Virus record (IMG/VR): IMGVR_UViG_3300022707_000213
Location: 1-39,079 of that record
Direction: 5' to 3' (one strand)
Length of the DNA: 39,079 bases
From: a virus
Shown here piece after piece: positions 1 to 39,079 of the stretch (within the stretch, counting starts at the first letter, position 1; each line of letters begins with the position of its first letter). Made by a program: the position numbers and the translations under genes. A model generated the notes under the pieces. It searched no databases and had not been told where the DNA came from. It was given only the letters and a program-made list of their open reading frames with translations.

Positions 1-144
1 TAATTAACACATAAGACAATGGCAGTAGTATACACAGGAACACGGAATTTAATAGCAGCTAGTCAACTACCAACAGGGTACGTTAGACCGGTGGTGGCAG
101 CAAACACGAAAGAATATACTTTTAATTTATCATTATCAGTATTA
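1..144. repeat. Left copy of 144-bp terminal direct repeat
   Basis: Bases 1-144 are identical to 38936-39079. The repeat covers the start of the first gene, so the right copy is only a second reading of the same locus. It shows that the contig closes on itself: a circular or circularly permuted genome, or a molecule with true short terminal repeats. The length alone cannot separate an assembly overlap from a biological terminus. Confidence 0.97.
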
Positions 145-396
145 AAGGTAACAGTAGATGAAAGCACAGCATCAGATACAATGACGGCAATTTTTGAAAA
201 TGCCACAATAGGGCTAGATAAACAGATTTTAGATTTGATAACGGCAGATTATGATAATACTCAAACGGTTGTAGGTTTTGGAGAGTGTAACATACTCACA
301 ACTAATTTAAGAGGTATTACAGGGTCAGACGACTGGCTAACGGATGCGGTTGTTAATTACTTAGCAACAGTAGAGGTTTTTGTTAGTGTAACATAA
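19..396 (+). CDS. Small virion-region protein of unknown function
   Basis: 125 residues, no membrane segment or signal peptide. It is rich in Thr, Val, Ala and Asp with alternating hydrophobics, which suggests a beta-rich structural protein. Across the circular junction it follows the Fn3-domain fibre-like gene, and its last base is the first base of the next start codon (TAATG). It is therefore probably the last gene of the fibre operon or the first of the lysis operon. I do not recognise the family. Confidence 0.75.
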   Translation: MAVVYTGTRNLIAASQLPTGYVRPVVAANTKEYTFNLSLSVLKVTVDESTASDTMTAIFENATIGLDKQILDLITADYDNTQTVVGFGECNILTTNLRGITGSDDWLTDAVVNYLATVEVFVSVT

Positions 397-878
397 TGAA
401 CCCAAAGAAAAAAACATTATGGCAAAGGATAAGACCGAATTTAGGTATTGGGCTTTTTGTCACCATATTAAGTGGTGGAACAGCATGGTATATAACACAA
501 GAAATTTGGAAGCATGATGTAGAACAAAAAATATTTCCAACGGTTAGCGACTTAGACGAAACTCTAAAAAATAATGCTGCTAAACCATCTGAAACCGAAG
601 TATATATAATGAATCAGGAGGCAATCCAGATAAAAAAAGATGCTATTAAATATCAAAAAGAAGTCATTTCTCAGGGTGACAGCCTTATGAAAACTGCTGA
701 ATACTTTAAAGAGCAAACGCAGCGTATTGATAGTTTTTATATTTTTGCTAGAGATAAGATAAAAAAAGATTCTATAACAGAAAAGAAAAAAGAAGAATCT
801 AGGGCGGGTAGGGATAAAACAAATAGGCTAATTTTAGAAAAATTAGAAATATTACTAAAAGATTCAATTAAACAATAA
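396..878 (+). CDS. Membrane-anchored coiled-coil protein, possible lysis accessory
   Basis: 160 residues. A basic N-terminus (MNPKKKTLWQRIRPN) is followed by one hydrophobic segment at about residues 15-33. The rest is highly charged and helical, rich in Lys, Glu, Ile and Asp. This is a single-span protein with a long coiled-coil-like body. It sits immediately before the endolysin, so a lysis role such as a spanin-like or holin-modulating protein is conceivable. No lipobox or diagnostic motif is present, so the function is open. Confidence 0.7.
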   Translation: MNPKKKTLWQRIRPNLGIGLFVTILSGGTAWYITQEIWKHDVEQKIFPTVSDLDETLKNNAAKPSETEVYIMNQEAIQIKKDAIKYQKEVISQGDSLMKTAEYFKEQTQRIDSFYIFARDKIKKDSITEKKKEESRAGRDKTNRLILEKLEILLKDSIKQ

Positions 879-886
879 ACAAAATT

Positions 887-1312
887 ATGACACATTTAGA
901 ATTAGCATTATCTGAAGTAGGAGTAAAAGAAATTAAAGGAAAAGAACACAATAAAGAGGTTTTAAAGTATTTTGACGAAACAGGACATGACTGGGTTGAT
1001 GATGATGAGACTGCATGGTGTTCAGCTTTTGTAAATTGGGTTTGTTTTAAAAGCGGCTTACCCATGAGTGGAAAACTAAATGCTAGGAGTTGGATTAATG
1101 TTGGAGCGCCTTTAGAAGAAGGGTGCGAACCCCAAGTAGGCGATATTGTTATTCTTTGGCGAGAATCTAAAGATAGTTGGAAAGGTCATGTCGGGTTTTT
1201 TATATCACAAAGAAACGGTGTTATAAACATTTTAGGAGGGAATCAAAGCAATCAAGTTTGTATAAGGGCATATAATGAAAATAGACTTTTAGAATATAGA
1301 ATTAATAATTAA
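887..1312 (+). CDS. Endolysin, TIGR02594-like CHAP/NlpC-P60 peptidase
   Basis: 141 residues, a compact single-domain cell-wall peptidase. The catalytic Cys lies in AWCSAFVNW (about residues 44-52) and the His in KGHVGFF (about 103-109), followed by the LGGNQSNQV segment typical of the TIGR02594 family. Such enzymes cleave peptidoglycan stem peptides or cross-bridges. There is no signal peptide, so it would need a holin to reach the periplasm. Holin-like membrane genes follow directly at 1323 and 1548, forming a lysis cassette. Confidence 0.88.
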   Translation: MTHLELALSEVGVKEIKGKEHNKEVLKYFDETGHDWVDDDETAWCSAFVNWVCFKSGLPMSGKLNARSWINVGAPLEEGCEPQVGDIVILWRESKDSWKGHVGFFISQRNGVINILGGNQSNQVCIRAYNENRLLEYRINN

Positions 1313-1322
1313 ATAAATAGAT

Positions 1323-1535
1323 ATGAAGTTAAATGATTTGATTGTAGCGGTTTTTATCGCTTTAGGAGTGGTTTCTGCCACAGGCATACAAGACATGCCT
1401 TTTTGGGTTTATCTGGCGTTAGGAGTGATTTATGTCGTTTTTAGAATAAGAGGGAAAGGTGATAATAAATTTGGAGATCTTTCTTCTCATGTTGGTAGTC
1501 ACCCGAAAGACCCACCAGGAGGAGGAAACGGTTAA
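1323..1535 (+). CDS. Two-span small membrane protein, holin-like
   Basis: 70 residues with two short hydrophobic segments (about residues 5-20 and 26-42), separated by a turn containing GIQDMPFW. The C-terminus is basic to Gly/Pro-rich and ends PPGGGNG. Size and topology fit a class II holin or a holin partner, and the gene lies right after the endolysin. No family signature is visible; it could equally be an antiholin or an unrelated small membrane protein. Confidence 0.65.
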   Translation: MKLNDLIVAVFIALGVVSATGIQDMPFWVYLALGVIYVVFRIRGKGDNKFGDLSSHVGSHPKDPPGGGNG

Positions 1536-1547
1536 TATTTTGAATAA

Positions 1548-1880
1548 ATGGAAGAAATGCTTGCAAAATTAGGACTTAAATCAGCACACCTCATTACTGG
1601 ACTTTTGGGGGGTGCTGTAGGTCTTATATTTGGTAAACAAAAAAACACATTAAAAGGAAAAATACGATCAGTAGGCATAGTGTTTGTCGGTGCAATAGTT
1701 ACCGGATATGTAACTCCTCTTATTTTACAATGGAAACCAGACTGGGAAAACACCGAGCATAGTATAGGGTTTTTAGTTGGTATATTTGGCATGGGAGTAA
1801 TTGAGGGATTTATTAACTTAGTAACGAGCTTTAAAAAAAACCCTATAAGTACAATTAAATCCTTTAAAAAACGTGAATGA
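1548..1880 (+). CDS. Putative holin
   Basis: 110 residues with three hydrophobic segments (about 14-30, 42-62 and 72-92) separated by short charged loops, and a Lys-rich C-terminus (KSFKKRE). Size, multi-span topology and the position two genes after the endolysin support a holin that permeabilises the inner membrane. It is the best holin candidate in this cassette. The next gene starts within its last codons. Confidence 0.65.
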   Translation: MEEMLAKLGLKSAHLITGLLGGAVGLIFGKQKNTLKGKIRSVGIVFVGAIVTGYVTPLILQWKPDWENTEHSIGFLVGIFGMGVIEGFINLVTSFKKNPISTIKSFKKRE

Positions 1881-2274
1881 TAAATTTATATTTTGGTTAT
1901 TAAAAAACAAGTTTGAAAATAAAATATTTGGACTAGGTTTTGCTTTTGCTTTAGCAGGGTACAGTTTTTGGAAACCTATTGAGCAGATTTTCAATATACA
2001 AATTTATTTTATATGCATTTCAATTTCTTTTTTCTTTTACACTTTCGCATACTTTTTAACAAAATACGACACATGGCGATTCTTTCCTATGTTCGTTTCA
2101 ATGGTTTGTTTCGCACGAATAATACAGGAAATCTTTTATCCTGAAGCTGCATTAACTTATGATTGGTTAGAATATTTTTACTTCGTACTTACTATATTTA
2201 TTGTTTTAGGGTACTATATAAAGTATCAATATAGAAAGTTTAAAAGACACTACACAAGCTCAAAAAAGCATTAA
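1873..2274 (+). CDS. Multi-pass membrane protein of unknown function
   Basis: 133 residues starting at a GTG that overlaps the end of the preceding gene by 8 bp; no ATG fits the frame near there. Four hydrophobic segments are visible (about 20-35, 45-65, 72-90, 103-120), rich in Phe and Tyr, and the C-terminus is basic. It is translationally coupled to the putative holin and closes the lysis cluster, so it may influence lysis timing or the membrane. The family is not recognised. Confidence 0.65.
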   Translation: MNDKFIFWLLKNKFENKIFGLGFAFALAGYSFWKPIEQIFNIQIYFICISISFFFYTFAYFLTKYDTWRFFPMFVSMVCFARIIQEIFYPEAALTYDWLEYFYFVLTIFIVLGYYIKYQYRKFKRHYTSSKKH

Positions 2275-2308
2275 TTTACATTTTCTTTAAAAATAAATCA
2301 AATATATG

Positions 2309-2338
2309 TTGTGTATATGAAATACATTATGTATATTG
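2309..2338 (+). promoter_or_regulatory. Possible early promoter with overlapping palindrome
   Basis: In the gap between the lysis and early regions, TTG (2309-2311) lies 20 nt before TATATTG (2332-2338). This is close to the Bacteroidota consensus of a -33 TTTG and a -7 TAnnTTTG. A 13-bp palindrome, ATACATTATGTAT (2322-2334), covers the spacer and the start of the -7 box and could be an operator. Transcription would run into the early genes. The assignment is by pattern only; the -7 box lacks one T of the consensus. Confidence 0.35.
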
Positions 2339-2346
2339 CACTATCA

Positions 2347-2430
2347 ATGAAACATAAAATGAGCTTTTCAACCGCAGAAATGCGAGAGCCAACAGAAAGA
2401 AACATTGATTTTAAACTAAAAACTAAATAA
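2347..2430 (+). CDS. Possible 27-residue peptide gene
   Basis: A short open frame ends one base before the next start codon. An in-frame ATG at 2317 would give 37 residues, but that start lies inside the proposed promoter, so 2347 (MKHKMSFSTAEMREP...) is the better guess. There are no motifs. Position and spacing resemble the other tiny genes nearby, but it may be untranslated leader. Confidence 0.3.
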   Translation: MKHKMSFSTAEMREPTERNIDFKLKTK

Positions 2431-2431
2431 A

Positions 2432-2860
2432 ATGAAAACAACAAAAAGATTAGAAAATGCAATTACTAAATTATACAATGCATTTCACAATGGAACGCTA
2501 AATGCATTTGATTGCTCAGCTTGTGCTGTAGGTAATTTGGTAGGGGATGCTTATTGGACAGGACACATTGTAGTTTCAACAAATAATCCTATTGAAATTA
2601 CTTTATGGGGTGGTTTATTTGAAGATTACCACTTAGAAGAATCTGGGTACACAAAAGGTAATCTTATGAAAATAGAGTTTAAATTTTTAACTGCTTGGAA
2701 AGAAAATTGTTCTAATGATTCAACTAATAAAGACATTCAATTCCAAGGACTTTGTTCGGTCGTAGAATACTTATGTGAACTAGACAACATTCCTAATGTT
2801 ATGGATTATACTTCTCTTTTTGAATTTAATGAAAAAGGAGCGGTTAACGAATTAATTTAA
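2432..2860 (+). CDS. Conserved flavobacterial protein with CSACAVGN motif
   Basis: 142 residues. The N-terminus (LYNAFHNGTLNAFDCSACAVGN) and C-terminus (CELDNIPNVMDY..LFEF) match from memory a protein family common in Flavobacteriia. That family is often mislabelled as an NADH-quinone reductase subunit F; nothing here supports that activity. The paired Cys (CSAC) could bind metal. It is the first full-size early gene and a good pointer to a flavobacterial host. Its biochemical role is unknown. Confidence 0.7.
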   Translation: MKTTKRLENAITKLYNAFHNGTLNAFDCSACAVGNLVGDAYWTGHIVVSTNNPIEITLWGGLFEDYHLEESGYTKGNLMKIEFKFLTAWKENCSNDSTNKDIQFQGLCSVVEYLCELDNIPNVMDYTSLFEFNEKGAVNELI

Positions 2861-2866
2861 ACAATT

Positions 2867-3007
2867 ATGAAAAAAATAATAGACATACCAGGCGAATTAA
2901 ACGAAAAAGGAACTACTGCAAATAAGTTAAGTGTAATGGCTGCACAAGATGGTAAGGATTTAAAGAACTACATACAAGATTTATTAATTGAAAAAGCAAA
3001 GAAATGA
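2867..3007 (+). CDS. 46-residue ribbon-helix-helix-like protein
   Basis: Small gene with an AATTATG start. It opens with a short hydrophobic strand (MKKIIDIPGELNEK) followed by two predicted helices (NKLSVMAAQDGKDLKNYIQD and LLIEKAKK), the layout of small RHH/Arc-type DNA-binding proteins. Its TGA overlaps the next start (ATGA). It may be a small early regulator, but the domain assignment is by pattern only. Confidence 0.6.
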   Translation: MKKIIDIPGELNEKGTTANKLSVMAAQDGKDLKNYIQDLLIEKAKK

Positions 3008-3090
3008 AAGACGAACTAGATTTTATGGTTTTTGCTATTGACTTAAACGAAATATTAAGATACAGATATATTCATCCTATATATTATTAA
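3004..3090 (+). CDS. 28-residue predicted peptide
   Basis: Starts by ATGA overlap with the preceding gene, and its stop TAA shares its last A with the next ATG. Such tight coupling on both sides supports translation, although the peptide (starting MKDELDFMVFAIDLNE) has no recognisable features. Confidence 0.4.
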   Translation: MKDELDFMVFAIDLNEILRYRYIHPIYY

Positions 3091-3242
3091 TGATCTACGA
3101 CATAGCATATAAACATTTCGGTAAAGGATGCGGAGTGTTTAGAAAGGAATTTAAAACACCAGAATTATTTAGGGAATGGCTAGACAAACAATTTCCAACA
3201 GACGAGGCAGAATTTAAACTAATAGGACTAAAACAATTATGA
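3090..3242 (+). CDS. 50-residue hypothetical protein
   Basis: Coupled to the previous gene by TAATG and to the next by ATGA. The protein is mixed charged and aromatic, with a CG-containing segment (FGKGCGVFRKEF) and an amphipathic C-terminal half (ELFREWLDKQF). No domain is recognised. It belongs to the early run of small genes. Confidence 0.55.
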   Translation: MIYDIAYKHFGKGCGVFRKEFKTPELFREWLDKQFPTDEAEFKLIGLKQL

Positions 3243-3397
3243 AAACACAAAACAAAGAATCAGAAGAAATGACAAGCGCATTATGGAACGTAAATTATTA
3301 CGAAAAAGAGAAAGAAAAGATGCGGGTAGAACTTAAAAAAGCAGAGTTATATTTAGAATATTTAAAACAAAATGAACAAAAGAATCCTAACAGTTAA
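3239..3397 (+). CDS. 52-residue coiled-coil-like protein
   Basis: Starts by ATGA overlap. It is highly charged, with a heptad-like helical region (YYEKEKEKMRVELKKAELYL) suggesting a small coiled-coil oligomer or partner protein. The function is unknown. It overlaps the following small gene by 26 bp in another frame. Confidence 0.55.
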   Translation: MKTQNKESEEMTSALWNVNYYEKEKEKMRVELKKAELYLEYLKQNEQKNPNS

Positions 3398-3494
3398 ACA
3401 GAAAGGAAAACGAATTGAAGTAGAAAGTCAGTACTGCAAAATCGGCAGCATATATAGTAAACCAATAATTAAAACTAAAAAAGATGAAAACTAA
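3372..3494 (+). CDS. 40-residue basic protein
   Basis: Opens inside the end of the preceding gene and closes 11 bp into the next. It is a strongly basic, beta-like small protein (MNKRILTVKQKGKRIEVES...), conceivably a nucleic-acid-binding mini-protein. The double overlap is typical of this region but also weakens certainty. Confidence 0.45.
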   Translation: MNKRILTVKQKGKRIEVESQYCKIGSIYSKPIIKTKKDEN

Positions 3495-3675
3495 ATTTAA
3501 TATAAATCAAAAAGTTTGGTTTATGGCTGCTGTGAATCCAACCAATGAAAAGATAACAAGAATAACAGTAGATAAAGACAAAATTATATATACAATAGCA
3601 GGTAAATGGAGTATTATTGAAGAAAAAATAGGCGCAACAAAAGAAGAACTTAAAGAAATAGTATTTAATAAATAA
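3484..3675 (+). CDS. 63-residue SH3-like small protein
   Basis: Starts with KFNINQKVWFM followed by alternating beta-like segments (ITRITVDKDKIIYTIAG) and a charged helical end. This pattern resembles small SH3-like barrel proteins common in Bacteroidota phages. No function is known. It precedes the SSB-like gene by 2 bp and is probably co-translated with it. Confidence 0.6.
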   Translation: MKTKFNINQKVWFMAAVNPTNEKITRITVDKDKIIYTIAGKWSIIEEKIGATKEELKEIVFNK

Positions 3676-3677
3676 TT

Positions 3678-4223
3678 ATGAAAACAATAAGTAAAGTAAA
3701 ATCAGTACAAGGGTCGGGTTCTTTTGAATCTCAATATGGAGCAGAGCAACCAGACGGCAAAAAATTATTATTCTCTTATGACTACGAGTTTGAGGATGGG
3801 ACTGCATTATCAGCAAACCACAAAACAGTACCTGCACCTTTTAAAATAGGTGACACGGTAGAATATGAAGTTACAAGAGAATCAGAGCAATACGGTAAAA
3901 GTGGAAAGGTAAGCAAACCACAAGAGCAAAGCTTTCAAAGTTCCTCAGCACCTTCAGGAGACAGTTTAAAAGGTATTAAAATAGGACACGCTATAACTAA
4001 TGCGGTTCATATCGTAATGAGTCAAAAAACTGTGGTGGATGGGAATGAGGATATGCAAAAATACATTAAACACTACGCTAAAATGATTCTTAAAATAGGA
4101 GAGGAGTTAAACAATGAGCCTGTTAAAGAAACTGTAAAAGTTGAACATCCACCACTTCAAGATGTTGGTGTTGAAAATTTTGAACAGGAAATGAAAGATG
4201 AAATAGATGATCTCCCGTTTTGA
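3678..4223 (+). CDS. SSB-like single-stranded DNA-binding protein
   Basis: 181 residues. The N-terminal 80 residues are beta-rich, as expected for an OB fold (SKVKSVQGSGSFES, LLFSYDYEFEDG, IGDTVEYEVTRE). A Ser/Gln-rich linker and a helical segment follow. The last residues, DEIDDLPF, are the acidic Phe-terminated tail that SSB proteins use to recruit partner enzymes. I infer it coats ssDNA during replication and recombination. It does not look like a classical bacterial SSB in its first 100 residues, so it is probably a phage-type analogue. The neighbouring NinB/NinG-like genes support a recombination role. Confidence 0.7.
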   Translation: MKTISKVKSVQGSGSFESQYGAEQPDGKKLLFSYDYEFEDGTALSANHKTVPAPFKIGDTVEYEVTRESEQYGKSGKVSKPQEQSFQSSSAPSGDSLKGIKIGHAITNAVHIVMSQKTVVDGNEDMQKYIKHYAKMILKIGEELNNEPVKETVKVEHPPLQDVGVENFEQEMKDEIDDLPF

Positions 4224-4450
4224 TGGGAGCAACAAAAAGACTTTACGAACAGATGCAAAACCATAACGAATTAGATTTTATTATGCAAGAACATGAATAC
4301 TACTCTAAAAAATGGCTAAACAAAGATACTCCAGAATGGTTAGAGGTTCTTAAAGATATAAAAGAAGGAACGTTTACAAGTGTTTGGATGCTTAGAAGTA
4401 AATATAAAATATCTAAAGAAATAGAACAGGAAATAGAATCCTTATTATGA
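4220..4450 (+). CDS. 76-residue helical hypothetical protein
   Basis: Coupled by ATGA overlaps on both sides, between the SSB-like and DUF1367 genes. It is all-helical and charged, with Trp residues (KKWLNKDTPEWLEVL) and an acidic C-terminus. The tight operon position suggests a DNA-metabolism accessory, but no family is recognised. Confidence 0.6.
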   Translation: MMGATKRLYEQMQNHNELDFIMQEHEYYSKKWLNKDTPEWLEVLKDIKEGTFTSVWMLRSKYKISKEIEQEIESLL

Positions 4451-4860
4451 AATTCACAGTAATTAAACAACTCAACAACACTTTAAAAGTAGCTTATGAT
4501 TCTGATTATGAACTTATAAAAAAGCTCAAACCAAATACAGAATATCAATGTGAAATTAAACGACCTAGAAATTACAAGTTTCATAAAAAATACTTTGCAC
4601 TTATTACCATGCTATTTGAAAACCAAGAAAGATATAATAATATAAACGATTTAAGGCACGATCTAATTGTAGAGGCGGGATATTACCGAAGATACTTAGA
4701 TATGCAAGGGCAAAGCGTTAAAGTGGCTTTAAGCATATCATTTGCAAGCATGAACCAAGAGGATTTCGATGATTTATATTCTAAAACTTTAGACGCTATA
4801 GTGCAACACTTTAATTTTGACAAAGAAGATATAATTAATAACGTTGAACAGTATTTTTAA
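4447..4860 (+). CDS. DUF1367 family phage protein (NinB-like)
   Basis: 137 residues. The central segment RNYKFHKKYFALITMLFEN and the C-terminal helices resemble DUF1367, a phage family found beside recombination genes and often compared with lambda NinB (Orf). The product probably assists recombination or SSB function on single-stranded DNA; that role is inferred from context. It directly precedes a NinG-like HNH gene with no gap, mirroring the ninB-ninG pairing of lambdoid phages. Confidence 0.65.
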   Translation: MKFTVIKQLNNTLKVAYDSDYELIKKLKPNTEYQCEIKRPRNYKFHKKYFALITMLFENQERYNNINDLRHDLIVEAGYYRRYLDMQGQSVKVALSISFASMNQEDFDDLYSKTLDAIVQHFNFDKEDIINNVEQYF

Positions 4861-5244
4861 ATGAAAGTTAAAAAAGGAATAGATGGTCGGCTCGATCTAG
4901 CGTGGGCATTACTTGTAAAACATAGGGCAGGGTTTAGATGTGAATATTGCCATACAAGAACTAAACAATTACATTCACATCATATTTATTCAAGGAGTAA
5001 AAAATCAACAAGGTGGCACGTTCAAAACGGTATTTGTCTTTGCGCTTCTCATCATGTACTATCAAGTTCATTCTCTATGCACAAAACCCCTTTAGAGGCT
5101 ATACAATGGCTTATAAAATATAAAGGACAGGATTATATTGACAGGTTGCAGATAAGGGCAAATTCAATAAGCAAACTTATGAAGTTTGAAAAGGAAATAT
5201 TATTACAAGAGTTAAATAAAGAAATTAAAAAACTAGAACAATGA
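4861..5244 (+). CDS. NinG-like HNH nuclease / recombination protein
   Basis: 127 residues. It has a zinc-binding HNH layout: CEYC near residue 27, LHSHHIYSR near 42, then an NGICLCASHH segment near 60 with further Cys/His. A helical C-terminal half ending KKLEQ follows. The layout fits NinG/Rap-type or small phage HNH endonucleases that resolve branched recombination intermediates. It starts right at the stop of the DUF1367 gene, and its TGA overlaps the next ATG. Confidence 0.7.
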   Translation: MKVKKGIDGRLDLAWALLVKHRAGFRCEYCHTRTKQLHSHHIYSRSKKSTRWHVQNGICLCASHHVLSSSFSMHKTPLEAIQWLIKYKGQDYIDRLQIRANSISKLMKFEKEILLQELNKEIKKLEQ

Positions 5245-5639
5245 GCAAAGAGGCAGAAGAATACTATAAAAAGATATTAGTTTATGATGTATTAAATTCA
5301 GATGAAGAAAGCCCTTTAATTCATAGGGGAGTTTGGCAAATCATGGAAGCCTACCACCAAAGCAGAGTTAATGCTATAAGTGATGAAGATATTACATTTG
5401 AAAACGAAATGACCAACGGATATAAAAATGGAATGGAAGGAACTTATGAAGAAGGTAAATTTGTAGGATTTGATAATGGTGCAGATTGGTTTAAAAACAA
5501 ACTAAAACAATATACTATGAAAGATAAACCTAAACATAAAAGTAATTTATTAGCAGATATAGGAGTATTTATTGGGAAAATAATAGTAATAGCTGTTATA
5601 ATAATAGCAGTTTTAATTTATTTACTATTAAAAAACTAA
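5241..5639 (+). CDS. Paralogue family member fused to a membrane segment
   Basis: 132 residues. Residues 1-92 match the small proteins at 5644 and 7915, sharing HQSRVNxIS and a Phe/Lys-rich end (GADWFKNKLKQ). After KLKQ, where the paralogues stop, the frame continues through a Tyr-Thr bridge into MKDKPKHKSN and a strong hydrophobic span (about residues 110-128). This looks like stop-codon loss joining a paralogue to a small membrane-protein gene whose ATG was at 5518. The role is unknown. Confidence 0.7.
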   Translation: MSKEAEEYYKKILVYDVLNSDEESPLIHRGVWQIMEAYHQSRVNAISDEDITFENEMTNGYKNGMEGTYEEGKFVGFDNGADWFKNKLKQYTMKDKPKHKSNLLADIGVFIGKIIVIAVIIIAVLIYLLLKN

Positions 5640-5643
5640 CAAA

Positions 5644-5892
5644 ATGAGCAAAGCAGAAGATGAAGTTAAAAAGTATTTTAATAAATATTTTAAGCCTCAA
5701 TATTTTAATAAGGACGACCACGAATTTAAAGCCCTTGTTAGAATTATAAATAAGCACCACCAAAGCAGAGTAAATGATATAAGTAATGATGATATTGACA
5801 AGCAACTCCCAATATATCAAAGTATTCATTTAAGTAATTTCTATGTAAGAAAAGGAGCAAAATGGTTTAAAAACAAACTACTAAAACAATAA
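5644..5892 (+). CDS. Small paralogue, HQSRVN family
   Basis: 82 residues, helical and charged. It shares HHQSRVNDIS (mid-protein) and the C-terminal GAKWFKNKLLKQ with the genes at 5241 and 7915. The last 24 bp before the stop are identical to the 3' end of the 7915 gene (5867-5890 and 8138-8161). The family appears in Bacteroidota phages from memory, without known function. Confidence 0.65.
   Translation: MSKAEDEVKKYFNKYFKPQYFNKDDHEFKALVRIINKHHQSRVNDISNDDIDKQLPIYQSIHLSNFYVRKGAKWFKNKLLKQ
5867..5890 (+). repeat. 24-bp exact direct repeat, copy 1
   Basis: Identical to 8138-8161. Both copies cover the 3' ends of paralogous genes. A third, near-identical copy at 5490-5511 lacks one CTA triplet. 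Confidence 0.85.
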
Positions 5893-5895
5893 ACA

Positions 5896-5985
5896 ATGAA
5901 CTTTATAGAAATAACAATGATTTCGTGGGGAATAGTAACAACTATAATATTAGTTGTAGGATGGCGACACCTTCAAAAAAACTAA
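5896..5985 (+). CDS. 29-residue single-span membrane peptide
   Basis: Starts MNFIEITMIS; the middle is one hydrophobic span (WGIVTTIILVVGW) and the end is basic. It follows the previous stop by 3 bp and ends in the recurrent ACTAAAACAATG junction. It is plausible as a tiny membrane protein. Confidence 0.4.
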   Translation: MNFIEITMISWGIVTTIILVVGWRHLQKN

Positions 5986-6006
5986 AACAATGAACACATC
6001 AACAAT
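5986..6006 (+). repeat. 21-bp exact direct repeat, copy 1
   Basis: Identical to 6256-6276. Both copies span a start codon and encode the same N-terminus, MNTSTI, on two unrelated proteins. Confidence 0.9.
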
Positions 6007-6094
6007 TTGCCCTTTATGTAAAGTTAATGAAATACCGACAGCTATGAAGTGTTGTCATATTTGTTATGAATATAGAGTTTTACAAATACTTTAA
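5990..6094 (+). CDS. 34-residue zinc-ribbon-like protein
   Basis: Two close Cys pairs, CPLC (7-10) and CxxC within KCCHICYE (about 21-25), look like a minimal zinc knuckle. Its first six residues are identical to those of the CAP-domain protein at 6260 because the start region is duplicated. A small nucleic-acid or protein-binding module is inferred. Confidence 0.5.
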   Translation: MNTSTICPLCKVNEIPTAMKCCHICYEYRVLQIL

Positions 6095-6103
6095 ACTAGA
6101 ACA

Positions 6104-6247
6104 ATGATATATTTAATTCCAATAATAGGATTGCCATTGGCTATGATTATAGCTATTAAAATTGATGTAGCCTACAAAGAAAAGAAACGAAAAAGAGTTA
6201 TGAAAAGTATGTATGATTTTTGGAATGAAAACACCGATATAATTTAA
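6104..6247 (+). CDS. 47-residue single-span membrane protein
   Basis: An N-terminal hydrophobic span (about residues 2-20) is followed by a basic stretch (KEKKRKR) and a charged tail, giving an N-out, C-in small membrane protein. It lies between the two copies of the 21-bp repeat, so it belongs to a potential cassette with the zinc-ribbon gene. Confidence 0.5.
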   Translation: MIYLIPIIGLPLAMIIAIKIDVAYKEKKRKRVMKSMYDFWNENTDII

Positions 6248-6255
6248 AACAATAG

Positions 6256-6276
6256 AACAATGAACACATCAACAAT
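6256..6276 (+). repeat. 21-bp exact direct repeat, copy 2
   Basis: Second copy of 5986-6006, across the start codon of the CAP-domain gene. Recombination between the copies would delete 270 bp and leave an intact MNTSTI start on the downstream gene. Confidence 0.9.
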
Positions 6277-6763
6277 AATATTAATAGTAACAATGATTAT
6301 ATCTTTATCGATACTTGCTTACATACTTATAAGTAATCAAAAGAGAAAAAAGAAAATAGTATTTGAGCAGAGTAATTGGTTTACATGGACTGAAAGGGAA
6401 GTAGAATTATTTGTTAAAATAAATAAACATCGCATAGCGAACGGTGCAGACTTATTATATGCAGATGATAGTATGTTTCAACTAGCAAACACCAGAACCA
6501 ACTTCTGGATAACTAACGACTACACGCATAAGGACAATTTACATGAAAACTTCTTTGGACATCGCCAAAAGTATATGGATATGGGACTACAAAATATAAG
6601 TGAGAATATTTCTTTTGGATATGAAAATACAGTATTTGAAAAGTGGGTAGAGAGTGAAAATCATAACAAAAATATGATTAAAAAGGAATGGGTTTATGCA
6701 GGAATTAGCATTGAGCGTAATCATAACGATAAATTGCTAGTATGTCTAATTCTCGCACGATGA
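6260..6763 (+). CDS. Membrane-anchored CAP/SCP-PR1 domain protein (YkwD-like)
   Basis: 167 residues. One N-terminal span (about 7-24) is followed by basic residues (KRKKK) and then a CAP superfamily domain. Visible signatures are the helix VELFVKINKHRIANGA, LANTRTNFW, GLQNISENISFG, a WVESENHNKNM stretch and the strand WVYAGISIER. In YkwD-type proteins these His/Glu residues line the cleft. The domain is predicted on the periplasmic face, where it could act on envelope components or inhibit a second infection; this is inference. CAP domains are uncommon in phages. The next gene starts by ATGA overlap. Confidence 0.75.
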   Translation: MNTSTIILIVTMIISLSILAYILISNQKRKKKIVFEQSNWFTWTEREVELFVKINKHRIANGADLLYADDSMFQLANTRTNFWITNDYTHKDNLHENFFGHRQKYMDMGLQNISENISFGYENTVFEKWVESENHNKNMIKKEWVYAGISIERNHNDKLLVCLILAR

Positions 6764-7320
6764 AAGAGATATTTAAAACAATACCTAATTATCCAGATTA
6801 CCAAGTAAGTAATTTAGGCAGGATTAAATCGATATCAAGAAGTATATTTAATGGTCATGGATATTTTAATTCTAAGGAAAAAATATTAAAGCCACAATTA
6901 GGAACTCATGGATATTATCATGTGGGATTATATTTAAACAACAATAGAAAAACCATTAAAATTCACCAGTTAGTTGCAATAGCTTTTTTAGATCACATTC
7001 CTAACAGGTATAAAATGACGGTTGACCATGTTAATAATATAAGGACTGATAATCGTTTAGAAAATATTCAGGTTATAACTCCTAGAGAAAATTCTAGTAA
7101 AGACAGGTATGGAGGAGCAAGTAAATATATTGGGGTTTGTTGGGATAAAGCACGTAAAAAATGGAAGGCTCAAATTAAAATTAACGAGAATCAAATTTTC
7201 TTAGGTCGTTACGAAATAGAATTACAGGCTAAAGAAGCGTATCAAAAAGGTTTAAAAAACATCGACACATACAATAGAAGCCCTAAAGACTTTAGGAAAT
7301 TAATCAATGAAATTATATGA
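6760..7320 (+). CDS. NUMOD4-HNH homing-type endonuclease with AP2-like domain
   Basis: 186 residues from the ATG in the ATGA overlap; a start 18 bp upstream also exists. Domains run NUMOD4 (IPNYPDYQVSNLGRIKS), HNH (KIHQLVAIAFL then MTVDHVNNIRTDNRLENIQ) and a C-terminal AP2-like DNA-binding segment (YIGVCWDKARKKWKAQI to AKEAYQKGL). This is the classic layout of free-standing phage homing endonucleases that spread into phages lacking them. It sits between the CAP and barrel genes in the same operon direction, so it behaves as an intergenic mobile gene. Confidence 0.85.
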   Translation: MKEIFKTIPNYPDYQVSNLGRIKSISRSIFNGHGYFNSKEKILKPQLGTHGYYHVGLYLNNNRKTIKIHQLVAIAFLDHIPNRYKMTVDHVNNIRTDNRLENIQVITPRENSSKDRYGGASKYIGVCWDKARKKWKAQIKINENQIFLGRYEIELQAKEAYQKGLKNIDTYNRSPKDFRKLINEII

Positions 7321-7787
7321 AACTAATGATAATTTTTTCCCTCGTAATTTTATCAATTTCAATTAATGCACAAGATAAAAGATTTACATCATACGCATAC
7401 ACCGAGCCAATGGCTTATGATGATGGGTTTAACATTGGGTTAGCAATAGAATATCAAATGACTATTATGTATTTTAAGGTTCAAACATTTATATTTCCAG
7501 ACCTAAATGGAATAAGTTATTTTGATTTACAAGGAACTATACTTGGATTTAATTATCATTACAACGATTATAGGCTGTTTTTAGGAGGTAAGACAGGTAT
7601 TATAAAACGTGATAAATATATATATCCAGTCGTTGGGGTTGAGTTCGGTTTAGAGCGTTATTTTAATAGTTTTTATATTGGTGGTCAGGGTTCTTGGGAT
7701 TTTAGAATGGACGATAAATATTGGAACGCCAAAGCCACAGGGTATTGGAGGTATAACGCAGGAATTAAAATTGGTTTTTATTGGTAA
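7317..7787 (+). CDS. Secreted outer-membrane beta-barrel-like protein
   Basis: 156 residues. The N-terminal 19 residues form a clean signal peptide (hydrophobic core, cleavage after NAQ). The mature part alternates aromatic strands (YQMTIMYFKVQTFIF, YRLFLGGKTG, FYIGGQGSWDFR) and ends in an aromatic C-terminal strand (GIKIGFYW) as outer membrane barrels do. I infer a small barrel placed in the host outer membrane during infection, possibly masking receptors. Alternatives are a periplasmic beta-sandwich or a host-acquired protein. It starts by ATGA overlap. Confidence 0.7.
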   Translation: MKLMIIFSLVILSISINAQDKRFTSYAYTEPMAYDDGFNIGLAIEYQMTIMYFKVQTFIFPDLNGISYFDLQGTILGFNYHYNDYRLFLGGKTGIIKRDKYIYPVVGVEFGLERYFNSFYIGGQGSWDFRMDDKYWNAKATGYWRYNAGIKIGFYW

Positions 7788-7789
7788 TT

Positions 7790-7882
7790 ATGTTATCTTT
7801 AAGGGTTCAATACCAAGATAGAAACGATGTATCTAAAGGGTACATTATAGAGGCATCAGCGGGAGTAAGTATTAGAAACTGA
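7790..7882 (+). CDS. Possible 30-residue peptide gene
   Basis: Short frame starting 2 bp after the barrel gene with a TAATTATG junction, encoding a peptide that begins MLSLRVQYQDRND. No features are recognised. It is not in frame with the barrel gene, so it is not a simple remnant of its end. Confidence 0.3.
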   Translation: MLSLRVQYQDRNDVSKGYIIEASAGVSIRN

Positions 7883-7914
7883 AACAATATATAAAAAACG
7901 AACACAATGTTATT

Positions 7915-8163
7915 ATGAACAAAGCAGAAGAAATATTAATTGAAGAAACTATTAAAGTATTTGAAAAAACGGCTTGTAAACAAACTTATCAAATGGCAGA
8001 AGGCATAAAAGAAGCTGTAAAGTTCTACCACCAAAGCCGAGTAAATTCTATAAGTGATTATTCAATAGTGAGAGAATTTAATAAAAGATTTGCAGATGGT
8101 AGTCAAGAAATACAGTTTGCAGATGGTGGAATTTATGTTAAAAACAAACTACTAAAACAATGA
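7915..8163 (+). CDS. Small paralogue, HQSRVN family
   Basis: 82 residues. It shares YHQSRVNSIS and the ending VKNKLLKQ with the proteins at 5241 and 5644; the Trp/Phe of the usual WFKNKL is replaced by YV. It is helical, acidic then basic. The third copy lies 2 kb away from the other two, beyond the CAP, HNH and barrel genes, as if those were inserted between duplicates or the copy moved. Its TGA overlaps the next start. Confidence 0.65.
   Translation: MNKAEEILIEETIKVFEKTACKQTYQMAEGIKEAVKFYHQSRVNSISDYSIVREFNKRFADGSQEIQFADGGIYVKNKLLKQ
8138..8161 (+). repeat. 24-bp exact direct repeat, copy 2
   Basis: Identical to 5867-5890, at the 3' end of the 7915 gene. Confidence 0.85.
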
Positions 8164-8255
8164 CCGATCAAAACAAACCAAATGTAGTAGCAACAGCGAT
8201 TATTTTACTAATTATTGAATGTATAATAGCAATTTTAATTATCCTAAATCTGTAG
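8160..8255 (+). CDS. 31-residue single-span membrane peptide
   Basis: Coupled by ATGA overlap. A short polar N-terminus (MTDQNKPNVV) precedes one long hydrophobic span. It ends in the recurrent AAATCTGTAG junction (C-terminal Asn-Leu). Confidence 0.45.
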   Translation: MTDQNKPNVVATAIILLIIECIIAILIILNL

Positions 8256-8285
8256 GTATTGAAGCCTACGCAAAAACTAAAAATT

Positions 8286-8615
8286 ATGAGCAAAAGAAAC
8301 ATTAATAAAAAACTTTATGAACAACTAAAAGAAAGTTTAACAATACACCACGAGGGCGGAAGTATAACAGAACCTTTATATGATGAAGTTGAAGATGTGC
8401 ATGATGCTATTTATAACCATTACAAAGTAAAAGATTTGCAGCATCATAAAGATACTACCATAGGGCTGTTTGCTACCGATAAAGAAATAGGAGAATTGTT
8501 ATATATGTTTTGGCAGCGAACTTCTGACGCTTGCCCTTTAGAATGTGGTGAGGCTGAAAAACAGGAGGCTGATTTTAAAGAGTGGGTAAAAACTATTAGT
8601 TGGAAGATTTCTTGA
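8286..8615 (+). CDS. Conserved-looking hypothetical protein, acidic
   Basis: 109 residues from the ATG at 8286, which follows AATT; an upstream TTG would extend it but has no support. It is soluble and helical, with an acidic segment EPLYDEVEDVHDAIYNHY, a Cys pair (CPLEC) and a Trp-rich end (KEWVKTISWKIS). The family is not recognised. The early-region position suggests a host-interaction or replication accessory. Confidence 0.6.
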   Translation: MSKRNINKKLYEQLKESLTIHHEGGSITEPLYDEVEDVHDAIYNHYKVKDLQHHKDTTIGLFATDKEIGELLYMFWQRTSDACPLECGEAEKQEADFKEWVKTISWKIS

Positions 8616-8625
8616 TTAAATTATT

Positions 8626-8644
8626 AATACAAAATTAGTGTAGT
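8626..8644 (+). repeat. 19-bp exact direct repeat, copy 1
   Basis: AATACAAAATTAGTGTAGT, identical to 8960-8978. It lies just before the start of the 8646 gene; the two copies bracket two small genes. Confidence 0.9.
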
Positions 8645-8645
8645 T

Positions 8646-8783
8646 ATGGATATGAAAAGTTTAATACTTGAAAATAAACCAAGAGGTTACGATAATTGGC
8701 TAATAAATGGAACGAGCAATCATTATCTAAATGAGGAATGTATTTCTTATAAGAAAATGTTAGATGAACTAAACAAACTGTAA
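8646..8783 (+). CDS. 45-residue hypothetical protein
   Basis: Begins MDMKSLILENKPRGYDNWL and ends NKL at an AACTGTAA junction. It is soluble and mixed charged, with no known motif. It is the first of two genes between the 19-bp repeats. Confidence 0.5.
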   Translation: MDMKSLILENKPRGYDNWLINGTSNHYLNEECISYKKMLDELNKL

Positions 8784-8795
8784 ATAAAGAAGATT

Positions 8796-8972
8796 ATGAA
8801 AGCAACAACATTAGAAATATTTTTAATAGGGATAAATTTATTATTAGTAATCGGACTTTATGTTTCAGTACTTCTATGGAAGAAATATGAAAAAGAAAAC
8901 AAGGTCTTAAAAAGAGATAGAGAATTTTTATTAAACGAACTTAAAATTATTGAATCAACAATACAAAATTAG
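8796..8972 (+). CDS. 58-residue membrane-anchored coiled-coil protein
   Basis: An N-terminal hydrophobic span (about residues 8-28) is followed by a charged heptad-like helix (KKYEKENKVLKRDREFLLNEL). It resembles Rz-like or other small anchored coils in topology only. The second copy of the 19-bp repeat forms its 3' end. Confidence 0.5.
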   Translation: MKATTLEIFLIGINLLLVIGLYVSVLLWKKYEKENKVLKRDREFLLNELKIIESTIQN

Positions 8973-8978
8973 TGTAGT
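8960..8978 (+). repeat. 19-bp exact direct repeat, copy 2
   Basis: Second copy of 8626-8644, ending right at the start codon of the 8979 gene. Recombination between the copies would cleanly remove 334 bp and both small genes. Confidence 0.9.
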
Positions 8979-9167
8979 ATGATGATAAGCTCGGAATTTG
9001 ACGAAAGCCAAAAAAAACGTCGGAGAAGAATATTTAATCAGAATTTAAAAACGGCTGAAAAATTAAATATTAGAATCAAACATTTTTTAAAAAATGTAAA
9101 TGAAAATTACTCTTTAACCGAAGGTCAAAAGAATGAGATTAAAATTAACATTATAAAAAATCTGTAG
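8979..9167 (+). CDS. 62-residue basic hypothetical protein
   Basis: Very basic near the N-terminus (KKRRRRIF), helical throughout, ending KNL at an AAATCTGTAG junction. It could bind nucleic acid. It is unrecognised. Confidence 0.55.
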   Translation: MMISSEFDESQKKRRRRIFNQNLKTAEKLNIRIKHFLKNVNENYSLTEGQKNEIKINIIKNL

Positions 9168-9171
9168 AATT

Positions 9172-9381
9172 ATGGATGCATCAGAATTTCACAAAGAATG
9201 GAGAAAAAAGAATCCTATAGCGAGTTGGATGAAATTTGCTGAAGCATATAATAAATACAAAATTAATAGAGTAGAAGAAAAAGATATCAGAAATATTGCT
9301 TTTGAAGATCACGAATATGATTTATCAACAGAGCAAATAATTATTGATTCAATAAATAAATATAAGTCACGAAATCTGTAG
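9172..9381 (+). CDS. 69-residue protein, possible divergent HQSRVN-family member
   Basis: Helical, with FAEAYNKYKINRVEEKDI resembling the EAYHQSRVNAISDEDI segment of the 5241 paralogue. The resemblance is weak but lies in the right place. It ends SRNL within a 14-bp sequence repeated at the end of the methyltransferase gene. Confidence 0.55.
   Translation: MDASEFHKEWRKKNPIASWMKFAEAYNKYKINRVEEKDIRNIAFEDHEYDLSTEQIIIDSINKYKSRNL
9367..9380 (+). repeat. 14-bp exact direct repeat, copy 1
   Basis: TCACGAAATCTGTA, identical to 10416-10429. The two copies bracket the 9385 gene and the methyltransferase gene. Confidence 0.75.
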
Positions 9382-9384
9382 ATA

Positions 9385-9603
9385 ATGGGAAAACTTTATT
9401 TAAACATAAACGAAATAGATGCAATGGAATTAAAACCTAATGATCAGGTGAAATGCACCTATTCAAGAGTTGAAGGCAGGACAGGACAAATATTTACTGT
9501 TTCAAAAGGAAACCCATCAAAGAAAGCACTCGATAACGGATTTAGGTCAAGACCAAACTTATCTTTTTTGGCAAGTTATGGTGACCAATTCCAAAAACTG
9601 TAG
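9385..9603 (+). CDS. 72-residue hypothetical protein preceding methyltransferase
   Basis: Beta-like small protein (LKPNDQVKCTYSRVEGRTGQIFTV) with an SH3-like flavour. It ends QKL at an AACTGTAG junction, 8 bp before the methyltransferase start. It may be an accessory of that gene or simply a passenger of the same cassette. Confidence 0.55.
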   Translation: MGKLYLNINEIDAMELKPNDQVKCTYSRVEGRTGQIFTVSKGNPSKKALDNGFRSRPNLSFLASYGDQFQKL

Positions 9604-9611
9604 TTAAAAAA

Positions 9612-10430
9612 ATGACGCATGGATCACTATTTAGTGGAATTGGAGGATTTGATTTAGCGGCTCAATGGATGGATTGGGAAAACGTATTCCATTGCGAGTG
9701 GAACGAATTTGGAAAACGAATTTTAAAATATTACTGGCCAAAGGCTATAACTTATGACGACATCACCAAAACAGATTTCTCTATTCACCGAGGAAAAATT
9801 GACATCCTTACAGGGGGATTCCCTTGCCAACCATATAGTAATGCAGGAAGTGGCAAAGGTAAAGAAGATGAGAGACATTTATGGCCAGAAATGCTTAGAG
9901 CGATTCGGCAGATTAAACCAAAATGGATCGTGGGCGAAAACGTTTCTGGAATTGTTAGTTGGTCAAACGGATTGGTATTCGAAGAAATACAAAACGATTT
10001 GGAAATTGAAGGGTACAATATACAATCGGTATTATTTCCAGCTATCAGTATCGGGGCTGACCACATCAGAGAAAGGGTTTGGTTTGTTGCCTACTCCAGC
10101 AGCTTGGGACGGGAAAATGTACAAAGTAACACGAGAAGCAGCTCTAACTCGGTTAGCAACTCAAAAAGGGGAAGGAAGAAAACTTCGTGGTGGAAAAAAG
10201 AAACAGATGTCCTGGATCCATCATGCAATACTTTTCTACGGTTTCAAGAAATGTACGGCAAACCCCCAATTTTCGATGTGGATGATGGGCTTCCCTTTAG
10301 ATTGGACGGAATTACCGTTCCAAAATGGATTGAAGAATCACATAAAGGAGGAGGAAACGCAATAGTGCCACAAATGGCATTACAAATATTTAAAACAATC
10401 GAACAGTACGACTGTTCACGAAATCTGTAA
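9612..10430 (+). CDS. DNA C5-cytosine methyltransferase (Dcm-like)
   Basis: 272 residues. Motif I is GSLFSGIGGFDLA (4-16), motif IV GGFPCQPYS with catalytic Cys72, motif VI ENV (110-112), motif VIII HIRERVWF (151-158) and motif X GGGNAIVPQ (247-255). The region between VIII and X, where the target-recognition domain sits, is short (about 85 residues), low in hydrophobics and Ser/Asn-rich; a canonical motif IX is not obvious. No restriction enzyme is nearby, so an orphan methylase protecting phage DNA is the simplest role. A long +1-frame ORF lies inside it. Confidence 0.9.
   Translation: MTHGSLFSGIGGFDLAAQWMDWENVFHCEWNEFGKRILKYYWPKAITYDDITKTDFSIHRGKIDILTGGFPCQPYSNAGSGKGKEDERHLWPEMLRAIRQIKPKWIVGENVSGIVSWSNGLVFEEIQNDLEIEGYNIQSVLFPAISIGADHIRERVWFVAYSSSLGRENVQSNTRSSSNSVSNSKRGRKKTSWWKKETDVLDPSCNTFLRFQEMYGKPPIFDVDDGLPFRLDGITVPKWIEESHKGGGNAIVPQMALQIFKTIEQYDCSRNL
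9754..10365 (+). CDS. 203-codon ORF overlapping the methyltransferase in the +1 frame
   Basis: An ATG-initiated frame of 612 bp lies wholly inside the methyltransferase gene. The predicted protein has non-random features: GQKCLERFGRLNQNGSWAKT (44-63), a Trp/Tyr/Lys-rich stretch, GLLPTPAAWDG (110-120) and NPQFSMWMMGFPLDWTELPF (170-189). From memory, proteins with GSWAKTF, LLPTP and MMGFPxxWTxLPF occur in Bacteroidota phages near Dcm genes as hypothetical proteins. The MGFPLDW stretch resembles methylase motif IX (GFP). It may be a genuine dual-coded gene or a conserved shadow of the methylase; sequence alone does not settle it. Confidence 0.5.
   Translation: MTTSPKQISLFTEEKLTSLQGDSLANHIVMQEVAKVKKMRDIYGQKCLERFGRLNQNGSWAKTFLELLVGQTDWYSKKYKTIWKLKGTIYNRYYFQLSVSGLTTSEKGFGLLPTPAAWDGKMYKVTREAALTRLATQKGEGRKLRGGKKKQMSWIHHAILFYGFKKCTANPQFSMWMMGFPLDWTELPFQNGLKNHIKEEETQ
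10416..10429 (+). repeat. 14-bp exact direct repeat, copy 2
   Basis: Second copy of 9367-9380, at the 3' end of the methyltransferase gene; both encode a C-terminal Ser-Arg-Asn-Leu. Confidence 0.75.
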
Positions 10431-10442
10431 ATATTATAGACG

Positions 10443-10757
10443 ATGGAAGAACGAGAACAAATCCTAAAAATGTTGTTAGGTGAGAATAATATTATTTCTA
10501 TGCCTTCAAAAATGGTGTTTCATACATCACGTGGGAAGATAGATGGTTTAACTAAAATGATTTTTGGTGGCTCTGGATATGTTTCTAATGAAATAATGTC
10601 TAAAGCTAAAGAATGGGAACGTTTGGATTGTGAAGTTATTATTATTCCAAAAAAACACTTTAAAGGGTGGTTAGATGGGCAGGGCGCACAAATAGGAAAT
10701 ATTTTACTTGGTGGTTTTCAAAGGGATGCATGTTGGGATGAAAGCAAAGAATTATAA
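10443..10757 (+). CDS. Hypothetical protein following the methyltransferase
   Basis: 104 residues, soluble alpha/beta appearance with Gly-rich turns (MIFGGSGYVSNEIM, NILLGGFQRDACWD). No catalytic motif is recognised. It starts 12 bp after the methylase stop. It could be a DNA-modification or antirestriction accessory by position only. Confidence 0.6.
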   Translation: MEEREQILKMLLGENNIISMPSKMVFHTSRGKIDGLTKMIFGGSGYVSNEIMSKAKEWERLDCEVIIIPKKHFKGWLDGQGAQIGNILLGGFQRDACWDESKEL

Positions 10758-10775
10758 AACAAAAACTGTAGAATT

Positions 10776-10916
10776 ATGAATAAGATACACTTACTAAAAG
10801 GTTTCGACCTAGAAAAAAATATACTATATACAAAATGTGGACGTGATGCTGACAAGGTAGACAGCACGATGCATATTGTAATAGTAGACTGCAAACAATG
10901 TAAAAAACTGTACTAA
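10776..10916 (+). CDS. 46-residue Cys-containing small protein
   Basis: Follows an AACTGTAGAATTATG junction. One Cys-Gly near residue 21 and a C-terminal CKQCKK pair suggest a small zinc-binding fold. It ends KKLY, a variant of the recurrent Lys-Leu ending. Confidence 0.5.
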   Translation: MNKIHLLKGFDLEKNILYTKCGRDADKVDSTMHIVIVDCKQCKKLY

Positions 10917-10918
10917 TT

Positions 10919-11065
10919 ATGAGCGAATTTGAAAGATTAGAAAACTACATTTTAAAAAAAGAATTAGAAATGGAAGATTTAAGAATACAGAAAAATGAAA
11001 TTCATAGAAAACTAGAATTAGTTTATAAAGATATTCAAGAATCAAAACAACTATTAAAACAGTGA
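10919..11065 (+). CDS. 48-residue coiled-coil protein
   Basis: Almost entirely one charged helix with heptad spacing of Leu/Ile (FERLENYILKKELEMEDL onward), ending LLKQ. It is probably an oligomerising partner protein; unrecognised. Confidence 0.5.
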   Translation: MSEFERLENYILKKELEMEDLRIQKNEIHRKLELVYKDIQESKQLLKQ

Positions 11066-11099
11066 TCTTTTGGACTAAAACTTTTTTATTAGAGAAATA

Positions 11100-11234
11100 A
11101 TGATTACATTTGAAATGTTATTTGACACTGACTTTAGGAATAGCAACGGTTTTAAAAGACAGCAGTATAATTTGGATGGGAGTCAGTGCCTTGAAGTTTT
11201 ATACTGCTTTTTTTATACTAAATATTATGGCTGA
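11100..11234 (+). CDS. 44-residue hypothetical protein
   Basis: ATG after AAATA; aromatic-rich peptide (MITFEMLFDTDFRNSNGF...) ending within the first codons of the next gene (8-bp overlap). The overlap resembles other couplings in this region. The alternative is that this is the leader of the following gene. Confidence 0.4.
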   Translation: MITFEMLFDTDFRNSNGFKRQQYNLDGSQCLEVLYCFFYTKYYG

Positions 11235-11826
11235 AAACAAAAAGACGTTTATATTTTATTCCGACTGGATTAATATGATTCGTGAAATGCCAGACAAAGA
11301 TGCAGGAGAGCTTTTAAAACACATTTTAAGCTATGTTAATGACCAATGTCCGGAAACAGATAACATACTGGTTAAAATGGCTTTTGGACACATGAAACCA
11401 TTAATAAAATCAGATTTAGTTAAGTGGGATAGTATTAGAGAAAAGAGAAAAGTGTACGGCAAAAAAGGAGGTCAAGCAAAAGCTAAGCAAAAGCTAGTAC
11501 ATGCTAAGCAAATGGAAGCCGTTAATGATAATGTAAATGTTAATGATAATGTAAATGTAATTAATATAAAAGAGGCGGAATTTAAAAATTCCTTACAACC
11601 ATTTTTAGAAGAGTTTGGAAAAGAAATGTTAAATGAATTTTATTTATATTGGACTGAAAAAAAACCAAATGGTAGAAAAATGCTTTTTGAAATGCAAAAA
11701 ACATTTGATATAAAAAGACGTTTACAACGTTGGGATAAAAACAATTTTACAAGAAAAGAAAAAAGCTACGGCAAAAAAGAAAAGAAAGACGCTTCACAAA
11801 TAATACTAGAAAAATATGGACTATAA
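11227..11826 (+). CDS. DUF6291-like protein, possible replication accessory
   Basis: 199 residues from the ATG at 11227 (MAENKKTFIFYSDW); a TTG extension upstream has a protein-unlike sequence and overlaps another frame. The N-terminal domain (FYSDWINMIREMPDKDAGELLKHILSY) is characteristic of DUF6291. A perfect 18-bp tandem duplication (11521-11556) gives an Asn/Val/Asp repeat hinge. The C-terminal domain (EFYLYWTEKKPNGRK...DIKRRLQRW) resembles C-termini of phage replication-initiation accessories. Replication involvement is inferred from this layout. Confidence 0.65.
   Translation: MAENKKTFIFYSDWINMIREMPDKDAGELLKHILSYVNDQCPETDNILVKMAFGHMKPLIKSDLVKWDSIREKRKVYGKKGGQAKAKQKLVHAKQMEAVNDNVNVNDNVNVINIKEAEFKNSLQPFLEEFGKEMLNEFYLYWTEKKPNGRKMLFEMQKTFDIKRRLQRWDKNNFTRKEKSYGKKEKKDASQIILEKYGL
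11521..11556 (+). repeat. 18-bp perfect tandem duplication inside a coding region
   Basis: The unit GTTAATGATAATGTAAAT occurs twice in direct succession. It encodes the Val-Asn-Asp-Asn-Val-Asn hinge between the two domains of the DUF6291-like protein. Copy-number change would lengthen or shorten the linker without a frameshift. Confidence 0.9.
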
Positions 11827-12082
11827 AGATAAGGCAAAGGAGTTAGTAGATAAGTTTAAAAATAAACTAAAAGAAGATGCTGAATATTTACATTTTGGAT
11901 GGGATGGACATAGTGAAATTGAAAATTGGGATGAATTAGCCAAACAATGCGCGTTAATATGTGTTGAAGAGATACAGAAGTCAAATTTAAATAATAACAT
12001 GATCGATATTGAATCTTTAGTAGAATTAGCAAAAATAAAAATATACTGGGAAGAAGTAAAACAAGAAATAGAAAAGTTATGA
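11816..12082 (+). CDS. 88-residue hypothetical protein
   Basis: Helical and acidic. It contains ELAKQCALICVEEI, a segment I associate with small conserved proteins of flavobacterial phages. It overlaps the previous gene by 11 bp and the next by ATGA, so it is part of the same probable replication operon. Function unknown. Confidence 0.6.
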   Translation: MDYKDKAKELVDKFKNKLKEDAEYLHFGWDGHSEIENWDELAKQCALICVEEIQKSNLNNNMIDIESLVELAKIKIYWEEVKQEIEKL

Positions 12083-12729
12083 ATTTAGCAGTACTAGATA
12101 AACAACTTCCATTAAAGGCTTACGACCCAGAGAAACTAAATACAATAGTACTCACAGCCTTAACACCTTTCATTAGTGGTTTACTATCACTAACAGACGA
12201 AACTAGCGCAAAACGATTAGAATTAGCCTTACCTGCTATTAAAGATTTATGTTGGGGAATGTCATTTAAGGAAATAACAAAGATGTTTGAAATGTACGCT
12301 GATAATAAATTATCGATAAAACCTATGTCAAATTATTTCGACAGAATATTACTGGGTAAAATAGTAGAGGCTTACAAACAACAAAAACCAACCCAAAAAC
12401 CAGTTTATAATTATATGTCACAAGACGAAAAGGATTTTATAATGAGTGAGGCGGTTGATAGGATTGCAAAAGACTACAAGCAACACGGTAAAATAACAGA
12501 ATCATGCTTTCATGTTTACGATCATTTATTTAGTCAGGGAAAACTACCAAAGGGAGGAAGTTATAAAGTAAAGAAGTTTAGCGAGGCGTGTTTGATATAT
12601 GCTAAAGGAGAATTCAAAGATGAAAATGAATATCAAAAAATAATTAGTACCTTTAACAAACAGGACAGGAACGAAGTAAAGAACATAGCAAAGAGATTAG
12701 TATTAGAAGATTATTATAAACAATTATAA
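12079..12729 (+). CDS. Conserved phage protein of unknown function, possible replication role
   Basis: 216 residues, soluble, helical. The N-terminal half (LTPFISGLLSLTDETSAKRL, LCWGMSFKEITKMFEMYADN) and the C-terminal basic half (HGKITESCFHVYDHLFSQGKL) suggest two helical domains. No Walker, DnaB/DnaC or primase motif is visible. It directly follows the DUF6291-like operon and is the largest unknown here, so it is a candidate for a replication or primosome function by elimination. Confidence 0.6.
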   Translation: MNLAVLDKQLPLKAYDPEKLNTIVLTALTPFISGLLSLTDETSAKRLELALPAIKDLCWGMSFKEITKMFEMYADNKLSIKPMSNYFDRILLGKIVEAYKQQKPTQKPVYNYMSQDEKDFIMSEAVDRIAKDYKQHGKITESCFHVYDHLFSQGKLPKGGSYKVKKFSEACLIYAKGEFKDENEYQKIISTFNKQDRNEVKNIAKRLVLEDYYKQL

Positions 12730-12738
12730 CACAAAAAT

Positions 12739-12951
12739 ATGACAGATAGATTAAACGGGGTTACCGTAACTTTCGATAGAGATATAAGGGATGATGATGC
12801 AGAATGTTTAATACAAGCAATAAAAATGATTAAAGGTGTTGTTCATGTTGAACCAAATATTGTTACATCAGAAGATTGGATGGCTCAAACACGCACAAAG
12901 ACAGAAATAAGAAATAAATTGTATGAGTTTATAAACACCGAACTAAAGTAG
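12739..12951 (+). CDS. Small conserved phage protein (MTDRLNGVTV type)
   Basis: 70 residues. The pattern MTDRLNGVTVTFDRDIRDDDAE.. IKMIKGVVHVEPNI is one I recall as a recurrent small protein of phages from diverse hosts, a ferredoxin-like alpha/beta mini-domain with a basic C-terminal helix. Function unknown. Confidence 0.65.
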   Translation: MTDRLNGVTVTFDRDIRDDDAECLIQAIKMIKGVVHVEPNIVTSEDWMAQTRTKTEIRNKLYEFINTELK

Positions 12952-12976
12952 AAGATTATTATAAAAAACAATAAAA

Positions 12977-13363
12977 ATGGAAACACAAACTAAAAAAAAA
13001 ATACAACTAAAACACTTAGCACCTTATTTGCCTTATGGGTTAATGATAAAAAATTGGGAGGAAAACCCTGTTATAATGGACTGTCAATATGACGACAGCA
13101 AAACAATGTCAATTTATAATGTTATTAAAGGTAAGGGAAATGCTAAACCAATATTAAGACCATTATCAGACCTTACTAAAGACCTTGAAAAAGGAAAAAG
13201 ATATTGTGAGATATTATACACCATTGAAAACAAACCATTAAGATTTTTTCAACTTAATACATTATGGAGCAGTTACGCAACAATGCAACAATTATTTGAA
13301 TGGCACTTCGACGTATTCGGACTTATAGAAAAAGGATTAGCAATAGACATTAATAAAATATAA
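12977..13363 (+). CDS. Conserved Bacteroidota phage protein (LAPYLPYGL motif)
   Basis: 128 residues. The N-terminal KKKIQLKHLAPYLPYGL motif is widespread in hypothetical proteins of Bacteroidota prophages, from memory. The C-terminus has FQLNTLWSSYATMQQLFEWHFDVFGLI, a helical aromatic region. No enzymatic motif; role unknown. Confidence 0.65.
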   Translation: METQTKKKIQLKHLAPYLPYGLMIKNWEENPVIMDCQYDDSKTMSIYNVIKGKGNAKPILRPLSDLTKDLEKGKRYCEILYTIENKPLRFFQLNTLWSSYATMQQLFEWHFDVFGLIEKGLAIDINKI

Positions 13364-13366
13364 ATC

Positions 13367-13849
13367 ATGGCAAAAAAAGACAAAAAACGATTCTCCGAGA
13401 CTGGACTTGGCAAATTTTTAAAAGGCGCAGGGTCTAACATAATTGGTATAGTAGGCGATGTATTACCAGATAAAGGCTTACTAGGTATTGTAAAGAACTT
13501 AATTGATAAAGATGAGGCGATGTCCCCTGAACAAAAGATAGCAGCTCACATGCTTAGGCAATTAGAATACCAAGACATAGCAGACGCAAGAGCATTACAA
13601 GTAGCTGCACTAAATCAAGACGACCTATTCAGTAAGAGGTTTGTTTATTATCTGGCTATTGGGGTGTTTACCTTTTCGGCGGTCATTGTACTACTTTTAT
13701 TTTGGATAGAAATACCAGATAAGAACAGGGATGTTATAAACTTTATATTGGGTGTCGTTGTAGGAACAGGATTAACGGGAGTGTTTCAATATTTCTTTGG
13801 TTCATCAAAAGGATCAAAAGATAAAACAGATTTATTAAACGGTAAATAA
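13367..13849 (+). CDS. Holin-like two-span protein ending FGSSKGS (3TM-holin-like)
   Basis: 160 residues. A charged N-terminal half (SPEQKIAAHMLRQLEYQDIADARALQ) is followed by two hydrophobic spans (about 90-111 and 120-143) and the C-terminal signature FQYFFGSSKGSKDKTDLL. This signature resembles the 3TM holin family linked with release of phages and gene transfer agents. It lies 11 kb from the endolysin. It may be a second holin or a membrane protein with another role. Confidence 0.6.
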   Translation: MAKKDKKRFSETGLGKFLKGAGSNIIGIVGDVLPDKGLLGIVKNLIDKDEAMSPEQKIAAHMLRQLEYQDIADARALQVAALNQDDLFSKRFVYYLAIGVFTFSAVIVLLLFWIEIPDKNRDVINFILGVVVGTGLTGVFQYFFGSSKGSKDKTDLLNGK

Positions 13850-14031
13850 TGGGATGGTATAAATGTTTCACACCAGAACAAAAGGAACATGTAGAACTAT
13901 TAGCGTCAATAGGTTTTAATGACGTTAAAATAACAAGTATCATTAAAATAGGTCATTTTGTCGTTGCACAGATTACAACTGAATATTGGCATAATAAAAT
14001 GAGAAAGGCGTATGATTGGTACAATTATTAA
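13849..14031 (+). CDS. 60-residue hypothetical protein
   Basis: Starts at the last base of the preceding gene's stop (TAATG). It is soluble, with Trp/Tyr-rich ends (MGWYKCF, YDWYNY). Unrecognised; likely co-translated with the holin-like gene. Confidence 0.55.
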   Translation: MGWYKCFTPEQKEHVELLASIGFNDVKITSIIKIGHFVVAQITTEYWHNKMRKAYDWYNY

Positions 14032-14070
14032 AAATAAATTCTTATATTTACGTACATATTGTGAATAATA

Positions 14071-14526
14071 GTGTTAAAAGAATTATCAAAAAAGGATGAA
14101 CTTTGGAGAAAGTTTGCCTTTAGTATATGTAAAAATAAAATGTTGGCTGATGATTTGGTCGGAGATATGTACCTCAAAATCCATGAGTATTTTTTAAGAC
14201 ACGACCTCCCAAATAAAGAAATAAAAGACAGTTATATATACAGGGCTATTCAGAACCTATTTAAAAACCACGTTACCAGAGTAAACGAAGGAATATGTAT
14301 CGAGGAGTTTCATTATTTACATTGCCCTAATGAAACATTTTACCCAGATGACGAACAGCAAAGAGCCTTAGACGCTTACGAAAAAATAGACTGGAAACAA
14401 AAGCATCTTTTAGAATTAGTATATGATATGTCATACAGAGATATTGAAAAACAATACCCACTTATACATTACACTTATGCATTCACACAAGTAAAAGAAG
14501 CAAGAAAAATTATATTAGATAGATAA
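14071..14526 (+). CDS. RNA polymerase sigma-70-like factor
   Basis: 151 residues from a GTG; no ATG is available in the leader. A region-2-like helix set (FAFSICKNKMLADDLVGDMYLKIHEYF, about 16-42) and a C-terminal region-4-like helix-turn-helix (KHLLELVYDMSYRDIEKQY ... FTQVKEARKII) match small ECF-type sigma factors and their phage relatives. I infer that it redirects host RNA polymerase to late phage promoters; a two-block motif in front of three structural operons is its candidate target. A generic HTH regulator is the alternative. Confidence 0.65.
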   Translation: MLKELSKKDELWRKFAFSICKNKMLADDLVGDMYLKIHEYFLRHDLPNKEIKDSYIYRAIQNLFKNHVTRVNEGICIEEFHYLHCPNETFYPDDEQQRALDAYEKIDWKQKHLLELVYDMSYRDIEKQYPLIHYTYAFTQVKEARKIILDR

Positions 14527-14528
14527 AC

Positions 14529-15083
14529 ATGAAAGAACCTAAAGACAAACGCACTAAAAAATACAAGGAATGGAAAAAGATGGTTACATCAGATGTAATT
14601 ACAGTTCCAATACCAGAATATAATATAGCTCACAATAAAAAAAATAAACAATGGCAAAGCACCCAACAAGCAAGAGAAATAAATGTAGAACCGGAACCAC
14701 AAGAAACAGGTCTGGGCGATGTGTTAGAAAAAGTACTGGAGCATCCCGCAGTAAAACCCGTAACTAACGTAATTAAGAAACTAATTTGGAAAGACGGAAA
14801 GGATTGTAATTGTAAAGAAACAAAAGAAAAACTAAATCAATATAAATTACCAAGACGTTTCAAAGTAGTCAGATGTTTAACATACACCGAATATAAAACA
14901 TGGGAAACATTTGTAAAAACAAGAACTTTAAATGTAGACAGGGCAACAATCAAAATGATATGCACATTATATGCAGGAATATTCAACAGACAATATTATG
15001 AACCTTGTGGTAATTGCAGTCCTAAACCACTGATCCACATGATTGATAAACTAGACACGGTATATAATAGTTATGAAAAGTAA
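14529..15083 (+). CDS. Conserved phage protein with paired-Cys motifs
   Basis: 184 residues. A basic N-terminus, a Pro/Glu linker, then GLGDVLEKVLEHPAVKPV, a Cys pair near KDCNCKE and another in EPCGNCSP. This GLGD...DCxC layout recurs in Bacteroidota phages upstream of terminase genes, from memory. The paired Cys probably bind zinc. Function unknown; the position suggests a role around packaging or late regulation. Confidence 0.6.
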   Translation: MKEPKDKRTKKYKEWKKMVTSDVITVPIPEYNIAHNKKNKQWQSTQQAREINVEPEPQETGLGDVLEKVLEHPAVKPVTNVIKKLIWKDGKDCNCKETKEKLNQYKLPRRFKVVRCLTYTEYKTWETFVKTRTLNVDRATIKMICTLYAGIFNRQYYEPCGNCSPKPLIHMIDKLDTVYNSYEK

Positions 15084-15462
15084 GGATTTAAGAATAGGTA
15101 ATTATGTTCAATATAAAGATACTAAAGAACAAACTAAAATTTATGAGTTACAGCATAAATATAAGAATACCTATAGTATAAATGATTTTAATGACAATCC
15201 TCATTTAGAACCAATACCACTAACAGAACAGTGGCTATTAAGTCTTGGGGCTATTAGAAGTGATACAGATAGAAATAGGTTTTATTTAAATGGATTAGAA
15301 ATATACATATTTACAGATAATGATAATAACCCAACTAAAATAATATTCAATCCATCATCTGCTATTTTGTATGTTAATTTAAAACACGTACACCAATTAC
15401 AAAACTTAGTACACGCTTTAACTTCAAAAGAACTAGAAATAAAACAACATGAATTAAACTAA
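15073..15462 (+). CDS. Conserved flavobacterial phage protein (DLRIGNYV / VHQLQNL)
   Basis: 129 residues. The signatures KDLRIGNYVQY, EPIPLTEQWLLSLGA and VHQLQNLVHALTSKEL fit a very common but uncharacterised protein family of Bacteroidota genomes and prophages. It overlaps the preceding gene by 11 bp. Function unknown. Confidence 0.7.
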   Translation: MKSKDLRIGNYVQYKDTKEQTKIYELQHKYKNTYSINDFNDNPHLEPIPLTEQWLLSLGAIRSDTDRNRFYLNGLEIYIFTDNDNNPTKIIFNPSSAILYVNLKHVHQLQNLVHALTSKELEIKQHELN

Positions 15463-15463
15463 A

Positions 15464-15907
15464 ATGGATGTCACCTTATTAAGAACACTAACAAGAAAAT
15501 CTTTTTTAAAGTTTGGTAAGTATTATGATTTAACTATACAAGGAGTTATTAATATGTATCAAGAAAAAGGGTTGAATTATTTAACGTGGGTTTATTTTAA
15601 TTCATCAAAGATTAATTTTACAGATGATATATTAAGTGAACTTTGTATAGAAAGTGATAACATAATTGTAAAGCCTGGAAATATTTATGACAAACAGATT
15701 ATGAGAGAGGTATTCAATAAATGCATCGAATTGAGACTTGGCAAGGATCTTAAAGAATTAGGGGTAATTAAGTTTTGGAAAAAAAAGGAGCATTTAAAAG
15801 CATATACCAAGAATAGCACTAATGCAAGATCAATAAACAAACAAATAAAAATGCGACTTAAAAATCATAACAAAGACCTATTAAGACGTGTAAATCAAGG
15901 ACATTAA
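15464..15907 (+). CDS. Conserved hypothetical protein preceding terminase
   Basis: 147 residues. Contains LRTLTRKSFLKFGKYYDLTIQ and LTWVYFNSSKINFTDDIL, typical of an uncharacterised flavobacterial phage family, plus a strongly basic C-terminal third (KKKEHLKAYTKNS ... RRVNQGH) that could bind DNA. It shares its stop with the next start (TAATG), placing it in the terminase operon. Confidence 0.6.
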   Translation: MDVTLLRTLTRKSFLKFGKYYDLTIQGVINMYQEKGLNYLTWVYFNSSKINFTDDILSELCIESDNIIVKPGNIYDKQIMREVFNKCIELRLGKDLKELGVIKFWKKKEHLKAYTKNSTNARSINKQIKMRLKNHNKDLLRRVNQGH

Positions 15908-16326
15908 TGGCATACTCTAAAAAACAAATAGAAGAAACATTTAATTATATATGCAATAAGATACAAACAGAAGCAATGTCTTTAAGAAGTGTATTAAGAG
16001 AAGATAATATGCCTGTAGCCGAAACCTTTTATAAGTGGTTAGATGCTGATGAAGCTAAAACGAAACAATATGCGCGCGCGACTGAAACCAGAGCGGACTT
16101 AATCTTTGAAGATATCCTAATTATATCAGACAAACAAGGTGAGGACGTTTACACAGATGAAGATGGTGTAGAGCATACAAACCATAATGTAATCAATAGA
16201 TCACGTTTAATGGTTGATTCTCGTAAGTGGATGTTAGGTAAGATGCAACCAAAGAAGTATGGAGATAAAAATACAACTGTATTAGAGGGAGGAGACAAAC
16301 CAATAGAAATAAGTTTTGAAGATTAA
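15907..16326 (+). CDS. terS: Terminase small subunit
   Basis: 139 residues. The N-terminal helices (IEETFNYICNKIQTEAMSLRSVLREDNMPVAETFYKWL) form a helix-turn-helix as in DNA-recognising small terminases. The centre RADLIFEDILIISDKQGEDV and RSRLMVDSRKWMLGKMQPKKYGDK is the typical oligomerisation part of this phage family. It recognises the packaging site and loads the large subunit encoded 90 bp downstream. Confidence 0.85.
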   Translation: MAYSKKQIEETFNYICNKIQTEAMSLRSVLREDNMPVAETFYKWLDADEAKTKQYARATETRADLIFEDILIISDKQGEDVYTDEDGVEHTNHNVINRSRLMVDSRKWMLGKMQPKKYGDKNTTVLEGGDKPIEISFED

Positions 16327-16330
16327 TAAC

Positions 16331-16407
16331 GGAACTTTGCGGTCAGGGTGGCGTTACTTGCTTTAAATGTGGCTCGGAGCTTTCGGCGGTTCAACTCCGC
16401 TTTTTTT
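16331..16407 (+). ncRNA. Structured, GC-richer element between terS and terL (tRNA T-arm-like hairpin and T-run)
   Basis: This 90-bp gap is visibly richer in G+C than its surroundings. GGCGG (16385-16389), loop TTCAACT and CCGCT (16397-16401) form a 5-bp hairpin like a tRNA T-arm, followed by T7. An alternative stem CGGAG (16375-16379)/CTCCG (16395-16399) is mutually exclusive with it. No acceptor stem or anticodon arm pairs well, so it is not a normal tRNA. It may be a terminator, an attenuator, a small RNA or part of the packaging site. Confidence 0.45.
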
Positions 16408-16415
16408 ATTTACTT

Positions 16416-17672
16416 ATGAAGATTAAAATTAAAAAACCTAAACTTACCTCATACCAGAAAGACTTCTTATATAACCCCGCACGTTTTACAATAGTAGAAG
16501 CATCAACCAAAGCAGGGAAAACATTCCCATGTATTTACTGGATATTTGAAAGGGCGCACGAGCCATGGAATAAACCTAACTATAACCATTGGTGGGTTGC
16601 CCCTGTATATTCACAAACAAAAATAGCCTTTAATAGATTAAGAGTTAAGTTAGGGCGCTCTCATGCTTATAAGATAAATGAGAGTAATTTAATTATAACC
16701 TGTCCTAATGGTGTGAAGATATGTTTTAAGAGCGCGGACAAACCAGACAATTTATTTGGTGAAGATGTGTATTCTATTGTCTTTGATGAAGCCCCACGCG
16801 CTAAGGTAGATGCGTTCTATGCACTTAGAACAACCATAACAGCAACCAAAGGGATAATGAAACTAATCGGTAACTTTGGAGGTTTCTCTAATTGGATGCA
16901 TCAGTTAAAGGATAAAGCAAAAACTGACAAACAATACTCTTATTATAAGATAACAGCATGGGATGCGGTAAGAGAAGGCATACTAGAGGAGGAGGAGATA
17001 CTACAAGCCCAAAAAGATTTACCACCTAAAATATTCAAACAGTTATATCTTGCTGAAGGACAAGAGAGCTTAGATCAACTTATAACTTTTGAGGCTATGC
17101 AAAACATGTGGACTAATTCCCATGCTAAAAGAGGGCGTAAATATATTACGGCTGATATTGCTTTGCATGGGTCGGATAAATTTGTTATATTCGTATGGGA
17201 TATGTGGGTTATAATAGATGTTATAATAATTGATAAGTGTGAAGCCCCAGAAGTTGAGAGGGTATTAAAAGCCACGGCAGAGAAGTATGAGGTAGGGAGA
17301 TCAGACATAACTTATGATGCAGATGGGTTAGGTTCTTTCTTACGAGGGTACTTAGCAGGAGCAAGACCATTTAACAACGGCTCAAAAGCAATAGGTAGAG
17401 ACAACTATAAGAATCTAAAAAGTCAATGCGGTTATGAGTTTGCAAAGAGAGCTAATCGAAATGAAATCCTTATTGATTGTGATGTCGATAAGACAGAAAT
17501 GATTAAAGAAATGGAGTGCTTACAATCTTATGATTTAGATAAAGATGGTAAGATACAACTCATGCCAAAGGCTAAGATAAAAGAAGTAATAGGACATTCA
17601 CCTGATAAGTTAGACGCTTTGATAATGAGAGAGTACTTTGAGATTGATAGCTTTGGTGTAGAAATTTATTAA
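16416..17672 (+). CDS. terL: Terminase large subunit
   Basis: 418 residues. ATPase domain: Walker A STKAGKT (30-36), Walker B with acidic pair IVFDEAPR (Asp124-Glu125), and a motif III-like LIGNFGG. Nuclease domain (RNase H fold): ITADIALHGSDK (Asp247), TYDADGLG (Asp301/303) and HSPDKLDALIMR (Asp401/404). It pumps DNA into proheads and cuts the concatemer. Length and motifs are complete. No portal gene follows; that gene lies 14 kb downstream, which is unusual. Confidence 0.93.
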   Translation: MKIKIKKPKLTSYQKDFLYNPARFTIVEASTKAGKTFPCIYWIFERAHEPWNKPNYNHWWVAPVYSQTKIAFNRLRVKLGRSHAYKINESNLIITCPNGVKICFKSADKPDNLFGEDVYSIVFDEAPRAKVDAFYALRTTITATKGIMKLIGNFGGFSNWMHQLKDKAKTDKQYSYYKITAWDAVREGILEEEEILQAQKDLPPKIFKQLYLAEGQESLDQLITFEAMQNMWTNSHAKRGRKYITADIALHGSDKFVIFVWDMWVIIDVIIIDKCEAPEVERVLKATAEKYEVGRSDITYDADGLGSFLRGYLAGARPFNNGSKAIGRDNYKNLKSQCGYEFAKRANRNEILIDCDVDKTEMIKEMECLQSYDLDKDGKIQLMPKAKIKEVIGHSPDKLDALIMREYFEIDSFGVEIY

Positions 17673-17734
17673 TTAATCCGTGCTTAAATATGCGATTTTG
17701 CACGCGGTGGAGACAAATAAATAATAACTAAATT
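17673..17734. other. Non-coding leader downstream of terL with a small inverted repeat
   Basis: No gene is seen here. CGTGC (17679-17683) can pair with GCACG (17700-17704) around a 16-nt loop. There is no T-run, so it is not a convincing terminator. Confidence 0.3.
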
Positions 17735-17881
17735 ATGACTATAACAACTTTTACATTATCGTATAAGCCATGCACTCACGATGTTCATTTTAAAACGGTG
17801 CATTTTAGGACTTGGTTTTGGACGTTTAAAAAGGATATTCATTTCTGTATGAAGTGTGAACGATTTGTGAATCGTAAATAA
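17735..17881 (+). CDS. 48-residue Cys/His-rich small protein
   Basis: Starts after AAATT. One Cys near residue 13, several His (CTHDVHFKTVHF) and a C-terminal CMKCERF pair suggest a small zinc-binding protein. It is the last gene before the terminator at 17890. Possible late accessory; unrecognised. Confidence 0.5.
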   Translation: MTITTFTLSYKPCTHDVHFKTVHFRTWFWTFKKDIHFCMKCERFVNRK

Positions 17882-17889
17882 ACTAAAAA

Positions 17890-17918
17890 AAAGAGGGATA
17901 ATAAAACCCCTCTTTAAT
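17890..17918 (+). terminator. Rho-independent terminator after the terminase operon
   Basis: AAAGAGGG (17890-17897) pairs perfectly with CCCTCTTT (17908-17915) around a 10-nt AT-rich loop. It is flanked by an A-run on the left and a short T-run on the right, so it could act in both directions. It separates the terminase operon from the late motif at 17999. Confidence 0.75.
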
Positions 17919-17998
17919 TGCCAAAATATACATCAGAAGAAAATCCCTTGTCTATGCGATGTATGTTATGTCAAATATACAAAACCTTTTCCAAAAAA

Positions 17999-18028
17999 CA
18001 AAATCAAGGTTTTTGTGTTCTATTAGTA
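17999..18028 (+). promoter_or_regulatory. Two-block late-promoter-like motif, copy 1
   Basis: CAAAAT (17999-18004), then exactly 12 nt, then GTTCTA (18017-18022) within TGTGTTCTATTAGTA. The same two blocks with the same spacing occur at 28223 and 31317. The gene start is 12 nt downstream of the motif end. It is a candidate target of the phage sigma-like factor. Confidence 0.6.
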
Positions 18029-18039
18029 GAGCCTTTAAT

Positions 18040-18657
18040 ATGAAACTAAAAATCACCTTACCAGAGAATATAAGTGATATAACACTGTCACAATACCAAA
18101 GATACATCAAGCTAACCCAGCGTGAGGACTTAACCGAACAGGGATTTGATAAAAGAAAGGTCTGTATATTTACAAAGATAGCCTTCCACGATCTGGATAA
18201 GGTAAAGCAAAAAGACTTTAAAAGTATCAATGAGCAAATAGATAGGGCGTTAGCTGAAGATTGTGAGTTTGTCATGCGCTTTGAAATGAACGGTATTGAG
18301 TTTGGATTCATTCCTAATCTTAACGATATAACCACGGCTGAATTTGTTGACCTATCAGAGTACGGAACAGAACACGAAACAATCCACAAGCTAATGGCAA
18401 TACTATTTCGACCCGTAACAAATAAAGATAAGTTAAACAATTATGATATTGAAACTTATAAGGGAACAGATCAGTATAAGGACATGATGAAAGACATGCC
18501 AATGCATATTGTAAATGGGGCGTTAGTTTTTTTTTGGACTTTACAAAAAGCCTTACAGAAGAGTACCCGGAGATATACGGTGGAGGCACTAAAGAAGGTC
18601 AGAAAGCAGCGGAGTTTTTTGAGAAGTGGGGATGGTTACCAACACTCAAGAAATTAG
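18040..18657 (+). CDS. Probable tail assembly chaperone, frame-0 product
   Basis: 205 residues from the ATG at 18040 (MKLKITLPENISDITLSQYQRY); a longer upstream reading runs through the promoter motif and is rejected. N-terminal part is acidic alpha/beta; the middle (GTEHETIHKLMAILFRP) and YKDMMKDMPMHIVNGALVFFW fit tail-assembly-chaperone-like proteins of Bacteroidota phages. A run of nine T (18527-18535) follows residue 163. After it frame 0 becomes basic and unlike the family (RRYTVEALKKVRKQRS), whereas the -1 frame gives a well-formed C-terminus. The gene follows terL and opens the tail module. Confidence 0.7.
   Translation: MKLKITLPENISDITLSQYQRYIKLTQREDLTEQGFDKRKVCIFTKIAFHDLDKVKQKDFKSINEQIDRALAEDCEFVMRFEMNGIEFGFIPNLNDITTAEFVDLSEYGTEHETIHKLMAILFRPVTNKDKLNNYDIETYKGTDQYKDMMKDMPMHIVNGALVFFWTLQKALQKSTRRYTVEALKKVRKQRSFLRSGDGYQHSRN
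18527..18535 (+). other. T9 slippery run, probable -1 frameshift site
   Basis: Reading frame 0 decodes GTT TTT TTT TGG here. A -1 slip on the TTT codons continues as TTG GAC TTT ACA in the 18534 frame, joining 165 frame-0 residues to 81 further residues (246 in total). Lambda G/GT and many siphophage chaperone pairs use the same logic. A one-base homopolymer sequencing error would look identical. Confidence 0.6.
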
Positions 18658-18779
18658 CAGACTATAAACCCTGGCGGTTAGATTGGGTACTTAATTGGAA
18701 TGTAAACGAAATGCACGTCTGGCTGTGCGAGGACATAGATAGACAAAACCTAGAAGCAGAATTAAGAAAAGTAAAATAA
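18534..18779 (+). CDS. Frameshifted C-terminal extension of the tail assembly chaperone
   Basis: 81 codons in the -1 frame. It contains TKSLTEEYPEIYGGGTKEGQ, FFEKWGWLPTLKKLADYKPW and NEMHVWLCEDI, which look like coherent protein and fit the family's C-terminal domain. Its only possible own start is a TTG inside the T run, so it is best read as a frameshift product of the 18040 gene. Its stop shares its last A with the next ATG (TAATG). Confidence 0.65.
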   Translation: MDFTKSLTEEYPEIYGGGTKEGQKAAEFFEKWGWLPTLKKLADYKPWRLDWVLNWNVNEMHVWLCEDIDRQNLEAELRKVK

Positions 18780-19249
18780 TGGGATTAAATCACTACACCG
18801 AACTATTAAATTATATTAAATCTCTTGTAGAGAAAGGCGGTTATATTAATACAATAACACAAGGGGACTTTGATAGGCTTGACCTTGATAAAGGAAATAT
18901 ATTCCCTATCCTGCATATTAACATAACAGGGGGTTCTTTTACAAATGGTCAAACGGTTGTCTTAGATGTAGAGATAGCAGCCCTTCAGCAAAGGGACACC
19001 AACAACGAGGAGCGGACAGATAAGTTCTTTCAGCAAGACAATGAGGTAGACAACATGAATGAAATGTTAGCGGTTTTAAATAGGATATGGACTATTGCTT
19101 TCAGAGACTTTGAAGATAGAAACTTTAGAGCAAGCGAAGACCCAACACTGGAAATTATAGATCAGCGAACCACAACAAATAGTATAGAGGGTTGGAATCT
19201 AACTTTTAGTTTAATAATGCCAAACACAACAATTAGCTTATGTCCTTGA
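18779..19249 (+). CDS. Neck/tail completion-like structural protein
   Basis: 156 residues. GLNHYTELLNYIKSL, then DLDKGNIFPILHINI and VVLDVEIAALQQRD resemble a conserved head-tail joining or tail-terminator protein of Bacteroidota phages, from memory. It is beta-rich with an acidic loop (FFQQDNEVDNMNEM). It directly follows the chaperone-like gene, and a small minus-strand frame overlaps its last 12 bp. Confidence 0.6.
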   Translation: MGLNHYTELLNYIKSLVEKGGYINTITQGDFDRLDLDKGNIFPILHINITGGSFTNGQTVVLDVEIAALQQRDTNNEERTDKFFQQDNEVDNMNEMLAVLNRIWTIAFRDFEDRNFRASEDPTLEIIDQRTTTNSIEGWNLTFSLIMPNTTISLCP

Positions 19250-19402
19250 TCTTAGTAGTTCAGCCCAATAAAGGGAACACCAAAAATAAGTTTGTAGTTT
19301 CCAAAAATCAGAGGTGTTAAAATAAAATAAACTAATTATAAAAAAGATGATAGCAGAAATAAATACAACAATAGACAAAATAATGGTTAATTTTTTTTTC
19401 AT
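19238..19402 (-). CDS. Possible 54-residue membrane protein on the minus strand
   Basis: In the 172-bp gap of the tail operon the minus strand has ATG AAA AAA AAA at 19402 and an open frame of 54 residues: a Lys start, one strong hydrophobic span (about 5-26) and a Trp/Tyr-rich tail. The minus-strand sequence just upstream holds TATTTTG, similar to a Bacteroidota -7 box. It is convergent with the plus gene. No plus-strand gene fills this gap, which supports it, but it could be chance in AT-rich DNA. Confidence 0.4.
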   Translation of the reverse strand: MKKKLTIILSIVVFISAIIFFIISLFYFNTSDFWKLQTYFWCSLYWAELLRSRT

Positions 19403-19421
19403 AATGTAATATACAAAATAA

Positions 19422-19961
19422 ATGTCCTTAGTACTAAAAATATTAGATAAGTTTGGAAGGAATCTTAATACTGCGGTTGATAGAAATCTAAAGAAGCACA
19501 ATAAAGGCGATAGTATATTAAACAGGACTAAAAAGTTTGAAGCGGTTACAACAAAAACCGGATTCGAATTTGTTTATTTCATACAAGACTATTGGGAGTT
19601 TGTAGATCGTGGGGTAGTTGGAACAGGTGTAAAAGTAGATGGAACACCCGTAAGAAAACGAAGAACAACAGATAAGAAATTTAAGTTTAAAAAAGGAATA
19701 CGAAATAAACCAAGTAGAAAGCATTTTGATCAGTGGACTATAAGAAAAGGAATAGCGGGTAGAACCAAAGGAGGTCAATTTTTATCTCGAATAGGTTTAA
19801 CTACTGCAATATCATATAACGTTTGGTATAAAGGGTTGCCAACAACACATTTCTTAACCACGCCACTGAATAGATTATTAAAAACAATACCCAATAAGTT
19901 AATAGAAGCTTATAGTTTAGATGTAGATATAATATTACAAAAACAATTAAATGGCAAATAA
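19422..19961 (+). CDS. Head-tail connector / gp10-like structural protein
   Basis: 179 residues, basic. DYWEFVDRGVVGTGVKVDGTP, then KHFDQWTIRKGIAGRTKGGQFLSR and TTHFLTTPLNRLL follow the pattern of HK97 gp10-like neck proteins in Bacteroidota phages, as I remember them. It probably joins the tail to the portal vertex or terminates the tail tube. Its end overlaps the next gene by 11 bp. Confidence 0.6.
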   Translation: MSLVLKILDKFGRNLNTAVDRNLKKHNKGDSILNRTKKFEAVTTKTGFEFVYFIQDYWEFVDRGVVGTGVKVDGTPVRKRRTTDKKFKFKKGIRNKPSRKHFDQWTIRKGIAGRTKGGQFLSRIGLTTAISYNVWYKGLPTTHFLTTPLNRLLKTIPNKLIEAYSLDVDIILQKQLNGK

Positions 19962-20205
19962 AAGAAAACCAAGTAAAAGGTTTGAAAATTTCGTAGGCGA
20001 CATACACCCAGACGTAGACCACTTGTTAAGCAAAACAGTTGAAGAAGCATTTAATGAAATAGGATTTTTAGCAGAAGATTTTAGGTCAAAAATGGGTAAA
20101 GAATATTGTAATTTTTGTGGATATAAATTTAATGAACTAGATATTAAAATGAGTAAATCAAGACCTAGTACAATTTGTATTGCTTGTTTTACATCTAACG
20201 CTTAA
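19951..20205 (+). CDS. 84-residue protein with C-terminal zinc ribbon
   Basis: The N-terminus is basic; the C-terminal half has two Cys pairs, CNFC (about 53-56) and CIAC (about 76-79), spaced as a zinc ribbon. It lies in the tail operon between structural genes, yet looks regulatory or nucleic-acid-binding. Unrecognised. Confidence 0.6.
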   Translation: MANKRKPSKRFENFVGDIHPDVDHLLSKTVEEAFNEIGFLAEDFRSKMGKEYCNFCGYKFNELDIKMSKSRPSTICIACFTSNA

Positions 20206-20214
20206 AAAAATAAA

Positions 20215-21564
20215 ATGGCAAATGAAATAAAAAGCTTATCACCACATTATAAAATTATTCCTTTCATTTCACCAAGGACAGGACTGATATCAACTGCCTA
20301 TACATTAAAGATATTTGTATGGATTGGCTTAAAGACTTCTGCCCCTATAGCTGAACACTTTAAAATCACCAAAAACAATGCTGAAGGGAGCGCAGGAAAT
20401 GATAGAGTAAACGTATCACGGCTTACCAGAGATTTTATAGACTTCACCCCTCAAACAACAAGTGGAGTTACTCAACTCCTAGATGGGAATAACCAAGCAT
20501 GGGTTAAAACAGTTGTATTTTATACCACGTCGGACGCAACAGAATTAACAATACCACAACTGTTGGATATTCAATTAATGTCTAAAGGGTTCGGTTATGG
20601 ATTTGATGGTGAGAATCCGCCACTACCTACAAACAAAATATTAATACCAAATAATAGTTACAAGGTAGATAAAAATGCAGGGCGTTTTGTTGTGCCTATT
20701 CTACTGGATGAAAGCGCGGGCAGTATTGATGCGGTCAATGACACTTTCAATATATTCTTTCAAGATACTGTACTTGATGTTTTGGCAAATGATAATCTAG
20801 GGTTTGCCCCGACTGTTATTTATACATTTGATGATTCTTCTTTTGGAGCAACTGACGGGTCTTTAAGTATAGAAAATGATACCATTAAATACAATGTCGG
20901 AAGTATTTTAAACACGCCTTTAACAGCAACTTACACCATCAAAGATAGTATCGGGGATGAAGATACTGCAACAATAACAATAAACATATCTGCATTACCT
21001 AGTGGGGTGACTGCGGTTGATGATTCTTATTTGGTTTTAAATCAAGGAGTTCAGAATCTAACAGTTCAAGACAACGATGTGGAGGGAACACCCCCAACAA
21101 CAATAACGGCAATAGATCAAACAGGAATAACAAGTGGAACACTGGCAATTGACGGCACTAGCGAGTTTATAATTTATACACCTAACGGAATAGTCCCGTC
21201 CTCAAATGAGACTTTTACTTATGATTTAACAGACACTATCACCACAGACCAAGGAACGGTAACTTTGCGGGTAAAGTCTGGCAGTGGTGGAGGCGGTGGG
21301 TCGTCTGTAAATATGAGTACAGCGGGGGAAACAGTAGCGGATGATGCGTGTCCTTTATCGTTAGCAACTGTAAGATTCCACGATGGTATATTTTCTTTAC
21401 CAGTCCTAAACGATAAGATATTTACCGATTCAGGGCTTACAGCTATTTTTGCAGGGGGAAGTAAATATTTTAAAATCCCAAGTGATAACGTAATCCAAAT
21501 AGATAATAGTGGCGTGGTTCTAAATGCAGGGGTCTGTATTGGTGGAATCTTTAATCCTTTTTAA
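20215..21564 (+). CDS. Virion/tail protein with two Ig-like (VCBS/cadherin-like) repeats
   Basis: 449 residues. Residues 1-165 form a structural domain. Two repeated Ig-like domains follow at about 172-260 and 267-355, each opening with Ala-Val-Asp/Asn-Asp and containing LDVLANDNLG or LTVQDNDVEG, as in VCBS/Big-type repeats of surface adhesins. A Gly/Ser linker (356-364) leads to a last domain (about 366-449). By position it may be the tail tube protein with surface-exposed Ig decorations that aid adsorption to glycans. That placement is inference. Confidence 0.65.
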   Translation: MANEIKSLSPHYKIIPFISPRTGLISTAYTLKIFVWIGLKTSAPIAEHFKITKNNAEGSAGNDRVNVSRLTRDFIDFTPQTTSGVTQLLDGNNQAWVKTVVFYTTSDATELTIPQLLDIQLMSKGFGYGFDGENPPLPTNKILIPNNSYKVDKNAGRFVVPILLDESAGSIDAVNDTFNIFFQDTVLDVLANDNLGFAPTVIYTFDDSSFGATDGSLSIENDTIKYNVGSILNTPLTATYTIKDSIGDEDTATITINISALPSGVTAVDDSYLVLNQGVQNLTVQDNDVEGTPPTTITAIDQTGITSGTLAIDGTSEFIIYTPNGIVPSSNETFTYDLTDTITTDQGTVTLRVKSGSGGGGGSSVNMSTAGETVADDACPLSLATVRFHDGIFSLPVLNDKIFTDSGLTAIFAGGSKYFKIPSDNVIQIDNSGVVLNAGVCIGGIFNPF

Positions 21565-21566
21565 TT

Positions 21567-22148
21567 ATGGCAGTAACAGTTATAAGTTTACCAGACAACG
21601 AAATAAATGACAGTTTTAATACTGACGCTACTTTTGACAGCAACAAATTAATAAAAAATGTCTGGGTAAATATTGAGGACTTAACAAATGACACTTCAAT
21701 AGAAATAACTTTTAATGGAGTGACTATAACTTTGAATGTTACTGAAGAATGTAGGTTCACTCCTGTTAATATATTGTTTCAAAATAAAGAGGGAGCAGAA
21801 CAAACATTACAATTCTTTAAACAAAGATCAGATACTTTAGACACCAGTAGAGAAACTTTTGAAAGTGATAGAGGGCAACCGAGTTTAGGCAATCATCAGT
21901 TCGTAGATTTCAATGTAAACGGTAAAGCAAAATTCACGGTTAATAGTGGGTTTGTAAGTGAAGATTTAAACGAGACTTTCAAGCAGTTATTTTTAAGTGA
22001 GCGGGTCTGGTGGGTTGAGGACGCTACAACACTAAATCCTATTAAAGTCTCGAGTACCAGTTTGGAGTTTAAGACAAGACAAAAAGATAGACTGATAAAT
22101 TACGAGGTAGAATTTGAATTTGCCTTTAACGAAATAAATACAATTTAA
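21567..22148 (+). CDS. Conserved tail protein of Bacteroidota phages
   Basis: 193 residues, beta-rich. ECRFTPVNILFQNKEGAEQTLQFF, FVDFNVNGKAKFTVNSGFVSED, FKQLFLSERVWW and LINYEVEFEFAFNEINTI fit a family commonly found between tail tube and tail tip genes in these phages. It may be a distal tail or hub protein. It is followed directly by a terminator-like hairpin. Confidence 0.65.
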   Translation: MAVTVISLPDNEINDSFNTDATFDSNKLIKNVWVNIEDLTNDTSIEITFNGVTITLNVTEECRFTPVNILFQNKEGAEQTLQFFKQRSDTLDTSRETFESDRGQPSLGNHQFVDFNVNGKAKFTVNSGFVSEDLNETFKQLFLSERVWWVEDATTLNPIKVSSTSLEFKTRQKDRLINYEVEFEFAFNEINTI

Positions 22149-22149
22149 A

Positions 22150-22180
22150 AAAAAGGGCTACTAAATAGCAACCCCTTCTT
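22150..22180 (+). terminator. Terminator-like hairpin inside the tail module
   Basis: After an A-run, AAGGG pairs with CCCTT and an inner GCTA (22157-22160)/TAGC (22166-22169) stem closes on a short loop; the T-rich end is weak. None of the three two-block motif copies lies downstream, so it may attenuate rather than end transcription. Confidence 0.5.
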
Positions 22181-22239
22181 AATTGTTTAATTTAAAACTC
22201 GCTGTGTGGGCAAGAAGATTGTAAATATACAAAAAATAA

Positions 22240-24600
22240 TTGATACTTAAACTATTCATAGGAAACGATAAGTTAGATTTATTCCCAGATGATAACATTA
22301 CTGTTAATTCATCGATAGCGGACACGCAAGATATAACCAAAATTACAGGTGACTTCATTAAGGATTTCACCGTACCAGCCAGTGATATTAATAATCGCAT
22401 ATTTAAACATTACTATGATGCTAGAATTGACAACTCTTTTGACGCGAGAATAAAAGTAGATGGGCGCATTGAATTAGATGGTATTCCTTTCAAGACAGGC
22501 AAATGGAGACTATCTAAAGTAAGAGTCAAAAGCGGACACCCTTCGGCATATACAATAACCTTCTGGGGTCTCCTTGTTAATCTTGAAACAAAACTAAGAA
22601 AAGATAAGTTAATAGATTTAGATTTAACAGCCTTTGACCATGACTACGATAGTACAAATTCTAAAACAGCGTTAACATCATCTTTATTTTCTGGTGCTAT
22701 AATTTATAACCTACTTGTTAAAAAGCAATACTTTTATAATTCAGATCCTACCGAAAACACGCAAACAGCTACCTTAGCAAATATAGCATTTGGAGGCGGA
22801 GCAAATACCGGAGTAGTTTGGGATGATTGCAGACCTTCCTTGCAGTTGCTAAAGATAATAGAAGCTATTGAAACTGACTTCAGTATTACTTTTAGTAGAG
22901 ACTTCTTCGGACGGTCAGAGTTCACAAATATTTATATGTGGCTAAACTCCAACACAACTACAAAGGTAGGGGGTTCGTTACAGGTAATTGATTGGGATGG
23001 TGGAGATACAACCAATGTAAACCTAACAACTAACAAAGGTACTTTTCTGGCTCAAGACACATCTGGTTCAAACGACAGTATAAAATGGAAACACACACTA
23101 ACAATCACTCCGGCAGCAGGAAGCGAAACAATAGAATATAAAATAAAACTATTTGTTGACGACGTACTAACAAAAGAATCCTCTCATGTAGGAACAAAGA
23201 ACCAAAAATTTACATTAAAATTTAATGGCGGCGAAAAGACATTTGTATTATTTTATGAAATTGAAACAGACCAGGAGTTCGATTATACAGCGTCTTGGTT
23301 ACAAAAAAGAATATCAACACTTTCGGGAACCCCATCGGCTAATTTTACCACAACAGCCTCATTAAACGTCGTGCCTAGTTTCTTCACAGTAAAAGCCAAC
23401 CTACCAGATATAACTCTTGTAGACTTTTTAAAAGGACTTTTTAATATGTTCAAGCTTGTGGTTATTCCACAAGACGACGGAACTGTATTTGTAAACACTT
23501 TAAATGATTTCTATGACCAAGGTAAATTAATAAACGTTACAAAACACATAGACTTTAAAACTGTAGACGTTGCAAGAGGTGATATTCTTAATGAGATCAA
23601 TTTCAATTTTGAAGAACCCAAAACCATATTAAACATACAATTTGAAAAAAACAACAATATAGCCTATGGAGATAATGAGGCTGAACTTACAGATGAAAAC
23701 GGTGAGCCTTTAGATGGTGATACTTTAGATTTTCAAATCCCTTTTGAACAGGTTGTGTACGAAAGACTGCTTGATCTTATAGATAATTCAGAGACAAATG
23801 TACAATATGGGGCTATTGTAGATGAAGAAATAAACGGAGTTAATCCCAAGGCTCACCTTTTTTACAATATTAACACCGAAATAGGCACTAAAAAGATAGG
23901 TTTTATTGATGAAGTAGGGGCAAAAAGCGACTTAGGATCGTTTATTAACACGGCAAGTCACACAAATACCTATGAAAATCAACAATTTGCCTTACTATTT
24001 GATAGTGAATTTAGTACTTGGAACGGGGAGCTTATAAATAACACCCTATTTAGTAACTATCACGAGCAGTATATCTCTAATATCTTTAATATAAAGCGCA
24101 GAAACTTTAAATTTCTGGCAGAATTACCACTTGACATATTAATCTCTATGAAACTCAATGATGTTTTAAAGATCAAAGAGGAATTTTATAGGATTGACAA
24201 TTTTAACCAGAATTTAATTACAGGAAAAACAACTTTAAACCTTATAAATGCATTTGATGTAGTCATAGGGGCGTTTACTCCTAGTGAAACTAGTATATTT
24301 GTTGACTTTAAAGCGCAACAGGCAAGTATTTTTGTAACCTTCTTAGACGACTTTAGTTTTGTAAAGGTAGATAACGGATTTGGAACGGCATTTATAACGG
24401 TGACAAGTTCTGGAAGCAATGTATTCTTTGATTTCACAAAAAACGAAACAGGATTTGACCGGGATATGTTTATAGATTTTACAGACAATCCAACAGGCAA
24501 AACATTTACGGTTTTTTTAAACCAAGAAAAGAAAATAGTAACAGCGGATTCTACTATAATAACGGCAGACTCCACATTAATAACAGCAGATAATGGCTAA
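22240..24600 (+). CDS. Large tail-tip/baseplate-like protein
   Basis: 786 residues from a TTG; a TAA lies immediately upstream in frame, so the start must be here or later. The N-terminus (LKLFIGNDKLDLFPDDNITVNSS ... TGDFIKDFTVPASDINNRIFKH) is typical of large tail proteins in flavobacterial phages. The centre is beta-rich with ITLVDFLKGLFNMFKLVVIPQDDGTV, like tail hub proteins. The C-terminus ends in a short tandem repeat of Thr-Ala-Asp-Ser-Thr. Likely part of the tail tip that contacts the host. Confidence 0.65.
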   Translation: MILKLFIGNDKLDLFPDDNITVNSSIADTQDITKITGDFIKDFTVPASDINNRIFKHYYDARIDNSFDARIKVDGRIELDGIPFKTGKWRLSKVRVKSGHPSAYTITFWGLLVNLETKLRKDKLIDLDLTAFDHDYDSTNSKTALTSSLFSGAIIYNLLVKKQYFYNSDPTENTQTATLANIAFGGGANTGVVWDDCRPSLQLLKIIEAIETDFSITFSRDFFGRSEFTNIYMWLNSNTTTKVGGSLQVIDWDGGDTTNVNLTTNKGTFLAQDTSGSNDSIKWKHTLTITPAAGSETIEYKIKLFVDDVLTKESSHVGTKNQKFTLKFNGGEKTFVLFYEIETDQEFDYTASWLQKRISTLSGTPSANFTTTASLNVVPSFFTVKANLPDITLVDFLKGLFNMFKLVVIPQDDGTVFVNTLNDFYDQGKLINVTKHIDFKTVDVARGDILNEINFNFEEPKTILNIQFEKNNNIAYGDNEAELTDENGEPLDGDTLDFQIPFEQVVYERLLDLIDNSETNVQYGAIVDEEINGVNPKAHLFYNINTEIGTKKIGFIDEVGAKSDLGSFINTASHTNTYENQQFALLFDSEFSTWNGELINNTLFSNYHEQYISNIFNIKRRNFKFLAELPLDILISMKLNDVLKIKEEFYRIDNFNQNLITGKTTLNLINAFDVVIGAFTPSETSIFVDFKAQQASIFVTFLDDFSFVKVDNGFGTAFITVTSSGSNVFFDFTKNETGFDRDMFIDFTDNPTGKTFTVFLNQEKKIVTADSTIITADSTLITADNG
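24538..24594 (+). repeat. Threefold ~21-bp imperfect tandem repeat at the 3' end of the tail-tip gene
   Basis: Three in-frame units encode Ile/Val-(Ile/Leu)-Thr-Ala-Asp-(Ser-Thr). Base-level differences between units show it is old rather than a recent slippage. Confidence 0.7.
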
Positions 24601-25669
24601 GCAAACAATAGGAATAGGTGCAGCACCTAACGACGACACGGGGGATGCTTTAAGGGATGCATTCGATAAAACAAATGATAACTTTAATGAGGTTTACGAC
24701 GGGGGTGATATAGATACAAGACAATACACGACGGGAATAGCAAACCCTGCATATAAGGAGGGGCTAGTGTTTTATGATGATACTAAAAAATCGATATCGT
24801 ATTACAATGATGAACCAGATACCACTATAAACATAGGGCAGGAGTTAGTTGTAAAAGTTCACAATGACAACGGGTCAATAATGCTTAACGGCACAGCAGT
24901 TAGATTAGACGGAAATGTTATTGCAGGTATTCCTACAATTATAAAATCAAAAGCGGACACGGTTGTTAATGCCAACGCTTTAGGGCTTGTAACTCATGAT
25001 GTTGGAATAGGAGAAACTGGCTATGTTACTGTATGGGGTTCGGTTGGAGATTTAGATACTTCGTCTTTTACGGCGGGGGATATAATATTTGTTTCAGCAA
25101 CAACGGCGGGGGATATAACAAATGTAGAACAAGAAATTTTAAAACCTATAGGACTTGTTTTGATATCTTCTGCAACCATAGGACAGATTTTAGTATCTCA
25201 AAAACCCGTGATTAATATTACGGCTTTGGGACAAATAGGTGCTTTAGTAGGCTCTACTCAAGCAATAACCACAACCCCAGAGGGTTTAGAAATTTATACA
25301 AACACGCCATTCGAACAAAATGTCGATGTTGTACAAACAGGGGCTAGTCCTTTTACGGCTGAAATGTTACCATTAACAGTAGGGGCAACAGGATTTTATA
25401 GGGTTGCATTTTCAATAACAATATCAAGTGCTACAAATACCTCATTTATATTTGAGCTATATGTTAATAATATAGCTACTGGAATACTAGGAGAAATTGA
25501 TTTAAGTAACGCAAATACAGATTCAGGGAGTACTTCTTTTAGCGCAATAAGCCCAACAAAAATAGACAACACGGATGATGTTGAAATATTTGTTTATACA
25601 GATAGTGGAACACCAACTTTCACTTGTGAGAGCGCGGTATTTAATATTGACAGAATTGGAAACGTATGA
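24593..25669 (+). CDS. Tail fibre-like protein with IGIGAAPNDDTGD N-terminus
   Basis: 358 residues. The N-terminal QTIGIGAAPNDDTGDALRDAFDKTNDNFNEVY is a motif found at the N-termini of many phage fibre proteins, where it attaches the fibre to the virion. The remainder is Gly/Thr-rich beta structure, with a C-terminal globular jelly-roll-like part (GFYRVAFSITISSATNTSFIFELYVN). Overlaps the previous gene by 8 bp. Probable adsorption apparatus. Confidence 0.7.
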   Translation: MAKQTIGIGAAPNDDTGDALRDAFDKTNDNFNEVYDGGDIDTRQYTTGIANPAYKEGLVFYDDTKKSISYYNDEPDTTINIGQELVVKVHNDNGSIMLNGTAVRLDGNVIAGIPTIIKSKADTVVNANALGLVTHDVGIGETGYVTVWGSVGDLDTSSFTAGDIIFVSATTAGDITNVEQEILKPIGLVLISSATIGQILVSQKPVINITALGQIGALVGSTQAITTTPEGLEIYTNTPFEQNVDVVQTGASPFTAEMLPLTVGATGFYRVAFSITISSATNTSFIFELYVNNIATGILGEIDLSNANTDSGSTSFSAISPTKIDNTDDVEIFVYTDSGTPTFTCESAVFNIDRIGNV

Positions 25670-25815
25670 TAGAAATTATAAAAGCATTACAGGCATTTGA
25701 CCATTATGGAGGCGGTGAGGAAATAGAAATTGCTAAAGGAAAGCATGAATATGTTACAAGTTGGAGGGGATTTAAACGTAAAATAATAAGAGCATGGCGT
25801 AATAGGAGGCTATAA
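25666..25815 (+). CDS. 49-residue basic protein before the tape measure gene
   Basis: Starts by ATGA overlap. An acidic/Gly-rich middle (HYGGGEEIEIAKGKHEY) and a strongly basic end (RGFKRKIIRAWRNRRL). Placed between fibre and tape-measure genes; may be a small tail assembly factor. Confidence 0.55.
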   Translation: MIEIIKALQAFDHYGGGEEIEIAKGKHEYVTSWRGFKRKIIRAWRNRRL

Positions 25816-25826
25816 ATGGAAATATT

Positions 25827-27503
25827 ATGAGCATAGAAAAAACAATAGTATTAAAAGTTGATAGTAAACAAGCAGTAAAAAGCTTTGATCAACTCGGTGA
25901 TATTATTAATGAGCAAAAACAAATCACTATTGAGTTTGAGGAGGAGTTAATAAGGCTAGAGCGTCAATTAAGCAGAACTTCTAAATCCAATTTACCGGCA
26001 CAAAAAAGGATAAAAGGACAAATAGTTGGTATAAAAGACGCTTTAAAAGACCAAAGGGTGTCTCTAAAGAGGCTTAATTTAGAACAAAAACAATCACGGG
26101 GTGCGACTACGGACTTAGCCAAAGCATTTGGGGGTCAAAGGAATACACTTACTAATTTAAGTGCTGTAACAGGTGGTTATGCTAATCAATTATTTTCCGT
26201 TTTTGATTTATTTCGCAGCGGTATAAAACAAATTAAAGCTTTTGTAATAGCTCAAAGAGCGGCATTTATAGCAACAGGGATAGGTATTTTTTTAATTGCA
26301 TTGGCTGCTATTGCTGCTAATTGGGATAAAATCATCGAATTTATTAAAGGGGCTAATAAAGAACTTCAAAAGCAAATAGATCAAAGTATTGAGTTACAAA
26401 AATCTACAAAACTACTCATAGATTTAAAAGATTCTGAAATAAAACTAGCAGAAAAAGAAGGGCGTTTAACAGACGTGTTAATAAAACAAAAAATAGCTTT
26501 AATTAAATTACAATCAACATTAAACGATGAAGAATTACAAGGATTAGAAACACGAGCTTTAACATTAAAAGCATCTGCTTTAGAATTAACTACAAGAGAG
26601 AAAATATTAAGAGCTGTTTTAAATGCCGTTAATGCAGGTACTGGAAACGCATTTATATTAAAAACACAATTAGCAGATTTAGAAAAATTTAATGAAATAA
26701 CAAATTTAATAACACAAGCAAGAAAGGAACAAATAGATTTAGCCATACAATTATTTGATATAGAAAACCCCGATGTAAAGAGGGAAGATGTTATTTCATC
26801 GGGAATAGGTGAGCAACTACAAAGAGATAGAAATATCGAGGAAAAGTCTTTAGAGCTTCAATTAGAATTTTTAAATAAACAGTTAGAATTAGTACAACAA
26901 AATGAAGATGATAAATTTAAAATTCAAACAGACGGCTTAGTTAAAGTTGCAGCAGCACGGGCTAAGGATAGACAAGACCAAAGTAATTTAGATAATGCCC
27001 TTGCACAACAAGAAGAAGATAGGGAACAGGCTCTTGCTGATTTTAAAGTTAATATAGGTAAAAGCACTATAGGGCTTCTAGGGGCAATAGCCAGAGAAGG
27101 TAGCGCGATTGCTAAAGGTGTTCAAGTAGCCCAAGCTACAATTGCAGGAATAGAAAGTGTTATAAATACATTTAAAACAGCATCGGCTTCTCCAATTACT
27201 ACTTTTTTCCCTGCATATCCTTTTGTTCAAGCTGGAATTGCGGGAGCTTTTAGTGCCGTTCAAATCCAGAAAATAATATCTACAGACCCGTCAGGCGGTG
27301 GAGGCGTTGCCCCACTTACAGGAGGGGGTGGAGGACAAACAGCAGCCCCTAGTTTTAATTTAGTGGCGGGAAGCGGGACAAATCAAATCGCTGAAAGTCT
27401 TGCAGGCGACCCAGTACCTATACAAGCTTTTGTGGTTTCAAGCGCGGTTACATCGGCTCAATCCCTAGATCGTAATATCGAAAACGAAGCTTCTTTCGGG
27501 TAA
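25827..27503 (+). CDS. Tape measure-like protein
   Basis: 558 residues. An N-terminal coiled-coil region (about 1-100), a hydrophobic segment (about 143-165), a long central coiled coil (170-400), a second hydrophobic Gly/Ala-rich region (about 410-480) and a Gly-rich C-terminus with GGGGVAPLTGGGGGQ. This is the usual layout of short tape measure proteins of Bacteroidota phages, which set tail length and help DNA entry. Its last 46 bp are overlapped by the minus-strand HNH gene, so its end may have been rebuilt by that insertion. Confidence 0.7.
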   Translation: MSIEKTIVLKVDSKQAVKSFDQLGDIINEQKQITIEFEEELIRLERQLSRTSKSNLPAQKRIKGQIVGIKDALKDQRVSLKRLNLEQKQSRGATTDLAKAFGGQRNTLTNLSAVTGGYANQLFSVFDLFRSGIKQIKAFVIAQRAAFIATGIGIFLIALAAIAANWDKIIEFIKGANKELQKQIDQSIELQKSTKLLIDLKDSEIKLAEKEGRLTDVLIKQKIALIKLQSTLNDEELQGLETRALTLKASALELTTREKILRAVLNAVNAGTGNAFILKTQLADLEKFNEITNLITQARKEQIDLAIQLFDIENPDVKREDVISSGIGEQLQRDRNIEEKSLELQLEFLNKQLELVQQNEDDKFKIQTDGLVKVAAARAKDRQDQSNLDNALAQQEEDREQALADFKVNIGKSTIGLLGAIAREGSAIAKGVQVAQATIAGIESVINTFKTASASPITTFFPAYPFVQAGIAGAFSAVQIQKIISTDPSGGGGVAPLTGGGGGQTAAPSFNLVAGSGTNQIAESLAGDPVPIQAFVVSSAVTSAQSLDRNIENEASFG

Positions 27504-28177
27504 CGAGTTTTTTCGTATCTTGATTTTTCTATATGGTCTTTTATCCATAACGGTTGCATATTAGTATAATGACAAAGTTTTTTTACTTCGTCTAAAGTTT
27601 CCACAGATGAAAACGGAACTTTATGATCTGTATGCCACTCCTTTTTATTTTCCCAAGTCATGCCTTTGGTGAATTGATTTTCAATATGCTTTTTTAGTTC
27701 CTCAAAGGAGCATCCTATATAAGGCTCTATTGAATTTTTCTTTTGATATTTATTATTTTTAAAAGCGCACCAGATAGAACTCCTAAGATATTCATTAAAA
27801 GGAGTAATGTTTTCTTTTCTGTATTGTCTCATTTTTTTTCGCGCCACCTTTAGCAATTTCTTTTGCTCTATTTTTCTTTTATTTTCTCTTATTCTATGAC
27901 CGAATTTTTTTTCACGCCAAGCATATACTCTTTGTTTTACTGCTTCGGGGTTTTCTAAATATTTTTTTCTCTTATATTCCTTTCTACTTGGTTTATTTTT
28001 TAATATAATTATCTTCATTTTTTCTGGATTTTTTTTAATCCATTGATAAGTTGCTCGGTTGCTACATTCTTTACATTCATACCTAAGCCCGTCAGGGGAT
28101 GGCTTAGATTTATAAAAATTTTCTTTAGTTTTTGAGATACCACACTTAGTACACGTTTTCATAGTTGTATTTTCCAT
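27458..28177 (-). CDS. HNH endonuclease on the minus strand
   Basis: 239 residues from the ATG at 28177; ATG 28162 (MKTCTKCG) is an alternative. An N-terminal zinc finger (CTKCGISKTKENFY ... CKEC), a long basic helical region, then the HNH core (WHTDHKVPFSS ... HYTNMQPLW). It is a free-standing homing-type endonuclease. It runs against all surrounding genes, sits exactly between the tail and capsid modules, and overlaps the tape-measure 3' end, marking it as a mobile insertion. Confidence 0.85.
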   Translation of the reverse strand: MENTTMKTCTKCGISKTKENFYKSKPSPDGLRYECKECSNRATYQWIKKNPEKMKIIILKNKPSRKEYKRKKYLENPEAVKQRVYAWREKKFGHRIRENKRKIEQKKLLKVARKKMRQYRKENITPFNEYLRSSIWCAFKNNKYQKKNSIEPYIGCSFEELKKHIENQFTKGMTWENKKEWHTDHKVPFSSVETLDEVKKLCHYTNMQPLWIKDHIEKSRYEKTRYPKEASFSILRSRD

Positions 28178-28192
28178 TTCGTAAACATATAA

Positions 28193-28219
28193 CAAAAATA
28201 TTAAATATTACCAAAAATA
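28193..28219 (-). promoter_or_regulatory. Possible host-type promoter for the minus-strand HNH gene
   Basis: On the minus strand TATTTTTG occurs twice (complement of 28193-28200 and 28212-28219), matching the Bacteroidota -7 box TAnnTTTG. A TTTTG lies about 22 nt upstream of the gene-proximal copy. Spacing is slightly long, so this is tentative. Confidence 0.3.
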
Positions 28220-28222
28220 CCA

Positions 28223-28252
28223 CAAAATTATATTTCTCGTGTTCTACTTGTA
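28223..28252 (+). promoter_or_regulatory. Two-block late-promoter-like motif, copy 2
   Basis: CAAAAT (28223-28228), 12 nt, GTTCTA (28241-28246) in CGTGTTCTACTTGTA. The motif ends at the ATG of the protease gene (28252). If it is a promoter, the transcript would be nearly leaderless. Confidence 0.55.
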
Positions 28253-29382
28253 TGAAGACGTACCAAGCAGTTTTTAAAGAAGGGGAGAAAAATGTATTTT
28301 CAATTTCATGTGTTGATGACCCCGCAATGAAAGCTATGTTTATAGCTCTTAAAAAAGACAACAAACTAGAACCCTATAAAATACAATTCGCAGAAGTAGA
28401 CAAAAAAGAACATACCCTTTTAGGAGTGGTACTTGTTCCAGACAGACCTATTTATAGAAATCAAGAAGGAGAAGAGTTCTTCATAAACTTCTCTAAAGAA
28501 ACCATTAGACAATCAGCACATAATTTTTTTCAAAGTGGTTTTCAATTAAATTCTAGCTTAGAGCATGAAGAAGAGGTGACAGGTGTTTCTTTTGTTGAAA
28601 GTTGGATAATTAAAGACCCTAAAAATGACACTGCAAACGCTTATGAATTAAGCAGTGAAGATATTGTCGAGGGTGCATGGGTTATTAAGATGAAATGTGA
28701 TAACGATGAAGTTTATAATAAAGCTTTAAACGGTGAAATTAACGGCTTCTCGATAGATGGTTTTTTTGGACTAGAAGAAATAAATTCAAATAATATGGAA
28801 GATACAATAAAAACAAGTTTTGCTAAAATGACAAATGACCTTCTTATAGCGTTAAAATTAAAGAAAGGAGAAATCAAACTAGGGATGGTTAAGTCGGAGG
28901 ACGGCAGCATTACTTTTAATTACGATGGTGACACGCCACAACCAGGACAGGCTATTTGGATAGTTGCAGAGGACGGCACTACAGTTCCTGTTCCGCCAAC
29001 CACAGGATCGGATGGGATTGCTTTAGACGACGGTACTATTTTAGTAGTCGAAGAAGAAGGAATAATAGCAATGATTAAACCTAGAGAAGAACAAAATTTA
29101 GACGAAAATAATATGGGAACAGGCGATGTGAGTAACGTAATTAGTCAAGTACAGGAAAATATTAAATCTATTATGATTAAGTACGACGAGGATTTTAATA
29201 AGAAGTTTTCAGATTTTAAAGCAAAATTAACAGACTTGAAAAAAGAGAATGAAACTTTAAAAAAGCAGGTTTTAGAATTATCAGATGCACCGGCATCAAA
29301 ACCTATTAGCGGAAAGCCTCGTCAAAAAGCACCGGCACACTCAAAAGAAAGTTTAATGGAATATTTAAATAACAACTTATAA
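28252..29382 (+). CDS. Capsid maturation protease (XkdF-like) with scaffold-like C-terminus
   Basis: 376 residues from ATG 28252; the upstream extension reads through the promoter motif. The N-terminal domain (ISCVDDPAMKAMFIAL, LLGVVLVPDRPIYRNQEGEEFFINFSKETIRQ, LNSSLEHEEEVTGVSFVESWII, ALNGEINGFSIDGFF) matches XkdF-type phage serine proteases. The C-terminal part has a coiled coil (KFSDFKAKLTDLKKENETLKKQVLEL), as expected of a fused scaffold. It would drive prohead assembly and then cleave scaffold. It precedes the capsid genes as usual. Confidence 0.75.
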   Translation: MKTYQAVFKEGEKNVFSISCVDDPAMKAMFIALKKDNKLEPYKIQFAEVDKKEHTLLGVVLVPDRPIYRNQEGEEFFINFSKETIRQSAHNFFQSGFQLNSSLEHEEEVTGVSFVESWIIKDPKNDTANAYELSSEDIVEGAWVIKMKCDNDEVYNKALNGEINGFSIDGFFGLEEINSNNMEDTIKTSFAKMTNDLLIALKLKKGEIKLGMVKSEDGSITFNYDGDTPQPGQAIWIVAEDGTTVPVPPTTGSDGIALDDGTILVVEEEGIIAMIKPREEQNLDENNMGTGDVSNVISQVQENIKSIMIKYDEDFNKKFSDFKAKLTDLKKENETLKKQVLELSDAPASKPISGKPRQKAPAHSKESLMEYLNNNL

Positions 29383-29786
29383 TGGCAACAGTAATAACAA
29401 GAATATACAGACCAGTAAATGCTGATCAAGACCAACGTTCTTTAACAGCAGACACGACTTTAACAGCTGGTGATAGCGGTAAAACAATATTATTGGATGC
29501 GATAGGTGAGGCTATCTTATTGCCTGCACCAATAGCAGGAGTAAATTATAAATTTATCGTAACAGCGGCAGTAGCAACAAGCTCATGGACTGTAACGGCA
29601 ACAGGGGCATTAATCTTTGGTAGTGTAACAGAGGCGGGACTAGTTCAATTAGCATCAGCAGAAACAACTATTACAATCGTATTTACAAAAGCAATTGCAG
29701 GCGATTGGTTTACTTTAGAAAGTGACGGAACAAATTGGTATTTAGCGGGTCAATTATCAGTAGCCGCTAGTTTTACAACAGCATAA
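29382..29786 (+). CDS. Capsid decoration-like protein
   Basis: 134 residues, small, Ala/Thr/Gly-rich beta protein (TTLTAGDSGKTILLDAIGEAILLPAP; WTVTATGALIFGSV). Its position between protease and major capsid protein is that of head decoration proteins, which stabilise expanded capsids. Starts at the last base of the previous stop (TAATG). Confidence 0.6.
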   Translation: MATVITRIYRPVNADQDQRSLTADTTLTAGDSGKTILLDAIGEAILLPAPIAGVNYKFIVTAAVATSSWTVTATGALIFGSVTEAGLVQLASAETTITIVFTKAIAGDWFTLESDGTNWYLAGQLSVAASFTTA

Positions 29787-29805
29787 TAATTAAATAAAAA
29801 TAAAG

Positions 29806-30708
29806 ATGGCAACAACAACAAGCATTAACACGAACTTCGTAGGAGAAGTAGCAGGAGAGTACATAGCACGAATGATTCAGGAGGCTAATACTATCAGCGA
29901 CAATTTAGTTACAGTGCTACCGAATATAGTTTCACCTCAATTCGTAAGAAAAATAGAAACCGCAGACGGTTTTGTTGATTACGCTTGTGGTTGGAATCCA
30001 GCGGGTTCTGTAACATTATCAGAAAGAGAATTAGCACCTAAAAAAATCAAATGGGATTTTGAAGTGTGTAAAGAAGATTTTAGGCAGTTATTTACGGCTG
30101 CCGAAATGGGGTTTTCTGCTCATAACGACAATTTACCCGCAACAGAACAAGCGGCTATGTTAGCAGATATGGGAACAAGAACAGCCCGTAAGATTGACGT
30201 AGATATTTGGGAAGGTGACGGATCAGACGGTACTTTTGATGGACTTATACCAGCATTTGTAGCAGATGCCGATGTGTTAGACGTATCAACGCCAATACCA
30301 ATTACAGCTGCTAATGTTCAAGCAGAGTTGGGTAGTTATTTCGATACTATTCCAGATGAGTTACTCGAATCTGAAGGATGGATTGACGGAATTTCTACAA
30401 ACGTAATGAGAGCGTTAAGACGCTCTTACGGAGATCAAGGACGCTCTAATGGAACATTTTTACAACCTAATGAACTTGAATTTGATGGATTCCTTTTAAA
30501 AGAGATAAAAGGACTTAACGCTAACACAATGGTAGGGTATAGCACTCGACAAGTATTTTTTGGTACTGGATTGTTAAGCGATTTGAACGAAATCAAAATC
30601 AAGGATATGGACGAAGTAGATTTGTCTGGACAAGTTAGAATGAAATTAGTTATGACTGGTGGCGTACAATACGCTTACGGTGCAGAGGTAGTTTTATACA
30701 GAGGTTAA
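29806..30708 (+). CDS. Major capsid protein (HK97-like fold)
   Basis: 300 residues. Long N-terminal helix, then a beta/loop region rich in acidic residues, a helical segment TEQAAMLADMGTRTARKIDVDIWEGDGSDGTFDG and a C-terminal part (VGYSTRQVFFGTGLLSDLNEIKIKDMDEVDLSG; GVQYAYGAEVVLYRG) typical of Bacteroidota phage capsid proteins. Follows protease and decoration genes. No obvious cleavage propeptide beyond the first residues. Confidence 0.8.
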   Translation: MATTTSINTNFVGEVAGEYIARMIQEANTISDNLVTVLPNIVSPQFVRKIETADGFVDYACGWNPAGSVTLSERELAPKKIKWDFEVCKEDFRQLFTAAEMGFSAHNDNLPATEQAAMLADMGTRTARKIDVDIWEGDGSDGTFDGLIPAFVADADVLDVSTPIPITAANVQAELGSYFDTIPDELLESEGWIDGISTNVMRALRRSYGDQGRSNGTFLQPNELEFDGFLLKEIKGLNANTMVGYSTRQVFFGTGLLSDLNEIKIKDMDEVDLSGQVRMKLVMTGGVQYAYGAEVVLYRG

Positions 30709-30732
30709 TCTGATTAATTAAATTTTTCAATT

Positions 30733-31242
30733 ATGGCGTGTGATTTAACAAAAGGACGGGCAAGGGTCTGTAAAGATGGATTAGGTGGAAATACAATATT
30801 ATTTTTATATAATTTTGTTGCTGACCCTTTCACTATTGTAGCAGGAGAAGCCACAGCGATTAACGTGCTTCTAACGGAAGTTTTCAAGTATGATTTAGAA
30901 GGTGACGGCAACCCACTTGTAGAGAGTATGGTGAGTGATAGAAATACAGGAACTACGGTAAATACACAAACCATTATAGGTCTTATTAAGAAACAGGACG
31001 CGGGAACAGGTTTAGAATTTAATTTAGCAGCTAAGAATTTCCCTCAAGCGGTAGTTAAGGACAGAAATGGTGTTTATCATGCGATAGCACTATCAGAAGG
31101 CTTAGACTTTACAATAGAAGCGGCTACAGGATCAGCTCATGCGGATTTTAATGGATATACAATTACAGGTGTAAGCATAGAAGGGGATTTAAGTCCTAAG
31201 CTCGATTCTGCAACAATAACAGCATTTGAGGCATTGGTTTAG
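30733..31242 (+). CDS. LTKGRARVCK family virion protein, paralogue A
   Basis: 169 residues. The N-terminus MACDLTKGRARVCKDGLGG is shared with the protein at 35752; both also have a VVKDRN/VIVRDRN...Y segment and a terminal G-Y-T-I-T strand. Similar proteins are abundant in gut and marine Bacteroidota phages as structural proteins of unsettled role, possibly tail tube or capsid-associated. It is the last gene before a strong terminator, in the capsid operon. Confidence 0.65.
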   Translation: MACDLTKGRARVCKDGLGGNTILFLYNFVADPFTIVAGEATAINVLLTEVFKYDLEGDGNPLVESMVSDRNTGTTVNTQTIIGLIKKQDAGTGLEFNLAAKNFPQAVVKDRNGVYHAIALSEGLDFTIEAATGSAHADFNGYTITGVSIEGDLSPKLDSATITAFEALV

Positions 31243-31270
31243 TTTTTTTGGATTTGGTTGATTTTTTTAA

Positions 31271-31301
31271 AGGCACTTATTTAACTATAGGTGCTTTTTT
31301 T
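31271..31301 (+). terminator. Strong rho-independent terminator after the capsid operon
   Basis: GCACTTAT (31273-31280) pairs with ATAGGTGC (31287-31294) with one G-U, loop TTAACT, followed by T7 (31295-31301). It separates the capsid operon from the third late motif and the portal operon. Confidence 0.85.
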
Positions 31302-31316
31302 AAACCCGAACACAAA

Positions 31317-31346
31317 CAAAATCGTGATTTCTGTGTTCTATTAATA
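31317..31346 (+). promoter_or_regulatory. Two-block late-promoter-like motif, copy 3
   Basis: CAAAAT (31317-31322), 12 nt, GTTCTA (31335-31340) in TGTGTTCTATTAATA. It lies 15 bp after the terminator's T-run and 22 bp before the next start, the place expected for a promoter. Confidence 0.65.
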
Positions 31347-31368
31347 TAAGGTTTTAATAAACATAATT

Positions 31369-31671
31369 TTGAAAGTAGTAAACCCAACAGACGTAACACA
31401 TACTATTACTCTTATTCCAAGATTTGATAATTTTGGACTGCTAACCCTTGAACTCTTTAACGAAGAGACAAAAGACAAAACAATAGTCGAAAATATACAG
31501 CAATTAGTAGATGGAAATCTAATTATAACGTATGATTTTGTATTTGCAGACAAAGACAAGTTTCAAATAAAGATAACCGAAGGCTCTGAGATTGTTTATA
31601 GAGGCAAATTAATAGCAACCGAGCAAAACCCACAAGATTTTAAACTAGATGAGGGATTATATTTTTTTTAA
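31369..31671 (+). CDS. Conserved small virion protein preceding portal
   Basis: 100 residues from a TTG; the leader offers no ATG in frame. Signatures THTITLIPRFDNFGLLTLELFNEET, GNLIITYDFVFADKDKFQIKITEGSEIVYRGKL and DFKLDEGLYFF fit a small beta-sandwich family of flavobacterial phages. It sits immediately before the portal gene. Its role is unknown, perhaps a head vertex or tail accessory. Confidence 0.65.
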   Translation: MKVVNPTDVTHTITLIPRFDNFGLLTLELFNEETKDKTIVENIQQLVDGNLIITYDFVFADKDKFQIKITEGSEIVYRGKLIATEQNPQDFKLDEGLYFF

Positions 31672-31677
31672 TTAACT

Positions 31678-33342
31678 ATGGATAAGCAAACATCAGATAT
31701 TAGACTATATACAGTAAAAACTTTTGTAAGACCTAAAGTACAGGAAAATATATCTAGGGATTGGGTTTTAAATGGCGTAAACAATTCTTTTTTTCAATTC
31801 ATTATAGATCGCTATAACGGAAGCCCGACAAACGCCGCGATTATAAATTCTTATAGCGATTGGATATACGGTAAAGGGTTGTCGGCAACAAACGCATCTG
31901 TAAATACAAAAGATTGGTTAAAATTAAAAGCTATTTTAAAACCAAACGATCTAAAACAGATAATTACGGACTTTTATATGTTTGGAGAGGCTTCAATGCA
32001 AACAATAGCAACCAGAAACGGAAAAAATTTATCAGCGATTAAACATATTCCAAAACAAAAGGTAGTTCCTTCTTTAGTGAATGAAGATAATGAAATCGAA
32101 AATTACTTTGTTTCTAATGATTGGACTAATCTTACCAAAAACCCCGCGGTGAAATTTTCTGCTTTTGGAACATCAAAAGACGCTATTGAGATTTTTGTCA
32201 TAAGACCTTATAAAGCCGGTAAAGATTACTTTTCTGACCCAACTTATTTAAGTACTTTAACCTATGCTGAAACCGAGGAGGAAATAGCCAACTTAAATAT
32301 AAACTCTATTAAAAACGGGCTTTCTGCGGGGTATATTATAAATGTTCCGGATGGTATTAATTTAGGTGCTGAAGAAAAAGAAGATTTTGAGAAAAAAATA
32401 AAGAGAAGGTTAACCGGTAGCCCTAACGCAAGTACATTTGTACTTTCTTTTAACGGTAGGGATGCAGAGATAAAAATCACTCCCTTTCCTGTTAATGATA
32501 ACATCCATAAACAATGGCAATGGCTCACGGATTCCGCAAGGCAACAGCTAATAACAGGTCACAGGGTTATATCTCCTATACTTTTCGGAATAAAAGACAA
32601 CACAGGGCTTGGAAACAATGCAGACGAGCTAACAACAGCCCGTGAAGAACAAATGTTACTTACCATAAACCCATTACAGACATTTATTTTAGATGCGCTT
32701 ACCGAGATATTGGAATTTTATGGTATTAATTTAGATTTATTCTTTAAGCCTTTAAAAGAAGTTGTTCAAACGCCTACCGAGTTAAAAATGAGTTCAGACG
32801 AGGATACTTTAAAGATGTTTGATGTAATAGATTCTTACGCTATTGATATGTCAGAGCATTACGATTTAACAGATGGTGCGGAGTATGATTTATTACAATT
32901 AACAGCAAATCAAACGAGTGAACAGGACAGCCCATTATGGAAAATAAGATATGAATACGTGAAAGGAACTCGAAAAGTTCAAAAAGGGTCTACCAGAGCT
33001 TTTTGTATACGAATGTTATTATTAGCAGCTAAAGGGAGAGTGTTTAGAAAAGAAGATATTGAATTAATGGGTATGCAAGGTGTTAACGGTCAATTTGCCC
33101 ATAGCGGAGGAACTTATGATATATTCCTTTATGCCGGTGGTGTTAATTGTTACCATAGATGGGAACGAAGGATATTTAAAAAGAAATTAAACGCGGACGG
33201 TACACCAAAAAAAGGCGGTGCTTTAGCGTCCACAACAGAAGTAAACGTAAATGAAGCCCGCAGACAAGGCGCACCAATACCGGTAAATGACCCAGATGTA
33301 GCAATAGCAGAAATAGATAAACTAAATAACGGAAGATTGTAA
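31678..33342 (+). CDS. Portal protein with C-terminal extension
   Basis: 554 residues. The body (about 20-400) has portal features: FFQFIIDRYNGSPTNAAIINSYSDWIYGKGL, IITDFYMFGEASMQ, KKIKRRLTGSPNASTFVLSFNGRDAEIKITPFP and HRVISPILFGIKDNTGLGNNADELTTAREE. The last 150 residues carry a separate domain with AKGRVFRKEDIELM, GGTYDIFLYAGGVNCYHRWERR, which in relatives looks MuF-like or processing-related. It forms the DNA-entry vertex and docks the terminase. Unusually it lies 14 kb from terL and after the capsid gene. Confidence 0.82.
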   Translation: MDKQTSDIRLYTVKTFVRPKVQENISRDWVLNGVNNSFFQFIIDRYNGSPTNAAIINSYSDWIYGKGLSATNASVNTKDWLKLKAILKPNDLKQIITDFYMFGEASMQTIATRNGKNLSAIKHIPKQKVVPSLVNEDNEIENYFVSNDWTNLTKNPAVKFSAFGTSKDAIEIFVIRPYKAGKDYFSDPTYLSTLTYAETEEEIANLNINSIKNGLSAGYIINVPDGINLGAEEKEDFEKKIKRRLTGSPNASTFVLSFNGRDAEIKITPFPVNDNIHKQWQWLTDSARQQLITGHRVISPILFGIKDNTGLGNNADELTTAREEQMLLTINPLQTFILDALTEILEFYGINLDLFFKPLKEVVQTPTELKMSSDEDTLKMFDVIDSYAIDMSEHYDLTDGAEYDLLQLTANQTSEQDSPLWKIRYEYVKGTRKVQKGSTRAFCIRMLLLAAKGRVFRKEDIELMGMQGVNGQFAHSGGTYDIFLYAGGVNCYHRWERRIFKKKLNADGTPKKGGALASTTEVNVNEARRQGAPIPVNDPDVAIAEIDKLNNGRL

Positions 33343-33343
33343 T

Positions 33344-33907
33344 ATGGCAGAGCTTTTATTTATACAACCTTCGGATATGACAGAAACCTCGGTACTGGGG
33401 GGCAATATTGATTATGATAAACTTACATTTCATATTTCTTTTGTTCAAGTAAGTGTTATTGAGCCGCTTTTGGGAACGGAATTATACGATAAAATAATAG
33501 CAGATAAAACAGCCTCTACAATAACAGGGGTTTATTTGACAATTTTTGAAGAATTTGTACAGCCTATCACCAGAAATATGGCAATAGCCGAATTTGTAGA
33601 GGTAGCTTCTTATACTTTAAACAACGGGGGTCTATTTAGAAAAGCCTCTACAGATACAACAGAAGTAGATAAAGAGGAGGCGCAATTTTTAGCGGGTAAA
33701 TATAGGGCTGCGGGTCAAATGTTTGTCCAAAGATTCAAGAAATTCATTTGTAAAAATGTAGTACCTGAATATAAGAGGGTGCAAGATGAAGTAGATGCAG
33801 ATAAAAACCTCACATTAACAGCGGGTTGGTATTTAGGGGATGCGCCGCGAAAGGACGATGATGATTTTGGTGGAGGCACATCAGGAGATTTTTTATTATT
33901 AGATTAA
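33344..33907 (+). CDS. Head-tail connector (adaptor) protein
   Basis: 187 residues. DYDKLTFHISFVQVSVIEPLLGTELYDKII and ITRNMAIAEFVEVASYTLNNGGLFRKAS fit helical adaptor proteins that follow portal genes in Bacteroidota phages. The C-terminus is acidic and Gly-rich. One base separates it from the portal stop. Confidence 0.7.
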   Translation: MAELLFIQPSDMTETSVLGGNIDYDKLTFHISFVQVSVIEPLLGTELYDKIIADKTASTITGVYLTIFEEFVQPITRNMAIAEFVEVASYTLNNGGLFRKASTDTTEVDKEEAQFLAGKYRAAGQMFVQRFKKFICKNVVPEYKRVQDEVDADKNLTLTAGWYLGDAPRKDDDDFGGGTSGDFLLLD

Positions 33908-33908
33908 T

Positions 33909-35219
33909 ATGGGAAGAAAAACATTAACATTACCAGAAGCGTTAAGCTCAACGAGTGGCGATTATTATATTGTTTTTGAGACAATCACAGGAAAATCAAA
34001 AAAAATAAAACATGAAAATATGCCTAGTGGAAGCGGCGCGCCAGAGGGAGCGGCTTTATCCTCTACTGGGGAGACAGGAGGCATAAAATATTTACGTGAG
34101 GATGGCGATGGCACTTGTTCTTGGCAAACGCCGGACGGAAGTGGGGATATGGTTGTTTCAACTTACGACCCTGCAAATATAAGTGAACAGTTAGCGGGTT
34201 TAACAGCAGCCCAAACATTAACTAATAAAACGTTTACTACACCATTAGGAATAGTAACAAACGATATAACCGAGAGTACAAATAAAAATTATGTTACAGA
34301 CGCTGAATCTACAATAATAGGAAATACATCAGGCACAAATGCAGGAGATCAAACTTCAATAGTAGGAATCACAGGAAATAAAGCGCAATTTGATGCAGCA
34401 GTAACAGATGGAGATATATTATATGTTGGAGATATAACGTCAAACATAACAACTAATCTTTCAGAAGGAACTACAACAGAAACAACCGTTGACATAAATT
34501 CAAGCGATGGCGCTAACGCTACAATTCAGCCTTCATCTACTTCAAGAGCCGGAGTAATGACAAAAGCAAAATTTGATGAGGTAGTTGTTAATAATGCAAA
34601 AGTTAGTTATACAGACGCCGCACAAGTAGCAACAAATAAAACAAATGCAGATGCAAGTAAAATAAAAACTGATTTTATGGCAGTAACACAATCCGTTGAT
34701 TTAGATACTATTGAAAGTGACACAAACACTAATAATACTAAAACTTCAAACATAGTCCAAACAGATTTAACAAGTATTAGTGATTCAAAAGCTAATTTTA
34801 ATACTTCTCTAACAGATGGATCGTTTATGTTTGTAGGCGATGCGCCAACAGCTCATACTCATGTTATAGCGGACATTACAGATTATGTAGAGAGTAAATC
34901 TATAACGGTTGAAAGCCCTAGTAATTCAGAAGATATAAGCATATTTTTTACAAATAAAGCTATTACTGTTACAGAAATCAGAGCGGTACGAGTGGCAGGA
35001 ACTACAGCTACATGGACTATAAGGCATGGTACTGATAGAAATGCTACAGGAGCAGAAGTAGTTACAAGCGGAACGACTACAACATCTAATACAACAGGAA
35101 GCGATGTAACTAGTTTTAACGATGCTACTATAATAGCTGATAGTTTTGTGTGGTTAGAAACATCTGGAACAGTAGATGTAGATGAATTAAGTATAACTAT
35201 TTATTATACAATAGACTAA
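33909..35219 (+). CDS. Fibre-like protein with trimeric-repeat region
   Basis: 436 residues, Ser/Thr/Asn-rich, low in aromatic residues. N-terminal PEALSSTSGDYYIVFETITGKSKKI resembles fibre attachment domains. A repetitive middle includes TAAQTLTNKTFTTPLG and NTSGTNAGDQT, and a helical Asn/Thr-rich shaft follows. The C-terminal 100 residues are a beta-sandwich (AVRVAGTTATWTIRHGTDRN). Likely a head or tail fibre that projects from the virion. Confidence 0.65.
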   Translation: MGRKTLTLPEALSSTSGDYYIVFETITGKSKKIKHENMPSGSGAPEGAALSSTGETGGIKYLREDGDGTCSWQTPDGSGDMVVSTYDPANISEQLAGLTAAQTLTNKTFTTPLGIVTNDITESTNKNYVTDAESTIIGNTSGTNAGDQTSIVGITGNKAQFDAAVTDGDILYVGDITSNITTNLSEGTTTETTVDINSSDGANATIQPSSTSRAGVMTKAKFDEVVVNNAKVSYTDAAQVATNKTNADASKIKTDFMAVTQSVDLDTIESDTNTNNTKTSNIVQTDLTSISDSKANFNTSLTDGSFMFVGDAPTAHTHVIADITDYVESKSITVESPSNSEDISIFFTNKAITVTEIRAVRVAGTTATWTIRHGTDRNATGAEVVTSGTTTTSNTTGSDVTSFNDATIIADSFVWLETSGTVDVDELSITIYYTID

Positions 35220-35738
35220 ATGGCACAATTTGCAAGACCAGATAACGATGATACAATAGGAGCTTGGACAGACCAGGCAAGCGGAACAACGGATATTTAT
35301 ACAGGAATAGACGAGGCAACGGCAGAAGATACGGAGCTTGTAAGGTCTGAAAATGACCCCTCATCTAGTGCATATATTGCAGGTTTGAGTACGGTAACAG
35401 ACCCGGTAAGTTCTAGTAATCATATAGTAAGATATAGATATATAAAAGGGCAGTCTGGCGGAGGTTCTCCGGGGGTTATAAATTTAACAATAGAATTGCG
35501 AGAGGGAACAAATGTAAGAGCGTCACAAACTCATAATAATGTCACCACAACGGTTACAGATGGAAGTTTTACCCTAACAGGCGGTGAGGCAGATAGTATA
35601 ACAGATTATTCAAACTTAAATTTTAAGTTGGTAGCTGATAAAGCGTCAGGAGCAAGAACATCATGGGGAGAGTTTACTTGGTGGGAGTTTGAAGTACCTA
35701 GTGTAGCATCATCAAGGAGGATATTTATTATTACATAA
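35220..35738 (+). CDS. Beta-rich virion protein
   Basis: 172 residues. The pattern ARPDNDDTIGAWTDQAS ... HIVRYRYIKGQSGGGSPGVINLTIELREGTNVRA and SDYSNL-like strands resembles small jelly-roll proteins common in marine phage virions. It starts immediately after the fibre stop and may be its partner or tip. Not assigned to a named family. Confidence 0.6.
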   Translation: MAQFARPDNDDTIGAWTDQASGTTDIYTGIDEATAEDTELVRSENDPSSSAYIAGLSTVTDPVSSSNHIVRYRYIKGQSGGGSPGVINLTIELREGTNVRASQTHNNVTTTVTDGSFTLTGGEADSITDYSNLNFKLVADKASGARTSWGEFTWWEFEVPSVASSRRIFIIT

Positions 35739-35751
35739 TTATTATTTAAAA

Positions 35752-36306
35752 ATGTCTAATTTAACAAAAGGTAGAGCAAGAGTTTGTAAAGGATTAGGGG
35801 GATTGAGTGAATTTTACATTTTCCCTTTTGTGTTGTATAGTACATCACAAATAGTATTAAACGGATTAACGGTAACGGCGTTCCCTGCAACTACTATTTT
35901 TAGGTTCTTTTTAGAAAGCACGAATTTTACAAACCCTATGCAAGAAGATGCAGGGGGAAAGTTCTATAATGAGAATTTAAGTTTAACATTACCTAAAATA
36001 GAGGTAAATACAGAGCTTACAAAGCTACTTTTTAAAGATCATAGGGTAATTGTAAGAGACAGAAACGACATATACAGGCTTTTAGGGGCTTTTAATGGTG
36101 GTATATTTGATAATTTAGTACAACAAACAGGAGGAAGCCACGGTGAACTAAGCGGCTATACTATAACTTTTGAAGGCATGGAAGAATTACCGGCACTATT
36201 TTTAGATGATTTAAGTTTATTTACAGTAGCTCCTGATAATTTCCTAATAACCGAAGATGGAGAACTTGTATTAACAGAAGATAACCAAGAGATAATAATT
36301 GAATAA
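35752..36306 (+). CDS. LTKGRARVCK family virion protein, paralogue B
   Basis: 184 residues. MSNLTKGRARVCKGLGG and HRVIVRDRNDIYRLLGAFNGG match paralogue A at 30733, 5 kb upstream. It carries an extra C-terminal tail with TEDGELVLTEDNQEIIIE. The duplication suggests two related rings or tube proteins in one virion. Ends at the first base of the next start (TAATG). Confidence 0.65.
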   Translation: MSNLTKGRARVCKGLGGLSEFYIFPFVLYSTSQIVLNGLTVTAFPATTIFRFFLESTNFTNPMQEDAGGKFYNENLSLTLPKIEVNTELTKLLFKDHRVIVRDRNDIYRLLGAFNGGIFDNLVQQTGGSHGELSGYTITFEGMEELPALFLDDLSLFTVAPDNFLITEDGELVLTEDNQEIIIE

Positions 36307-37445
36307 TGGCTAAGAAAGTAACAGACCTAATAGTAACTACAACCCTACAGGATGCGGACAAAATAATGGTTGTTACAGACACAGCTACCACGCCAACATC
36401 AAAGGGTATTGTAAAAAGTGATTTAAAAACTGAATTGTCTGTAACTCATACAGGAGAGGTAACGGGAACTATTGCGTTATCTTTAGACAAAACAAGTATC
36501 ACAAATCAAACAACAGTAACGGCGGATGGTGCTGATACTGTTATTATTATTGATGCAACCGACGGGGCTTTAAAAAACGCTTTAATTTCAGATTTTGCAA
36601 GCGCAGGGGGTACGGTTACAAGTGTAGCGGTGTCTGGTAGTGATGGTATTCAAGTAGATAGCGGAAGCCCTATAACCGTGTCAGGCACTATAGCACTGGG
36701 AATTGATAAAACAGCATTATTAATCCATATAAATGTAGAGGACGGGGCAACGGCAGACCAAACAAAAGCGGATATTGACGCTTTAGGAATTGATGCAGAT
36801 ACTTTAGATAGTATTGATTCAGGTCAATTTTTAAGAAGTGATGTATTAGCTACTAAAACAGGTGGAAATTTAATCTTTAATAATTTTGTTCAAATTGCAT
36901 TAGGAACTGCCAGTGCAGGTTCATTGCTTTTCTATGACAATGCAAATAACATTTTAGATTTAAAAGCAGGAGACTTTAAAATATTAGATAACACAGCTTC
37001 AAGATTTACATTTAGCAGAACAACTGGTAATTTCACAGCAACAGGGGCAATAGCAGGCTCAAATTTAAGCAATACAAATACAGGCGATGTTCCCTTAGGT
37101 TTTGCAATAGGGGATGAAACTACGGATTTAAGTGTAGCAACAGGCGTTTTTACTATTACAATGCCAAACTACGCAACTACATTAACGGATGTTTCGATAA
37201 GTCTTGTAACAGCCCCAACGGGAAGTGTGGCAACTTTTGATATTAATGAAGGGGGAACAACTTTGTTGAGTACCAAAATAACAATAGATGCAACAGAAAA
37301 AACAAGCGAAACAGCAGCTACAGCCCCAGTAATTAGTGACAGCGCAATAGCCGCCAACGCGGTTATAACAGTAGATGTAGATGGCATAGGAAGCACAATA
37401 GCCGGTGCAGGCGGTAAAGTATGGTTATATATAGAAAGAGCATAA
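36306..37445 (+). CDS. Fibre-like protein (DTLDSIDSGQFLRSD motif)
   Basis: 379 residues, Thr/Ala/Gly/Asp-rich. N-terminal KKVTDLIVTTTLQDADKIMVV resembles fibre attachment segments. The motif DADTLDSIDSGQFLRSD is widespread in phage fibres. A shaft-like repetitive part and a C-terminal beta-domain (LSVATGVFTITMPNYATTLTDVSISLV) follow. Part of the fibre cluster; probably trimeric. Confidence 0.7.
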   Translation: MAKKVTDLIVTTTLQDADKIMVVTDTATTPTSKGIVKSDLKTELSVTHTGEVTGTIALSLDKTSITNQTTVTADGADTVIIIDATDGALKNALISDFASAGGTVTSVAVSGSDGIQVDSGSPITVSGTIALGIDKTALLIHINVEDGATADQTKADIDALGIDADTLDSIDSGQFLRSDVLATKTGGNLIFNNFVQIALGTASAGSLLFYDNANNILDLKAGDFKILDNTASRFTFSRTTGNFTATGAIAGSNLSNTNTGDVPLGFAIGDETTDLSVATGVFTITMPNYATTLTDVSISLVTAPTGSVATFDINEGGTTLLSTKITIDATEKTSETAATAPVISDSAIAANAVITVDVDGIGSTIAGAGGKVWLYIERA

Positions 37446-37449
37446 AATT

Positions 37450-38049
37450 ATGGTAAAAGCAGTATTGATAACAGTAAGTACACAGGAGATAATTAAAAAA
37501 GCACTTTATCCTAGTAAGGATATTGTACCTATTCCAAGTTTGGAAGTAGATTTAGAATGGTTAATAATTAATGAACTTGACACGCCATCGTTTGATCCTG
37601 CTATAGAAAAACTCACAAGGTTAGAAGAAATTACAACAGATCCGCATCCTATTCATACCCAGTTAGACCAATTTAGAATAAGTTTTACGGTTACAGCTTT
37701 AACACAACAGGAGCAGGATAATTTTCAACAAAACCAAGAAGATAATGACAATTCATCACAAGTAACACAAAATCATAAAGGTGCGGGAATAGAGGGTTTT
37801 GATAGAGCTATGGCACTTATACAAAGACGTGCAGATTTACCAAATGCACACCCAGATCATATAACAAACACGCAACGTAAAAATGCATCTAATTTACTTT
37901 ATGATGCGATTGAGCCTTTAAATCATGGTCAATGGGAAATATCCCAAACAAGAGTAAACGCCATAACACCACCTACAAATGTAAAAATGCTTGAAATCTA
38001 TAATAAGATAAAAAACGGAATTGATAACTATATAACAAATAATTTCTAA
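37450..38049 (+). CDS. Possible tail fibre assembly/chaperone-like protein
   Basis: 199 residues. N-terminal VLITVSTQEIIKKALYPSKDIVPIPSLEVDLEWLIINE resembles small proteins encoded beside fibres. The Gln/Asn/Asp-rich centre (QQEQDNFQQNQEDNDNSSQ) is a linker; the C-terminal half is helical. Located between two fibre-like genes, so an assembly role is plausible; unproven. Confidence 0.55.
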   Translation: MVKAVLITVSTQEIIKKALYPSKDIVPIPSLEVDLEWLIINELDTPSFDPAIEKLTRLEEITTDPHPIHTQLDQFRISFTVTALTQQEQDNFQQNQEDNDNSSQVTQNHKGAGIEGFDRAMALIQRRADLPNAHPDHITNTQRKNASNLLYDAIEPLNHGQWEISQTRVNAITPPTNVKMLEIYNKIKNGIDNYITNNF

Positions 38050-38927
38050 TGTATATAATAAACCCAAGTAGATTTGGAGCTGATGTATTTAGATTATATA
38101 TAGGTGGGGTTGGTGCAACAATAACAACAGCCACACTTTTAGCAACTTTTTTAGAAGAGGATGACGGTTCAAATCTTAATGAAGGAACTAATTTAGTCGC
38201 GGGGGATATTTCTAATTTTTCAGTAGATGCAAATAATAATATTTTCTGTGAGATTATAAAAATTTATAGGCTAGGGTTTCAAGCGTTTAGTGTTAATTCG
38301 ATTATAACATATTTTATTGATTTAGATGGTGGTATGGTGTCAACTAATCATAAAGGATTTCAAGCTTGTCCAAATTTTAAGTTTTTTTATAGCCAAACAG
38401 CAAAAATCCGTTCAAATGAATCACTTGGTAGAAATTTTAGAAATATGCAATCTAATTTTGAACTTTTATATGCTCCTGCTGATCCTGTAATCGGGTTATT
38501 AGCAACTTTTAATAACCAAGAGTACAACCTGCTAACTACTGGAATAGAAATATTTGCACACGAAGATGCGGAAACAAATAATAGCGGTGGGGTTGAGGCT
38601 GATATACAAGATGCGATTACTGGAAAATCTGCGGTAGTAACTTTTGTTACAGATACAACGTCAATACCAGGAACGGTAACAGACTTATCAACATCAAGTA
38701 TCACGACTACAACAGTAGATTTAGATTTTTCTATTCCTAGTAGTACTAATACTATTTTAAAATATGAAGTTTGGCTAGATGATGCATTTTATGATTGGAT
38801 AACTACAACAGGGGGAACAGTTACAGGGTTAACAACAGCAACAAATTTTGATATTCAAGTTAAAACAGCCGACGATCAATATAATATATCAGGATTAAGC
38901 AATAAAGTAAACTTTACAACATTATAA
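38049..38927 (+). CDS. Fibre/adhesin-like protein with C-terminal Fn3 domain
   Basis: 292 residues. About 1-200 form an unrecognised domain with IINPSRFGADVFRLY at the start. Residues about 207-292 read as a fibronectin type III domain (VTDLSTSSITTTTVDLDFSIP ... YEVWLDDAFYDWITTT ... ATNFDIQVKTADDQYNISGLS). Fn3 domains on virions bind host-surface sugars weakly. It is the last gene of the fibre cluster before the circular junction. Possible receptor-binding protein. Confidence 0.65.
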   Translation: MYIINPSRFGADVFRLYIGGVGATITTATLLATFLEEDDGSNLNEGTNLVAGDISNFSVDANNNIFCEIIKIYRLGFQAFSVNSIITYFIDLDGGMVSTNHKGFQACPNFKFFYSQTAKIRSNESLGRNFRNMQSNFELLYAPADPVIGLLATFNNQEYNLLTTGIEIFAHEDAETNNSGGVEADIQDAITGKSAVVTFVTDTTSIPGTVTDLSTSSITTTTVDLDFSIPSSTNTILKYEVWLDDAFYDWITTTGGTVTGLTTATNFDIQVKTADDQYNISGLSNKVNFTTL

Positions 38928-38935
38928 AAATAATT

Positions 38936-39079
38936 TAATTAACACATAAGACAATGGCAGTAGTATACACAGGAACACGGAATTTAATAGCAGCTAGTCA
39001 ACTACCAACAGGGTACGTTAGACCGGTGGTGGCAGCAAACACGAAAGAATATACTTTTAATTTATCATTATCAGTATTA
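38936..39079. repeat. Right copy of 144-bp terminal direct repeat
   Basis: Identical to bases 1-144; see the left copy. Confidence 0.97.
38954..39079 (+). CDS. Truncated second reading of the first gene
   Basis: The first 42 codons of the 19-396 gene repeated within the terminal repeat and cut by the contig end. It is not a separate gene. Confidence 0.95.
   Translation, partial: MAVVYTGTRNLIAASQLPTGYVRPVVAANTKEYTFNLSLSVL

Follow-up and report, generated by a model that had tools for sequence, protein, structure and literature searches.

Two-polypeptide cytosine methyltransferases

M.EcoHK31I recognises YGGCCR and M.AquI recognises CYCGRG. Lee et al. are said to have described, in 1995, a small M.EcoHK31I gene that is nested in the large gene in another reading frame. 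Both enzymes are biochemical precedents for C5-cytosine DNA methyltransferases (C5-MTases) composed of two polypeptides, according to PMC3404938 and PMC3439449. In PMC3404938, motifs I-VIII and X of M.EcoHK31I are assigned to the large subunit and motif IX to the small subunit, while the predicted target-recognition domain (TRD) is placed in the large subunit. C5-MTases that have been split artificially regain activity on reassembly (PMC3404938).

The locus examined here lies in a virus record of 39,079 bases (the window, that is, the whole stretch of DNA analysed), which carries terminase and portal genes. Judging from its sequence, it very probably encodes a heterodimeric C5-MTase of the M.EcoHK31I kind, made from two nested genes that are here called alpha and beta (Table 1).

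Table 1. Features of the nested methyltransferase locus, in window positions
Feature	Positions	Strand	Basis
Alpha, C5-cytosine methyltransferase catalytic subunit, 272 aa	9612..10430	+	Motifs I-VIII and X, no IX
Beta, nested gene in the +1 frame of alpha, 203 aa, putative target-recognition/motif IX subunit	9754..10365	+	
Alpha motif I, SLFSGIGGFDL, SAM binding, outside the overlap	9624..9656	+	Sequence; invariant columns among homologues
Alpha motif IV, GGFPCQP, catalytic Cys72	9813..9833	+	Sequence; invariant columns among homologues
Alpha motif VI, ENV	9936..9944	+	Sequence; invariant columns among homologues
Alpha motif VIII, RERVWFV	10068..10088	+	Sequence; R155 invariant
Alpha residues 170-235, VIII-X linker	10119..10316	+	AF2 pLDDT about 45-65, flanking domains >90
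Alpha motif X, GNAIVPQ, return to catalytic domain	10353..10373	+	Sequence; N249 invariant; AF2 helix 253-271
Beta variable region from LLPTP, best candidate target-recognition part	10084..10260	+	Wobble rates, amino acid identity
Beta motif IX, NPQFSMWMMGFPLDWT	10261..10308	+	hhalign to single-chain C5-MTases; alpha wobble suppressed, 0.130

The nested frame and its length

The beta frame is contained wholly within the alpha gene, begins with ATG and runs for 204 codons without a stop. Since an in-frame stop at 9748-9750 lies directly 5' of it, the ATG at 9754 is the earliest start available. An earlier note, made from the sequence alone, had drawn attention to this 612-bp open +1 frame inside the methyltransferase. 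The frame is confirmed, and its length is beyond chance in randomisations. When alpha was randomised synonymously 20,000 times with the codon usage of the window, no open run of this length appeared (median 40, maximum 119 codons), nor did one appear when its own codons were shuffled 20,000 times (maximum 192). A chance open frame was ruled out on this basis (0/40,000 in total). Among 25 other genes of the window, the longest stop-free run in the +1 or +2 frame is 71 codons. A test for conservation of the beta start codon was weakly positive, with a weak codon bias (TAT at 76% at the site vs 68% elsewhere).

The window has other features of its own. The sequence AAAWCTGTAG occurs six times, against 0.28 expected (positions 8246, 9158, 9372, 9594, 10762 and 23557). 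Most copies sit where a small gene ends, directly before the next start codon, and several genes consequently terminate in ...NL-stop or ...KL-stop. An HNH homing-type endonuclease with NUMOD4 and AP2 domains is encoded at 6742-7320 and adjoins a CAP-domain protein at 6260-6763.

Alpha carries the catalytic domain

Alpha matches Pfam PF00145 (DNA_methylase; 3.4e-41) over residues 2-176 only, as well as PHROG 363 (2.9e-64) and the sequences of M.HhaI and M.HaeIII. Its AF2 model has a pLDDT of 81, and the best Foldseek match of this model is M.HhaI (2.8e-15). All hallmarks of PF00145 are present, comprising the catalytic PCQ, ENV and RxR together with the SAM-binding FxGxGG. Motifs I, IV, VI, VIII and X had been correctly read in frame 0. 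Single-chain enzymes place their recognition domain and motif IX in the region that corresponds to alpha residues about 170-235, where AF2 predicts no target-recognition domain and pLDDT drops to near 50; the model becomes confident again at the motif X helix. This region between motifs VIII and X has no conserved consensus across homologues. The suspected lack of motif IX in frame 0 is also borne out, as a motif IX-like sequence is missing from 189 of the 191 distinct alpha homologues examined.

Three separate loci (L184, L087 and L165) have a stop and one extra codon in alpha motif IV, immediately before the catalytic cysteine (GGFP-stop-S/P-CQP). The remainder of alpha through motif X and the whole of beta are open in these loci. 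The interruption may reflect decay, a regulatory function or a DNA binder that no longer catalyses.

Beta carries a variable region and a motif IX-like end

Beta matches PHROG 1008, annotated as 'DNA methyltransferase' (1.9e-20), as do all 101 aligned betas, none of which has a family in Pfam or NCBIfam. A sequence search of the PDB with beta gave no match. The AF2 model of beta is poor (pLDDT 65, pTM 0.31). Foldseek found no match to it in the PDB with E <0.001, and in BFVD the best matches, which superpose poorly, are phage proteins that are uncharacterised or labelled as methyltransferases. The structure model is too weak to serve as a guide.

The C-terminal LNPxFVxxMMGFPxxWT of beta has its best local match at motif IX of 16 single-chain enzymes, although the stretch aligned by hhalign is short, at 22 columns (probability 12.5%; E 0.0023 in a single comparison). 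This placement agrees with the resemblance to motif IX that had been noticed in a GFP-x-x-W stretch. Longer betas (L190, L266, L254 and others) contain several repeats of a (L/W)PTPxAxD module in the variable region, which suggests that this region has grown by internal duplication. In L048 and L060, the beta frame continues into motif X without motif IX. This looks like a deletion with a frameshift, and function has probably been lost.

Co-occurrence of the two frames

Across 247 tabulated loci from viral contigs, phage records and bacterial genomes, including the window, both frames are present in every case and beta is always in phase +1. The association holds from either side: searches of viral contigs with alpha alone returned 80 loci, all 80 with beta in the same register, and searches with beta alone gave 80 viral and 80 bacterial loci, in all of which alpha surrounds the beta frame. 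At greater distance, the pair is carried by phages of Paenibacillus, Lactobacillus, Escherichia, Porphyromonas and Mycobacterium, among others. In the 740 genomes surveyed and the retrieved loci, every strong beta match came with an overlapping alpha. Within the phyla of Roseovarius (349 genomes) and Chitinophaga (346 genomes), all strong beta matches overlap an alpha, while the weak matches are to the +1 frame of single-chain methylases, mostly with stops. The shared catalytic domain alone is therefore insufficient to hold the frame open, and these genes serve as an internal control. Stops or frameshifts in the +1 frame of relatives had been named as a check on the nested gene; the frame is open in every related split locus.

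One Roseovarius genome assembly holds five copies of the nested locus (L219-L223) with identical match statistics, which are probably repeated prophages.

Selection on the overlap

Synonymous change in alpha is halved where beta overlaps it, at 0.189 inside the overlap vs 0.390 outside, and is lower inside in 90 of 94 independent pairs in which each locus was used once (p = 4e-17). The synonymous constraint on frame 0 for which the earlier note had proposed a check is thus strong. Fourfold third positions behave similarly where the alpha residue is unchanged: among 268 relative pairs, 0.195 differ inside the overlap vs 0.488 and 0.449 outside.

The rates also vary with position along the overlap. 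Around MMGFPxxWT of beta the usual order is inverted, as the wobble position of beta (0.209) changes more than that of alpha (0.130). In the variable region, the beta wobble (0.426) likewise exceeds the alpha wobble (0.368) and is the most variable position, and amino acid identity is higher in beta than in alpha, despite an alignment guided by alpha. When synonymous codons of alpha are shuffled in the relatives, the beta similarity score falls by z 4-10 in most loci and by a weaker z 1.7-2.8 in the most distant ones, and about 3-8 stops are added to the beta frame. Codon shuffles and position-specific rates together ruled out an untranslated shadow of alpha conservation. The sequence evidence shows that beta codes for a protein, is under selection and is linked to alpha.

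Relatives that are split differently

In two Brevibacillales genomes (L190 and L266), alpha ends soon after motif VIII, and beta comprises the variable region, motif IX and motif X in one frame. Provided that these loci are functional, alpha can do without its VIII-X linker, and the variable region makes up a single continuous unit with IX and X, the layout of single-chain enzymes.

The proposed enzyme and its alternatives

We infer that alpha and beta would assemble into one heterodimeric methyltransferase. Alpha would supply the large catalytic domain with motifs I-VIII, onto which the motif X helix packs back, and beta, starting inside alpha, would supply a small domain in which the variable region, for target recognition, is combined with motif IX. 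Methylation would be expected from the pair and not from either chain by itself; the two together would mark one short sequence, presumably shielding phage DNA from host restriction. Such an arrangement may have arisen through two frameshifts in a single-chain ancestor: one that moved the variable region, along with motif IX, to the +1 frame, and a second, compensating one that brought motif X back to frame 0. The prediction that beta is a subunit of the methyltransferase is made with high confidence. That it also determines specificity is probable, and less certain than the subunit role because PMC3404938 assigns the TRD predicted for M.EcoHK31I to its large subunit. Of the 'dual-coded partner or specificity subunit' that had been suggested for beta, the partner is supported by co-occurrence, synonymous constraint, the placement of motif IX and the re-split loci, while the specificity role is the more conjectural part.

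Part of the similarity of beta is imposed by alpha, as the +1 frame of single-chain Dcm genes weakly matches the beta model around motifs IV-VIII. The +1 frame could on these grounds be read as an untranslated by-product of strong codon and motif conservation in alpha. This is barely credible, however, given that stops are usual in the +1 frame of those single-chain genes whereas beta is open in all split loci, that synonymous suppression and position-specific rates require selection on beta, and that the enzyme in L190 and L266 is complete only with beta. Counter-defence genes are often clustered in phages, and the absence of a Pfam or NCBIfam family for beta might fit an independent effector, for example of anti-restriction, that merely overlaps the methylase. 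Such an effector is very improbable, since strong beta matches always come with an overlapping alpha in the genomes surveyed and loci retrieved, the motif missing from alpha sits on beta, and L190 and L266 have motif X fused to beta. The anti-restriction effector proposed in the earlier note for beta by itself consequently finds no support.

A further reading accepts beta as a real subunit but confines it to motif IX and a platform for binding alpha, with target recognition performed by the VIII-X region of alpha. The TRD placement for M.EcoHK31I in PMC3404938 favours it, as does the finding that beta is best conserved in its N-terminal half and at motif IX. Nevertheless, it is unlikely: the VIII-X region of alpha lacks a conserved consensus, is modelled with low confidence by AF2, is missing from alpha in L190 and L266, and changes mostly at the wobble position of beta. 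Recognition by beta within a heterodimer is thus the preferred reading.

Comparison with known systems

Alpha resembles the single-chain enzymes M.HhaI and M.HaeIII in catalytic fold and motif order, but in these the TRD, IX and X all lie in one chain. M.AquI is similar in having the catalytic half and the motif IX half on separate chains. It differs from the locus in the window, where alpha retains motif X and one gene lies within the other, in carrying IX and X on its smaller subunit; L190 and L266 share this same cut, with IX and X together on beta. M.EcoHK31I has, by its described motif layout, the same split and, reportedly, a small gene nested in an alternative frame. The present locus differs in lying in a phage, in having no neighbouring gene recognised as a restriction enzyme in a partial scan of the surroundings, and in that the variable region appears to be in beta, not alpha.

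The inner gene has already been recorded by several phage annotators. PHROG 1008, the 'internal gene' of Paenibacillus phages Lily and Redbud, and the 'Mte8-like' ORF29 of Escherichia phage K1ind3 represent the same beta family with the same nesting. These annotations give neither a mechanism nor evidence of selection. Among characterised bacterial enzymes, one, M.EcoHK31I, is known to have this arrangement, a precedent that the earlier note had not named, and no reports of other nested C5-MTases were found in the literature searched. What is new is the breadth of the family, which spans hundreds of phages and bacteria, and the evidence that the variable region is read mainly in the beta frame.

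Because fully overlapping gene pairs are often annotated as one gene, split enzymes are frequently logged as single 'incomplete' methylases, and an alpha expressed alone as annotated should be inactive. The family provides a very wide and directly testable case of long same-strand overlapping genes, and the location of target recognition in split methyltransferases becomes a simple swap question. On balance, we lean towards regarding C5-MTases with nested specificity as a major, largely unrecognised class in phages of Bacteroidota, Bacillota, Pseudomonadota and Actinomycetota, in which the +1 frame within the catalytic gene may encode specificity and which may have originated from a single-chain enzyme by compensating frameshifts.
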